Virus record (IMG/VR): IMGVR_UViG_3300033571_004124
Location: 1-42,140 of that record
Reading direction: 5' to 3' (one strand)
Length of the DNA stretch: 42,140 nt
Source of the DNA: a virus
Shown here: in pieces, positions 1 to 42,140 of the stretch
How positions within the stretch are numbered: position 1 is the first letter of the stretch
Layout: every line of letters begins with the position of its first letter
Position numbers and translations under genes: made by a program
Notes under the pieces: model-generated
The model's input: only the letters and a program-made list of their open reading frames with translations
The model's database searches: none
Told to the model about the DNA's origin: nothing

Positions 1-1
1 G

Positions 2-238
2 TTTACAGATCGTAAGAACTTCAAGTCTTATGATGAACTGAAGAAGAAGTTGAATGATGTTCTTTCTGGTGATGCTTTTGCTAGCAAATCTGCTGCAGAG
101 ATCGCTGACGAAGAAGATCGTCCAGTGGCACAAGCACCTAAGATCGCATCCAAGCCTGCGCCAGCGCCAAAAGCTGTAGCAGAAGATGACGATGAAGATG
201 TTATGTCATACTTCCAGAAAATTGCTAATGAAGGTTAA
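2..238 (+). CDS. 32: gp32-like single-stranded DNA-binding protein (3' part)
   Basis: Open from the window edge (frame starting at base 2) to TAA at 236-238, so only the last 78 residues are visible. The fragment has a lysine-rich stretch (KSYDELKKKL), then an Ala/Pro/Lys linker, then a strongly acidic run (EDDDEDVMSYF) near the C-terminus. This is the expected C-terminal layout of T4-like gp32, whose acidic tail recruits replication and recombination proteins and modulates DNA binding. The DNA-binding core lies upstream of the window. An ATG at 50 is in frame but is internal, not a start. The gene converges on the minus-strand late operon, with a terminator between. The identity rests on tail architecture and on the T4-like neighbours, not on the OB-fold core. 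Confidence 0.8.
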   Translation, partial: FTDRKNFKSYDELKKKLNDVLSGDAFASKSAAEIADEEDRPVAQAPKIASKPAPAPKAVAEDDDEDVMSYFQKIANEG

Positions 239-275
239 ACACTAACTCTGCAACTCGCTTGAGTTATTAGTTTAA
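235..275 (+). other. hairpin at the 3' end of the gp32 message
   Basis: The gp32 stop codon sits in the 5' arm of an imperfect inverted repeat. TTAAA (235-239) pairs with TTTAA (271-275), CTAA (242-245) pairs with TTAG (267-270), and an inner AACTC (252-256) pairs with GAGTT (261-265) around a GCTT loop. Its 3' foot shares two bases with the terminator stem that follows, so the two hairpins compete slightly. It may protect the 3' end of an abundant transcript. The function is inferred. Confidence 0.4.
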
Positions 276-301
276 AGGGATCCAACGGATCCCTTTTTTT
301 A
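274..301 (+). terminator. Rho-independent terminator after gp32
   Basis: A perfect 10-bp stem, AAAGGGATCC (274-283) with GGATCCCTTT (287-296), has a 3-base AAC loop and runs into a T tract to 300. This is a strong intrinsic terminator for the plus-strand gp32 transcript. On the minus strand the same stem is followed by only three T's (TTTAAAC), so it would work weakly, if at all, for the convergent operon that ends at 299. Confidence 0.85.
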
Positions 302-1873
302 TTGTGTAGCGTATCTGCTTCTAATGTAGGAATTTACAGACGCTTCTTGATTCCTGATAGGACTCCTAATAATATTGTTTTGACGACTAACATTATTTAC
401 TGTTGGCGCATTAACCAGTGTAGAATTATTAGACTCTGGAGACTGCATAGATGCAGTAGCGTTTTGTTCAGATCTGGTGTAGACATTATCTGCTTTATTA
501 CTTGGTGCTGGTGTTTCTACATTTTTCGCTATTCCTGCAAAAGGATAGAATGGACCCACAGAAACTTCTTTATTAATAATCGGTACTGTAAATTTAATTT
601 CTGGAATACCAATTTTAGAAATCATATTTAAAATACCGTCTTTAATATTTTTAAAGAAATTACCAATAGGTTCTACAATGTATTCATTAACAAATTCATG
701 AACAGTTTTAATAATGTTTTTAATACTTTCTGCGTCAACTAAACCAAATGACAGAAATTCTAGAATTCCAGCAAGTCCACTAATAAGTGCTTCTGTGATA
801 GAACCAGTTTCTTTCCAAGCCTTAAATCCATCCATAATACCACTCACTAAAGAACCAATAATCATAACTGGTGCAAACACTTTAGTTAATACCTTAAGAA
901 TATTCATTGGATTAAACATAATTTTAAGCGATTTCATAATACTTGCAGTGAACCCACCTAGTATACCAGAAAGTAATCCATCTCCCTCATCTTTACTAAC
1001 TTGTTTAACCTTTTCTGTATTACTTTTTCCATTCACACCACCAGTGTTTTCTGCTATTTGCTGTAGCAAACTAGTTTGGTTAAGTTCAACCTTTGCCATT
1101 TCGGTTTCTTTTTCTGAATCCATAGTAGAGAAGTCTGCTTTGGGAGCAACCCTAAAATCAAGCGCAGCTAATTTTGTTGTTTCTTGATTTCTAGTTTTTA
1201 ATAAAGATTTACCTTGCTCAGTTCCAGCCAATTGTTTTTCGCTGATACCTAGTTTAGTGTATTTTGAAATTTCATTTTCATTTTGTTTAATAATTTTTTC
1301 TTGAGATTTAACTTGTTGTAACTTATTAACAGCTTCCTCTTTTGTCACACCTCTAAGTTTCATCTCACCTTTAACAAAATTCTTATCATCTTCTCTTTTA
1401 GATAAAGCACGATCAACAAAACCACCACTACCTTTAGTCACTATTCCAGCAGTATTTAAAACATTACGAAGAGATCCAAACTTATCAGAAAAACTACCTT
1501 TAACACGCTCGCCAGTAGTTTGTCCTTGTCTTTCTTTAGCCAAATCAGCAATACTTTTGGCAGAATCTTTCGTTAAACTAACAAGTTCTTTAAGAACATC
1601 AAGTTGCTCTTTGTTAACCTTAATTTCTTCCTCTTTATTTTTTACTTCTTGAGAACTTTTGATAACTTTTGCTGATTTTGGATTTAACTCGCTATTAAAA
1701 GCAACCTTTTGTAATTCAGAACGTGTGTCTCCTAGTTGCTGGTTAGCCAGTGAGCCTGACATAGCAGCTTTCTGTAATTCAGATCCTCCTGATATAATGC
1801 TTTGTTGTCTTTGCATTTCCAGGATCTTTTTAAAGTCTGAATAATTTACTTTAGGTTTTGCTTGTTCATCCAT
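299..1873 (-). CDS. tail tape-measure-like protein (gp29 position)
   Basis: 524 aa, last gene of the minus-strand late operon. Residues 1-290 are polar, rich in Lys, Glu and Gln and predicted helical/coiled-coil (for example 66-115 and 175-270). Residues 299-380 are hydrophobic with Gly (ASIMKSLKIMF, FAPVMIIGSLVSGIMDGF, LISGLAGILEFLSF). Long helical N-part plus hydrophobic segments is the usual tape-measure layout. The length is close to T4 gp29 (590 aa), which sets tail-tube length and belongs to the hub. The position directly after gp26 and its frameshift extension, where tape measures always sit in tailed phages, supports the call. Its ATG (1873) overlaps the stop of the upstream frame by 8 bases, suggesting translational coupling. 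Sequence similarity to gp29 itself is not obvious by eye, so the family assignment is from architecture and position. Confidence 0.65.
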   Translation of the reverse strand: MDEQAKPKVNYSDFKKILEMQRQQSIISGGSELQKAAMSGSLANQQLGDTRSELQKVAFNSELNPKSAKVIKSSQEVKNKEEEIKVNKEQLDVLKELVSLTKDSAKSIADLAKERQGQTTGERVKGSFSDKFGSLRNVLNTAGIVTKGSGGFVDRALSKREDDKNFVKGEMKLRGVTKEEAVNKLQQVKSQEKIIKQNENEISKYTKLGISEKQLAGTEQGKSLLKTRNQETTKLAALDFRVAPKADFSTMDSEKETEMAKVELNQTSLLQQIAENTGGVNGKSNTEKVKQVSKDEGDGLLSGILGGFTASIMKSLKIMFNPMNILKVLTKVFAPVMIIGSLVSGIMDGFKAWKETGSITEALISGLAGILEFLSFGLVDAESIKNIIKTVHEFVNEYIVEPIGNFFKNIKDGILNMISKIGIPEIKFTVPIINKEVSVGPFYPFAGIAKNVETPAPSNKADNVYTRSEQNATASMQSPESNNSTLVNAPTVNNVSRQNNIIRSPIRNQEASVNSYIRSRYATQ

Positions 1874-2054
1874 TTTTTCTACTCTCTAGTCGTTGTTTTT
1901 CCTCGTCAAGATACTTCACGAGCATATCAACATATACTTCTCTTTCGAACGGCATCATATTCTCAAGTTCCGTTAACGAATATTTGTGGTATTGCATTAA
2001 AGCAAAATTCATTTTATAATGATTATACAAATTTTCATGACAAAGATTAATTAA
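1866..2054 (-). CDS. frameshift extension of gp26, 48-aa gp51-position frame (tail assembly chaperone T part)
   Basis: A frame open from the poly-T tract at the end of gp26 to TGA at 1866-1868. It encodes 14 residues (LINLCHENLYNHYK) followed by a 48-aa segment beginning at an ATG at 2012. That segment contains YHKYSLTELENMMPFEREVY, the kind of motif seen in second-frame tail assembly chaperones just before tape-measure genes. The internal ATG has no Shine-Dalgarno sequence, while the whole frame is open back to the slippery site, so synthesis as a gp26 fusion of 299 aa (237+14+48) is more likely than separate initiation. It lies where T4 has gp51, but is far shorter. It overlaps the tape-measure start by 8 bases. 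The openness of the frame is seen directly; the chaperone role is inferred from lambda G/GT-type systems. Confidence 0.7.
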   Translation of the reverse strand, partial: LINLCHENLYNHYKMNFALMQYHKYSLTELENMMPFEREVYVDMLVKYLDEEKQRLESRKNG

Positions 2055-2764
2055 AAAAAACTGTCGAGACCCTCCAACACCTTATGGTGTTTTTCGTTAC
2101 AAACAGGGCAGGTATAATCAACTTCCTGTTTTAGTCTCGGCATAGTTTCAAAGAACTTTTGAATTCTAGAAAACTGGTCAGCTGTAAGATTTTCCAAAAA
2201 TTCAAGAATCTCTTGTTTCTTTTGATCTTTAGCTAGATAAACTTCTTCTGAATTGTAGATAGATTCCACACATTCAATAACCACTTTAAAAACTGAATCG
2301 ATGTCACCATCATTAACATTTTCTATTTCTTTAATAATTTCTAAAGAAGGATATTTCATTATAATACCAACGTCATCAAACAGTTCTATTTTTTTACTGT
2401 GTCCCTCAGGAAAAGACACTTGAATTTTAGTTAAATCAAACCCAATTTTCACTTTGGCTTTTTCGTCTGTGCATGTATCACAAGGAAAAATTAAATCTAC
2501 GTTTTCACCTACAGACTTAGCTCTAATTTGAGTGAAAATATATTCTAAATCAAATGTTGCCAGTTTATTTAAATCTAACTTGGTATTAACGCATGAACTA
2601 ATAATACCCTTTAGCGTGTCAACCATAACAACTGGATCTTCACTTTGTTGAGCTATTAGCAGCGCTTTTTCCTCTTTAACAAGAAATGGTCTAAACTTAA
2701 CCAATTCTTTACTCGATGGAACCTGCAACGTGTACGTCGGCGACGTACTAATTGGTAATGCCAT
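2051..2764 (-). CDS. 26: gp26 baseplate hub / tail assembly protein
   Basis: 237 aa. The N-terminal region contains VKFRPFLVKEEKALLIAQQS, a hallmark of the T4 gp26 family. A CxxC pair at residues 95-98 (PCDTC) and a second near the C-terminus (CPVC) could form a small metal site. In T4, gp26 (208 aa) is needed to assemble the central hub and functions together with gp51 and gp29. A good Shine-Dalgarno (AAGGAG) lies at the end of gp16, which stops two bases upstream. The frame ends in SerPhePhe-stop on an 8-T run, preceded by an internal Shine-Dalgarno. A fraction of ribosomes probably shifts -1 and makes a longer product. By analogy with lambda G and GT, the short and long forms would be tape-measure chaperones. 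Confidence 0.85.
   Translation of the reverse strand: MALPISTSPTYTLQVPSSKELVKFRPFLVKEEKALLIAQQSEDPVVMVDTLKGIISSCVNTKLDLNKLATFDLEYIFTQIRAKSVGENVDLIFPCDTCTDEKAKVKIGFDLTKIQVSFPEGHSKKIELFDDVGIIMKYPSLEIIKEIENVNDGDIDSVFKVVIECVESIYNSEEVYLAKDQKKQEILEFLENLTADQFSRIQKFFETMPRLKQEVDYTCPVCNEKHHKVLEGLDSFF
2053..2075 (-). promoter_or_regulatory. programmed -1 ribosomal frameshift signal
   Basis: Read on the minus strand: GGAGG (2075-2071), a 10-base spacer (2070-2061), then eight T's (2060-2053) decoded as AGT TTT TTT TAA. This gives a canonical U UUU UUU slippery heptamer directly before the gp26 stop. A Shine-Dalgarno about 10 bases upstream of the slip site is the spacing that stimulates -1 shifting in E. 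coli dnaX. The -1 frame continues without a stop for 62 codons. A weak inverted repeat (TATAAT-C-ATTATA, 2015-2027) lies downstream, too AT-rich to be a strong stimulator. Confidence 0.75.
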
Positions 2765-2766
2765 TA

Positions 2767-3180
2767 TTATTCTCCTTTAGCCATATTCTTGATTAACTTA
2801 TTCAATTCAGCAGTGCTACCCACAAAGATAGCATTGTTATTCGTAACCTGTTTAGCCTTTTCAGCCTTAGATGGTTCATCTAATTTTTGTTTTTGTTGGT
2901 GTAGGTCTAATAACTGTTGATTGATATCAGCCAATTGTTTCATTAGATTACCAACAACTTCAAATGCTCTTGGATGCTCTGATTGCATAGCAACATCTAG
3001 TGACTTTTGTAATGCTTCTTGTCCCTGTTGTAATAATATACGAAGGTTATTACGAGAAGTATCAAAGTCATCTTCTACTTTGTTACCTGTAGAAATAATT
3101 TTACCATCTTGTGTTATCACTTCTGTCTTTGGTATTGTTTGAACGTCAAACACCTCAGACAAACTATCATCTGTTCTCAT
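2767..3180 (-). CDS. 16: terminase small subunit gp16
   Basis: 137 aa from ATG 3180. An ATG at 3186 is possible, but the AAGGA sequence has proper spacing only to the one at 3180. Features shared with T4 gp16 (164 aa): an acidic N-part, a DDFDTSRNNLRILLQQGQEA helix, a central coiled coil (about 45-100, ADINQQLLDLHQQKQKL), and a C-terminal NNNAIFVGSTAELNKLI resembling T4 NATVFMGSPTEL. Small terminase oligomers recognise DNA and stimulate the gp17 packaging motor. In T4, gp16 and gp17 are adjacent. Here gp16 lies between the holin and gp26, and no gp17 is present in the window. Its 5' end overlaps the holin frame by 14 bases. The stop is two bases from the gp26 start. Confidence 0.88.
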   Translation of the reverse strand: MRTDDSLSEVFDVQTIPKTEVITQDGKIISTGNKVEDDFDTSRNNLRILLQQGQEALQKSLDVAMQSEHPRAFEVVGNLMKQLADINQQLLDLHQQKQKLDEPSKAEKAKQVTNNNAIFVGSTAELNKLIKNMAKGE

Positions 3181-3454
3181 TCTCATCCTTAATATTTATT
3201 GACGAATCTGCAACTCCAGCTAACTTTTCTTTACCACGACTCCATACAGCGATGCCTAAAACAGCACCCATTGCCATGTGAAATAATCCAGCACCTTCTA
3301 AGGTTAATGGCTTCCATTGGGTGATTGGTTGCCCTGCGTGGTGCTGCAAAAGATTCCACAAAACTGGAAAAATAATAAAGTCAGTTATACAAACTACCAT
3401 GTACATCCATCCCATCGATGGACGCCATTTATTATTTAACCAAGATTCTTTCAT
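3167..3454 (-). CDS. 3-TM holin-like membrane protein
   Basis: 95 aa. It opens with a short charged/aromatic stretch (WLNNKWRPSMGW), then hydrophobic segments near 16-36 (MYMVVCITDFIIFPVLW) and 54-72 (GAGLFHMAMGAVLGIAVW), then a basic turn (SRGKEKL) and a polar tail. The WRPS...GW start and the E-GAGLFHMAMGAVLGIAVWSRG stretch resemble the 'holin of 3TMs' family first described from gene transfer agents and common in marine phages. Holins form inner-membrane lesions that time lysis. Its start overlaps the upstream stop as TAATG, so it is translationally coupled. No endolysin lies next to it. The family match is from memory of the motif; a different small membrane role is possible. Confidence 0.7.
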   Translation of the reverse strand: MKESWLNNKWRPSMGWMYMVVCITDFIIFPVLWNLLQHHAGQPITQWKPLTLEGAGLFHMAMGAVLGIAVWSRGKEKLAGVADSSINIKDENENR

Positions 3455-4122
3455 TATGAAAACAGTCCAGTAATACCACGATCTAAACTAAAACCATTAC
3501 CTAAATTTCCAAATGGATTTGATGAATTAAATGCAGTTTGAACATCGCTAAATCTATTTCTAAATAAATCAATTGAGTCTGTAGAAACCACTTCATTACT
3601 TGGTAACTGTTCTGTACCCGACGCAGACCAATGGCGATACTGCATAACAACATTTAATTTCATAATTTCTTTAGAAGAATAATCTAACTGAATCGAACCG
3701 ATAGATTTTGGATAACATTCATACATGTCTAATCTATATCGAGACATATCTTTAATATCTTGAACCTCGATTTTCATGTCTGTTGTATAACTTTTATAAT
3801 AGTTAAAGTTTCTGCTTATCGGGTTTTGTATAGAATTCATCCAAGAATCAAATAGTCTTTTAACTTTTAAATTAGTATCTACATAAAACGATAGCGTGCA
3901 GGTGTCAAACAAACGATCATATGGAGACTCTCTTAGTTCTCCAAAAGTTCTAACTGGCTGTGTGGCATATGATGAACCAGGGATTTGAACCTGATCGCAA
4001 AACAATAACACTTTTTGTAAAGCGTCTACATTAGAATTTGATGGTGGTGAAAATACCACACGATATCTGTTAGATCTTGATATACCATCTGTTTTAACTT
4101 GAGTGATGAAATCTCTAATCAT
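3454..4122 (-). CDS. 54: gp54-like baseplate tail tube initiator
   Basis: 222 aa. It has a tail-tube-like fold signature: an N-terminal SNRYRVVFSPPS strand, LLFCDQVQIPGSSYATQPVR, then RLFDTCTLSFYVDTNLKVKR, a helix reading FDSWMNSIQNPIS (compare T4 gp54 DWVNSVQDPVT), and a C-terminal block ending VMQYRHWSASG typical of gp19/gp54/gp48 relatives. gp54 sits on top of the hub and nucleates tube polymerisation. It is shorter than T4 gp54 (320 aa) but longer than the tube protein gp19 (163 aa), so a divergent gp19 paralogue is the main alternative. The start overlaps the previous gene by four bases (ATGA); the stop overlaps the holin start. Confidence 0.7.
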   Translation of the reverse strand: MIRDFITQVKTDGISRSNRYRVVFSPPSNSNVDALQKVLLFCDQVQIPGSSYATQPVRTFGELRESPYDRLFDTCTLSFYVDTNLKVKRLFDSWMNSIQNPISRNFNYYKSYTTDMKIEVQDIKDMSRYRLDMYECYPKSIGSIQLDYSSKEIMKLNVVMQYRHWSASGTEQLPSNEVVSTDSIDLFRNRFSDVQTAFNSSNPFGNLGNGFSLDRGITGLFS

Positions 4123-4709
4123 CGTGTCATAACCTTTCTAGAGTCTGCCCAGATTTCTTGTTTACTGGCACCGACGAATCTTTCAACTGGGAGTAGCATA
4201 GCAGTCGCCCAATCATTTGCATTTATTTGTCTAAATTGGGATCTAACATGCCCATTAAGATATTGTTTTACGCAAGGTTTGGCTGCAGCATATTTAGAAA
4301 CACCACCAATTAAACCCCATGAATATTTAATCCTGGTCGTTTCATCTAATTTAGAATTATTTTTAAACACTAACAATTGATCTAAAAGTATAATGCGTAA
4401 TGGGTAAGGCAAATAGTGTAAATTAAGCCCAATAAAGCCATCTGCAGTTTTATTAAACGGAAGAACTAAAGGGAATCTATCATAATAAGGTAGATCTGCC
4501 TTACCTTTTGGATCGTATGCAAACATATACATAAAACCAGGCATCACTCGAGTAGTTAATTGTTCGGTATTACCCTGAAGAACTCTTTGTGGAGTGATCT
4601 CCTGCCTACTCATAATGAGTACTTGCTGTTCGAACCAAGCACGAGATTTCCTGACAGAAGTCATTAGATCATACTTATTTCGCTCAAAAACGTCTTTTAG
4701 TTTTGCCAT
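4119..4709 (-). CDS. uncharacterised phage protein in the gp4-gp54 operon
   Basis: 196 aa, not recognised with confidence. The N-terminus is basic and helical (LKDVFERNKYDLMTSVRKSR). The centre is rich in aromatics and prolines: VMPGFMYMFAYDPKGKADLP, YYDRFPLVLPF, GFIGLNLHYLPYPLR. The second half has KYSWGLIGG, two cysteines and a basic tail. It lacks signal peptide or membrane segments. Placement between gp4 (head completion) and a gp54-like protein suggests a virion completion or assembly role. DNA end protector (gp2-like) or tail completion are possible, but I see no T4 gp2 or gp3 motif. Gp4 stops five bases upstream, and its own stop overlaps the next start (ATGA). Confidence 0.6.
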   Translation of the reverse strand: MAKLKDVFERNKYDLMTSVRKSRAWFEQQVLIMSRQEITPQRVLQGNTEQLTTRVMPGFMYMFAYDPKGKADLPYYDRFPLVLPFNKTADGFIGLNLHYLPYPLRIILLDQLLVFKNNSKLDETTRIKYSWGLIGGVSKYAAAKPCVKQYLNGHVRSQFRQINANDWATAMLLPVERFVGASKQEIWADSRKVMTR

Positions 4710-4714
4710 ATTAG

Positions 4715-5158
4715 TTATTTAGGTGCTATACCCAACTCGTGTTCAGTTATAATCTTAAATTCCCAACCACGATCTTTAGAGTATTCAGAAGCAGCTTTCC
4801 ATTTAGCTTGATTTTTTATAAAAGCCATAGACTCGACTAAATATCTCTGAGTTCTTTTTCCAGGATAAATTGGTGGCTGGGTCTGTTTAGCTGGTTTAAC
4901 CTCCACCAAATAAGTTCTAAGTAAACCCTCTTTAGATTTAACTTGTATTTTAAAGTCTACAAAATAACGATGAATGTTGTTATCCGTAGGACAACGATAA
5001 GGAATAATCGTTTCCTCAGAGTTCCACTTTACAATACTCGGGTTTCTATCACACCAAGACGCAAATCTAGTCTCCCAACTAGAACGCATAATTATGTTAG
5101 TGGGATCTCCAGAGTATTTTTCTGGATATATGGGTGTGTATTTTCTTTTATTAAACAT
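4715..5158 (-). CDS. 4: gp4-like head completion nuclease
   Basis: 147 aa, first gene of the minus-strand operon. It matches the T4 gp4 head completion family, which has a TnsA/PD-(D/E)xK nuclease fold: MRSSWETRFASWCDRNP with Glu29, then YFVDFKI with Asp68, then YLVEVKP giving Glu86-x-Lys88. These are the expected catalytic positions. The length agrees with T4 gp4 (about 150 aa). In T4 it is needed to finish DNA-filled heads before tail joining. The start is ATG 5158, whose first base lies inside the opposite-strand TATAAATA late promoter. The Shine-Dalgarno is poor. Confidence 0.85.
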   Translation of the reverse strand: MFNKRKYTPIYPEKYSGDPTNIIMRSSWETRFASWCDRNPSIVKWNSEETIIPYRCPTDNNIHRYFVDFKIQVKSKEGLLRTYLVEVKPAKQTQPPIYPGKRTQRYLVESMAFIKNQAKWKAASEYSKDRGWEFKIITEHELGIAPK

Positions 5159-5165
5159 ATAAATA
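5158..5165 (+). promoter_or_regulatory. late promoter (TATAAATA) for the baseplate operon
   Basis: An exact T4 late-promoter -10 octamer, 45 bases before the gp48 start. In T4 this element is read by the gp55 sigma factor. It begins on the first base of the divergent gp4 gene. It implies a leader of roughly 35-40 bases with a weak Shine-Dalgarno (GGAATC). Confidence 0.7.
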
Positions 5166-5179
5166 AGTATGTATCTTTC

Positions 5180-5187
5180 TATTTATT
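5180..5187 (-). promoter_or_regulatory. late promoter-like AATAAATA for the gp4-tape measure operon
   Basis: Minus-strand reading is AATAAATA, seven of eight matches to the T4 late octamer, about 20 bases upstream of the gp4 start. It lies 15 bases from the divergent plus-strand octamer, so the two initiation complexes would overlap. The match is less certain than the plus-strand one. Confidence 0.5.
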
Positions 5188-5209
5188 TAAACCAATGGAA
5201 TCTATCTAG

Positions 5210-6505
5210 ATGGCAATCTTAGATTTAATATCTCAGCAAAAGGGTCTTTTACAAGATCTAACAAATAATAAAACTCTTTTATCTCAGGCTAAGGCTGATG
5301 GAGATCAAGAGGCAGTTGATGCTCTTAATTCAGAGCGATCTAGCATCCAAAAAAATTATAGTTCACTAACAAATACAATCACTGGATTTAAAGAATCTGA
5401 AAACGAAACTATAGGATCAAGACTACTTTCTCCAGAGACATTTCTTGGTAAAAATTTGACAGATCTTAACAGATCAACAATAGATACTGGCAAATATAAA
5501 GTGGATGGTTTTTCTTATCCTAACGATCTACTTTCAAATAAAGCATATGGTGGTAACTATGCTATGTTTTTTATCAATATAGCAGTGGACCCTAAACTTG
5601 CAGTAGACCCTAGTTTAAAAACTGACTTTGTAGAGGATTTCGATCAAACTACTAGAAGAAGAGGATCTATTGTAGCGAATGGATTGTCTTTCGCCCAAGT
5701 AGCGTCTGCAGCCACTGCAGTAGGAGCACTTAAAGCAGGAGGGTTGGGATTATTGGGTGGTAGTGGTGCATCTGTTAAGAGCGCTGTAGGGGTTGGTGCT
5801 GCAAACGCTGTTGGGTATACTGCGGTAGGTACGCAAGCTGCGAGCGGAACTCGTGCGCAGAAAAGATTAAAAACTGCCATCGCTTTACACATACCCAACC
5901 AATTGTTAGTTAGATATGGTGTGACATATGGTGAAGAAGATCTTGTAGATTTTGCTGTAGCTGCAGAAACTCTAAAAGCGTTGTCCAGTGACAATAAACT
6001 TTCAAATACTGCTGAGGTTGGTAAATCTGCAGCAGCAAATATTGCATTGAGGGCTGGTGCACAGTCAGGTGCTGTTTCTGCAGCGACTGGTCTAGCTGCT
6101 AATCCGAAAAAAGAACAAGTATTTAAGGGTGTTGATTTTAGAACATTTACATTCGAGTATCAGTTCTTTCCAAGAGACAGAGACGAAGCAGACAATGTTA
6201 AAAATATTATTGAACAATTTAAGTTCCACATGCATCCAGAATTTAAAGGTGCTGGAGAACTGTTGTTTATCTATCCTTCTGAGTTTGATATTGTTTATTA
6301 TACAAATGGCGCAGAAAATAAAAATATACATAAACACACTTCTTGTGTATTAACTGAAATGAGTGTTAATTATACACCAAACGGAGTGTTTAATACGTTC
6401 TCTGAATCTAAAACAGGTGGTGGTATGCCAACGCAGATTAACGTAAACTTAACATTTAGAGAACTTCAAATTCTTAATAAAGAATTGGTTAAAGGTGGTC
6501 TATAA
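5210..6505 (+). CDS. 48: gp48 baseplate tail tube cap
   Basis: 431 aa (T4 gp48 is 364). The C-terminal half carries the family signature: FTFEYQFFPRDRDEADNVKN, HMHPEFKGAGELLFIYPSEF, then YTPNGVFNTFSES and INVNLTFREL, closely parallel to T4 gp48 (WDLTPRST, TPNGNFNG, TLEITMREI). gp48 closes the baseplate centre and, with gp54, starts the tube. Residues 1-60 are a predicted coiled coil. Residues 153-213 are an unusual Ala/Gly/Val-rich hydrophobic stretch. The first gene of the plus-strand operon, it follows a late promoter. Its stop overlaps the next start as TAATG. Confidence 0.9.
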   Translation: MAILDLISQQKGLLQDLTNNKTLLSQAKADGDQEAVDALNSERSSIQKNYSSLTNTITGFKESENETIGSRLLSPETFLGKNLTDLNRSTIDTGKYKVDGFSYPNDLLSNKAYGGNYAMFFINIAVDPKLAVDPSLKTDFVEDFDQTTRRRGSIVANGLSFAQVASAATAVGALKAGGLGLLGGSGASVKSAVGVGAANAVGYTAVGTQAASGTRAQKRLKTAIALHIPNQLLVRYGVTYGEEDLVDFAVAAETLKALSSDNKLSNTAEVGKSAAANIALRAGAQSGAVSAATGLAANPKKEQVFKGVDFRTFTFEYQFFPRDRDEADNVKNIIEQFKFHMHPEFKGAGELLFIYPSEFDIVYYTNGAENKNIHKHTSCVLTEMSVNYTPNGVFNTFSESKTGGGMPTQINVNLTFRELQILNKELVKGGL

Positions 6506-7173
6506 TGTACTTTAAAGATTTCCCAACATTTTTTTATGAGTATACAATAAAGGGTGAGAAATCCTTAACTGTTGTTAGAGACATTACAAGAAATATTCGA
6601 TTCCGCAGAGACATACTATCAAACATAACAGTGTTTGACGAATATGATATTCAAGAAGGTGAAACACCTGAGATAATTGCTGAGAAGTTATATGGCAATC
6701 CAGAATATCATTGGATAATTATGTTGGCAAATGATCGATATGATTATATTTCTGATTTTCCCTTATCACAAACAGAGTTAGAGCAATATGTTTATCAAAA
6801 ATATGGTAACTATAGCAATGACATGGATCAAGACTTAATTGACGCTGAGAATTCTATTGCTAAATTTTCTATTCATCATTTTGAAACATCAGATGGAACT
6901 GTTGTTTTTGATGAAAGCCAATTTCCAGAAATTTCATTTGAAATTAGATTTACTTTAGAAAATGGATCTGGTTATTTACTTGATGAAAATGATAGACAAT
7001 TGGTAACAGAAACCTCGATTGAAGATCCTGTTCAAATTATTGATTCATTTGTTAAATATCCTGTCACTAATTGGGATTACGAAATTAGAATTAATGAACA
7101 AAAACGAAGAATTAAAATAATCCCAGAATATTTGTTAAATAAAATATTACAAGACTTTAAAGATTTATTATAA
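6505..7173 (+). CDS. 53: gp53 baseplate wedge subunit with LysM-like motif
   Basis: 222 aa (T4 gp53 is 196). It starts like the family (YFKDFPTFFYEY) and contains EGETPEIIAEKLYGNPEYHW followed by IIMLANDRYDYISDFPLS, the LysM-like block typical of gp53 (compare T4 AYAIYGNPQLYWVLLMANDNYD). In T4, gp53 binds the wedge and enables wedges to assemble around the hub. The C-terminal half is acidic and beta-rich, ending in a conserved-looking WDYEIRINEQKRRIKIIPEY segment. It is coupled on both sides through TAATG junctions. Confidence 0.93.
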   Translation: MYFKDFPTFFYEYTIKGEKSLTVVRDITRNIRFRRDILSNITVFDEYDIQEGETPEIIAEKLYGNPEYHWIIMLANDRYDYISDFPLSQTELEQYVYQKYGNYSNDMDQDLIDAENSIAKFSIHHFETSDGTVVFDESQFPEISFEIRFTLENGSGYLLDENDRQLVTETSIEDPVQIIDSFVKYPVTNWDYEIRINEQKRRIKIIPEYLLNKILQDFKDLL

Positions 7174-8450
7174 TGCAACCAACCGAAGTTATTCGTTTTG
7201 CTGGAGACGTTTCTGTACGAAAGGCAGAAATAGTTTCTCAAAATGGATTATATCAAGATATTAGACCACAAATACTGAACATTCATGTATATGAAGATCT
7301 TTTCAGTCCATTTATATCTGGTATAGTTATTGTTAAAGAATCTTTAGATTTAATTAACTTGTTTCCATTAGTTGGTGAAGAAATTCTAAACTTAGAAATA
7401 TCTACTCCTTCTTTACCAAAATCATTTCGTGGTGAATTTCACATTTACAAATTATCCGAAAGAGAAGTATTAGGAGATAAAAATGTAGTTTATACACTAC
7501 ACTTTATATCCAAAGAAGCTGTTATAGATTTAAACAAAAAGATTAGTAGAGGTTTTGGTGGTAAAATATCTGACATTGCTACTACCATAATGAGAGAACC
7601 TAATATTGGCTTAGAAACTATAAAAAACATTTTAGTTGAACCGACTTCCAACTCAACAAAATATGTTTCTAACTTTTGGTCACCTGTTAAAAATATAAAC
7701 TATCTTTGCGATAATGCTGTTAATACAAATGGATCTCCTTCTTTTTTATTTTTTGAAAACAGAGAAGGATTTAATTTTATTTCACTAGAAACTCTTTATA
7801 CTCCTGATGTTTTACAAACATTTGTGAATGACAAATACTCACGAGATACAAGAGCAGGTATTGGTAGTATTAAAAATATAGACGAAGATTTTAAAAGAAT
7901 TTTAGAAATTAGAGTTCCTGTAGCTTTTGATTACATGGACAGAGTTAGAAATGGTATGAACGCTTCTAATATAATTTTATATGATTTTACTAAAAAACAA
8001 TATTCTGTTAAAACATTTGATATGTTAAGAAACTATGACGAACAAAGGCATTTAAATCAGTTTCCATTAATATCAAATAATAACATTCGTAGAGGTGATT
8101 CTTTATTAATTAACGCTACAAAATATTTTGGTAATTTTAATGGTTTCGGAGATGTTACCAATACCAACATATTACAAAAAAGAATATCATTATTAAAACA
8201 AGCCGAAGCTGTAAAAATTGAAATTGTTGTACCAGGTAGAGTTGATTATACGGTAGGTAAAAAGGTTACATTAAATTTACCTAGACTTGAACCAACCACT
8301 AAATTAGATAATGATATTCAAGATAAAATCTTTTCTGGCACATATTTAATTGCAGCAATAAATCATTATATTGATAAAGAAAAACATGAGTGCCATATGG
8401 AATTGATCAAAGATTCGTTTATTATTAATTTGAATAACAGGAAAAAATAA
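7173..8450 (+). CDS. 27: gp27 baseplate hub subunit
   Basis: 425 aa (T4 gp27 is 391). The N-terminal part (LNIHVYEDLFSPFISGIVIV, then LINLFPLVGEEIL) and the tube-like beta domains with a late VPGRVDYTVGKKVTLNLP fit the gp27/Mu gp44-type hub fold, which forms a trimeric ring joining the tube to the gp5 spike. Near the C-terminus, FSGTYLIAAINHYIDKEKHE followed by CHMELIKDSF is typical of such hubs. Its position directly before gp5 agrees. TAATG couplings on both sides should keep hub subunits in balance with gp53 and gp5. Confidence 0.85.
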   Translation: MQPTEVIRFAGDVSVRKAEIVSQNGLYQDIRPQILNIHVYEDLFSPFISGIVIVKESLDLINLFPLVGEEILNLEISTPSLPKSFRGEFHIYKLSEREVLGDKNVVYTLHFISKEAVIDLNKKISRGFGGKISDIATTIMREPNIGLETIKNILVEPTSNSTKYVSNFWSPVKNINYLCDNAVNTNGSPSFLFFENREGFNFISLETLYTPDVLQTFVNDKYSRDTRAGIGSIKNIDEDFKRILEIRVPVAFDYMDRVRNGMNASNIILYDFTKKQYSVKTFDMLRNYDEQRHLNQFPLISNNNIRRGDSLLINATKYFGNFNGFGDVTNTNILQKRISLLKQAEAVKIEIVVPGRVDYTVGKKVTLNLPRLEPTTKLDNDIQDKIFSGTYLIAAINHYIDKEKHECHMELIKDSFIINLNNRKK

Positions 8451-11400
8451 TGAAGTTTTATACGGGTGTAGTTGAAAATAGAATTGATCCATTAAATCTT
8501 GGTCGTTGCCAAGTTCGGGTTGTTGGATTACACACGCATGATAAAACTCAGTTACCAACAGAAGATTTACCGTGGGCATATCCGCTACAACCTGTTACCT
8601 CTGCTGCAATGAACGGTATTGGACACACACCAGTTGGTCCAGTTGAAGGTACTTCTGTAATTATTGTTTTTGCAGATGAAGATTTACAACAACCAATTAT
8701 GATGGGAACTATTGGTGGTATATCTTCTGCTCCTGGTGTAATCGCTGATAATAATAATCCTCCATCAACATCATCTAAAACATCAGACATTCGATTAAGA
8801 ACTATTGTTGGTCCAGTGACTGGCAATAGACTAACCTTTGTTGATAACGTATTTGGTTCTAAAAATTTAACAAGTAATTTAAAACCAAATATGAAAGTTC
8901 TTGGATATGATATTCCAAAAGAAACTTTTATTGTTTCTATTAATAATGGAACTCAAATTACTATTAGTAACACTGTTACTAGTTATGGTGAAAATATAAT
9001 TTCGTTTGATGATGCTCCAACCAATTTAAACGCTGTCACTCAAAGCGCAGAGCAAGGATTCTTAGTAGATAGTTCTGGTCAACCTGTGTTATCTGGATCG
9101 GGTGAATCAATTACAACTGGTTCTGCTTCAGCAGCGTCAAATAATACAATTCCAACAGTACCCCCACCAAAATCTACAAGAGATCCAAAGATGTCTTCAG
9201 ATGGAATCAAAGCACTTATAGCTGCTTGCGATAAAGTTGGATTAACCACCAAAGAACAAAAGTGTGCTTTGTTGGGTATTGCTGGTGGAGAATCTAGGTG
9301 GATACCCCAGCTGGAAAGTTTTAATTACACTCCAAACAGAATGAAGCAAATTTATTCTTTTGCGACTGAAGATGATATTTCTCGTTACTCTAACGCTTCC
9401 AAAAAGGGATTGACTAGACAAGAATTTTTCTCATGGGCATATGGTCCAACTAAACGTGGTAAAGGATTTCTTGGTAATCAAACAGATGCTGATGGAGGAA
9501 AGTATTTTGGACGTGGATTCATTCAGCTAACTGGTAAAGCAAACTATGAAAGATACCAAAGATTAGCAAACGCTAATGGATTGAATATTGATATTGTTAA
9601 TAACCCAGATTCTTTAGATGATGATATTAACGTATCTGCTTTAGTTGCAGCATTGTATATTAAAGATCGTGTGAAGGGTGTTAATCCAAACGCACATCCA
9701 GATTTTTTCTTGGCTGCTAAAAAGGCAGTCGGTATTAATTCACCAGACATTGCAGCAATTAAAGAAAATTATTATGAATATTTTTATGGTAAACCTGGTA
9801 CTGGTGGACAAGAAAAGGATGCTTCTGCGCCAATACCTGAACCACCTAAAGATAACGATTTCACCACACCAAAACCTTCTCAACAAAGTGTTGATAGTGG
9901 CTCATCAACTTTAGGCTTTAGAGATCCAAATAATAAGTATCCATTAAAATCATATTTGGGTGAAGCCGATACAAATCGTTTAGCCAGAGGTGTTATTGAA
10001 GGTACAGTGGTGACTAAAAAAGATTCCACTAGAGTTTTAGGTGTACCAAAGGCATTAATGCAAGGTGACTGGGATCAACCAAAAGCACCATATGGAGCAA
10101 AGTATCCATTTAATAAAGTTTTTGAATCTGAATCAGGACACATCCAAGAATGGGATGACACTCCAGGGCAAGAAAGAACTCACACATTCCATAGAGCTGG
10201 GACTTATACAGAAGTTGATCCAAACGGAACTCAAGTAAACTATATTGTTGGCGACAATTTTATTCTAATGGAAAGAAATGGTTGCGTTCATGTTTCTGGA
10301 GAATGCAATATTACTGTTGATGGTAATACAAACATCTATGCTAGAAGCGACGCTAACATTCAAGTTGAACAAAATGCTACAGTAGAAGTTGGTAATAATT
10401 TACACATAGGTGTAGCCACAGATACAACACTGGCTGTTGGTGGAGACATGAAGATTAAAGTTCTTGGTAATCTTGATATTGCAGCTGCTAATATTACCAA
10501 TCGTTCAATGGGTTTTATTAACAACCAAGCTGTTGGTGATATCAATATTAAATCAGATAATTATAATCAGCAAGCAGCTGGTAATAGCAATATAAAAGCA
10601 AACGCATTAAATCAAGAATCTACTGGAGAGATGAACATTAAATCTGGTGGTGCAATGAATGTTGATTACTCACAAGGTAATTTTGGTAATGGTGCTGGTG
10701 GTGCGGGAGACGCTGTAGATGTTGAAGAATTTGAATTGGTTCCTCCACCGTTGGGCGACCCATTACTTCCAATAGTACCATTTTTAGTTGCACCAGAAAG
10801 ACAGTTTGAAGAAAGAACTGCAGCTGAAACCCCTGATGATTTTGAAACACCTGAAGGTAGAGCCATTTCTGCTGAACAAGCCAGAACAGAAGGTGTCGTT
10901 GGCGCACCTCCTCCTGTCGCTGCAGAAGAAGCTCCAGCTGCGAGCGGTGGGGCTGGAGACAGAATTTCTGTTGACTGTAAAATTATCTACAATACAAATA
11001 ACTTTACAAACGACTATAGACTATCCAGAAACTTTACACTGGGTATGTTAATTGACGGTGGTGTTAATGGTAGACATAAACTAGTTGATCAAATTCTTAA
11101 AGAGACTAGAGATTCAGCTGAACGAACATTCACCAGACAAGAAATAGTGTGCAACTTGGCTCACGTGGCTCAAAACATCCTCGAGCCAATGCTACAAATA
11201 TTACCAGGAGGTATTGGTGGATATAAAAATCAATGGAAAATTAACTCTGGTTACAGATTAAAGGGTGTAGTGCCAAACGAGTCTGCGATTTCAGACCACT
11301 GTAAAGGTCGTGCAGTAGATATCGGTTTGATAATCCCAGATAAATATAACAAAACTTATCAATTGATTCAGCAAGCTGAAAGAATCATAGCTTATGATCA

Positions 11401-11575
11401 ATTAATCCTTGAATATCGTTTTCCAGATTCTGTTTGGATTCACGCTTCGTTTAATCCAAATAGTGGTAGAAATATGGCATTTACTATGGTTAATGATAAA
11501 ACATTTAAACGTAACAATAGGGGTGTCCCAGAAGGTTATGTATTAGTTGAAAATATACCACCAAAGAGTGCATAA
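8450..11575 (+). CDS. 5: gp5 baseplate spike with GH19 lysozyme and C-terminal M15-type peptidase
   Basis: 1041 aa (T4 gp5 is 575). Domains in order: an OB fold (1-95; YTGVVENRIDPLNLGRCQVR, GTSVIIVFADEDLQQPIMMG), a spacer, a GH19 muramidase/chitinase-like domain (about 250-445), a gp5 C-terminal linker (490-595, with HIQEWDDTPGQERTHTFHRA), a triple beta-helix of short V-x-V/I repeats (600-745), a Pro/Ala/Glu-rich linker (750-835), and an LAS/M15-type peptidase domain (835-1010). Likely GH19 catalytic residues are Glu281 (GGES) and Glu289; YFGRGFIQLTGKANY (352-366) is the family signature. M15 motifs are SDHCKGRAVD (His950, Asp957), Glu988 and WIHASF (His998). The protein trimerises on gp27, pierces the outer membrane and cuts peptidoglycan. 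T4 has a GH24 lysozyme in place of GH19 and no peptidase. It has TAATG junctions at both ends. Confidence 0.93.
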   Translation: MKFYTGVVENRIDPLNLGRCQVRVVGLHTHDKTQLPTEDLPWAYPLQPVTSAAMNGIGHTPVGPVEGTSVIIVFADEDLQQPIMMGTIGGISSAPGVIADNNNPPSTSSKTSDIRLRTIVGPVTGNRLTFVDNVFGSKNLTSNLKPNMKVLGYDIPKETFIVSINNGTQITISNTVTSYGENIISFDDAPTNLNAVTQSAEQGFLVDSSGQPVLSGSGESITTGSASAASNNTIPTVPPPKSTRDPKMSSDGIKALIAACDKVGLTTKEQKCALLGIAGGESRWIPQLESFNYTPNRMKQIYSFATEDDISRYSNASKKGLTRQEFFSWAYGPTKRGKGFLGNQTDADGGKYFGRGFIQLTGKANYERYQRLANANGLNIDIVNNPDSLDDDINVSALVAALYIKDRVKGVNPNAHPDFFLAAKKAVGINSPDIAAIKENYYEYFYGKPGTGGQEKDASAPIPEPPKDNDFTTPKPSQQSVDSGSSTLGFRDPNNKYPLKSYLGEADTNRLARGVIEGTVVTKKDSTRVLGVPKALMQGDWDQPKAPYGAKYPFNKVFESESGHIQEWDDTPGQERTHTFHRAGTYTEVDPNGTQVNYIVGDNFILMERNGCVHVSGECNITVDGNTNIYARSDANIQVEQNATVEVGNNLHIGVATDTTLAVGGDMKIKVLGNLDIAAANITNRSMGFINNQAVGDINIKSDNYNQQAAGNSNIKANALNQESTGEMNIKSGGAMNVDYSQGNFGNGAGGAGDAVDVEEFELVPPPLGDPLLPIVPFLVAPERQFEERTAAETPDDFETPEGRAISAEQARTEGVVGAPPPVAAEEAPAASGGAGDRISVDCKIIYNTNNFTNDYRLSRNFTLGMLIDGGVNGRHKLVDQILKETRDSAERTFTRQEIVCNLAHVAQNILEPMLQILPGGIGGYKNQWKINSGYRLKGVVPNESAISDHCKGRAVDIGLIIPDKYNKTYQLIQQAERIIAYDQLILEYRFPDSVWIHASFNPNSGRNMAFTMVNDKTFKRNNRGVPEGYVLVENIPPKSA

Positions 11576-12111
11576 TGCCTTGGTTACCTCAAGAATCTAA
11601 TTTGGGTATACACCCTGAACTCCAAAACTTTGGACATTCAATTCAATACTATGAAGAGATACAAACTGGTGGTGGAGGAGAAGATGATGGGAGTGGTGGT
11701 AGTGTAGAGATAGTTTATTATAATGTTAATATAACCCCTCAGTATCAGGGTTCTTATCCAACTGTAGTAATAACTAATGGTTTACAAGCAGGGATTTCTG
11801 GTTTCTTTAGAGGTGTGTTTAATGATTCATTAACTATTTTAAATAAACAAGGTGTGTTAAAAACAGTTAGTACTCTTCAACCACCTGAAGGTAGCGTTTG
11901 GGACAAAATAGACATGTCTAATTTACTTCAAGTTATATCATTTAAAGCAGATACTACAAGAAGTCGAACATTATCTTATCTAGCTGAAGCTGTTGATGAC
12001 GAAGGGAATGTTTTAACTTCAAACACTTATACCATATTAGCACAAGATTTAAACTGGTCACCAGGACAACAAAATTTAAGGAATTTAGTATTATATGCCA
12101 GCAGTAATTAG
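11575..12111 (+). CDS. unknown protein between gp5 and the PAAR tip
   Basis: 178 aa, family not recognised. The N-terminal 35 residues (LPQESNLGIHPELQNFGHSI) are followed by a Gly/Asp/Ser linker (TGGGGEDDGSGGS, about 32-44) and a predicted beta-rich domain from about 47 to the end. That domain has TPQYQGSYPTVVITNGLQAG and an YLAEAVDDEGNVLTSNTYTI strand pair. There is no signal peptide or membrane segment. It is coupled to gp5 through TAATG, and its last 17 bases overlap the PAAR start, so it is translated with the spike genes. A small baseplate or spike-associated virion protein is the reasonable guess. Confidence 0.6.
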   Translation: MPWLPQESNLGIHPELQNFGHSIQYYEEIQTGGGGEDDGSGGSVEIVYYNVNITPQYQGSYPTVVITNGLQAGISGFFRGVFNDSLTILNKQGVLKTVSTLQPPEGSVWDKIDMSNLLQVISFKADTTRSRTLSYLAEAVDDEGNVLTSNTYTILAQDLNWSPGQQNLRNLVLYASSN

Positions 12112-12397
12112 AGTAGGAGATATGTCTACTGGACACGGTTGTTTTCCACCAACAGCGCTGGCGGTTAGTCCTGTTTCCAAAACTTTTTTTAATGCAAAAA
12201 AGCCAGGAGTTGTATCTGGCGCTTGTCAACATGTAGCCCATACCTGTGGTAGAGTAACTCATCCAAATAGTACAAGAACACCATCTTCTGGTGCTTCTAA
12301 AACTTTTATTGAGGGTTTTCCTGCAGCTAGAATCGGTGATAATATAGCCTGTGGTGATACGTGTGGAGAAGGATCACCCAACTCATTTATAGAGTAA
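12095..12397 (+). CDS. PAAR-repeat spike tip protein (gp5.4-like)
   Basis: 100 aa. It opens with PAVIRVGDMSTGHGCFPP and has the internal IEGFPAARIGDNIACGDTCG repeat, the PAAR pattern. PAAR proteins form a sharp cone on the blunt end of gp5/VgrG beta-helices and hold a metal ion with His and Cys. Candidates here are His14, His46, His49, Cys51, Cys86 and Cys90. The size agrees with T4 gp5.4 (97 aa). Its start lies inside the previous gene (17-base overlap). It occurs downstream of gp5 as expected. The presence of a tip cap must be reconciled with the large peptidase domain that gp5 carries beyond its beta-helix. Confidence 0.9.
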   Translation: MPAVIRVGDMSTGHGCFPPTALAVSPVSKTFFNAKKPGVVSGACQHVAHTCGRVTHPNSTRTPSSGASKTFIEGFPAARIGDNIACGDTCGEGSPNSFIE

Positions 12398-12408
12398 TAA
12401 ATAATAAA

Positions 12409-12801
12409 ATGACTAGAAAAACAAGAAATTTCTCAGACTTAGATTTAAATTTTACTGCACATCCAGTAACGGGAGATATTTCTCGTAGATTTGATGAAAC
12501 ATCAATAAAAACTGCTTTAAAGAATTTAATCTTAACGAATAACTTTGAGCGTCCATTTCATAGTGAAATAGGAACTCCCATAAGAGGAATGTTATTCGAA
12601 CCGTTTTCTCCGATGCTAGTTAGTAATATTGAACGGGCTATATTTGATGCAGTGAGTTCATTTGAACCTAGAGTTAATTTAGATAATGTTGAAGTGGTTG
12701 CTAGCCCAGATGAAAATTCATTGGTAGTAACTTTAACCTACAGAATTTTAAACACAATAAGACCAGTTACTCTAGATATAACACTAGAAAGAACAAGATA
12801 A
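12409..12801 (+). CDS. 25: gp25 baseplate wedge subunit
   Basis: 130 aa from ATG 12409 (T4 gp25 is 132). A GTG at 12361 would extend the frame into the PAAR gene and is unlikely. It has the gp25/GPW lysozyme-like fold signature: DLDLNFTAHPVTGDISRRFD, IKTALKNLILTNNFERPFHS, GTPIRGMLFEPFSP, and a C-terminal VVTLTYRILNT strand. The EPR-like core motif conserved across contractile systems (T6SS TssE) is seen as FEPR in SSFEPRVNLDNVEV. gp25 clamps the wedge and helps start sheath polymerisation. It stops directly before the gp6 ATG with no gap. Confidence 0.93.
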   Translation: MTRKTRNFSDLDLNFTAHPVTGDISRRFDETSIKTALKNLILTNNFERPFHSEIGTPIRGMLFEPFSPMLVSNIERAIFDAVSSFEPRVNLDNVEVVASPDENSLVVTLTYRILNTIRPVTLDITLERTR

Positions 12802-14637
12802 ATGTCAATAGAAAATAAATCAATTACCGTTAGCGAATTAGACTTTGATCTAATTAAAGCCAATATTAAAAACTATCTAAAGGGTCAAACGGAGTTTCAA
12901 GACTACGATTTTGAAGGTTCTGGGATGTCGGTTCTGTTAGACATCCTAGCATACAATACACACTATAACGCTTTATATACTAATCTTGCAGTTAATGAAA
13001 TGTTTCTTGATTCTGCACGAAAAAGAAACAGTGTGGTTTCTATTGCAAAAATGCTTGGTTATGTTGGTAATTCTGCAACTGCTCCAAAAGCTGTTGTAAA
13101 CATTACAGTATCAAATCCAATAAACAATCCACCAACTCTGACATTACCTGAAAAAACATCTTTCACAACGTCAGTTGACGGAAGAACATATTCTTTTTAT
13201 AACTTAGACGCTAAAACTATTACACCAACCTCCAATGGCGTGTATGTGTTTGAAGCAGTTTCAATTTTTGAAGGTACTCCGCTTTCTTTTAGTTATGAAG
13301 CTAAAGATGAAACCAGATACATTCTTCCGAACAAAAATGTTGATTTGTCTAAACTTCGTATTCGTGTTTTAGAGGATCCAATTTTAGGTAAGTATTACAG
13401 TTATACATTTGCTAATAACTTAACTGAAGTTAACTCTACCACTAGAGTTTATTATATTAAAGAAATTGATGACGAATTATTTGAAGTAGAATTTGGAGAT
13501 GGTATTCTTGGTAAAAAACCACCAACTGGTTCTAAAGTTATTTTAGAATATTTTATAACAAATAAAACTGCAGCAAATAAATCCAGTACATTTAATTTTA
13601 ATGGAGATAATACTTTTGGTGGAGTAATTACAGTAACGACTGTTGAAGCTGCTGTCGATGGAGCCGAACCAGAAACTATCGACTCTATTAAGTATAATGC
13701 GCCAAAATCTTTTGCTGCTCAAAACAGAGCAGTCACTGCAGAAGATTATCGTTCGATCGTTCAAAAGATTTATCCAAATATAGATTCTATTTCAGTTTGG
13801 GGTGGAGAGGCTAATGTTCCACCAATATTTGGAAAGGTGTTTATTGCAATTAAACCGAGAAGCGGAGAGTTTTTAACACCATTAACAAAACAGTCTATTC
13901 AAAACGCTTTAAAGAATAGAAATACAGTTTCCATTACTCCAGAAATTGTTGATCCGTTTTATTTGTATGTTGATGTTAATACAACTGTATATTATGATGT
14001 TAACGCTACTACAAATGATAGCAATACTATTTCAGCTATTGTGTTTAACTCTATTGATGAATATAATGAAACAGAATTGGGTAAATTTGACGGTGTGTTT
14101 AGATTTTCTAAATTAGGTAGAATTATTGACGCTTCCGAACCATCTATTTTAAGTAACATTACATCTATCACTTTAAGAAGAGATGTTGTACCAGCGTTTA
14201 ATAGAAATTCTAGATATGTTGTTAGATTGGATAACCCAATATTCAGAGAATTAAATTCTGAAGATCATGTATTATCAACTAGTTTTAATATTTTAGGAAG
14301 AACAGAAGAATTTTATTTGTCTGATGATGGCGACGGCAATATGAGATTATTTTATTATGCAGGAAGTAAAACTGTTAGAGTTTATTTGGATAACACAGCT
14401 GGTACTGTTGATTATGATAACGGAGTTATAACTATTAATAGTATCTACATAACAGCAGCTCCAAATAATAAAGTTTCTTTTATTATCAAACCACTTTCTA
14501 ATGACGTAGTTTCTGTTAGAAATCAGTTAGTGTTGATTGATCAGTCAACCACTAAGGTTAATGCAATTATTGATAGTATAGCTTCTGGTAGCCAAGCTGC
14601 TGGATCAACCGATTATATCTTCACACCAAGTAGATAA
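12802..14637 (+). CDS. 6: gp6 baseplate wedge subunit
   Basis: 611 aa (T4 gp6 is 660). The N-terminus is typical: DFDLIKANIKNYLKGQTEFQ, YDFEGSGMSVLLDILAYNTH, and NLAVNEMFLDSARKRNSVVS. The middle has EVEFGDGILGKKPPTGSKV and RAVTAEDYRSIVQKIYPNID, conserved in gp6/Mu gp47 (J-like) proteins. gp6 dimers link neighbouring wedges into the inner ring and drive the baseplate shape change. The TAATG junction with the next gene couples them. The start follows the gp25 stop immediately. Confidence 0.93.
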   Translation: MSIENKSITVSELDFDLIKANIKNYLKGQTEFQDYDFEGSGMSVLLDILAYNTHYNALYTNLAVNEMFLDSARKRNSVVSIAKMLGYVGNSATAPKAVVNITVSNPINNPPTLTLPEKTSFTTSVDGRTYSFYNLDAKTITPTSNGVYVFEAVSIFEGTPLSFSYEAKDETRYILPNKNVDLSKLRIRVLEDPILGKYYSYTFANNLTEVNSTTRVYYIKEIDDELFEVEFGDGILGKKPPTGSKVILEYFITNKTAANKSSTFNFNGDNTFGGVITVTTVEAAVDGAEPETIDSIKYNAPKSFAAQNRAVTAEDYRSIVQKIYPNIDSISVWGGEANVPPIFGKVFIAIKPRSGEFLTPLTKQSIQNALKNRNTVSITPEIVDPFYLYVDVNTTVYYDVNATTNDSNTISAIVFNSIDEYNETELGKFDGVFRFSKLGRIIDASEPSILSNITSITLRRDVVPAFNRNSRYVVRLDNPIFRELNSEDHVLSTSFNILGRTEEFYLSDDGDGNMRLFYYAGSKTVRVYLDNTAGTVDYDNGVITINSIYITAAPNNKVSFIIKPLSNDVVSVRNQLVLIDQSTTKVNAIIDSIASGSQAAGSTDYIFTPSR

Positions 14638-17264
14638 TGGCACTAGTAAAAGCAAAAGTATCCACTGTTATTGAAGATCAGATTCCTGATTTCATTCGGG
14701 AGGATCATACCACATTTGTTTTATTTTTAAAATCGTACTATGATTACCTTGGTACTATTGAAAATAGAAATTTAGAAAACATCAGAGATATTGATAATAC
14801 TCTGGATCAATTTATTGATTTTTTTGCCAAAGAAATATTAAATCCAATACCAAAAAATATTTTAGCTGATAAAAAATTACTTGCTAAACGAGTTAAAGAA
14901 TTATACTTATCAAAAGGTAATATAAATTCTTACAAACTGCTTTTTAGACTATTGTACGACATCCCTGCAGACATTTATATTCCTAAGGTAGATTTACTAC
15001 GTGTTTCTGATGGTAAATTTAGTAGAGATACTATTATCAGAACTACATTAATATCTGGAAACCCGAATGACTTAATCGGAAAAACTATTAGACAAGGAAC
15101 TACAGCTTCTGCATTAGTTGAAAACGTGCTTTCGACTAGACATTTAGATGAAGAAGTTTATGAAATTTTCATCAACCCATTTTCAATTATTGGTGAGTTT
15201 AAGTTAGATGAACAAGTTACTACAAGTTCTTTTATAGGCATTGGCGCTGAAGATTATGGTAATATTATTGATCCAGCCACACAACAATTTGATTTTGGGG
15301 TTTTAAATGCACCAGATGTACAAGAGCAGGATTATGGTGTTCTTTTTTCTGACGAAACTAATGTTATATTAAGACTTAAAAATGTTGTAGTTAAATTAAA
15401 CATTAATAATCCTGGTTTATACTATAATGTTGGCGATAGAATATTATTTAACTCAGTAGAAGGTTCTGAAGCCCTAGCTGAAGTTGCCAGTGTTACTACA
15501 GGGTCTATTAAAGAAATACAAGTTCAATCTAAAGGAAGTGGATACTCTGTTGGTGATGAAGTATTTTTTGATAATACCAATAGCGGTAGTGGAGTTGGTA
15601 GTTCTTTAATAACAGCAAGAGCTATTGTTACTGAAGTTGACGCTGATTCTATTTTACTAGAAAGTGGCGATTATCTTTTAGATGAAGACGCTGAACAAAT
15701 AAACGTTGAGGGTTTTTTAACTGGTGGCATTAAAACAGTTCAAATTTTAGATAGCGGACAAAATTACAAACAATTACCACGTGTTAATGCTCCACCTTCT
15801 CAATTATTTGGAGAGCCAGCAAAACTTATAGCAATTAGTGACGATATTGGTAAAATTCGTTCAGTTAGCATATTAAATCAGGGTTATGACTATTCTGGAA
15901 CTCCATCAGCTATATTTGATATAAACACAATTTTTAAAAGAATTAATGGCGAGTTTTCTGTTGGTGAGAAAATACTTTCAGTTGAGCAATCATTTGCATT
16001 AGAATCAAGTTATGATAGTGAATTAATAAATGAAGATGGGAGCAGGATACTTTTTGAAAGACAAGAATACTGCGAAGCCACTATTAAATCAATTGACTTA
16101 AATAGAAATCTTTATAAACTAACAAACGCTAGCGTTCGTATTACTTTGGGGTTGGAAACTTCTGTTGGTAACTTATTAGATGAAGAAAATAATTTTTTAG
16201 TTAAAGAAGAGTCTGGTTCTATTAGACCCAACATGACTTTTATTGGCCAAAACAACGGGGCTGTTGGTAAACTTGCTTCTGGATCTAGTATCGGTCAAGC
16301 TGAAGGATATGCAGATCTGGGTATATTTTATACTACTCCAGGTAACTTTATAAATGCTGATGGAAAAATTAGTGATTCTTCTAAACGAATTCAAGATAGT
16401 AAATTTTATCAAGATTACTCATATCAAATTAGAACTACAGAGTCTATAAATCAATACAGAGATATTGTAAGAAAACTTTTACACCCACTCGGGTTAGCTT
16501 TATTTGGATCATTATTGCATGATGGATACGGAGAGTCATCTTCTAAAATTCCACAGGTATTATTAAATAAAATTCAAGTTTCTTCTATTAAATTAATAGT
16601 AGATAATTTAATAGATAATTCTATAAAAGCTATGGGGAACTATAGAACAGATGAAGAAGATTATAGAGAGATTAAAAAATCTGAGTGGACTTTAATTATA
16701 TTTGACTGGCTGGGTACTCAAATGAGTATGATACCACAAAATCCAGAGTTTTTACCTGAAATTGAAGTACCTAGACTGACCCCAGAAGAAGTTTTCTTAT
16801 TGGATTTACGTGTAGATCCTATGAATGGAAACGAGTGGCTTTACATATTATTCAACATAAAATATGATTGGAGTCTGCATAGAGAAACCACTTTGATAAT
16901 GTCTCCCAAAATAATTGAAGGTTCAAGGGGTGTTGGACCTTGTTGGGATTCTCTTGAAAGATTCAAATTTACATTACCTCCATTTGAAGCTGGTTCGAAA
17001 GGAACTCTTTCTTACACAGCCAGCGCACGGGATCAATGGACTTTTGGATCTTATAATTACATTTATTACGATAACCCAGAAACAACTGGAAACACTCAAA
17101 TTATACATTATGCAGACATTGTTATTGGAGAAGTAATAAATAATCCTTATAAAAAGATTAATTTTGCCATAGACGCATATGTTGATATTATAGCTCCAAT
17201 ATCTTACGACAATACCTACATAACTTATGATTCTACACTAATCTCAGTTGATGTAGACAGTTAA
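14637..17264 (+). CDS. large baseplate wedge protein in gp7 position
   Basis: 875 aa (T4 gp7 is 1032). The N-terminus (VIEDQIPDFIREDHTTFVLF, LKSYYDYLG, then KELYLSKGNINSYKLLFRLL) matches a family of large structural proteins found between gp6 and gp8 in marine T4-like phages. Residues about 285-430 contain three copies of a 'GSGY'-like beta repeat (QVQSKGSGYSVGDEV, ILDSGQNYKQLPRV, ILNQGYDYSGTPS). The C-terminal 150 residues are a separate beta-domain with WDSLERFKFTLPPFEAG. Position suggests a wedge role equivalent to gp7, but direct similarity to T4 gp7 is not visible. Its start overlaps the gp6 stop (TAATG); 26 bases separate it from gp8. Confidence 0.7.
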   Translation: MALVKAKVSTVIEDQIPDFIREDHTTFVLFLKSYYDYLGTIENRNLENIRDIDNTLDQFIDFFAKEILNPIPKNILADKKLLAKRVKELYLSKGNINSYKLLFRLLYDIPADIYIPKVDLLRVSDGKFSRDTIIRTTLISGNPNDLIGKTIRQGTTASALVENVLSTRHLDEEVYEIFINPFSIIGEFKLDEQVTTSSFIGIGAEDYGNIIDPATQQFDFGVLNAPDVQEQDYGVLFSDETNVILRLKNVVVKLNINNPGLYYNVGDRILFNSVEGSEALAEVASVTTGSIKEIQVQSKGSGYSVGDEVFFDNTNSGSGVGSSLITARAIVTEVDADSILLESGDYLLDEDAEQINVEGFLTGGIKTVQILDSGQNYKQLPRVNAPPSQLFGEPAKLIAISDDIGKIRSVSILNQGYDYSGTPSAIFDINTIFKRINGEFSVGEKILSVEQSFALESSYDSELINEDGSRILFERQEYCEATIKSIDLNRNLYKLTNASVRITLGLETSVGNLLDEENNFLVKEESGSIRPNMTFIGQNNGAVGKLASGSSIGQAEGYADLGIFYTTPGNFINADGKISDSSKRIQDSKFYQDYSYQIRTTESINQYRDIVRKLLHPLGLALFGSLLHDGYGESSSKIPQVLLNKIQVSSIKLIVDNLIDNSIKAMGNYRTDEEDYREIKKSEWTLIIFDWLGTQMSMIPQNPEFLPEIEVPRLTPEEVFLLDLRVDPMNGNEWLYILFNIKYDWSLHRETTLIMSPKIIEGSRGVGPCWDSLERFKFTLPPFEAGSKGTLSYTASARDQWTFGSYNYIYYDNPETTGNTQIIHYADIVIGEVINNPYKKINFAIDAYVDIIAPISYDNTYITYDSTLISVDVDS

Positions 17265-17290
17265 TTTAACAAACAACAGAGGAATTAAAA

Positions 17291-18703
17291 ATGCCTGCAA
17301 TTATTACTACAAAATTTCGTATTCACAACGCTGAACAATTTAGAGAGGGTTTCGGCGAAGCATCTAATACCAAAGTATATTTCGGTATTGGACGACCATA
17401 CCCATGGGCTAATGAAAAAACTCCCGATCTTCCTATAGACACAGTTAATGATGAATATTCTTACTGGCAAGATATGTTATCATTAAAACGATGCACAGCT
17501 GGTGATGTTACGCAATGTGTAATTCGCAGAGATTGGACATCTGGCCAATATTATGATATGTATAGACACGATTATTCTGCAAATCAAGGCACGAATGGTA
17601 TTGATATTGATACTGGGATTCCTGTTTCTAGAGCTTCTTTGTATGAATCTTCTTTTTACGTTTTAACTGATGAATATAACGTATACAAGTGTTTGTACAA
17701 TAAAAATTCTAACAATCAAGTAGTTCCATCTACAGTTAAGCCTACTGGTAAATCTACTAGTCCTGTTATTTTAGGTGATGGATATGTTTGGAAATATATG
17801 TATACCATCGCCCCAGCTGATGTTATTAAATTTATTTCTACAGACTTTATGCCTGTAAAAGAACTTACATCAAATCCAGGACAGTATGATGCTTATATCG
17901 ATCAATGGCAAGTTCGTGCGTCGGCTGTAGCTGGCGCTTTAAATACAGTAGAAATTGTTAATGGCGGACAAAACTATACAACTGCTCCAACTGTTGCCAT
18001 TATTGGTGACGGAGAAGGTGCTTTAGCAGAAGCTGTTATTGACGTTGGAACTGGTCGTGTTGTAAAAATTAACGTCACTTCAGCTGGTTCTGGTTACACA
18101 TATGCTACTGCGGTTATTGCTGCTGGTGGTGGAACTAACGCAGCTGCTAAAGTTATTATTCCTCCACAGAATGGACATGGATACAATCCAGTTGAGGAAC
18201 TTGGTGGATATTACGTTATGATGAATGTTCGTCTTGAGTATGATGATGGTATTGGCGATTTCCCTGTTGATAACGATTATCGTCGTATTATGGTTATTCG
18301 AGATCCATATAATTATGGTACTGAAGTAGTATCAACTGCACTCACTTTAAAAGCTACTAAAGAAATCGTTATGACTTCTTTAGAAAATTATATTGAAGAT
18401 GAAGTGATCACAGGAGGATCTTCTGGTGCAGTTGGAAGAGTTATTAATGTTGCACAAGATAACACTACAAATACAACCACAGTTCGTTACATCCTTTTAA
18501 GAGCTCAAAATACTAATGGCCAAGACTTCACTGTCGGTGAAGATGTTACTGGATCGGAATCTTTAGCTGTTGGTATTATTGGTTCTAAAATTAATCCAGA
18601 AGTTCAACCACATAGCGGTGACGTTATGTATGTTGAAAACCGTAGACTAATTAATCGTGCTCCAGATCAAATTGAAGATATTAAAATCGTTGTTGAAATG
18701 TAA
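17291..18703 (+). CDS. 8: gp8 baseplate wedge subunit with inserted GSGY repeats
   Basis: 470 aa (T4 gp8 is 334). Family features: TTKFRIHNAEQFREGFGEAS, YFGIGRPYPW, CVIRRDWTSGQYYDMYRHDY, LGDGYVWKYMYTIAPADVIK, and a C-terminus HSGDVMYVENRRLINRAPDQ closely like T4 (HSGEMIYMENRPP). Extra length comes mainly from an insert at about residues 218-295 carrying two copies of a beta repeat (VNGGQNYTTAPTVAIIGDG, TSAGSGYTYATAVI), and a second segment around 365-435 (ITGGSSGAVGRV, FTVGEDVTGSESLAVGI). gp8 dimers stabilise the wedge in T4. A good Shine-Dalgarno (AGAGGAAT) precedes the ATG. Confidence 0.92.
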   Translation: MPAIITTKFRIHNAEQFREGFGEASNTKVYFGIGRPYPWANEKTPDLPIDTVNDEYSYWQDMLSLKRCTAGDVTQCVIRRDWTSGQYYDMYRHDYSANQGTNGIDIDTGIPVSRASLYESSFYVLTDEYNVYKCLYNKNSNNQVVPSTVKPTGKSTSPVILGDGYVWKYMYTIAPADVIKFISTDFMPVKELTSNPGQYDAYIDQWQVRASAVAGALNTVEIVNGGQNYTTAPTVAIIGDGEGALAEAVIDVGTGRVVKINVTSAGSGYTYATAVIAAGGGTNAAAKVIIPPQNGHGYNPVEELGGYYVMMNVRLEYDDGIGDFPVDNDYRRIMVIRDPYNYGTEVVSTALTLKATKEIVMTSLENYIEDEVITGGSSGAVGRVINVAQDNTTNTTTVRYILLRAQNTNGQDFTVGEDVTGSESLAVGIIGSKINPEVQPHSGDVMYVENRRLINRAPDQIEDIKIVVEM

Positions 18704-18711
18704 AATAAATA
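18704..18711 (+). promoter_or_regulatory. late promoter-like AATAAATA before the 2077-aa gene
   Basis: AATAAATA directly after the gp8 stop, 37 bases before the next ATG, with room for a leader containing AAGAGAAAG. It differs from the T4 late octamer only at the first base. It lies in one of the few intergenic gaps on this strand. Confidence 0.5.
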
Positions 18712-18747
18712 TAGATGTTAGTAATAATTTCATAAGAGAAAGATAAA

Positions 18748-21700
18748 ATGCCGATTAATTTTAATATAGAACCATACTATGACGATTTCGATGAAACGAA
18801 AAAGTTTCTTCGTTTATTGTTTCGTCCTGGTTATCCAGTTCAAGCTAGAGAGTTAACGCAAGTTCAGTCTTTACTGCAGAGTCAGATATCTAAACAAGCT
18901 GAACACTTGTTTAAACAAGGTGCTATGGTTATTCCAGGGCAAGTTTCTTTTGAAGATGATTTTAAATTTGTAAAACTTCAATCAATTTATAATGGTACTG
19001 ACGTAAATCGTTACATTGAAGAAGTTGTTGGTAAAGAAATTGTTGGCAACTCTACTGGTATTCGTGCCTTTGTAGTCCACGTTGAAAAGCAGACTGAAAC
19101 CGACCCACCAACTCTTTATGTTCGATATACCACTTCTGGTGTTTTATCAGATGGTGAAGTGACTGAATCTAAAACATTTAGAGATAATGAAATCCTTTTA
19201 TGTGAAGATTTACCAGTACCAAGAGAATTTACAACTCAAGTTAGTCAATCTACTGGTATAGGAACTGGTGCATCTATCGAAAGTGGTGTTTACTATATTG
19301 ATAAGTTTTTTGTTATTGTAGACGCTCAAAAAATTACACTAGACAAATATACAGAAAATCCATCATATCGTGTAGGTTTAAACATTGTAGAAACTATTGT
19401 AATACCTGAAGATGATGAATCTCTTTTAGATAATGCACAAAACACTTCTAACTTTAATGCTCCAGGATCACATCGTTACAAAGTTGAGTTGATTCTAAGC
19501 AAGCGTAGTTTAGACAGCGAAGATGACAAGAACTTTGTTGAGTTACTTAGAATCGAAGCTGGTAAAATTATTTACAAAACAAGAACTACTGACTACTCAA
19601 TTTTAGAGCAGACTCTTGCACGTCGTACTTATGATGAATCTGGCGATTATGTAATTAATAACTTTAATATTGACGTTCGTGAACATCGTAATAATGATCG
19701 TGGAGAGTGGAAACAAAATACACAATACTTAATTGGCGATATTGTTAAGTATACTTTTAGTGGATTTGAGCAAAAGTATGTAGCAAAGTCCAGTGGTATT
19801 TCTGGTAGTCAGCCACCAATCCATTCAGCTGGTGAAGCCAAAGACGGAGAAACTGGTATCAATTGGATATACAGAGAGTTCCCAGTATACAATCGTGGTA
19901 TTTACACACCAGAACAAGGTGGTGATGAAGCCAAACTTGCGATTGGTATGGAACCTGGTAAGGCATATGTTCGTGGTTATGAAATTGAAAAAATTGGTAC
20001 TGAGTACTTAACTATTGATAAATCAAGAGACTTTAAACGAGCAGAAAATGCTCAAATTTCTACAACTGTTGGTAATTTTGTTTTTATTACTAATCTGTTT
20101 GGTGCACCAAGAACAGATTTATTTGAATCTGTAGATTTGTATGATCGTTTTGTATCCTCAAATGGATCAATCCCAGCTGGTGCTTCCAAAATTGGTACTG
20201 CAAAAGTTCGTGGCTTAGTTCTTTCTGACAGAGATGTTAGTGTAGACAAAGACGTTTACGAGTTACAATTATTTGATGTTAAAATTATTGATGGTAAGAC
20301 ATTAGAACTAAATGTTAAATCCTTTCATAATTTAAATTTTACTGCAGATGTTAAACCATTTACTACTAAGTTGTCTGGAGCAGTAACATCTAATAATTCT
20401 ACAACTATTGCAGGAACTGGTACTATTTTCGTAGACGAATTAGAACTTAACGATTGGATTTATATCGGTAATGAAAATATTCGTAGACGTGTGGTTTCTA
20501 TAACTAATGATAATACTGTAGTTGTTGATACAGCAGTGACTGCTACTGGTTCTGTCATTTATAAATTAAACACACAGCTTATTGAACCTGAACTTTCTCC
20601 ATTATTATTTCCGCTTCCATTTGAAAACATTAGAAATCTAAGAGGTTTTGATGATCAATCTATTAGAACTTCTTACAATGTGACTCAAGTATTTAATACT
20701 GAGGCTTCTTCTGCAACTGGTAATTTTTCTTATGTCACAATTGACAGTAAAAAATTAGAAGAATCATTTTTACCAGAAAGTGGATTTGGTAATTACATTT
20801 TAATAAACACAAATACAGGTAACGTGGTAATACCTAGTGATATCCAAGTTGTCCAACCTGATTTGCGTCAGGTAGTTTTCACTCTTGATGATGCAAATGC
20901 AAATGCACAATTTATTGTTTATGCTGGTGTTAGAAAAACAGGTAACGCTGCAAAAGAAAAAACTAAAACATTAGTAACAAACGAAATTGTTACTAGAACA
21001 ACCCAAGCTGCTGCTCAAGCAAAAGAAATTAGTCTAGGTAAATGTGATGTGTTCAATATTGTTTCAATTAAAATGGCAAATTCTTTTGGCGCCATTGATG
21101 GAACTAACCCAGCAGAAACTGATATTCTAGACTACTATAATCTTGACAATGGTATCACTGATTCTTATTATGGAATCTCTAAACTAGTATTAAAACAAGG
21201 ATACCCACAGCCAACTGGTTCTATACAAATTACATTTGAGTGGTTTGATCATAGTCCAGGAGATTATTTTTCAGTAGACTCTTATGTTGGTTCTGGTGTT
21301 AAATATGAAGATATTCCTGTATTTAATGAAATATCTTTAATAGATGTGTTAGACTTTAGACCAAGAATTGACTCTACTAACACTTCTTTTAATCCATTAT
21401 TACAAGCAGTTCTTTCAGATCTTCCAAAACGTGGATCAAATGTTGAAGCAGACATTTCGTATTTTTTAAGTAGAAAAGATAAAATCTCTATTGATTTACG
21501 AGGTAGATTTTTCTCAAATAGAGGAACACCTTCATTAACACCTACGGAACCAGAAACTCCACAAGCATCAATGCTTCTGTATAAAATTAGTTTAAATCCG
21601 TATACATTCTCTACTACAGCACCCAATGTTTCTATTGAAGTAATTGATAACAAACGATACACGATGCGTGATATCGGTAAATTAGAAAAGCGTATTGATA

Positions 21701-24700
21701 ATCTTGAATATTATACAACATTATCGATGCTTGAAACCGAAACACAAAACTCTAAAATTACTGATGAAAACGGTTTAGATCGTTTTAAAAATGGATTTAT
21801 TGTTGATGGTTTCTCTGGTCATGGTGTTGGTGATGCCACATCACCTGATTACAAATGTTCTGTTGATTTAGAGAACTCAGAACTTCGCCCATTCTTTAGA
21901 ATGGAAAACGTTAACTTAGTTGAAAAGAATTCAACTAATGGTCAAAGAGAAGCAGATAATTATCGTGCAACTGGCGCTTTAATAACTCTCCCATACGAAG
22001 AAGTCAGATTTATTAATCAAAACATTTCTTCTAGAACAGAAAACGTAAATCCTTTTGCAATTTTTACGTTTATTGGTAGAATAGATTTAAATCCATCTTC
22101 TGATGACTGGTTTGAAGTTGAACGCAGACCAGATCTTATTTTAAACGTCGAAGGTAATTTTAATACTATTGCGACCTTAGCTGAACGAGCAGGTGTTCTT
22201 GGTACAGTTTGGAACTCTTGGCAAAATCAATGGGCAGGTACACCAGTTGATGTTAGCAGCCGTGCTCAGTTTCTTATTCATGGAAGAGGACCAAGACGAT
22301 GGATTGGTTTTGCAACTTCTGCCCAACAAGTTGGTCAATCTAGAGAGGGTGTAAGAAGCTCAGTTGTTGCTCAAGTAGAGAGAAGAGTTATTGAGGACAA
22401 AGTTTTATCGACTGCAGTAATTCCTTACATTCGTTCAAGAAATATTATGTTCTCAGTTAATGGACTAAAGCCATCTACAACTTTCTGGGCATATTTTGAT
22501 GGCACTCCAATTTCTCAGTTTATTACACCAGCAACTAAAATTTCTTTTGAAACAGTTTCTGGATTTAATAATAAATTTGAAGTCGAAGTAAATGCTGGGT
22601 CAGCTGCAAGCGAAGACGCTCGTAGATTAAACAATGACCCTAGAAATGACCCTCAAGTAGCTTTGAACAAAGGTGACGTTATTACTGGACAAACTTCTGG
22701 AGCCACTGCAGTAGTTGTTGGTCAAGAATTTAGCGAAGAAACTGGCGCACGTGCTCTTTATGTTTTAAATATTAAAGGCGAATTCCTGTTTAACGAAGTT
22801 ATCGTTGGTTCTATTTCTGAGTCTCGTGGTAAAATTAACGCTACTGTTGTACCTAAAGCCAAGGGCAGTCAATTAACTACTAACTTTAATGGTAGTGTTC
22901 ATGGTCTGTTTGATATTCCAAATACTGAAGCAGTCCGTTTTAGAACAGGAACACGTGAATTTAGATTGCATGATTCTCAGCAGTTTGATGGTGATACTAC
23001 TTCTTATGCTTTATCTGATTATAAAGCACAGGGTATTTTACAAGTTAAACAACAAACAATTGAGTCTGTTCGTAATGGTAGAATTGTTCAGGAAAACGTA
23101 ACTGAATCTAGAACTATTACTCAAACTACAGAACGTGTCGTTTCAGACACTGGTTGGTATGATCCGTTGGCTCAAACATTCTTAGTTCAACAAAAGGGTG
23201 GAGCATTCTTAACATCTGTAGATTTATTCTTTGCGTCTAAGGATAAAAATATTCCAGTTAAAATTGAAATCCGTGAAGTGGTTAATGGATATCCTGGTAA
23301 AAAGATTTTACCATTCTCACAAGTAGTTAAGAATCCTGAGGATGTTAATATTTCTAGCAGACGTGTTGCTGTTGCAGCATTTAATAATAGATTAGTAAAT
23401 TCTTTTGATACACCAACAAGATTTACATTCCCATCGCCTGTATATGTACAAGATGGAACTGAATATTGTATCGTTATTATTTCTGATTCTAACAACTACA
23501 ATGTCTGGGTTTCTCATCTTGGAGATAAGATTCCAGGAACAGATAGATTTGTTTCTGAGCAACCGTATCAAGGTGTGTTCTTTAAATCACAAAATGCTTC
23601 TACTTGGACACCAGACGATTACAAAGATTTAATGTTTGTAATTAATCGTGCTAAGTTTAACACTGATGTTATTGGTCGTGTTGAGTTCACTAACGACGTT
23701 TTACCTAAGACTCGTTTAGAAACCAATCCAATTCAAACTGGTAACGGCAGTTCAGTTATTCGTGTATTCCATGATAATCACAATATGCCAGTTGGTTCTA
23801 ATGTAGAGTTAAGTGGGTTTGAGATAGATACACAATATAACGGTATTCCTAGTGATTCTTTAAATGGTGTTCATGTTGTAGATTCTATTGATTTGGATTC
23901 TTATACTATTACACTTGACGGTGTTGTTGCTGACTTATCTGGTTTTACTGGTGGCACAAATATTTACGCATCAGATAATATTTTAATGACTGCTGTTCAA
24001 GCGAATGCACAGATTCAGAATTTTTCTGAAACCAGTATAGAGTTTGATGCAACTACAACTAGTGGGCAGTCTACAGATGGTATTGAAGTTCCTTATTTAC
24101 AAAACCTCACACCAATTCCAATTATTATTAATGATACTACACCACTAGAAACTCCGCAGATTATTGCTTCTGAGTTAAATGAAACTATAAAATTAGAAGG
24201 AGAAAAATCATTTACTTTACGTGCTGTTATGCGCACAAGTAACGATTCAGTTTCTCCAGTTATTGACACGCACAGAACATCTTTAATTGCTGTTCATAAT
24301 AAAGTTAACTCAGCTTCTACATTAAATACTAATATTAGCGAGTTAGACGATGTTGTTATTGCAAATAATAACATTAACATATCGTTCCAAGCTGATGGTG
24401 TTTATACTTCCGACCAAACGACAAAAGAAGCATTCCAGTTCGCCAGCGTTGGTCGTTTAATGAGAATTACTGGTTCAACTATTTCTCCAAATAATGGATC
24501 TATGTTAATTACTGAAGTTGCTGCTGACGGTTCTTATATTAAATTTGATAAAGTATTTACACCAAAAGTTGTAGGTGATCCTATTGATATGGTATTCCAG
24601 AATAACTATGTTGATGAAATTGCTCCGTCAGGAGGATCTCAATATAGTAAATATCTTTCTAAGAGAATTAATCTAGCCAATCCTTCTACTTTCTTTACAA

Positions 24701-24981
24701 TTAGATTTGCAGGTAATGTTCCAACATTATCTGATGTAGATGTTTATTACAGATTAAACAAAGTTGGTTCAACCAGCGAGTTTAACAATAACGCTTATGT
24801 TAAGATTAATCCAACTGCAGATATTGTTAAATCGAACTCTGGTGTTGGCTTTAGTGATGTAACTTACAGCGCAACTAATTTAGAAGCATTTGATGCTATT
24901 CAAGTTAAACTCGTGTTTAGAACAACAAACTCGTGTAGAATTCCTAGAATCAAAGATCTTAGAATTGTTGCTTGTGCATGA
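18748..24981 (+). CDS. giant virion structural / tail fibre-baseplate protein (DUF4815-type N-terminus)
   Basis: 2077 aa. The N-terminus (PINFNIEPYYDDFDETKKFL, RLLFRPGYPVQARELTQVQS, ISKQAEHLFKQGAMVIPGQV) resembles the DUF4815 family of cyanophage-type structural proteins. The domain runs to about residue 880 with ISLIDVLDFRPRID. A short helical segment follows (GKLEKRIDNLEYYTTLSMLE, about 975-995). Around 1310-1370 there is a small beta module (VITGQTSGATAVVVGQEF). From about 1465 a jelly-roll-like region begins with GWYDPLAQTFLVQQKGGAFL and VDLFFASKDKNIPVKIEIRE. The C-terminal 500 residues are beta-rich. No T4 gp9-gp12 homologue is recognisable nearby, so it may replace several of these peripheral baseplate/fibre-anchor proteins. 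Its TGA overlaps the next start. Confidence 0.75.
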   Translation: MPINFNIEPYYDDFDETKKFLRLLFRPGYPVQARELTQVQSLLQSQISKQAEHLFKQGAMVIPGQVSFEDDFKFVKLQSIYNGTDVNRYIEEVVGKEIVGNSTGIRAFVVHVEKQTETDPPTLYVRYTTSGVLSDGEVTESKTFRDNEILLCEDLPVPREFTTQVSQSTGIGTGASIESGVYYIDKFFVIVDAQKITLDKYTENPSYRVGLNIVETIVIPEDDESLLDNAQNTSNFNAPGSHRYKVELILSKRSLDSEDDKNFVELLRIEAGKIIYKTRTTDYSILEQTLARRTYDESGDYVINNFNIDVREHRNNDRGEWKQNTQYLIGDIVKYTFSGFEQKYVAKSSGISGSQPPIHSAGEAKDGETGINWIYREFPVYNRGIYTPEQGGDEAKLAIGMEPGKAYVRGYEIEKIGTEYLTIDKSRDFKRAENAQISTTVGNFVFITNLFGAPRTDLFESVDLYDRFVSSNGSIPAGASKIGTAKVRGLVLSDRDVSVDKDVYELQLFDVKIIDGKTLELNVKSFHNLNFTADVKPFTTKLSGAVTSNNSTTIAGTGTIFVDELELNDWIYIGNENIRRRVVSITNDNTVVVDTAVTATGSVIYKLNTQLIEPELSPLLFPLPFENIRNLRGFDDQSIRTSYNVTQVFNTEASSATGNFSYVTIDSKKLEESFLPESGFGNYILINTNTGNVVIPSDIQVVQPDLRQVVFTLDDANANAQFIVYAGVRKTGNAAKEKTKTLVTNEIVTRTTQAAAQAKEISLGKCDVFNIVSIKMANSFGAIDGTNPAETDILDYYNLDNGITDSYYGISKLVLKQGYPQPTGSIQITFEWFDHSPGDYFSVDSYVGSGVKYEDIPVFNEISLIDVLDFRPRIDSTNTSFNPLLQAVLSDLPKRGSNVEADISYFLSRKDKISIDLRGRFFSNRGTPSLTPTEPETPQASMLLYKISLNPYTFSTTAPNVSIEVIDNKRYTMRDIGKLEKRIDNLEYYTTLSMLETETQNSKITDENGLDRFKNGFIVDGFSGHGVGDATSPDYKCSVDLENSELRPFFRMENVNLVEKNSTNGQREADNYRATGALITLPYEEVRFINQNISSRTENVNPFAIFTFIGRIDLNPSSDDWFEVERRPDLILNVEGNFNTIATLAERAGVLGTVWNSWQNQWAGTPVDVSSRAQFLIHGRGPRRWIGFATSAQQVGQSREGVRSSVVAQVERRVIEDKVLSTAVIPYIRSRNIMFSVNGLKPSTTFWAYFDGTPISQFITPATKISFETVSGFNNKFEVEVNAGSAASEDARRLNNDPRNDPQVALNKGDVITGQTSGATAVVVGQEFSEETGARALYVLNIKGEFLFNEVIVGSISESRGKINATVVPKAKGSQLTTNFNGSVHGLFDIPNTEAVRFRTGTREFRLHDSQQFDGDTTSYALSDYKAQGILQVKQQTIESVRNGRIVQENVTESRTITQTTERVVSDTGWYDPLAQTFLVQQKGGAFLTSVDLFFASKDKNIPVKIEIREVVNGYPGKKILPFSQVVKNPEDVNISSRRVAVAAFNNRLVNSFDTPTRFTFPSPVYVQDGTEYCIVIISDSNNYNVWVSHLGDKIPGTDRFVSEQPYQGVFFKSQNASTWTPDDYKDLMFVINRAKFNTDVIGRVEFTNDVLPKTRLETNPIQTGNGSSVIRVFHDNHNMPVGSNVELSGFEIDTQYNGIPSDSLNGVHVVDSIDLDSYTITLDGVVADLSGFTGGTNIYASDNILMTAVQANAQIQNFSETSIEFDATTTSGQSTDGIEVPYLQNLTPIPIIINDTTPLETPQIIASELNETIKLEGEKSFTLRAVMRTSNDSVSPVIDTHRTSLIAVHNKVNSASTLNTNISELDDVVIANNNINISFQADGVYTSDQTTKEAFQFASVGRLMRITGSTISPNNGSMLITEVAADGSYIKFDKVFTPKVVGDPIDMVFQNNYVDEIAPSGGSQYSKYLSKRINLANPSTFFTIRFAGNVPTLSDVDVYYRLNKVGSTSEFNNNAYVKINPTADIVKSNSGVGFSDVTYSATNLEAFDAIQVKLVFRTTNSCRIPRIKDLRIVACA

Positions 24982-25205
24982 TGGATTATTTAAAAGTTGA
25001 TGGTAATGATAACCTTGTTAGAGACACCTCTAGCAAGGCTATTATAAATACTAATGTTAAAGAATATTATAATTATGTTGAAAAACGAAATATGATGTTA
25101 AAACAAAAACAAGAGCTTGAAAAACAATCGCAAGAAATAAACAATCTTAAAAAAGATATGTCTGAAATTAAAGACATGCTTTCTATCTTAATAGGTAAGA
25201 AATAA
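24978..25205 (+). CDS. small coiled-coil protein between structural genes
   Basis: 75 aa from ATG 24978, which overlaps the upstream stop as ATGA; a second ATG follows at 24981. The N-terminus MDYLKVDGNDNLVRDTSSKA followed by IINTNVKEYYNYV resembles a small conserved protein found among the structural genes of marine T4-like phages. Residues about 33-70 form a predicted coiled coil (KQKQELEKQSQEINNLKKDM). The role is unknown; a chaperone or connector for the large flanking fibre proteins would fit. It ends in a TAATG junction with the repeat-rich fibre gene, so all three genes are coupled. Confidence 0.75.
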   Translation: MMDYLKVDGNDNLVRDTSSKAIINTNVKEYYNYVEKRNMMLKQKQELEKQSQEINNLKKDMSEIKDMLSILIGKK

Positions 25206-27958
25206 TGGCGCTACAAACACCAGTTGAATTAGTTCCACAAACTGATACATTCGATCAGTGGAGACAAAAAACCAATAATGTAATAGATCAGTCTAATCAG
25301 ACTGTATTAGATGTTGGGGATTTAGCGACTCTGACTACATCTACACAAGACAATATAGTAGATGCTATTAATGCATTAAATGCCAATAGAACATTGACAT
25401 TAACGGGAGATGTTGCAGGTAACGTAACCTTTGATGGTGAAGGTGCAATATTATTAAACACCACTGTTGTTTATGACTCTGTCGTTCTTGGGGTTGACAC
25501 TGTTGGTGAATATGTTTCTGGTATTAATTCTGCCCTTAGAACGATCGATGTAGAACTGTGCCAACCTGGAGTTGTTTTTTGTGTTAAGTTATTAACACCA
25601 GGTTCTGGCTACCATTATCCTACTACAACTGCTACAATTTCTGCTCCAGAAGAAGTTGGTGGTGTGACTGCCACAGTAGATGTTATTCTTTCTGGTTCAC
25701 CAGTAACTTCTATAGCTTTAACGTATGGCGGTACTGGTTATTTTATTGATAATACAACTATTTCTATTTCCCCACCAGATATTCCAACTGGAACTCAAGC
25801 AACAGCATCTTTAACGCTTGGCGGTGGCATTGTTAATACTTTATTTTTAACTAATGCTGGTTCTGGCTATACTAACGCTTCTGTTTCTTTTTCTAATCCA
25901 GATGTAGTTGGTGGAACACTTCCTACTGCATCAGTCACATTTTCTGGTGCTGCAGTAACTTTATTAAATTTAGACAATGGTGGTTCTGGTTATACTAACG
26001 CTTCTGTTTCTTTTTCTGCACCAGAAAAGGCAGGTGGAGTTACTGCTACTGCAACAGCGCAACTATCTGGCGCAGGTGTTACTCAATTAAATTTAATCGA
26101 TGGTGGTTCTGGATATACCGTTGGTACAAATACTGTTATTATTTCTAATCCAGAAGTAGCTGGTGGTGTTGCTGCAACCGCATCTGTTAATCTGTCTGGG
26201 GCTTCTGTTCTAGACATTAACATGACTAATAATGGCGCTGCTTACACTACTGCTAACGTTGCAATTTCTGCTCCAGACGTAGTTGGTGGTACACAGGCAA
26301 CTGGCCAAGCTGTATTTTCTGGCTCTGGTGTAGTTGAGTGTTATGTAGGTTTAATCGGTGGCTCTGGTTATCATGCTGCTACAACTACATTAACATTCTC
26401 TGCGCCACAAAAACCAGGTGGAATTACAGCGACTGGATATCCAGTTATCGTTGATGGTGTTATTACTGAAGTTGTTGTTACCAATTCAGGTTCTGGATAT
26501 TTAATCGCACCAACTGTTAATATTGTAGATACAGATCCCGTACCAGGAACAGGCGCAGAGATCATTACTATTATTGGTAAATTTACAATTATAGATGTTA
26601 CAATTACCAACCCTGGATCTGGTTATCTAAATCCACCAACAGTTACTATTACTGGAGATGGTGTACAAGCTGCTGCATCTTCTACAATTGGCACTTCTAG
26701 TATTACTTCTATTAATTTACTCACTGCAGGTTCTGGGTATCTTTCTGCACCAACGGTTACAATAACAGGTAATGGAATTGGTGCTAATGCTACTGCTACA
26801 GTTGGAACCTCTTCTGTAACTGGTTTAACCCTAACAAATGCAGGTTCTGGTTATTTAAACCCACCAACAGTTACCATTAACGGTGATGGAACTAATGCTA
26901 CAGCAAGCGCAACAATCGGTACATTTAGTATCGACACAATTACATTAGATACTGCTGGATCTGGATATCTGTATAATCCAACAGTCACCATTAACGGTAA
27001 TGGAACTAATGCTACAGCAAGCGCAACCATAGGTGGTTCTACTGTTGCTACTGTTACATTAGACGAAGCTGGCTCTGGATATTTAATCCCACCAACGGTA
27101 ACTATTAGTGGTAGTGGAACAGACGCTACTGTTATTTCAACAATAGGAACCAGCACCGTAACTGATATTATTATCACCAATGGTGGTTCTGGATATTTAA
27201 CTCAACCTACTCTTACAATTGTAGATTCAAATGCAGTTCCAGGAATTGGTGCTACTGGTTTAGCAGTTGTTTCTGATGAAACTTCAAAAGTTAATGTTGA
27301 TCTACCAGAAACTGGTGTTGCTGCTGGTACATATGGTCTTAATACCTCTGCGTTTAAAGTCCCAACATTTACAGTAGATCAATATGGTAGATTAACTAAT
27401 GCGTCTGAATTTACAATTCCTACAACTGGTGTTGTAGCTGGTACGTATGGTCTAAACAACAGTGTTCCTAAAATACCAACTGTTACCGTAGATGCATATG
27501 GTAGAGTTACTTCTGCAACAGATTTTGATATTCCTACAACTGGTGTTACTGCTGGTACGTATGGTAATGCGACTACTATTCCTAGTGTTACTGTTGATGC
27601 TTATGGTAGAGTTACTTCGGTCACTACCAATAATGTTAGCATCGTTGAAACCGTATTTGCTATTGGTAACTCGGGCACTTCAGTAACTCCTGACTGGAAC
27701 AACGGCACTGTACAAACAGTTACTGCAAATAATAATTTCACGTTAAACATTCCATCTAATATGCCTGTTGGTTCTTCTATTGGCATTATAATTACACAAG
27801 ATGGTGCTGGAAATAGACTTATTTCTCCAGTGGCATCATACAAATTTGCCTCTGGATTAAAAACATTAAGCACAGCTGCAAATAGTATAGATTTTATTAA
27901 TATATTTAATGCGGGGGGTGGGGTTTATTTGGCTGCATTAACCAGAGGTTATGCCTAA
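25205..27958 (+). CDS. repeat-rich tail fibre protein (14 GSGY repeats)
   Basis: 917 aa. The N-terminus (LVPQTDTFDQWRQKTNNVID) is a common anchor motif of marine T4-like fibres. It continues with a NANRTLTLTGDVAGNVTFDG block. Residues about 127-689 are 14 tandem repeats of 38-44 aa, each with a (G/A)GSGY core, a T-V-x-I strand and a Gly-rich turn. Two sub-families are visible: the first seven have S/NP-(D/E)-V-x-GG, the last seven PPTVTI-x-G-x-G. Three GTYG...TVDxYGRxT repeats follow (about 700-805). The C-terminal tail (about 820-917) is a separate beta domain ending in GGGVYLAALTRGYA. This is most likely an extended beta-helical or beta-solenoid adhesin. It is coupled upstream by TAATG; the next ATG follows its stop directly. 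Confidence 0.85.
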   Translation: MALQTPVELVPQTDTFDQWRQKTNNVIDQSNQTVLDVGDLATLTTSTQDNIVDAINALNANRTLTLTGDVAGNVTFDGEGAILLNTTVVYDSVVLGVDTVGEYVSGINSALRTIDVELCQPGVVFCVKLLTPGSGYHYPTTTATISAPEEVGGVTATVDVILSGSPVTSIALTYGGTGYFIDNTTISISPPDIPTGTQATASLTLGGGIVNTLFLTNAGSGYTNASVSFSNPDVVGGTLPTASVTFSGAAVTLLNLDNGGSGYTNASVSFSAPEKAGGVTATATAQLSGAGVTQLNLIDGGSGYTVGTNTVIISNPEVAGGVAATASVNLSGASVLDINMTNNGAAYTTANVAISAPDVVGGTQATGQAVFSGSGVVECYVGLIGGSGYHAATTTLTFSAPQKPGGITATGYPVIVDGVITEVVVTNSGSGYLIAPTVNIVDTDPVPGTGAEIITIIGKFTIIDVTITNPGSGYLNPPTVTITGDGVQAAASSTIGTSSITSINLLTAGSGYLSAPTVTITGNGIGANATATVGTSSVTGLTLTNAGSGYLNPPTVTINGDGTNATASATIGTFSIDTITLDTAGSGYLYNPTVTINGNGTNATASATIGGSTVATVTLDEAGSGYLIPPTVTISGSGTDATVISTIGTSTVTDIIITNGGSGYLTQPTLTIVDSNAVPGIGATGLAVVSDETSKVNVDLPETGVAAGTYGLNTSAFKVPTFTVDQYGRLTNASEFTIPTTGVVAGTYGLNNSVPKIPTVTVDAYGRVTSATDFDIPTTGVTAGTYGNATTIPSVTVDAYGRVTSVTTNNVSIVETVFAIGNSGTSVTPDWNNGTVQTVTANNNFTLNIPSNMPVGSSIGIIITQDGAGNRLISPVASYKFASGLKTLSTAANSIDFINIFNAGGGVYLAALTRGYA
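25585..27270 (+). repeat. 14-copy tandem coding repeat (GSGY module)
   Basis: Tandem in-frame repeats of 114-132 bases, each encoding a GSGY beta module. Neighbouring copies are sometimes almost identical at the DNA level. The 44-base block at 26873 recurs at 26987 (114 bases later) with two mismatches. The 36-base block at 25859 recurs at 25982 (123 bases later) with one. This suggests recent copying by slippage or unequal recombination. A few copies have diverged (copy 6 reads GAAY). Confidence 0.88.
27300..27630 (+). repeat. three GTYG...YGR coding repeats
   Basis: Three in-frame copies of about 100-115 bases encoding TGV-x-AGTYG followed by P-x-x-TVD-x-YGRxT. The pattern recurs twice in the fibre at 30048 (VGTYGSSTSVPVITVNGKG, GGTYGSSTAIPVITVNTKG). 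It is likely a trimeric beta-prism or collar motif of phage fibres. DNA identity between copies 2 and 3 is high over ACTGGTGTT...GCTGGTACGTATGG. Confidence 0.8.
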
Positions 27959-28678
27959 ATGCCATTCGCTTCTAGTAGATTAGGTTTTTTTAATGTTGTT
28001 CAAGAAGACCGAACTGAATTAAAATCAAAAAATGTTTTGATCGTTTATGATTTGAATGGACGTCCTGGGGTTTATGATCCCCCAAATCCAAATCCAGCGA
28101 CTTTGGCTGCAAATATATCTGCTCGTGAATCTGCTTTAGGTTTTATTCCCACAACAATAACATCATACGCTTCTTTAGTAGCGACTGACATTAGTCAATT
28201 TGCTCATGTTTGGGATGTTGGATATGATACGTTAATGACATCTGGCGCTGCATCAAAATATAAAACATACCTTCAATCTGGTGGTGCTATATTTTTACTC
28301 GGTGAGAATGGATTGTTTGTTAGTAGAAATAATACGCTTGATAATTTTATTGAGATTGATATGGGCGGTGGAGTTTGCTCTACGAGTGGAGGAAATTTAA
28401 ATGCTATTGTAGCATCTACAGTAGCAACACAATTTTTATTAGCTAACAACGATAATAGCGTAACGTTTAATAATCCAGGTGTTTGGACTGCAATTGGAAA
28501 TGGTACGGCTATGGCTACATCTGGCTTTGGTATTCACGCTGCAGTATGGAAATTTAATTCGCTGTCTCAAGCCCCAACAGCAGCAATATGCTCTGTGTTG
28601 GATATTAACTTTTTGGTTGCTCCAGATTTTGATAGCAATTTTGTCGATAATGTAAGTATTGTATTAAATAAAGCATAA
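27959..28678 (+). CDS. fibre-associated protein with MPFAS-RLGF tag and a Rossmann/amidotransferase-like body
   Basis: 239 aa. The N-terminus MPFASSRLGFF is shared with the next gene, which otherwise differs. The body starts with an alternating alpha/beta pattern (KNVLIVYDLNGRPGVYDP, FAHVWDVGYDTL, KTYLQSGGAIFLLGENGLFV) that resembles class-I glutamine-amidotransferase-like or ThuA-like folds, without a Cys nucleophile where expected. Cys residues lie in GGGVCSTSGG and AAICSVLD. The C-terminal part looks beta-rich. Such a fold in a fibre cluster is unusual; a carbohydrate-binding or virion-decorating role is inferred. The ATG follows the previous stop directly; the next ATG starts after a one-base gap. 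Confidence 0.65.
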   Translation: MPFASSRLGFFNVVQEDRTELKSKNVLIVYDLNGRPGVYDPPNPNPATLAANISARESALGFIPTTITSYASLVATDISQFAHVWDVGYDTLMTSGAASKYKTYLQSGGAIFLLGENGLFVSRNNTLDNFIEIDMGGGVCSTSGGNLNAIVASTVATQFLLANNDNSVTFNNPGVWTAIGNGTAMATSGFGIHAAVWKFNSLSQAPTAAICSVLDINFLVAPDFDSNFVDNVSIVLNKA

Positions 28679-28679
28679 T

Positions 28680-29534
28680 ATGCCATTCGCTTCTAACAGA
28701 TTAGGATTTTGGGGTGGTGGTCCTCCACCAGAGTTTACAATACAACCAGTGACTTCCAATGTAGGTGAAGGTGAAACTGTTTCTTTTGTAATTAATACCA
28801 AATACTATTACATGCCCAATCTTTATTGGACAGTTAGAGTGATCTCTGGAAATGTTAACGCAAGTGATATAGTTTCTGGTGAAATAAGTGGAACTTCTAA
28901 TATAACTTTAACAGGTGATATAGGTGGTTCTTCTTTTACCCTTTCTATGATTCAAGATGGGGTTGTTGAGGGGAATGAAACTTTTGTTGTAGATTTAAGA
29001 ACTGATAGCATTAATGGAACAGTTGTGGCAACTAGTTCTGTAGTAACTATTAGTGATTTTATCCCATTAAGTCTTTCTTGGGCAACTAGCCAGAGCAATA
29101 TTATATCAGGAATTCCTGGTGGATGGGTTATTGAAAACGATGGTAGAAGTATACGTTTCGTAATTCAAAACTCTGCGAACTGTGGTGGTCCTAATGGAAG
29201 TATTCAATCAGGTTCTGCAGTTGCAACTATTGTTACAGGATCTCAAGGTTATAGATTTAATCCATCTCTTTCTGGTCTCGGCGAGGCACAAGATGGTGGT
29301 TTTGAAAATATGACGTTAAACCTTAATGGTACAAATATAGTAAGTGCTACTTCTGCTGGGGGTCGGCAAGGATGCGCAGCAAATATACCAGTTATACAAT
29401 CTATATTAGTTTCACCACCATATACATTACAGCCTAATACTACAAATACGTTTACGTTATCATTTACAACTCAAGATCCATTTTTTCACGTTAACGCATT
29501 TTACTTGTTAAATTTAACCTTTGAACTATTATAA
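28680..29534 (+). CDS. fibre-associated protein with the MPFAS-RLGF tag and a Calx-beta-like domain
   Basis: 284 aa. It begins MPFASNRLGFWGGGPPPEFT, repeating the tag of the preceding gene followed by a Gly/Pro hinge. Residues about 25-127 resemble a Calx-beta domain (VGEGETVSFVIN, then VVEGNETFVVDLRTDS, ending SSVVTISDF), an Ig-like fold often found in adhesins, usually calcium-binding through acidic residues. Residues 130-284 form a second beta-rich domain with three cysteines (NCGGPNG, RQGCAANIP). It is probably an accessory fibre or decorative adhesin. Only one base separates it from the upstream stop. Confidence 0.65.
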   Translation: MPFASNRLGFWGGGPPPEFTIQPVTSNVGEGETVSFVINTKYYYMPNLYWTVRVISGNVNASDIVSGEISGTSNITLTGDIGGSSFTLSMIQDGVVEGNETFVVDLRTDSINGTVVATSSVVTISDFIPLSLSWATSQSNIISGIPGGWVIENDGRSIRFVIQNSANCGGPNGSIQSGSAVATIVTGSQGYRFNPSLSGLGEAQDGGFENMTLNLNGTNIVSATSAGGRQGCAANIPVIQSILVSPPYTLQPNTTNTFTLSFTTQDPFFHVNAFYLLNLTFELL

Positions 29535-29559
29535 ATTGGAAGATAGCGATTTAGAAAAC

Positions 29560-29567
29560 AATAAATA
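29560..29567 (+). promoter_or_regulatory. late promoter-like AATAAATA in the fibre region
   Basis: AATAAATA 32 bases before the ATG at 29599, inside a 64-base intergenic gap. It has the same form as the candidate sites at 18704 and 5180. The Shine-Dalgarno that follows is weak (AAAG). Confidence 0.5.
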
Positions 29568-29574
29568 AACGTAG

Positions 29575-30033
<459 letters not shown>

Positions 30034-30047
30034 CAGGAGAAATAAAA

Positions 30048-32321
30048 ATGGCATCAATAATTAGAATTAAACGATCGCTGACTGCTGGAGATCCAGCAGT
30101 TCTATCAGCAGGCGAATTAGCCTACTCTGCTGCCGACTATAACACAGTCGCTGGTGGCGGTAGACTTTATATTGGTATCGGCACTGAGTCTGGTGGTGGC
30201 GACGCAGCATCACATTTAATTATTGGTGGTAAATATTTTACTGACAAATTAGATCACACTCCAGGTATTCTAACTGCATCGTCTGCTTTAATTGTTGACG
30301 CAGACAGTAAAATTGATAACTTACTGGTTGATAATTTACAGCTAAATGGTAATACAATTAGCTCTACAAACAACAATGGTAATATTACATTAGACCCAAA
30401 TGGTACTGGTTTAGTTGAAATTATTGGTGACCTTACTGTAACTGGTACGATTAATGCTGACATTGCAGCTGACTCTGCTGCTAAATGGACTACTGCCAGA
30501 GATCTATCATTAACAGGTGATGCTACTGCTACTCTTACTGCTGTTGATGGCACAGCAAACGTATCAGCTGAGTTAATATTAGCCACTGTTAATACTAATG
30601 TAGGAACATACGGTTCTTCTACATCTGTTCCAGTTATTACAGTTAATGGTAAAGGTTTAATTACTGGAGTTTCTACACAGTCTATTTCTACTACTTTAAC
30701 AGTAGCAGATGAATATAGTGCTACTGCACAAATTTCATTGGCTGAAGACACACTTTCGATCGTTGGTGGTCAAGGTATTAATACAATCATCATCGGTGGT
30801 CAGCCTACTGTAACTATTAGCGCTACTGATGCGACTGAAACTGAAAAGGGTATTGCATCGTTTAATGGTGATGAATTTAGCGTAAATTCTGGTGAAGTTA
30901 CTTTGCAAATGCAAGGTGGGCATGCTGGAGGAACATATGGTTCATCTACAGCAATTCCAGTAATTACTGTTAATACTAAAGGTATTGTTACTGGAATAAG
31001 CACAGAAAATATTAGTACTTCGTTTGATATTTTTGGTAATACTGGTTTCGATACATTTAACACTGGCGAAGATTTAACATTTACTGGCTCTGGTGCAATT
31101 AATACTGCTGTTACTGACAACACAGTTACAATTTCTGTTGATACTGCTACTACATCTGAGCTTGGTGTTGCTTCTTTTAGTCAATTATCTTTTGATGTAA
31201 CTGATGGTGTTGTAAGTATTAAGGCTGGTGGTGTATCTAATTCACAATTAGAGAATAACAAGATTACAATTGGTACCACAGATATTTCTCTTGGTGATAC
31301 CGCATTAGTTTTAGAGGGTTTAGATCGTATCAATGTTGATAACATTGAGATAACAAATAACGAAATACGTTCTACAGACACTGACGGTGTTATATCTTTA
31401 AACCCTGATGGCGACGGATATATTTCTGTTAACAGTTCTTATATTAAAAATTTATTAGATCCACAAGACCCACAGGACGCTGCTACTAAAGCCTACGTAG
31501 ACAATGCTGTTACAGGTCTAACTTGGAAAAACTCAGCGCATTTATTAGCAACTACAAACGTGGCGTTGACTGGTAGTACAGGTACATTGGTTATTGATAG
31601 TCACGCACCATTATTTTCTGGTGATGTTGGATATAGAATTTTATTAATTGGTCAGACAACTGACAGCGAAAATGGTATTTACGTATATAACGAAACTGGT
31701 GGTACATATACATTAACTAGACCAGTAGACGCAAATAGCTATCAAGAATTAATCGGTGCAGCCATATTCATTAAAGATGGTGCATTATACGCTAATACTG
31801 GTTGGGTACAATCTAATCACACTATTACTAATTTCACAAATCAAGACTGGGTACAGTTTAGTGGTGCTGGAGCATATTCAGCAGGTGATGGTTTATCACT
31901 CGATGGAACAGAGTTTAGTGTTAATGTTGCTACCAATGGTGGAATCGAGATTGTTGCCGATAGCTTACAGTTAAAGCACACAATCGCAGGCGACGGTTTA
32001 ACCATAACAAATGGTGTTCTAGATGTTGTTGGTACTGCAAATAGAATTACTGTTGTCGCAGATGGTGTAGATATTGCATCAACTTATGTTGGACAGTCAT
32101 CTATTACCACGTTAGGTACTATTACTTCTGGTACATGGGAAGCCGACACGATCGCTGTTAACAGAGGTGGTACTGGTTTATCTTCTTACGCTAATGGCGA
32201 TTTATTAGTCGGTAATGTGTTAGGATCTCTGTCCACGCTTCATGTTGCCGCAAATGGTAAAGTTTTACAGTCAAATGGCACAACATTAGTTTACGGCGAC
32301 GTAGATGGTGGCACGTACTAA
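30048..32321 (+). CDS. tail fibre protein with Mtd-like N-terminus
   Basis: 757 aa from ATG 30048, chosen because it has a strong Shine-Dalgarno (AGGAGA); upstream in-frame codons overlap the previous gene. The N-terminus (IRIKRSLTAGDPAVLSAGEL, AYSA, GGGRLYIGIG) resembles the N-terminal attachment domain of phage tropism determinants and cyanophage fibres. The middle has beta repeats including two GTYGSST motifs (about residues 186 and 301). Around 465-490 there is LLDPQDPQDAATKAYVDNAV, a common fibre helix-turn before the distal domain. The distal part (NGIYVYNETGGTYTLTRPVD) continues to a RGGTGLSSYANGDLLVG element and ends in a Gly-rich tail. It is a likely receptor-binding fibre. Confidence 0.85.
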   Translation: MASIIRIKRSLTAGDPAVLSAGELAYSAADYNTVAGGGRLYIGIGTESGGGDAASHLIIGGKYFTDKLDHTPGILTASSALIVDADSKIDNLLVDNLQLNGNTISSTNNNGNITLDPNGTGLVEIIGDLTVTGTINADIAADSAAKWTTARDLSLTGDATATLTAVDGTANVSAELILATVNTNVGTYGSSTSVPVITVNGKGLITGVSTQSISTTLTVADEYSATAQISLAEDTLSIVGGQGINTIIIGGQPTVTISATDATETEKGIASFNGDEFSVNSGEVTLQMQGGHAGGTYGSSTAIPVITVNTKGIVTGISTENISTSFDIFGNTGFDTFNTGEDLTFTGSGAINTAVTDNTVTISVDTATTSELGVASFSQLSFDVTDGVVSIKAGGVSNSQLENNKITIGTTDISLGDTALVLEGLDRINVDNIEITNNEIRSTDTDGVISLNPDGDGYISVNSSYIKNLLDPQDPQDAATKAYVDNAVTGLTWKNSAHLLATTNVALTGSTGTLVIDSHAPLFSGDVGYRILLIGQTTDSENGIYVYNETGGTYTLTRPVDANSYQELIGAAIFIKDGALYANTGWVQSNHTITNFTNQDWVQFSGAGAYSAGDGLSLDGTEFSVNVATNGGIEIVADSLQLKHTIAGDGLTITNGVLDVVGTANRITVVADGVDIASTYVGQSSITTLGTITSGTWEADTIAVNRGGTGLSSYANGDLLVGNVLGSLSTLHVAANGKVLQSNGTTLVYGDVDGGTY

Positions 32322-32332
32322 ATAGTATAGAA

Positions 32333-32352
32333 TGGGGAGTTTTTACTCCCCA
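32333..32352 (+). terminator. GC-rich hairpin between fibre genes
   Basis: TGGGGAG (32333-32339) pairs with CTCCCCA (32346-32352) around a TTTTTA loop, 12 bases after the 30048-32321 gene. There is no T tract directly after the stem; a run of six T's lies 10 bases later. It is either a weak terminator or a transcript-stabilising hairpin upstream of the next fibre gene. Confidence 0.45.
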
Positions 32353-32377
32353 CTAATTACCTTTTTTAAGGCATATA

Positions 32378-33085
32378 ATGGCAACGAAAGTTCTTTTAAA
32401 GAAATCATCTGTTGCGGGCAAAGTTCCAGCAACTAATGATTTAGATTATGGTGAACTTGCCCTCAACTACGCAGACGGCAAGTTATATTTTAAAGATTCT
32501 ACAAATGCGGTAAAGCATTTTATAGAGTCATCACAATCGTCTGCGCCATTAAGTATAGATGACTTAACTGATGTTGATACTACTACATCACCTGCTGTAT
32601 TAAACCAAGCACTAGTTTGGGATGGCACTAATTGGGTTCCTGGAACACCGTCTTCTAGCAGTATCATTATTGAAGATACTGAGACTTTATCCAGTAGTAA
32701 TCCGAGTCAAATTGTTGATACTTATGATAAAACCATTTATCGCACAGCTAAATATTTGATACAAGCAATTTATGGCGAAGAGGTGCATGCCACTGAAGTT
32801 ACAATTACGCACAATGATGTTGCAGCTTTTATTAATACATACGGAACGATATATACAGGATCAGCTTCTTTAATCACAGTTAGTGCTACGGTTGATTCAA
32901 CGAGTGTTTATTTAAAAGTATCCCCAGCGAACGCTAATACTGTTATAGATTTCACAAGAATTTCTATTACTGCAAGAACATTAAGTGCACTAAATCCTCT
33001 ATTATCGCTTAGTGATTTACAAATACAAACATTACCAACAATTGATCTGCAAACAGATAGTTACCCGACTACTGATTTAAATTGA
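32378..33085 (+). CDS. short tail fibre-like protein with Mtd-like N-terminus
   Basis: 235 aa. The N-terminus (TKVLLKKSSVAGKVPATNDL followed by DYGELALNYADGKLYFK) is a clear example of the GELA...LYFK attachment motif also seen in the fibres at 30048 and 33119. It continues with PLSIDDLTDVDTTTSPAVLN and ALVWDGTNWVPGTP, a common fibre spacer. Residues about 100-200 form a beta domain (TAKYLIQAIYGEEVHATEVT) of the kind found in cyanophage fibres. The C-terminal stretch contains LLSLSDLQIQTLPTIDLQTD. It is short for a complete fibre and may be an adaptor or short fibre. A late promoter for the next gene follows immediately. Confidence 0.75.
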   Translation: MATKVLLKKSSVAGKVPATNDLDYGELALNYADGKLYFKDSTNAVKHFIESSQSSAPLSIDDLTDVDTTTSPAVLNQALVWDGTNWVPGTPSSSSIIIEDTETLSSSNPSQIVDTYDKTIYRTAKYLIQAIYGEEVHATEVTITHNDVAAFINTYGTIYTGSASLITVSATVDSTSVYLKVSPANANTVIDFTRISITARTLSALNPLLSLSDLQIQTLPTIDLQTDSYPTTDLN

Positions 33086-33086
33086 T

Positions 33087-33094
33087 TATAAATA
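33087..33094 (+). promoter_or_regulatory. late promoter (TATAAATA) for the LamG-type fibre
   Basis: An exact T4 late-promoter octamer just after a fibre stop codon and 25 bases before the ATG at 33119, with an AAGGA Shine-Dalgarno between. This is the best-placed late promoter in the fibre region, together with the one at 36867. Confidence 0.7.
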
Positions 33095-33118
33095 TAGGTA
33101 TAAAATAAGGAACGTCTA

Positions 33119-36100
33119 ATGCCAACCGTATTAAAATTTAGAAGAGGTAATACAGCAACATCTAATGCATTTACTGGTGCAGAGGGTGAACTATTTGTTG
33201 ATACTACAAAGGATACGCTAGTTATCCATGATGGGGTGACACTTGGCGGAAAACCCTTAGCTACAGAATCTTATGTTGTAAGTGCTATTAGTGGAAAGGC
33301 AAATTCCTCTAGCTTAGCCACAGTAGCAACTTCTGGTTCATATAACGATTTAAGTAATAAGCCATCATTGTTCTCTGGTTCATATAACGACCTAACGAAC
33401 AAACCTACGATTCCAACTGTCCCAACGAATGTTTCTGCGTTTAATAATGACGCAAACTATGCTACAACTACGCAATTAAGCACTAAACAAAATACACTAG
33501 TCTCTGGTGATAATATTAAATCTATTAATGGACAAAGTCTTCTTGGGACTGGTAATTTAACTATAACTGGTGATGGTAGTGTATTAGACACTTCAATTTT
33601 TGCGACCAAGACAGATCTATTAATTTTAGATTCAGACGATATTGACGAAGGCTTAACTAATCAATATTATAAAGATTCTAAAGTAGTTACATTATTTAAT
33701 CACCAAGATCACACAAACATCTCATTTGTTTATGAAGATGGTGTGATTAAAGCTAGTGCTGAAGGTGGTGGTGGAATTATTCCTCCAACAGAAGCATCAT
33801 ATGAAAACTTAGCCGTTACAACCGCTACACAGTTTATTCCAACTGCAACCGTTGAGGTCGATAATCAATACGATTTTTCTAGTCAAGGTTGGCAATCAAA
33901 TAACACTAAGTACTCATTTAGGCACATGTATCCAGCTTGGATGAATTGGATTGCAGATTCTTATATTCAGTGGCTGCCTAATCCAGATGCTTTAAGCAAT
34001 GAAATTTTACGTGCACAATATAAAAATAAAAATTATCTTTTAATAGGTAATAGTAATGTTAATGATATATCACAATCCCCACTAGGACAAAATAAAATTA
34101 ATGTGGGCGATACTGTAAATATAACAATTAGAGCTGTTAATTCTGGTAATCAAATTGATACATTTACTGCTCAAACTAAGGTGACTATAGCACCGTTTAC
34201 GATGAATGATTATCAAAATTTTTATGATAATTTTAATGATCCAGCAACTGGCTTTAGCTTTGCCAATAATACCGCAAAATTTTATGTATTAGCAATTGAT
34301 TGGATTAAATTGTCTGATTTTTCAGTAGGTCAATCTTTTGGTGCACCAATATATGATCCAGGTTGGCTATTCACAGGAAATGGTGGTGATGGTAATTTCT
34401 TTTCGTCTGCTAGTTATTTTGGTGACAGGGGCTATGATGCAAGTGCGCAGTATTTAAGATGGGAGTATATTGGTGCTAACACTATAAACGTAGGTTATGG
34501 TCAAATGGGTCTTGTTACAATGGACATCGTCACCTCGCCTGCATACTTAGCGCAATTTTCTCAAGGTAATTGGTCATCTGTAAAACAAAATATTAATGCT
34601 TTAGCGTATGGTAGCGCTTTACCATATACATCAATTAGCGCTTCCATTTATGAGGATTCCACAAGAAGATTAAAAATTGGAACAACCAATTTAGGATTAG
34701 CTGCGCAGACGCAAATTAAGAGATATATTGGCTTAGGAAATACGCCAATTGTGTCAATTGGCCAATTAGAAGGTTATGAAACACCTACTACTAAGACTCT
34801 ATCATTTACAGGGCAGTTAGCTAAACGATTAGCTGATGGATCTGATAATAATTATGCTACTATTACTGATGTAAATAATCAAATACCTGATTGGGTTGGT
34901 ATAGGTGAACAAACTTCTGCATTTAGTACTAGCAATTTTATAAGAGGTAGTAGCACTGGACCAGTTTGGTCAGCAGTAGATTTAAGTACTGTATTAACTG
35001 GTGGCAATGCCGCCAATCAAAACCTTTTTATAACTAGTACAACTGATCACTCATTTAATAGTAATGGAATTATTACTAATGCAGCTATACTCAGTCATGG
35101 TGATATTGCATCTAGAAAAACACTTATAGCCCAAGATATTATTTCTAGAAATAATATAACTACTACTAACACAGTTAAAGCAAAAACAGTTGAAGTTGAT
35201 ACTATTAAAGTAAATTCTTCTTCAAATATTACTTTATCTGCAACGATTAATCAAACTGGGGCAGGAGCACACTCAGGAGACGCAAACTACAATGATGTAA
35301 AAGTTTTATTAAATTCTAGTCCAACTGGTAAAAACACTCTAACGCAAACATATTCAGGAACTGCGTTTAGCATAAACAGTACTTTCTTTAGTTCTTTTAC
35401 AACCTCCACCTCCCCGAGAATTGATCTGTATCAGGGGTCAAATAGTACATCTTGGAATAATTTTAAAACTTTTATTAACACACAACGAAATTTATCTAAT
35501 ATTAGTAATAGAAGATTTAATTTAAAATTAACTGTGAATAACACACCAATAGATGTTGATGTTATAATAGATTATATAAATGACTTCGGCTCTTGGATGC
35601 AATTGTATGTTAGAGATTTTATTGGAGACAACAAAGGTTTAATATTTACTTCAAATAGAACTTTAACTAGCTCTGATACAATTTCTATTAGTGACGAGTA
35701 TACTAATTATGCTTTATTGGATAAATCTTCAAATAATGTAACTCCTGTTACTAATGGTACAGTGTTAATTGGTAAGGGAATTGTTCCGTCAGGGGGAACT
35801 CCAGGATACAGTTTTACCGTAGGAAACTCATCTAGCCATTACATAGAAATTCCTAATCCAACAAATGCAGACTTTGGTTCAGGTGATTGGACTGTTGACA
35901 CTTGGGTTGCGCTTGGCGATGCTGCGCATAGAATAACTAACGGATATTATGATAGAATGCCAATATTAAGAATTGGTTCGTCACCATCTGATTCAAACTC
36001 ATTTGATTTATTTCATCAATGGCCAGCGACAATGAGATTAAGATTAAATTCTACGACCTATCAAGTGAGCACGAGCTACTGGACTGGCGCTTATAATACT

Positions 36101-36517
36101 AATGGTGGGTGGACTCATGTTGCAGTATCTAAGAGTGGAACAACAATTACTGTTGTTATTGATGGTACTGAAGTTAAAACATTTACAGTTCCTGCAAACA
36201 GTTTAAATTTATCAGCAAATAAAATGTATTTGGTTGGACATTCATATTGGACACATTATTATAACTTTAGAGTTACACATGGAGTTGCTCGTTATAATGG
36301 AGCGTTTACACCTTCAGTCGGGCAACTTCCTTCTGGTGTAAATTTATACTCTGGTGCTACATCATCATCTGCAATCGCTGTAAATGGTGGTTTACAATTA
36401 AACAACGTAGAAGTTGCGCCCAACAACAACATCTCTGGTGGTTATATGTATGTCGAAAATGGTGCATTAAAATATAGAGGTTCAAATGGAACAGTTACAA
36501 CGATCGGAGCAGCATAA
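33119..36517 (+). CDS. large tail fibre with concanavalin/LamG-like distal domain
   Basis: 1132 aa. The N-terminus (TVLKFRRGNTATSNAFTGAE, GELFVDTTKDTLVIHDG) is the Mtd-like attachment motif. It is followed by two YNDL(S/T)NKP repeats (about 80-100), typical of fibre shafts, and by DDIDEGLTNQYYKDSKVVTL. The middle (about 220-560) is a unique aromatic-rich domain (FRHMYPAWMNWIADSYIQWL). Residues about 900-1075 look like a LamG/concanavalin jelly roll: SHYIEIPNPTNADFGSGDWT, VDTWVAL, GGWTHVAVSKSGTTITVVID, GTEV. This fold binds carbohydrates, fitting a host-receptor role. The C-terminus (LKYRGSNGTVTTIGAA) is a common fibre end. It couples to the next gene by TAATG. Confidence 0.85.
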   Translation: MPTVLKFRRGNTATSNAFTGAEGELFVDTTKDTLVIHDGVTLGGKPLATESYVVSAISGKANSSSLATVATSGSYNDLSNKPSLFSGSYNDLTNKPTIPTVPTNVSAFNNDANYATTTQLSTKQNTLVSGDNIKSINGQSLLGTGNLTITGDGSVLDTSIFATKTDLLILDSDDIDEGLTNQYYKDSKVVTLFNHQDHTNISFVYEDGVIKASAEGGGGIIPPTEASYENLAVTTATQFIPTATVEVDNQYDFSSQGWQSNNTKYSFRHMYPAWMNWIADSYIQWLPNPDALSNEILRAQYKNKNYLLIGNSNVNDISQSPLGQNKINVGDTVNITIRAVNSGNQIDTFTAQTKVTIAPFTMNDYQNFYDNFNDPATGFSFANNTAKFYVLAIDWIKLSDFSVGQSFGAPIYDPGWLFTGNGGDGNFFSSASYFGDRGYDASAQYLRWEYIGANTINVGYGQMGLVTMDIVTSPAYLAQFSQGNWSSVKQNINALAYGSALPYTSISASIYEDSTRRLKIGTTNLGLAAQTQIKRYIGLGNTPIVSIGQLEGYETPTTKTLSFTGQLAKRLADGSDNNYATITDVNNQIPDWVGIGEQTSAFSTSNFIRGSSTGPVWSAVDLSTVLTGGNAANQNLFITSTTDHSFNSNGIITNAAILSHGDIASRKTLIAQDIISRNNITTTNTVKAKTVEVDTIKVNSSSNITLSATINQTGAGAHSGDANYNDVKVLLNSSPTGKNTLTQTYSGTAFSINSTFFSSFTTSTSPRIDLYQGSNSTSWNNFKTFINTQRNLSNISNRRFNLKLTVNNTPIDVDVIIDYINDFGSWMQLYVRDFIGDNKGLIFTSNRTLTSSDTISISDEYTNYALLDKSSNNVTPVTNGTVLIGKGIVPSGGTPGYSFTVGNSSSHYIEIPNPTNADFGSGDWTVDTWVALGDAAHRITNGYYDRMPILRIGSSPSDSNSFDLFHQWPATMRLRLNSTTYQVSTSYWTGAYNTNGGWTHVAVSKSGTTITVVIDGTEVKTFTVPANSLNLSANKMYLVGHSYWTHYYNFRVTHGVARYNGAFTPSVGQLPSGVNLYSGATSSSAIAVNGGLQLNNVEVAPNNNISGGYMYVENGALKYRGSNGTVTTIGAA

Positions 36518-36879
36518 TGTTAGATATATTTAATGTAACCATAAAAAAACTTGTTAAGTTACCGCAAGTAGTGGTAGATAATTATCCAGAAGAATATGAA
36601 GGAATATCTAATATTGTAACATTAGTTGTTATAGAAGCAACTGGTCAAAAAGATGGATTGTCTATTACAGAAGAAAAAACAATTCATGTACCGTTTGTTA
36701 AACAAGAAGAATTTATTGACTATTCTAATTTAACTGAAGAAGGTATATTAACTTGGGTATCTGCGGATATTGAAGAATTAAAAAATAGATTAGAATTTAT
36801 TTTAGATAAACAACTACAAGAACAGAGTGAAATATTAGATGAAGATTCTCCTCTGCCCTGGAACATTATAAATAGTTAA
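36517..36879 (+). CDS. small fibre-cluster protein of unknown function
   Basis: 120 aa. It has a beta-rich N-terminus (FNVTIKKLVKLPQVVVDNYP) and an acidic helical C-terminus (SNLTEEGILTWVSADIEELK, NRLEFILDKQLQEQ). The layout of a short beta-domain followed by 'F-I-D-Y-x-x-LTEE-x-x-x-W' and a helix ending in D-x-Q-L-x-E-Q resembles a small family found among tail genes of many myophages. The function is not established; fibre assembly factor or chaperone is a guess based on position between two fibre genes. TAATG coupling to the preceding fibre supports equal expression. Its 3' end contains the late promoter of the following gene. Confidence 0.7.
   Translation: MLDIFNVTIKKLVKLPQVVVDNYPEEYEGISNIVTLVVIEATGQKDGLSITEEKTIHVPFVKQEEFIDYSNLTEEGILTWVSADIEELKNRLEFILDKQLQEQSEILDEDSPLPWNIINS
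36867..36874 (+). promoter_or_regulatory. late promoter (TATAAATA) for the 837-aa fibre
   Basis: An exact T4 late octamer within the last codons of the preceding gene, 31 bases upstream of the ATG at 36906. A 14-base perfect palindrome (TTAAAAGCTTTTAA, 36876-36889) sits at the expected start site, followed by an AAGGA Shine-Dalgarno. Confidence 0.65.
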
Positions 36880-36905
36880 AAGCTTTTAATTAAGGAAAAC
36901 ACAAA

Positions 36906-39419
36906 ATGGCCATTAATATTCAAAACATTATTGCAGCTTTAGAAGCTAAAGTAGCTGCTGCAACTAGTGCAACCGAAACACAAGAACTTATCGTTATTAT
37001 TAAGTCGATTAAAGCTGCTGGCCAGCAAACAGTCGTTACTTATGCTGACGTCCCCAATCTCCCAACAGCTAGTGCAGATAATGCAGGTAATCTTGCTTAT
37101 GTCGCTGCAGTTGGTAAAATCTATTACTCAAATGGAACAACTTGGACAGAGGTTGGTAGTGGATCAGGTGGTGGTGGTGGTACTGCTTACGATCAAAGTT
37201 TAAACACAACTGATGACGTGGTATTTAATTCAGCACTAGTTGGCGACGTATCAATCATTGGTAATAAAATTGCTGCAACAGATTCTTATGGTAATGTCAA
37301 TACATTAGAATTAGATGCGCCTGTCGATTTTAAATCGATTGTATCACAAAGTTTTTCAGCTAATCTAAACTTTGGTCAAGCATATCTTACGTATGGTTCT
37401 AATCAAATTGAGCTTATCGGTCTTGGTCCATATCAATCTGAGGTAACGCAACTTCTTGCACTTCCCCTTATGAGTTTGGTCACTGTCTCTGGATTATATG
37501 ATTATAATACATACCAGTACATAAGTTTACGATTTATAGTAAGTAATCCACCGTCTACTACAGATGATATGTATAACCCTGGTAGTTATTCAGCTGTTAC
37601 TTATAGCAATCCAAGCTCTGTTGAATTTAGTACTGATGGAATTAATTGGTCATTTTTAGACACTAGTTCTACGACTTATACTCTTTACCCTAATCAGTCG
37701 AGCGTGGTTGTGGCTTTTGCTTCATCAACTACTGTTGAGACCAATATTGCATCTGTGACTGAAAATGGCTTAAACGTTGAAGGTGCTTTAACTGTTACTG
37801 GTGGTGGTGATGTAGTTCTTGATTCAGCATTGATTGGTGACGTAAGTATTATTGGTAATGAAATCTCTGCTACAGATGCTTATGGTAATGATGCTGCACT
37901 AGTATTAAATACACCAGTAGACTTTAATTTCACTGGTACTACTACAACAGCAGTACAGACTCAAATCTCGATGAGTGGTGTTTCGTTTCAAACTAGTATG
38001 ATTGGTGCTTTTCAGATCTATGATTTATATGGATCTTTTCAATCTGAAGCCAACCAAATTGTCAACTTGCCACAAGGTACAGTAATCACAACTGGTGACA
38101 TATTTAGTTTTGCAACTTATCAAAATACTAGATTTAGATTTACAATTAACTCTGTTCAGTCATCGCCTGATATGTATAATCCATCAGTTATCTCATCTAT
38201 CTTCATGTATCCAATTGCACAACAATTTGAATACAGTACTGATGGTGGACAAACATGGACTACGACAAGCATTTTTTCATATAATTTAAATCGCAACAAC
38301 ATCAACTTAAATCTTTCCTTTGAAGCACAAGTTACTACCAATGTTGCGCAAACAGCAGTTAGCGTAACTGAGACTGGTTTAAATGTTAATGGCGCTTTAA
38401 CCGTTAATGGTCAACCAATTGCTGGTGGATCAGGTTCATCTTACGATCAAAGTTTAAACACAACTGATGACGTTGTCTTTAATTCAGCTTTAGTAGGTGA
38501 CGTAAGTATTATTGGTAATGAAATCTCTGGTGTAGATATTTACGGTAACGCTGGTGCATTGGTATTAAATGTGCCAGTTGAATTTAAAGCAACTGAAACT
38601 ACTAACTCAGAAACTATAATCGATTTTGGTGCTTCATCTTTTATTGTGCCCACTTTCAACTTTGGCACATACGAGCAATATGTAAGTCTTCGAAATAATT
38701 CTTCTGGTATTGATCCATCCGCTGCACAGCAGTTAATGGCAATTCCTTCTGGCACTTTAGTTACTACAAACGTGTTTTCTCGTTTTAACTTTATGACGTA
38801 TCAAACTGAAAATAAATACTTCAGATTTGTAGTGAATGGTACTCCAACTTCATTTAATAATAATCCATATAATCCAAGTGCGATTTCAGAAATACGCTAT
38901 ACAGTTGTTTCAGGAACATTAGAATCTAGTACTGATGGTGTTAATTGGACTACACAAGCGTATGATAATAATAATTATCAACCGACTTCTACTGCAATCA
39001 TAACTTATGGTGGCACAACTACAGTTGAAAGTACATTGGTATCTGTAACAGCAACTGGTGTTAATGTTAATGGTGATCTATCAGTAACTGGTACGCTTAA
39101 TGGTTATCAACCAGTAGGACTCACCCAATTAACTCTTGACAGCACAAATGTACAAAGTATGATTTTCCCAAGTGCGGTTAGATCAACATTGTATATTAGT
39201 CGTGATCCAAGTTACAATGGAACAGATGCTGTTAGTATAGTATTGCCTACTGGTTTAGAAGGTCAACGAATCACTATATTTAACAGTAGTACTACTAATA
39301 CATGTACAATTATGAATGCATATCCATTAGCAGGTAGTCCTCCTGCACCAGCAGCAATGGCACCACAGTCTACATTAACTGTCATACATTTAACTGGTGG
39401 TAACTGGGTTGTTTGTTAA
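36906..39419 (+). CDS. tail fibre with three large repeated modules
   Basis: 837 aa. The N-terminus is helical (IQNIIAALEAKVAAATSATE, TQELIVIIKSIKAA), then PNLPTASADNAGNLAYVAAV and a GKIYYSNGTTWTEVG element common in phage fibres. After a Gly-rich hinge, a module of about 200 aa occurs three times (starting near residues 95, 300 and 512). Each opens with DDVVFNSALVGDVSIIGN or a variant, passes through a variable beta domain with a Y/F-T-Y-Q region, and closes with VTETGLNVNGALTV or a variant. The C-terminal domain (about 735-837) contains LPTGLEGQRITIFNSSTTNT and ends VIHLTGGNWVVC. A modular adhesin is likely. It has its own late promoter. Confidence 0.82.
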   Translation: MAINIQNIIAALEAKVAAATSATETQELIVIIKSIKAAGQQTVVTYADVPNLPTASADNAGNLAYVAAVGKIYYSNGTTWTEVGSGSGGGGGTAYDQSLNTTDDVVFNSALVGDVSIIGNKIAATDSYGNVNTLELDAPVDFKSIVSQSFSANLNFGQAYLTYGSNQIELIGLGPYQSEVTQLLALPLMSLVTVSGLYDYNTYQYISLRFIVSNPPSTTDDMYNPGSYSAVTYSNPSSVEFSTDGINWSFLDTSSTTYTLYPNQSSVVVAFASSTTVETNIASVTENGLNVEGALTVTGGGDVVLDSALIGDVSIIGNEISATDAYGNDAALVLNTPVDFNFTGTTTTAVQTQISMSGVSFQTSMIGAFQIYDLYGSFQSEANQIVNLPQGTVITTGDIFSFATYQNTRFRFTINSVQSSPDMYNPSVISSIFMYPIAQQFEYSTDGGQTWTTTSIFSYNLNRNNINLNLSFEAQVTTNVAQTAVSVTETGLNVNGALTVNGQPIAGGSGSSYDQSLNTTDDVVFNSALVGDVSIIGNEISGVDIYGNAGALVLNVPVEFKATETTNSETIIDFGASSFIVPTFNFGTYEQYVSLRNNSSGIDPSAAQQLMAIPSGTLVTTNVFSRFNFMTYQTENKYFRFVVNGTPTSFNNNPYNPSAISEIRYTVVSGTLESSTDGVNWTTQAYDNNNYQPTSTAIITYGGTTTVESTLVSVTATGVNVNGDLSVTGTLNGYQPVGLTQLTLDSTNVQSMIFPSAVRSTLYISRDPSYNGTDAVSIVLPTGLEGQRITIFNSSTTNTCTIMNAYPLAGSPPAPAAMAPQSTLTVIHLTGGNWVVC
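37188..39075 (+). repeat. three in-frame modules of about 620-660 bases in a fibre gene
   Basis: Module starts near 37188, 37807 and 38442. The module borders are strongly conserved in DNA (34 identical bases at 37836-37869 and 38496-38529, 660 bases apart), while module centres have diverged. Modules 1 and 3 share the TACGATCAAAGTTTAAACAC entry; module 2 lacks it. This looks like old duplication with border conservation or recombination at the borders. Confidence 0.8.
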
Positions 39420-39423
39420 TTAA

Positions 39424-39606
39424 ATGATAAATTTTTGTAATGATGTAGTAAAACCATATTCAACCTATTGCGATAAATCTTTCTTAGATTCAATTCGTAG
39501 TAGGTTGAATTTTTCTTATAATGACTATATTAAAGACAAGCGACGTGAACTTATTGCCATTAGATCTAAATCAAAAAATCCCAAAACTGATTTGGCAAAC
39601 AGCTAA
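39424..39606 (+). CDS. possible 60-aa ORF overlapping the glycosyltransferase start
   Basis: 60 codons from ATG 39424. The product is basic (KDKRRELIAIRSKSKNPKTD) and matches no family I know. It overlaps the next gene by 86 bases in another frame, lacks a good Shine-Dalgarno, and its middle is occupied by an inverted repeat with a T tract (39458-39517). It could be a translated leader that opens this hairpin for the downstream gene, or not coding at all. Confidence 0.25.
   Translation: MINFCNDVVKPYSTYCDKSFLDSIRSRLNFSYNDYIKDKRRELIAIRSKSKNPKTDLANS
39458..39517 (+). promoter_or_regulatory. nested hairpin before the glycosyltransferase cassette
   Basis: A perfect 10-bp outer stem, ATTCAACCTA (39458-39467) with TAGGTTGAAT (39501-39510), encloses an inner AATCT/AGATT stem-loop (39476-39490). 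The outer stem runs into TTTTTCTT ending at 39517, three bases before the ATG at 39521. It resembles a long-loop intrinsic terminator closing the fibre gene. Because it abuts the next start codon with no Shine-Dalgarno between, it may instead control translation of the glycosyltransferase. Confidence 0.5.
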
Positions 39607-40240
39607 ATCAATTCCGCATCATCAATCACACCAATATATTAAAACTTGGATAGACAAGAATCCTGAATATGAATGGCTATTCATGGACGATGTTCACTGT
39701 GATCAATTCATAAAAGATAACTTCAATCAAGAGTTTTACGACATGTATAGGTCACTACCTTATGGTGTGATGCGTGCTGACGTTTGGAGAGTATGCGTAG
39801 TTTATGTTTATGGTGGAATATATGTTGACACTGATTGTGAGTGTGTAGTTCCGATAAATGAATGGATCGACACTTATTCTTTAGTAGTGGCAGAAGAAGT
39901 ACCTAATGGAGATCTAGCCAACTTTGCATTCGCTGCAGAATCCAGGCATCCAGCTTTATTATCCTCAATAAATAGGTTTGTTGAGTTATACAACTCACAG
40001 TCATTTATGTCTGTAGATACACCAACACCAATACAGAATTTTGGACAATATGGTTTTTCTAATGGTGTTAAACGATACCTAAAAGATAATAACAATTCTA
40101 ATGATAAAGTATTTAAATATACTGAACAAAGATTTACTAACACTAAACATAAAGAGAGTTACATAGCACACCATGTTGCAAGTTTATCGTGGGGTAATTA
40201 TGACTCTTGGCGAAAAGACCAAAGGCGATTTTTAAAATGA
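39521..40240 (+). CDS. GT32-like glycosyltransferase (DXD)
   Basis: 239 aa. The N-terminal KIPKLIWQTAKSIPHHQSHQ is the standard start of the Och1/GT32 'DXD sugar-binding' family. The core is GVMRADVWRVCVVYVYGGIY followed by VDTDCECV, giving Arg85, Asp87 and the metal-binding Asp103-x-Asp105. The C-terminal part has IAHHVASLSWGNYD, typical of the HH-x-x-x-SW region. These enzymes transfer a hexose from a nucleotide sugar onto a glycan. No signal peptide or membrane segment is present, so it is cytoplasmic. The first of four coupled genes: its TGA overlaps the next ATG. No Shine-Dalgarno precedes the ATG, but a hairpin does. Confidence 0.88.
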   Translation: MTILKTSDVNLLPLDLNQKIPKLIWQTAKSIPHHQSHQYIKTWIDKNPEYEWLFMDDVHCDQFIKDNFNQEFYDMYRSLPYGVMRADVWRVCVVYVYGGIYVDTDCECVVPINEWIDTYSLVVAEEVPNGDLANFAFAAESRHPALLSSINRFVELYNSQSFMSVDTPTPIQNFGQYGFSNGVKRYLKDNNNSNDKVFKYTEQRFTNTKHKESYIAHHVASLSWGNYDSWRKDQRRFLK

Positions 40241-41079
40241 AACCTATTAAATTTATCACAACCTTTTCAAAAACTGGTTATGAAGTATATGGTAAAGGAT
40301 GGATCGATTCATTTAGCAGCAACGTTAAAGAAGACGATATAAAAGTTGACTTGTATATTGATTTTCCATTGTCGTTAACAGATAAAAGAATTAATATCAT
40401 TAATTATGATAGTGCTATACCCAACCACAAGAGTTGGTTAGCGAGTTTTAGTTCCTTATATACAGGCGCAATGTATAATAAAAAGATGGCTATGCGGTTT
40501 AGTTATAAGTCATTTGTTATGCAACACGCACTAAAAAATAATTCAGATTGTTATATTATTTGGTTAGATGGTGATTGCATTTTTAAAGAAAAACAAACAT
40601 ATAACGATTTAAATAATGTATTGAATGGTAATTTTATTGCAGTTCAAAGAGAACATAATGGTGGTAATGACCACTGTGAGTCTGGATTTGTTTTATTTGA
40701 CGTAGATCATAAAGATAAAGAAATATTCCTTAACGCTTTCATTAAAACATATGAACTGACTAATATTATTAATGAGAGTAGTCCTTATGATGGATTTATG
40801 ATTTATAAGTCCTTAGCTAATATTGGGTATGTAGATTTAAATGAAAATTATGGTAAGGGTGGTATTCAATCAGACCCATCTTGCACATTTTTAAATCCAA
40901 TTCTACAAGATAGATTTATTCATAACATTGGTGTCACTGGAAAATCACAATACGATTCTTGGAATACATATTCAAAAACCGATGAGTATTTTAAATTGAT
41001 TCAGAATAGAACAAGAAAAACACCAGAAGAAATTAAATCTATTAGACAAAAATTAATAGAGATGAGAAATAAGCGATGA
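40237..41079 (+). CDS. putative glycosyltransferase (GT-A type)
   Basis: 280 aa from ATG 40237 (ATGA overlap with the previous stop); a TTG at 40207 is in frame but would add ten residues inside the previous gene. It has a GT-A-like pattern: IKFITTFSKTGYEVYGKGWI, then NSDCYIIWLDGDCIFKEKQT with a DxD-like Asp111-x-Asp113, then GNFIAVQREHNGGNDHCESG FVLFD where an acceptor or catalytic His/Asp/Glu set may lie. The C-terminus is basic and helical (TPEEIKSIRQKLIEMRNKR). The exact family is not recognised. Context with GT32, FkbM and GT2-like genes supports a glycan role. Confidence 0.72.
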   Translation: MKPIKFITTFSKTGYEVYGKGWIDSFSSNVKEDDIKVDLYIDFPLSLTDKRINIINYDSAIPNHKSWLASFSSLYTGAMYNKKMAMRFSYKSFVMQHALKNNSDCYIIWLDGDCIFKEKQTYNDLNNVLNGNFIAVQREHNGGNDHCESGFVLFDVDHKDKEIFLNAFIKTYELTNIINESSPYDGFMIYKSLANIGYVDLNENYGKGGIQSDPSCTFLNPILQDRFIHNIGVTGKSQYDSWNTYSKTDEYFKLIQNRTRKTPEEIKSIRQKLIEMRNKR

Positions 41080-41690
41080 TAGATTATGATTTTATTGAAA
41101 TTGGTACATCGGATTTTGAAACCTTAATTGAAATATCCACTGATGAAACTGTTGGATTAAGTATAGAGCCAATACAAGAATACTTAGATAATCTTCCTGA
41201 TAAAAAAAACGTAACAAAAGTCAATGCAGCAATTTCTATAGACGGAACTTCAAATGATGTGGAAATATTTTATATTCCTCCAAAAGTCGTAAAAGATAAT
41301 AATTTGCATCACTATTGGGGAGGGTGTAATAGAATAGGTGAGATGCATCCGTTATATAAGTTTAATAAAATAGTTGAACAAAATGTTAAACGTAAATCAG
41401 TTAAACAAATTACTATTAAACAATTATATACTTTGTACGATATTCATAAAGTAAAATATTTAAAAATAGATACTGAAGGATATGATTGTGATATCTTACA
41501 GCATTGGTTAGATTTTTTAACAGATAAAGATAAATCATATTATCCTAAAAAAATTGAATTTGAAAGTAATATGTTAACGTCAAAAGATTATGTTTTACAG
41601 ACAATAGAAGATTACGTTAATTTAGGATATAGATTAACAAAATTTTCATATGGAAATAAACAAGAAACTACTACACTAGAATATGAATAA
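41076..41690 (+). CDS. FkbM-like SAM-dependent methyltransferase
   Basis: 204 aa. The N-terminal YDFIEIGTSDFETLIEIS fits SAM-binding motif I, and VKYLKIDTEGYDCDIL (Asp132, Glu134, Gly135) is the hallmark of FkbM-type (Methyltransf_21) enzymes. The product is somewhat short for the family (usually 220-280), with an unusual His/Trp-rich centre (NNLHHYWGGCNRIGEMHPLY). FkbM-type proteins methylate hydroxyls, often on sugars, which suits the flanking glycosyltransferases. The ATG overlaps the upstream TGA; the following gene starts inside its last codons. Confidence 0.8.
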   Translation: MIDYDFIEIGTSDFETLIEISTDETVGLSIEPIQEYLDNLPDKKNVTKVNAAISIDGTSNDVEIFYIPPKVVKDNNLHHYWGGCNRIGEMHPLYKFNKIVEQNVKRKSVKQITIKQLYTLYDIHKVKYLKIDTEGYDCDILQHWLDFLTDKDKSYYPKKIEFESNMLTSKDYVLQTIEDYVNLGYRLTKFSYGNKQETTTLEYE

Positions 41691-42140
41691 AATGTTAGTT
41701 ACAATTGCCTATGGCAATTATTGGGAAAGATATGGAAAGCGTTTTGAATCTATGTGCAATGCGCTTGAAGAAAAGCCAGATCGTTTAGTAATTATTACGG
41801 ATAAACCTATAGATACTAAATATGAAAACATTGTTTATATTCCTGATTCAGGATTTAATGATTATACTATCGGTGCTTATAGACAAAAAGCTTTAGAGAT
41901 ATGTGATTGCGATTGGTTTATTCAATTTGACATTGATGATATTATGTATCCGAATTACATATCTAATTTAAATGAAAAAGTAGATTGGCATGTATTTAAT
42001 ATAAAAAATAATGATAGCGTGAGACTAACTCTTGATCATTCAGTTTCTAATTTTTATAATTTATCGTATTTTTCATTTGGTGGTATATTAAACTCTGCAA
42101 TAAAAACTAAAAAACTAAAAGAAATTGGTGGATATAAAAC
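41683..42140 (+). CDS. GT2-like glycosyltransferase (5' part, cut by window end)
   Basis: 152 codons visible from ATG 41683, which overlaps the upstream stop; a second in-frame ATG at 41692 is possible. The frame runs off the window. It begins MLVTIAYGNYWERYGKRFES and carries CDWFIQFDIDDIMYPNYISN with a DxDD metal site (Asp83, Asp85, Asp86), then FGGILNSAIKTKKLKEIGGY, the block that in GT2 enzymes lies after the nucleotide-sugar site. It is probably the fourth gene of the cassette. Donor and acceptor are unknown. Confidence 0.75.
   Translation, partial: MNKMLVTIAYGNYWERYGKRFESMCNALEEKPDRLVIITDKPIDTKYENIVYIPDSGFNDYTIGAYRQKALEICDCDWFIQFDIDDIMYPNYISNLNEKVDWHVFNIKNNDSVRLTLDHSVSNFYNLSYFSFGGILNSAIKTKKLKEIGGYK

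Follow-up and report, generated by a model that had tools for sequence, protein, structure and literature searches.

In a marine T4-like phage, the gene gp26 and its extended form gp26-51 very probably constitute a G/GT-type pair of tail-assembly chaperones, the longer member of which is predicted to arise by -1 frameshifting at a U UUU UUU heptamer at the 3' end of gp26. This reading is supported by a heptamer and an open -1 frame that are shared by relatives, by a synonymous constraint on the slip codon and by T4 gp51, in which the same two parts are fused. The window (the whole stretch of DNA analysed) was the 42,140 nt of the IMG/VR record IMGVR_UViG_3300033571_004124, positions 1 to 42,140. 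Neighbouring genes for a terminase small subunit, tail tube, DNA end protector, head closure protein and tail tube cap identify the phage as T4-like, and among named phages Pelagibacter phage HTVC008M and cyanophages are closest to it. The features of the junction were as follows:

2051..2764, minus strand: gp26, predicted short tail-assembly chaperone (TAC-N / G-like), 237 aa, PF12322; supported by PF12322, phrog_150 and relatives in 80 viral contigs
2071..2075, minus strand: internal Shine-Dalgarno-like GGAGG, 10 nt 5' of the slippery heptamer; read in the sequence, spacing kept in relatives
2054..2060, minus strand: slippery heptamer U UUU UUU, within the 8-T run 2053-2060; 81/81 loci, TTT as first Phe in 66/66
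2051..2053, minus strand: zero-frame stop TAA of gp26, immediately 3' of the heptamer; read in the sequence
1866..2054, minus strand: -1 frame extension (gp51 / T-like domain), 62 codons plus TGA; supported by phrog_634, the end of phrog_150 and its being open in relatives
299..1873, minus strand: next gene, putative tape measure protein, 524 aa; supported by position, coiled-coil/hydrophobic character and the HTVC008M counterpart

On the minus strand gp26 ends in GAC AGT TTT TTT TAA, with eight T's at 2060-2053, and a GGAGG (GGAGGG) at 2075-2071 lies exactly 10 nt from the heptamer T TTT TTT (2060-2054). A preliminary description had reported this gene ending, the heptamer and the spacing, all of which proved correct when the strand was re-read. 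The -1 frame is open from 2054 to 1869 for 62 codons (LINLCHENLYNHYKMNFALMQYHKYSLTELENMMPFEREVYVDMLVKYLDEEKQRLESRKNG) and closes with a TGA at 1868-1866, the TGA end of the extension overlapping the ATG (1873) of the next gene. Joined at FF-LINLCHEN, the predicted fusion has a length of 237+62 = 299 aa, and the coordinates agree with the 62-codon frame and the 237-aa and 299-aa predicted products that had been put forward. No ATG occurs in the -1 frame before extension codon 15, and the one there lacks a Shine-Dalgarno sequence (ATAATCATTATAAAATG), as had been claimed for the short ORF of the window phage; the first eight extension codons in the window contain no ATG, GTG or TTG. Heptamers of the form T TTT TTN in register are not rare by themselves (the window's genes hold 10 in their 13,527 codons); open 62-codon -1 frame windows numbered 0/11,667 inside these genes.

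Comparison of the junction across relatives, as the preliminary description had suggested, bore out the T-run and the open -1 frame throughout and the upstream GGAGG in most loci. The first set consisted of 80 IMG/VR loci fetched by gp26 (39-70% amino-acid identity), giving 81 loci with the window and 66 genes after dereplication at 85% identity, and the second of 80 loci for which the extension was the sole criterion, 70 of them with junction DNA absent from the first set. The heptamer stood in register at the same codons in 81/81 loci of the first set plus the window (55 with T TTT TTC and 26 with T TTT TTT). Across the 80 gp26 relatives and the window the -1 frame contained no stops, including the stretch between the T-run and the gp51 block that had been singled out for checking; truncations of the frame at two loci (L005 and L011) were only apparent and proved to be contig ends. 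Within the second set, 79/80 loci had the same heptamer and open extension layout, and the exception (L181) retained the heptamer with the gp26 frame broken upstream. GGAGG or GAGG was found at 10 nt in 56/81 loci of the first set plus the window and in 63/79 of the second. A 48-aa block had been pointed out in the extension; conservation covers this block and the rest of the 62 codons.

The codon usage at the slip site points in the same direction. The first Phe of the site is encoded by TTT in 66/66 dereplicated genes, compared to 74% TTT for Phe elsewhere in gp26, and no other gp26 codon reaches the 100% synonymous identity of this slip codon (the mean being 0.50 and the next best value 0.85). 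The codon 5' of it always ends in T, whether it encodes Ser, Asn, Asp or Ala. Because the arrangement is conserved in relatives, the occurrence of the T-run together with an open -1 frame is, on this comparison, not due to chance.

Family searches assigned gp26 to PF12322 (E 6.8e-62; 209 bits against a curated cut-off of 24.5) and to phrog_150 (E 6.7e-68). The extension matched phrog_634 (gp51, 'baseplate hub assembly catalyst'; E 2.5e-22) as well as the last 36 positions, at the C-terminal end, of the gp26-family profile phrog_150 (E 6e-4), a hint that phrog_150 includes members fused to the extension. An AlphaFold model of gp26 had a pLDDT of 85.8. A fold search with this model returned nothing significant, with a weak match to the HK97 gp13 chaperone 2ob9 (E 2.4, probability 0.30), and a sequence search for solved structures found none for the gp26 profile or T4 gp51.

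Both parts occur in a single frame in T4 gp51 (249 aa), which matches PF12322 over residues 1-201 (E 3.9e-52) and phrog_634 over residues 147-246 (E 1.2e-23), with the extension profile aligning to its C-terminus at residues 208-244, and T4 gp26 matches PF12322 alone (E 8.8e-64). The predicted fusion of the window aligns with T4 and 44RR gp51 with no gap across the junction. Judged by these matches, T4 gp26 is the short form and T4 gp51 is the gp26-51 fusion in one open frame. Full-length relatives of T4 gp51 were present in 1,334 records, which together with the architecture of T4 gp51 indicates that T4-type phages have the long product as an ordinary protein. The proposal that gp26 and gp51 form a G/GT-type pair is supported by the open -1 frame of the relatives and by the lack of a good Shine-Dalgarno sequence for the short ORF in the window phage, and further by a T4 protein having the same two parts in one frame. 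The T4 and 44RR genes 26 and 51 are two divergent genes. Enterobacter phage EC-F2 (L100) carries a fused gp51 (1501-2244) and, next on that strand, a short ORF (2237-2794) that is weakly gp26-like (profile E about 0.1) and adjoins gp25; the pair is possibly a trace of the tandem duplication from which the two divergent T4 genes arose.

Under the frameshift reading most ribosomes would terminate at the TAA to release the 237-aa gp26, and a minority would slip on U UUU UUU into the -1 frame, giving the 299-aa gp26-51. Two things would hold the slipping ribosomes back, pairing between 16S rRNA and the GGAGG 10 nt upstream and the stop codon directly after the slip site. The parts would be those of a standard bacterial -1 site, with tandem slippage on U UUU UUY and an internal Shine-Dalgarno sequence at the dnaX spacing. 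By analogy with lambda gpG/gpGT, the common gp26 part would serve to coat the product of the next gene, the putative tape measure protein, and the rare extension to bring in subunits of the tail tube or hub. Whereas the signals, the conserved -1 frame and the T4 fusion can be read from the DNA and protein sequences themselves, we infer from them the slipping, its rate and the chaperone roles.

The next gene had been called a tape measure, and this putative identification stands on its position, its coiled-coil and hydrophobic character and its HTVC008M counterpart, annotated 'putative tail tape measure', but not on similarity to T4 gp29, to which a profile search gave no significant match. At nine loci (L027, L028, L033, L042, L043, L060, L071, L077 and L084, the last being HTVC008M) about 300-360 nt lie between the extension and the long next gene. 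A gap of this size fits an extra small gene, and a hypothetical gene is annotated there in HTVC008M, Mosig and Melnitz.

Elsewhere in the window, the gp25 ORF (PF04965; 12361-12801) opens with a GTG inside the PAAR-tip gene, but translation probably begins at the ATG at 12410. A 780-aa ORF (29979-32321) with head-decoration-like PHROG matches opens with a TTG that overlaps the preceding gp9/10-like gene, and its real start is likely the ATG at 30049, after an AGGAG. In the preceding 144-aa ORF (29599-30033) the match to T4 gp9/gp10-like baseplate-fiber connectors is confined to their N-terminal 40-60 residues, which makes this ORF a putative stand-alone docking domain.

A downstream RNA hairpin was absent in the window (z = +0.8). 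Many cyanophage relatives have a stable hairpin 5-8 nt 3' of the heptamer, with z down to -4.7, and the window and most 8-T relatives are without one. The mean hairpin z was -1.46 for the T TTT TTC class, -0.45 for the 8-T class and -0.48 for control windows. Five T TTT TTC loci (L044, L054, L063, L065 and L075) have a stem-loop in the first 40 nt after the heptamer, with z from -3.6 to -4.7 (e.g., -4.7 in L054 and -4.2 in L044). A downstream pseudoknot or hairpin was rejected as a necessary stimulator on account of its absence in the window and is a feature of some relatives. The putative frameshift stimulator comes in two flavours, with and without a stem-loop.

Public records treat the extension differently. 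The gp51 frame is listed as a separate CDS in P-SSM2, HTVC008M, Mosig, Melnitz, Sf-FS3, ValKK3 and I1_9 and is left unannotated in others (e.g., Aeromonas Aswh_1), and a joined gp26-gp51 CDS was found in none of the public records examined. The extension had been thought hidden and mostly missed, which is true of the records where it is uncalled, but it is often annotated, as a separate short 'gp51'. Taken as they stand, the seven separate annotations would make gp51 a small protein of its own, translated by reinitiation or from a weak start after the end of gp26, and some loci do have an ATG overlapping or near the gp26 stop. The overlapping form (TAATG/TGATG) occurs for example in ValKK3, YB07 and I1_9, where a separate gp51 made by reinitiation is possible. 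We nevertheless regard this explanation as very unlikely, since the window and half of the dereplicated loci have no start near the junction: the first eight extension codons are without ATG, GTG or TTG in 33/66, and the residues encoded there are conserved. Conservation in relatives likewise covers the residues upstream of the first extension ATG (LxxLxHESLxNYYKxNF), the invariant heptamer would be left unexplained, and in T4 gp51 the domain is fused to a gp26-like domain.

Transcriptional slippage in bacteria is known at runs of about nine identical bases, and with eight T's in the window and its close relatives the fusion might instead come from transcripts edited by RNA polymerase slippage on the run, not from slipping of the ribosome. 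The length of the run makes this highly improbable, as 46/66 dereplicated loci have only TTTTTTC; six T's are too few for efficient polymerase slippage but ideally suited to slippage of tandem tRNAs. The X XXY YYZ register and the 10-nt spacing of the GGAGG also point to the ribosome. Homopolymers are prone to sequencing errors, and with ten T TTT TTN in the window's own genes one could also envisage that the T-run is a matter of chance, or that a mistake in assembly divided what is a single gp26-51 gene. This explanation deserves next to no credence and was refuted by the comparison of relatives, in which >140 distinct loci, drawn from many samples, and the finished genomes of isolates show the same arrangement.

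Ribosomal frameshifting at the poly-U site, our preferred reading, has its signals in several further phage groups. Junction heptamers of the form T TTT TTC/TTT/TTG were found in Kyanoviridae, pf16, Menderavirus YB07, Variovorax V45v66, Vibrio ValKK3 and Aeromonas Aswh_1, and that of Rhizobium I1_9 is T TTT TTG. The Ackermannviridae keep an open and conserved -1 extension after gp26 (281 records) and are without the heptamer, the junction reading GAA ATT TTC ATT TAA TKT TTG, with CTT TTT or CTT TTC in Vibrio members. A start-like codon lies over the gp26 stop in four of these phages, an ATG in Dickeya JA15 (L093) and an ATT in Klebsiella May (L091), Salmonella N6 (L095) and Erwinia Bue1 (L101). 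A tentative scenario, to which we give somewhat less than even chances, is that the T4-like ancestor used poly-U frameshifting, that the Tevenvirinae swapped it for a duplication (26 plus a fused 51) and that the Ackermannviridae lost the heptamer and may use a third way, either a start or restart at the AUG/AUU over the gp26 stop or a non-canonical slip.

A conserved tail-assembly-chaperone frameshift, that of lambda gpG/gpGT, was reportedly described by Xu, Hendrix and Duda in 2004. As in lambda, the gene lies upstream of a (putative) tape measure gene, the heptamer is near the 3' end of the short frame, and a -1 extension yields short and long predicted products with a shared N-terminus. 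Unlike lambda, the slip site is U UUU UUY (lambda G GGA AAG), the short protein is longer (237 aa), the extension is shorter (62 aa) and a stop lies at the slip site; sequence similarity between the two systems is not expected. The T4 gp26 and gp51 belong to the same family (PF12322) with the same extension domain (phrog_634), gp26 being short and gp51 long, but T4 has two separate, divergently transcribed genes without a frameshift where the window phage has one gene with a slip site. The internal Shine-Dalgarno sequence 10 nt upstream of the heptamer is shared with E. coli dnaX, which differs in its A AAA AAG heptamer (a U-run here), in the strong downstream hairpin that the window phage lacks and in its frameshift product, a truncation in dnaX and an extension here.

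Lambda gpG and gpGT chaperone the tape measure protein, and wide conservation of the G-T frameshift has been described for phages with long tails, 'except T4' (Atkins et al., 2016, PMC5009743). The T4 gp26 and gp51 have been listed as hub assembly chaperones (Leiman et al., 2010, PMC3004832). Tail assembly chaperones of T4-like phages were identified by Vladimirov, Gautam and Davidson (2022), as cited in PMC10885494 and PMC12846349; the former reports from that work that some T4-like phages have a short gene and a fused long gene, and the latter names it as the source for poly-T slippery sequences in the chaperone genes of T4-like phages. Going by that work as cited, frameshifted T4-like chaperones are already known in kind and the window phage is a further case. 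As far as we have checked, the present analysis contributes a broad comparison, evidence that synonymous change is constrained at the slip codon, the distinction between two kinds of stimulator and the recognition of the Ackermannviridae as an exception.

In contrast to the 'except T4' of the review, many T4-like phages from marine and other habitats would keep a G-T-type frameshift, with T4 26 and 51 corresponding to its short and long product. The finding also offers a simple rule for repairing the annotation of hundreds of genomes in which gp51 is separate or uncalled, and would recast two little-known 'baseplate hub' genes as encoding tail assembly chaperones whose stoichiometry can be tested.

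What the first reader, a model, noticed from the sequence alone, without database searches (positions are those of the whole stretch)
27959..28720. Two consecutive genes share one N-terminal tag but have unrelated bodies
The genes at 27959 and 28680 start almost identically (28 of the first 33 bases match; MPFAS-S/N-RLGF), then diverge completely: one looks like an alpha/beta amidotransferase-like fold, the other like a Calx-beta adhesin. The tag may be a virion docking peptide, or the conserved 5' end may be where cargo domains are exchanged by recombination.
Basis: partly seen in the sequence, partly recalled or inferred. Interest (0 to 1): 0.65.

Follow-up and report, generated by a model that had tools for sequence, protein, structure and literature searches.

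The report
Shared docking tag on fibre-tip proteins
Two neighbouring phage genes begin with the same ten-residue tag because, most likely, that tag is a plug that fixes exchangeable proteins to the end of a tail fibre, and related tags sit behind the same kind of fibre end in many other phages.

Summary
In detail: genes A (27959-28678) and B (28680-29534) share 28 of 33 starting bases (MPFAS[S/N]RLGF) and have unrelated bodies. The exact tag was not found elsewhere, but it belongs to a variable tag family. The key is the gene before them: the 917-aa fibre ends in a ~110-aa "knob". In scans for that knob, the next gene usually starts with a related tag on very different bodies. In fresh contigs, scored against a threshold fixed beforehand, 33 of 44 deduplicated loci passed versus 4 of 215 control genes, and all 4 lie behind a second knob fibre. 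Tag type co-varies with knob type. A contig of the same lineage (L016) carries gene A beside a different tagged partner, so cargo is exchanged. Gene A is predicted to have an amidotransferase-like fold with a disordered tag; the knob weakly resembles T4 gp9 / gp10-XD1 adaptor domains. Best reading: a short peptide plug joins interchangeable tip proteins to a fibre socket, working like T2/S16 gp38 but not a member. Two tagged genes behind one fibre were seen only in this lineage. Docking and virion presence are inferred, not shown.

The parts
25205..27958 (+). tail fibre, 917 aa, repeat shaft, directly upstream of the tagged genes
   Evidence: ORF; tail-fibre/baseplate/virion PHROG matches over the repeats
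27620..27955 (+). C-terminal knob of the fibre (proposed socket), ends ..KTLSTAANSIDFINIF..LTRGYA
   Evidence: alignments A3/A4; 285 viral-contig stretches encode relatives, best 80 kept; predicted beta domain, residues 20-111 mostly pLDDT>90; Foldseek/VIA matches to phage spike and adaptor domains
27959..27991 (+). tag A, MPFASSRLGFF (proposed plug)
   Evidence: passes the tag threshold against tags of other body clusters
27959..28678 (+). gene A, 239 aa, tag + linker + amidotransferase-like alpha/beta body without the expected catalytic Cys
   Evidence: homologues aligned in A5; model pLDDT 78, residues 1-21 <50; Foldseek to IFT52 N-domain, ThuA-like and GATase chains, E 7e-7 to 1e-3
28680..28712 (+). 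tag B, MPFASNRLGFW
   Evidence: top-scoring 'control' gene
28680..29534 (+). gene B, 284 aa, tag + Calx-beta/Ig-like beta body
   Evidence: sub-threshold Pfam matches; relative in L010, residues 17-207, 27% identity, E 3e-6

Best explanation
The tag is a short peptide plug and the fibre's C-terminal knob is its socket. The 917-aa fibre (a trimer, by analogy) exposes the knob at its far end. The first ~10 residues of the gene A and gene B products, disordered when free, bind that knob and so fix the variable body to the fibre tip, where it meets the host surface. Because only the tag touches the fibre, any body can be exchanged behind it by recombination. In this lineage two tagged proteins follow one fibre, so they probably share or compete for the same tips. 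Shown: the shared tag, its recurrence behind knob fibres, the exchange of bodies, the knob-tag covariation. Inferred: physical docking, tip location, receptor function, stoichiometry.
For: Next-gene N-termini behind the knob. Different-body pairs share the first 12 residues at score>=20 in 14.8% of 1349 pairs, controls 0.38% of 30303. 43 of 54 tags pass the 99% control threshold against tags of other body clusters. Prediction written first, then 33 of 44 deduplicated fresh loci pass (40 of 55 before deduplication; 61 fresh contigs in all) against 4 of 215 controls. All 4 of those lie directly behind another knob fibre. Knob-tag rho 0.20, 0 of 999 permutations reach it; with more loci 0.19, 0 of 499, while residues 21-32 give 0.05, 55 of 499. 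TTGY knobs: RLGF tag in 8 of 9; VTGF knobs: HR tag in 5 of 6. Fibre+tag pairs occur twice in L104, L141, L197, L216, L238. The tag persists where the gene does not touch the fibre gene: gene B behind gene A, and 130-160 nt away in L150, L164, L166. The free tag is disordered in the model. Bodies match LamG, glycine-rich, propeller, virion, baseplate and tail-fibre families.
Against: No binding, virion or complex-structure data. The knob+tag read-through model gives the tag part pLDDT 55-63, that is, no confident placement; a single chain cannot test a trimer. 4 of 55 tagged proteins match a PHROG labelled 'tail fiber assembly' (best E 4.2e-6), which fits a chaperone. 11 of 54 tags fail the threshold and 11 of 44 fresh ones. 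Of 10 phage-collection records with knob matches only DSL-LC06 (L180) has a clear tag; L181 and L182 fail the threshold and the other seven were only read by eye. Some knob fibres have no tagged neighbour in the stretch held (L201, L202). Covariation is modest, and adjacent genes co-descend. The knob fold match is middling.
Confidence: 0.7

Rival explanations
1. Tagged proteins are fibre-folding chaperones (like T4 gp38, Mu Tfa, Pam3 gp25): the tag binds the nascent knob, helps it trimerise, and the protein leaves or stays loosely.
For: Position directly behind the fibre gene is typical of chaperones (PMC9608196 and PMC10579305, passages read). 4 of 55 tagged proteins match a 'tail fiber assembly' PHROG.
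Against: Pam3 gp25 has a variable N-terminal and a conserved C-terminal domain; here the N-terminus is conserved and the rest varies. Bodies include LamG, propeller and baseplate/virion families, unlike one chaperone fold. Two different tagged proteins follow one fibre.
Confidence: 0.14
2. The conserved 5' end is a recombination junction or a translation-start element; the peptide itself has no role.
For: A and B share 7 of 8 synonymous codons (P 0.02). Across tag pairs codon sharing is 1.25 times expectation, knob 1.08, control stretch 0.95.
Against: In L016, L094 and L104 the paired tags share synonymous codons no more than expected. The tag is also kept where the gene does not touch the fibre gene. 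Tag type follows knob type.
Confidence: 0.08
3. The tag docks somewhere else on the virion (baseplate or another fibre), and its place behind knob fibres is only operon linkage.
For: No direct contact evidence; the window module holds several other fibre genes, and shared N-termini of other kinds are common in related modules.
Against: In L104, L141, L197, L216 and L238 a second knob fibre has its own tagged neighbour, and knob and tag types co-vary.
Confidence: 0.08

Closest known systems
gp38 tip adhesins of T2/S16/PP01 phages
   Same: The gp38 N-terminus fixes the protein to the C-terminal end of the gp37 fibre and the variable distal part meets the host (PMC6851490 and PMC12892980, passages); gene 38 next to gene 37 is recalled.
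   Different: S16 gp38 uses an attachment domain with three conserved Trp, and 113 N-terminal residues were swapped in the PP01/T2 chimera; here about 10 residues. gp38 has a polyglycine distal domain; here many unrelated bodies, and two per fibre in this lineage.
CBA120 branched tailspikes with T4 gp10-like XD domains
   Same: Modular N-termini let different receptor-binding proteins join one trimeric hub; the knob model aligns to TSP4 residues 79-180.
   Different: Those use whole folded domains; XD1 itself is described as a probable spacer in PMC8825819 (passages).
Pam3 gp25 / Mu Tfa / T4 gp38 fibre chaperones
   Same: Gene order fibre then partner.
   Different: Conserved C-terminal trimerising domain and variable N-terminus, the reverse of here (PMC9608196, passages).
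Class I glutamine amidotransferase fold (ThuA-like, IFT52 N-domain)
   Same: Predicted fold of the gene A body.
   Different: GEN is invariant where the catalytic Cys motif is expected (motif recalled; alignment).

Membership tests
T2/S16 gp38 tip adhesin | gene directly downstream of the distal fibre gene (recalled) | tested here: met
   gene A starts at the base after the fibre stop; that this fibre is the distal one is inferred
T2/S16 gp38 tip adhesin | polyglycine (glycine-rich motif) distal domain | tested here: not met
   no runs of glycine-rich motifs in A or B by reading; gene A predicted as an alpha/beta amidotransferase-like fold
T2/S16 gp38 tip adhesin | N-terminal attachment domain with three conserved Trp | tested here: not met
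   tag of about 10 residues, disordered in the model of A
T2/S16 gp38 tip adhesin | present at the fibre tip of the virion | not testable with these tools
   needs proteomics or microscopy
Fibre chaperone (Tfa / Pam3 gp25) | conserved C-terminal helical trimerisation domain, variable N-terminus | tested here: not met
   conservation lies at the N-terminus; bodies form 29 clusters in 98 proteins. Against this: 4 of 55 match a 'tail fiber assembly' PHROG
T4 gp9 / gp10 XD1-like adaptor domain (knob) | same fold | tested here: inconclusive
   VIA Z 8.2 to CpaA 6o38 (rmsd 2.5, 86 aligned), 8.1 to the Pa223 spike (2.9, 94), 7.0 to T4 gp9 (2.6, 87), 6.5 to CBA120 TSP4 (3.2, 86); Foldseek E<=0.001 only for the Pa223 spike; such Z can be a common arrangement
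Class I glutamine amidotransferase (gene A) | fold | tested here: met
   40 chains at E<=0.001, led by IFT52, ThuA-like and GATase chains; only one of five models was confident
Class I glutamine amidotransferase (gene A) | catalytic nucleophile Cys | tested here: not met
   G-E-N invariant in 12 homologues after the relevant strand; site placed by recall, no superposition
Calx-beta (gene B) | Pfam gathering score | tested here: not met
   12.8 bits, cut-off 27

The most novel reading that the evidence does not exclude
Knob and tag form a standard plug and socket spread across many uncultivated phages, and in this lineage one fibre type is loaded with two different tip proteins, so single virions carry mixed tips (or the population carries alternatives), giving several receptor specificities without changing the fibre gene.
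Probability: 0.35. Interest if true: 0.75.

Novelty: new variant of a known kind. Interest (0 to 1): 0.6.

Why it matters
If right, a ten-residue peptide explains how phages swap whole receptor-binding bodies without rebuilding the fibre. It gives a sequence rule (knob end, then tag) for finding unknown tip proteins in viral metagenomes, and the docking step can be tested with a tag-GFP fusion and an isolated knob. I found no description of it in the listings of seven literature searches, which is not proof of absence.

Tried and rejected
Exact tag pattern in viral contigs: 6 stretches. Five lie near the start of a metalloprotease-like protein (MPFAQ..R.GF, 12-15 residues inside the longest ORF) and one is a 17-codon frame; not related. 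tblastn of gene A in phages: none; gene B: 4 weak P-SSM2-type matches, E 0.4. A scan with gene A alone found no relative; with the L016 homologue added it found 8 loci. Knob scan of GTDB genomes: 48 pattern stretches, none confirmed. Knob against PDB sequences: nothing meaningful. Clustering of fibre shafts was useless (42 of 53 in one repeat-driven cluster), so I claim only that some shafts are collagen-like and others not. The regular expression for knobs is loose and marks some false fibres. Two scripts failed and were rerun in other form; the profile tag model named in the prediction was replaced by nearest-tag alignment scores before the fresh loci were scored.

Rows dropped before counts: first sample 80 loci + 3 phage records + window; L170 (no stop) and L138, L164, L165, L166, L171 (no gene found near) dropped, leaving 78, deduplicated to 56, of which 54 have the next gene within 20 nt (L147, L150 dropped). 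Fresh sample: 80 loci, 19 contigs already seen dropped, 61 left, 6 without an ATG within 20 nt, 55 left, deduplicated to 44. The best 80 of 285 and of 277 loci were what the tool kept. For the structure job on the knob I gave 32 other knobs of the 55 deduplicated ones other than the window's own.

Full report
Check. Genes A (27959-28678, 239 aa) and B (28680-29534, 284 aa) exist as described. Their first 33 bases match at 28 places, and the 30-base start pattern occurs only at these two places in the window. The bodies are unrelated by BLASTP.

Setting. The window is a virus record of 42140 bases with a T4-like baseplate and fibre module; its 2077-aa protein has relatives called VrlC or structural protein in cyanophages and pelagiphages. 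Gene A starts on the base after the stop of a 917-aa fibre; one base lies between the stop of A and the start of B.

Finding relatives. The exact tag found nothing related. But among 80 relatives of a downstream gene, L016 carries at the same place two tagged genes: MFIGGSRLGF.. (241 aa) and MPIGGAHFGF.. (243 aa). The second is a homologue of gene A (54% identity); the first is unrelated to B. A scan with both gene A sequences gave 8 loci. In six of the seven loci read, and in L016, the tagged gene or genes follow a fibre with one and the same C-terminal domain; the seventh, L017, is cut off before that point.

The knob. A scan with that C-terminal domain gave 285 confirmed stretches, best 80 kept. 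The next gene often begins with a related tag: MFGAARLNTL, MPIGATRLGY, MFSARGGF, MPLGATRLNF, MPFAARQGF, MNFGASRLGFW and others, usually overlapping the fibre stop by one base. The bodies form 24 clusters in 55 proteins.

Statistics. Different-body pairs share the first 12 residues far more often than control genes of the same loci (14.8% of 1349 against 0.38% of 30303 pairs; the highest of 200 random control sets reaches 1.0%). 43 of 54 tags exceed the 99% control threshold when compared only with tags of other body clusters. I wrote a prediction (at least 50% of fresh loci, at most 5% of controls) and scanned with other knobs: 33 of 44 deduplicated fresh loci pass (40 of 55 before deduplication; 61 fresh contigs), controls 4 of 215. 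All four passing controls lie directly behind another knob fibre, so they are probably tag genes too. Failures include a second tag type: VTGF knobs carry M..HR..L/F tags in 5 of 6.

Covariation. Knob similarity and tag similarity correlate among pairs with different bodies (rho 0.20, 0 of 999; 0.19, 0 of 499); residues 21-32 do not (0.05, 55 of 499). The effect is modest, and adjacency in DNA may account for part of it.

Unit structure. Fibre+tag pairs occur twice in L104, L141, L197, L216 and L238. Some knob fibres sit on collagen-like shafts, others on other shafts. So the conserved parts are the two that would meet: the fibre's end and the neighbour's start. Two tagged genes behind one fibre were seen only in the window, L107, L108 (=L016) and L109 (=L094), whose fibres start alike. 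There gene A is kept while its partner differs, which shows cargo exchange.

DNA or peptide. A and B share more synonymous codons than expected (7 of 8, P 0.02), but the pairs in L016, L094 and L104 do not. Over 269 tag pairs the ratio to expectation is 1.25 (knob 1.08, control stretch 0.95). These pairs were chosen for similar tags, and start regions may have odd codon use, so this is inconclusive. Recombination near the tag is likely; it does not by itself explain the residue conservation.

Structures. Gene A: mean pLDDT 78 (only one of five models was good), tag below 50; fold of the class I amidotransferase kind, with IFT52, ThuA-like and GATase chains, without the expected Cys (site by recall). 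Knob: pLDDT mostly above 90 for residues 20-111; it matches the Pa223 spike (Foldseek E 7e-6), and by VIA CpaA Z 8.2, Pa223 8.1, T4 gp9 7.0, CBA120 TSP4 6.5, StcE 5.9. PMC8825819 lists gp9, gp10, CpaA and StcE as relatives of the TSP4 XD1 domain (passages), much the same set as found here, so an XD1-like fold is plausible but not proven. The tag part of the read-through model is not confident.

Bodies. Of 55 tagged proteins, 15 match a glycine-rich Pfam domain, 8 LamG (ConA-like), one propeller models; PHROG labels include baseplate wedge, virion structural, tail fibre, and in 4 of 55 'tail fiber assembly'. Gene B itself matches nothing above a curated cut-off.

Named phages. Of 10 phage-collection records with knob matches, only Phage DSL-LC06 has a clear tag (MPLGATRLNF); the others have none or doubtful ones. 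The GTDB scan found no knob. So the system is so far seen mainly in uncultivated virus contigs.

Mechanism. The best reading is a peptide plug in a fibre-end socket, with exchangeable tip proteins. It works like T2/S16 gp38, whose N-terminus fixes it to gp37 (PMC6851490, PMC12892980, passages), but it lacks gp38's attachment domain and polyglycine fold. The chaperone reading remains open. All of this rests on sequence and predicted models; nothing shows binding or virion presence.

Noticed in passing
window 30048-32321, 32378-33085, 33119-36517; L018, L030, L035, L053, L072, L073, L078: A second, longer shared N-terminus (..KIKRS/RRGT..GELA.., Mtd_N match in the 33119 gene) heads several genes of the same module; in relatives up to three consecutive genes start MSKQVRFRRGTT or nearly so.
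   Followed up: no
window 29599-30033 and 30048-32321; L016 5719-8684; L010 9260-10869: Consecutive genes share a C-terminal end of the type ..D..GG[HT]Y (AGQF/AGTY in L010), a possible tail-end counterpart of the N-terminal tags.
   Followed up: no
L003 1216 and 1638; L006 4865, 6787, 7778: Neighbouring genes of another phage group share the start MK.LLENWRKF on proteins of different length.
   Followed up: no
window 8450-11575: 1041-aa baseplate hub/lysozyme-type protein with extra endolysin/chitinase-like matches inside.
   Followed up: no
L104, L141, L197, L216, L238: Two fibre+tagged-protein pairs in tandem in one contig.
   Followed up: partly
L206, L208, L221, L222, L224: A different tag type (M..HR..L/F) behind fibres ending LVTGF[AV].
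   Followed up: partly
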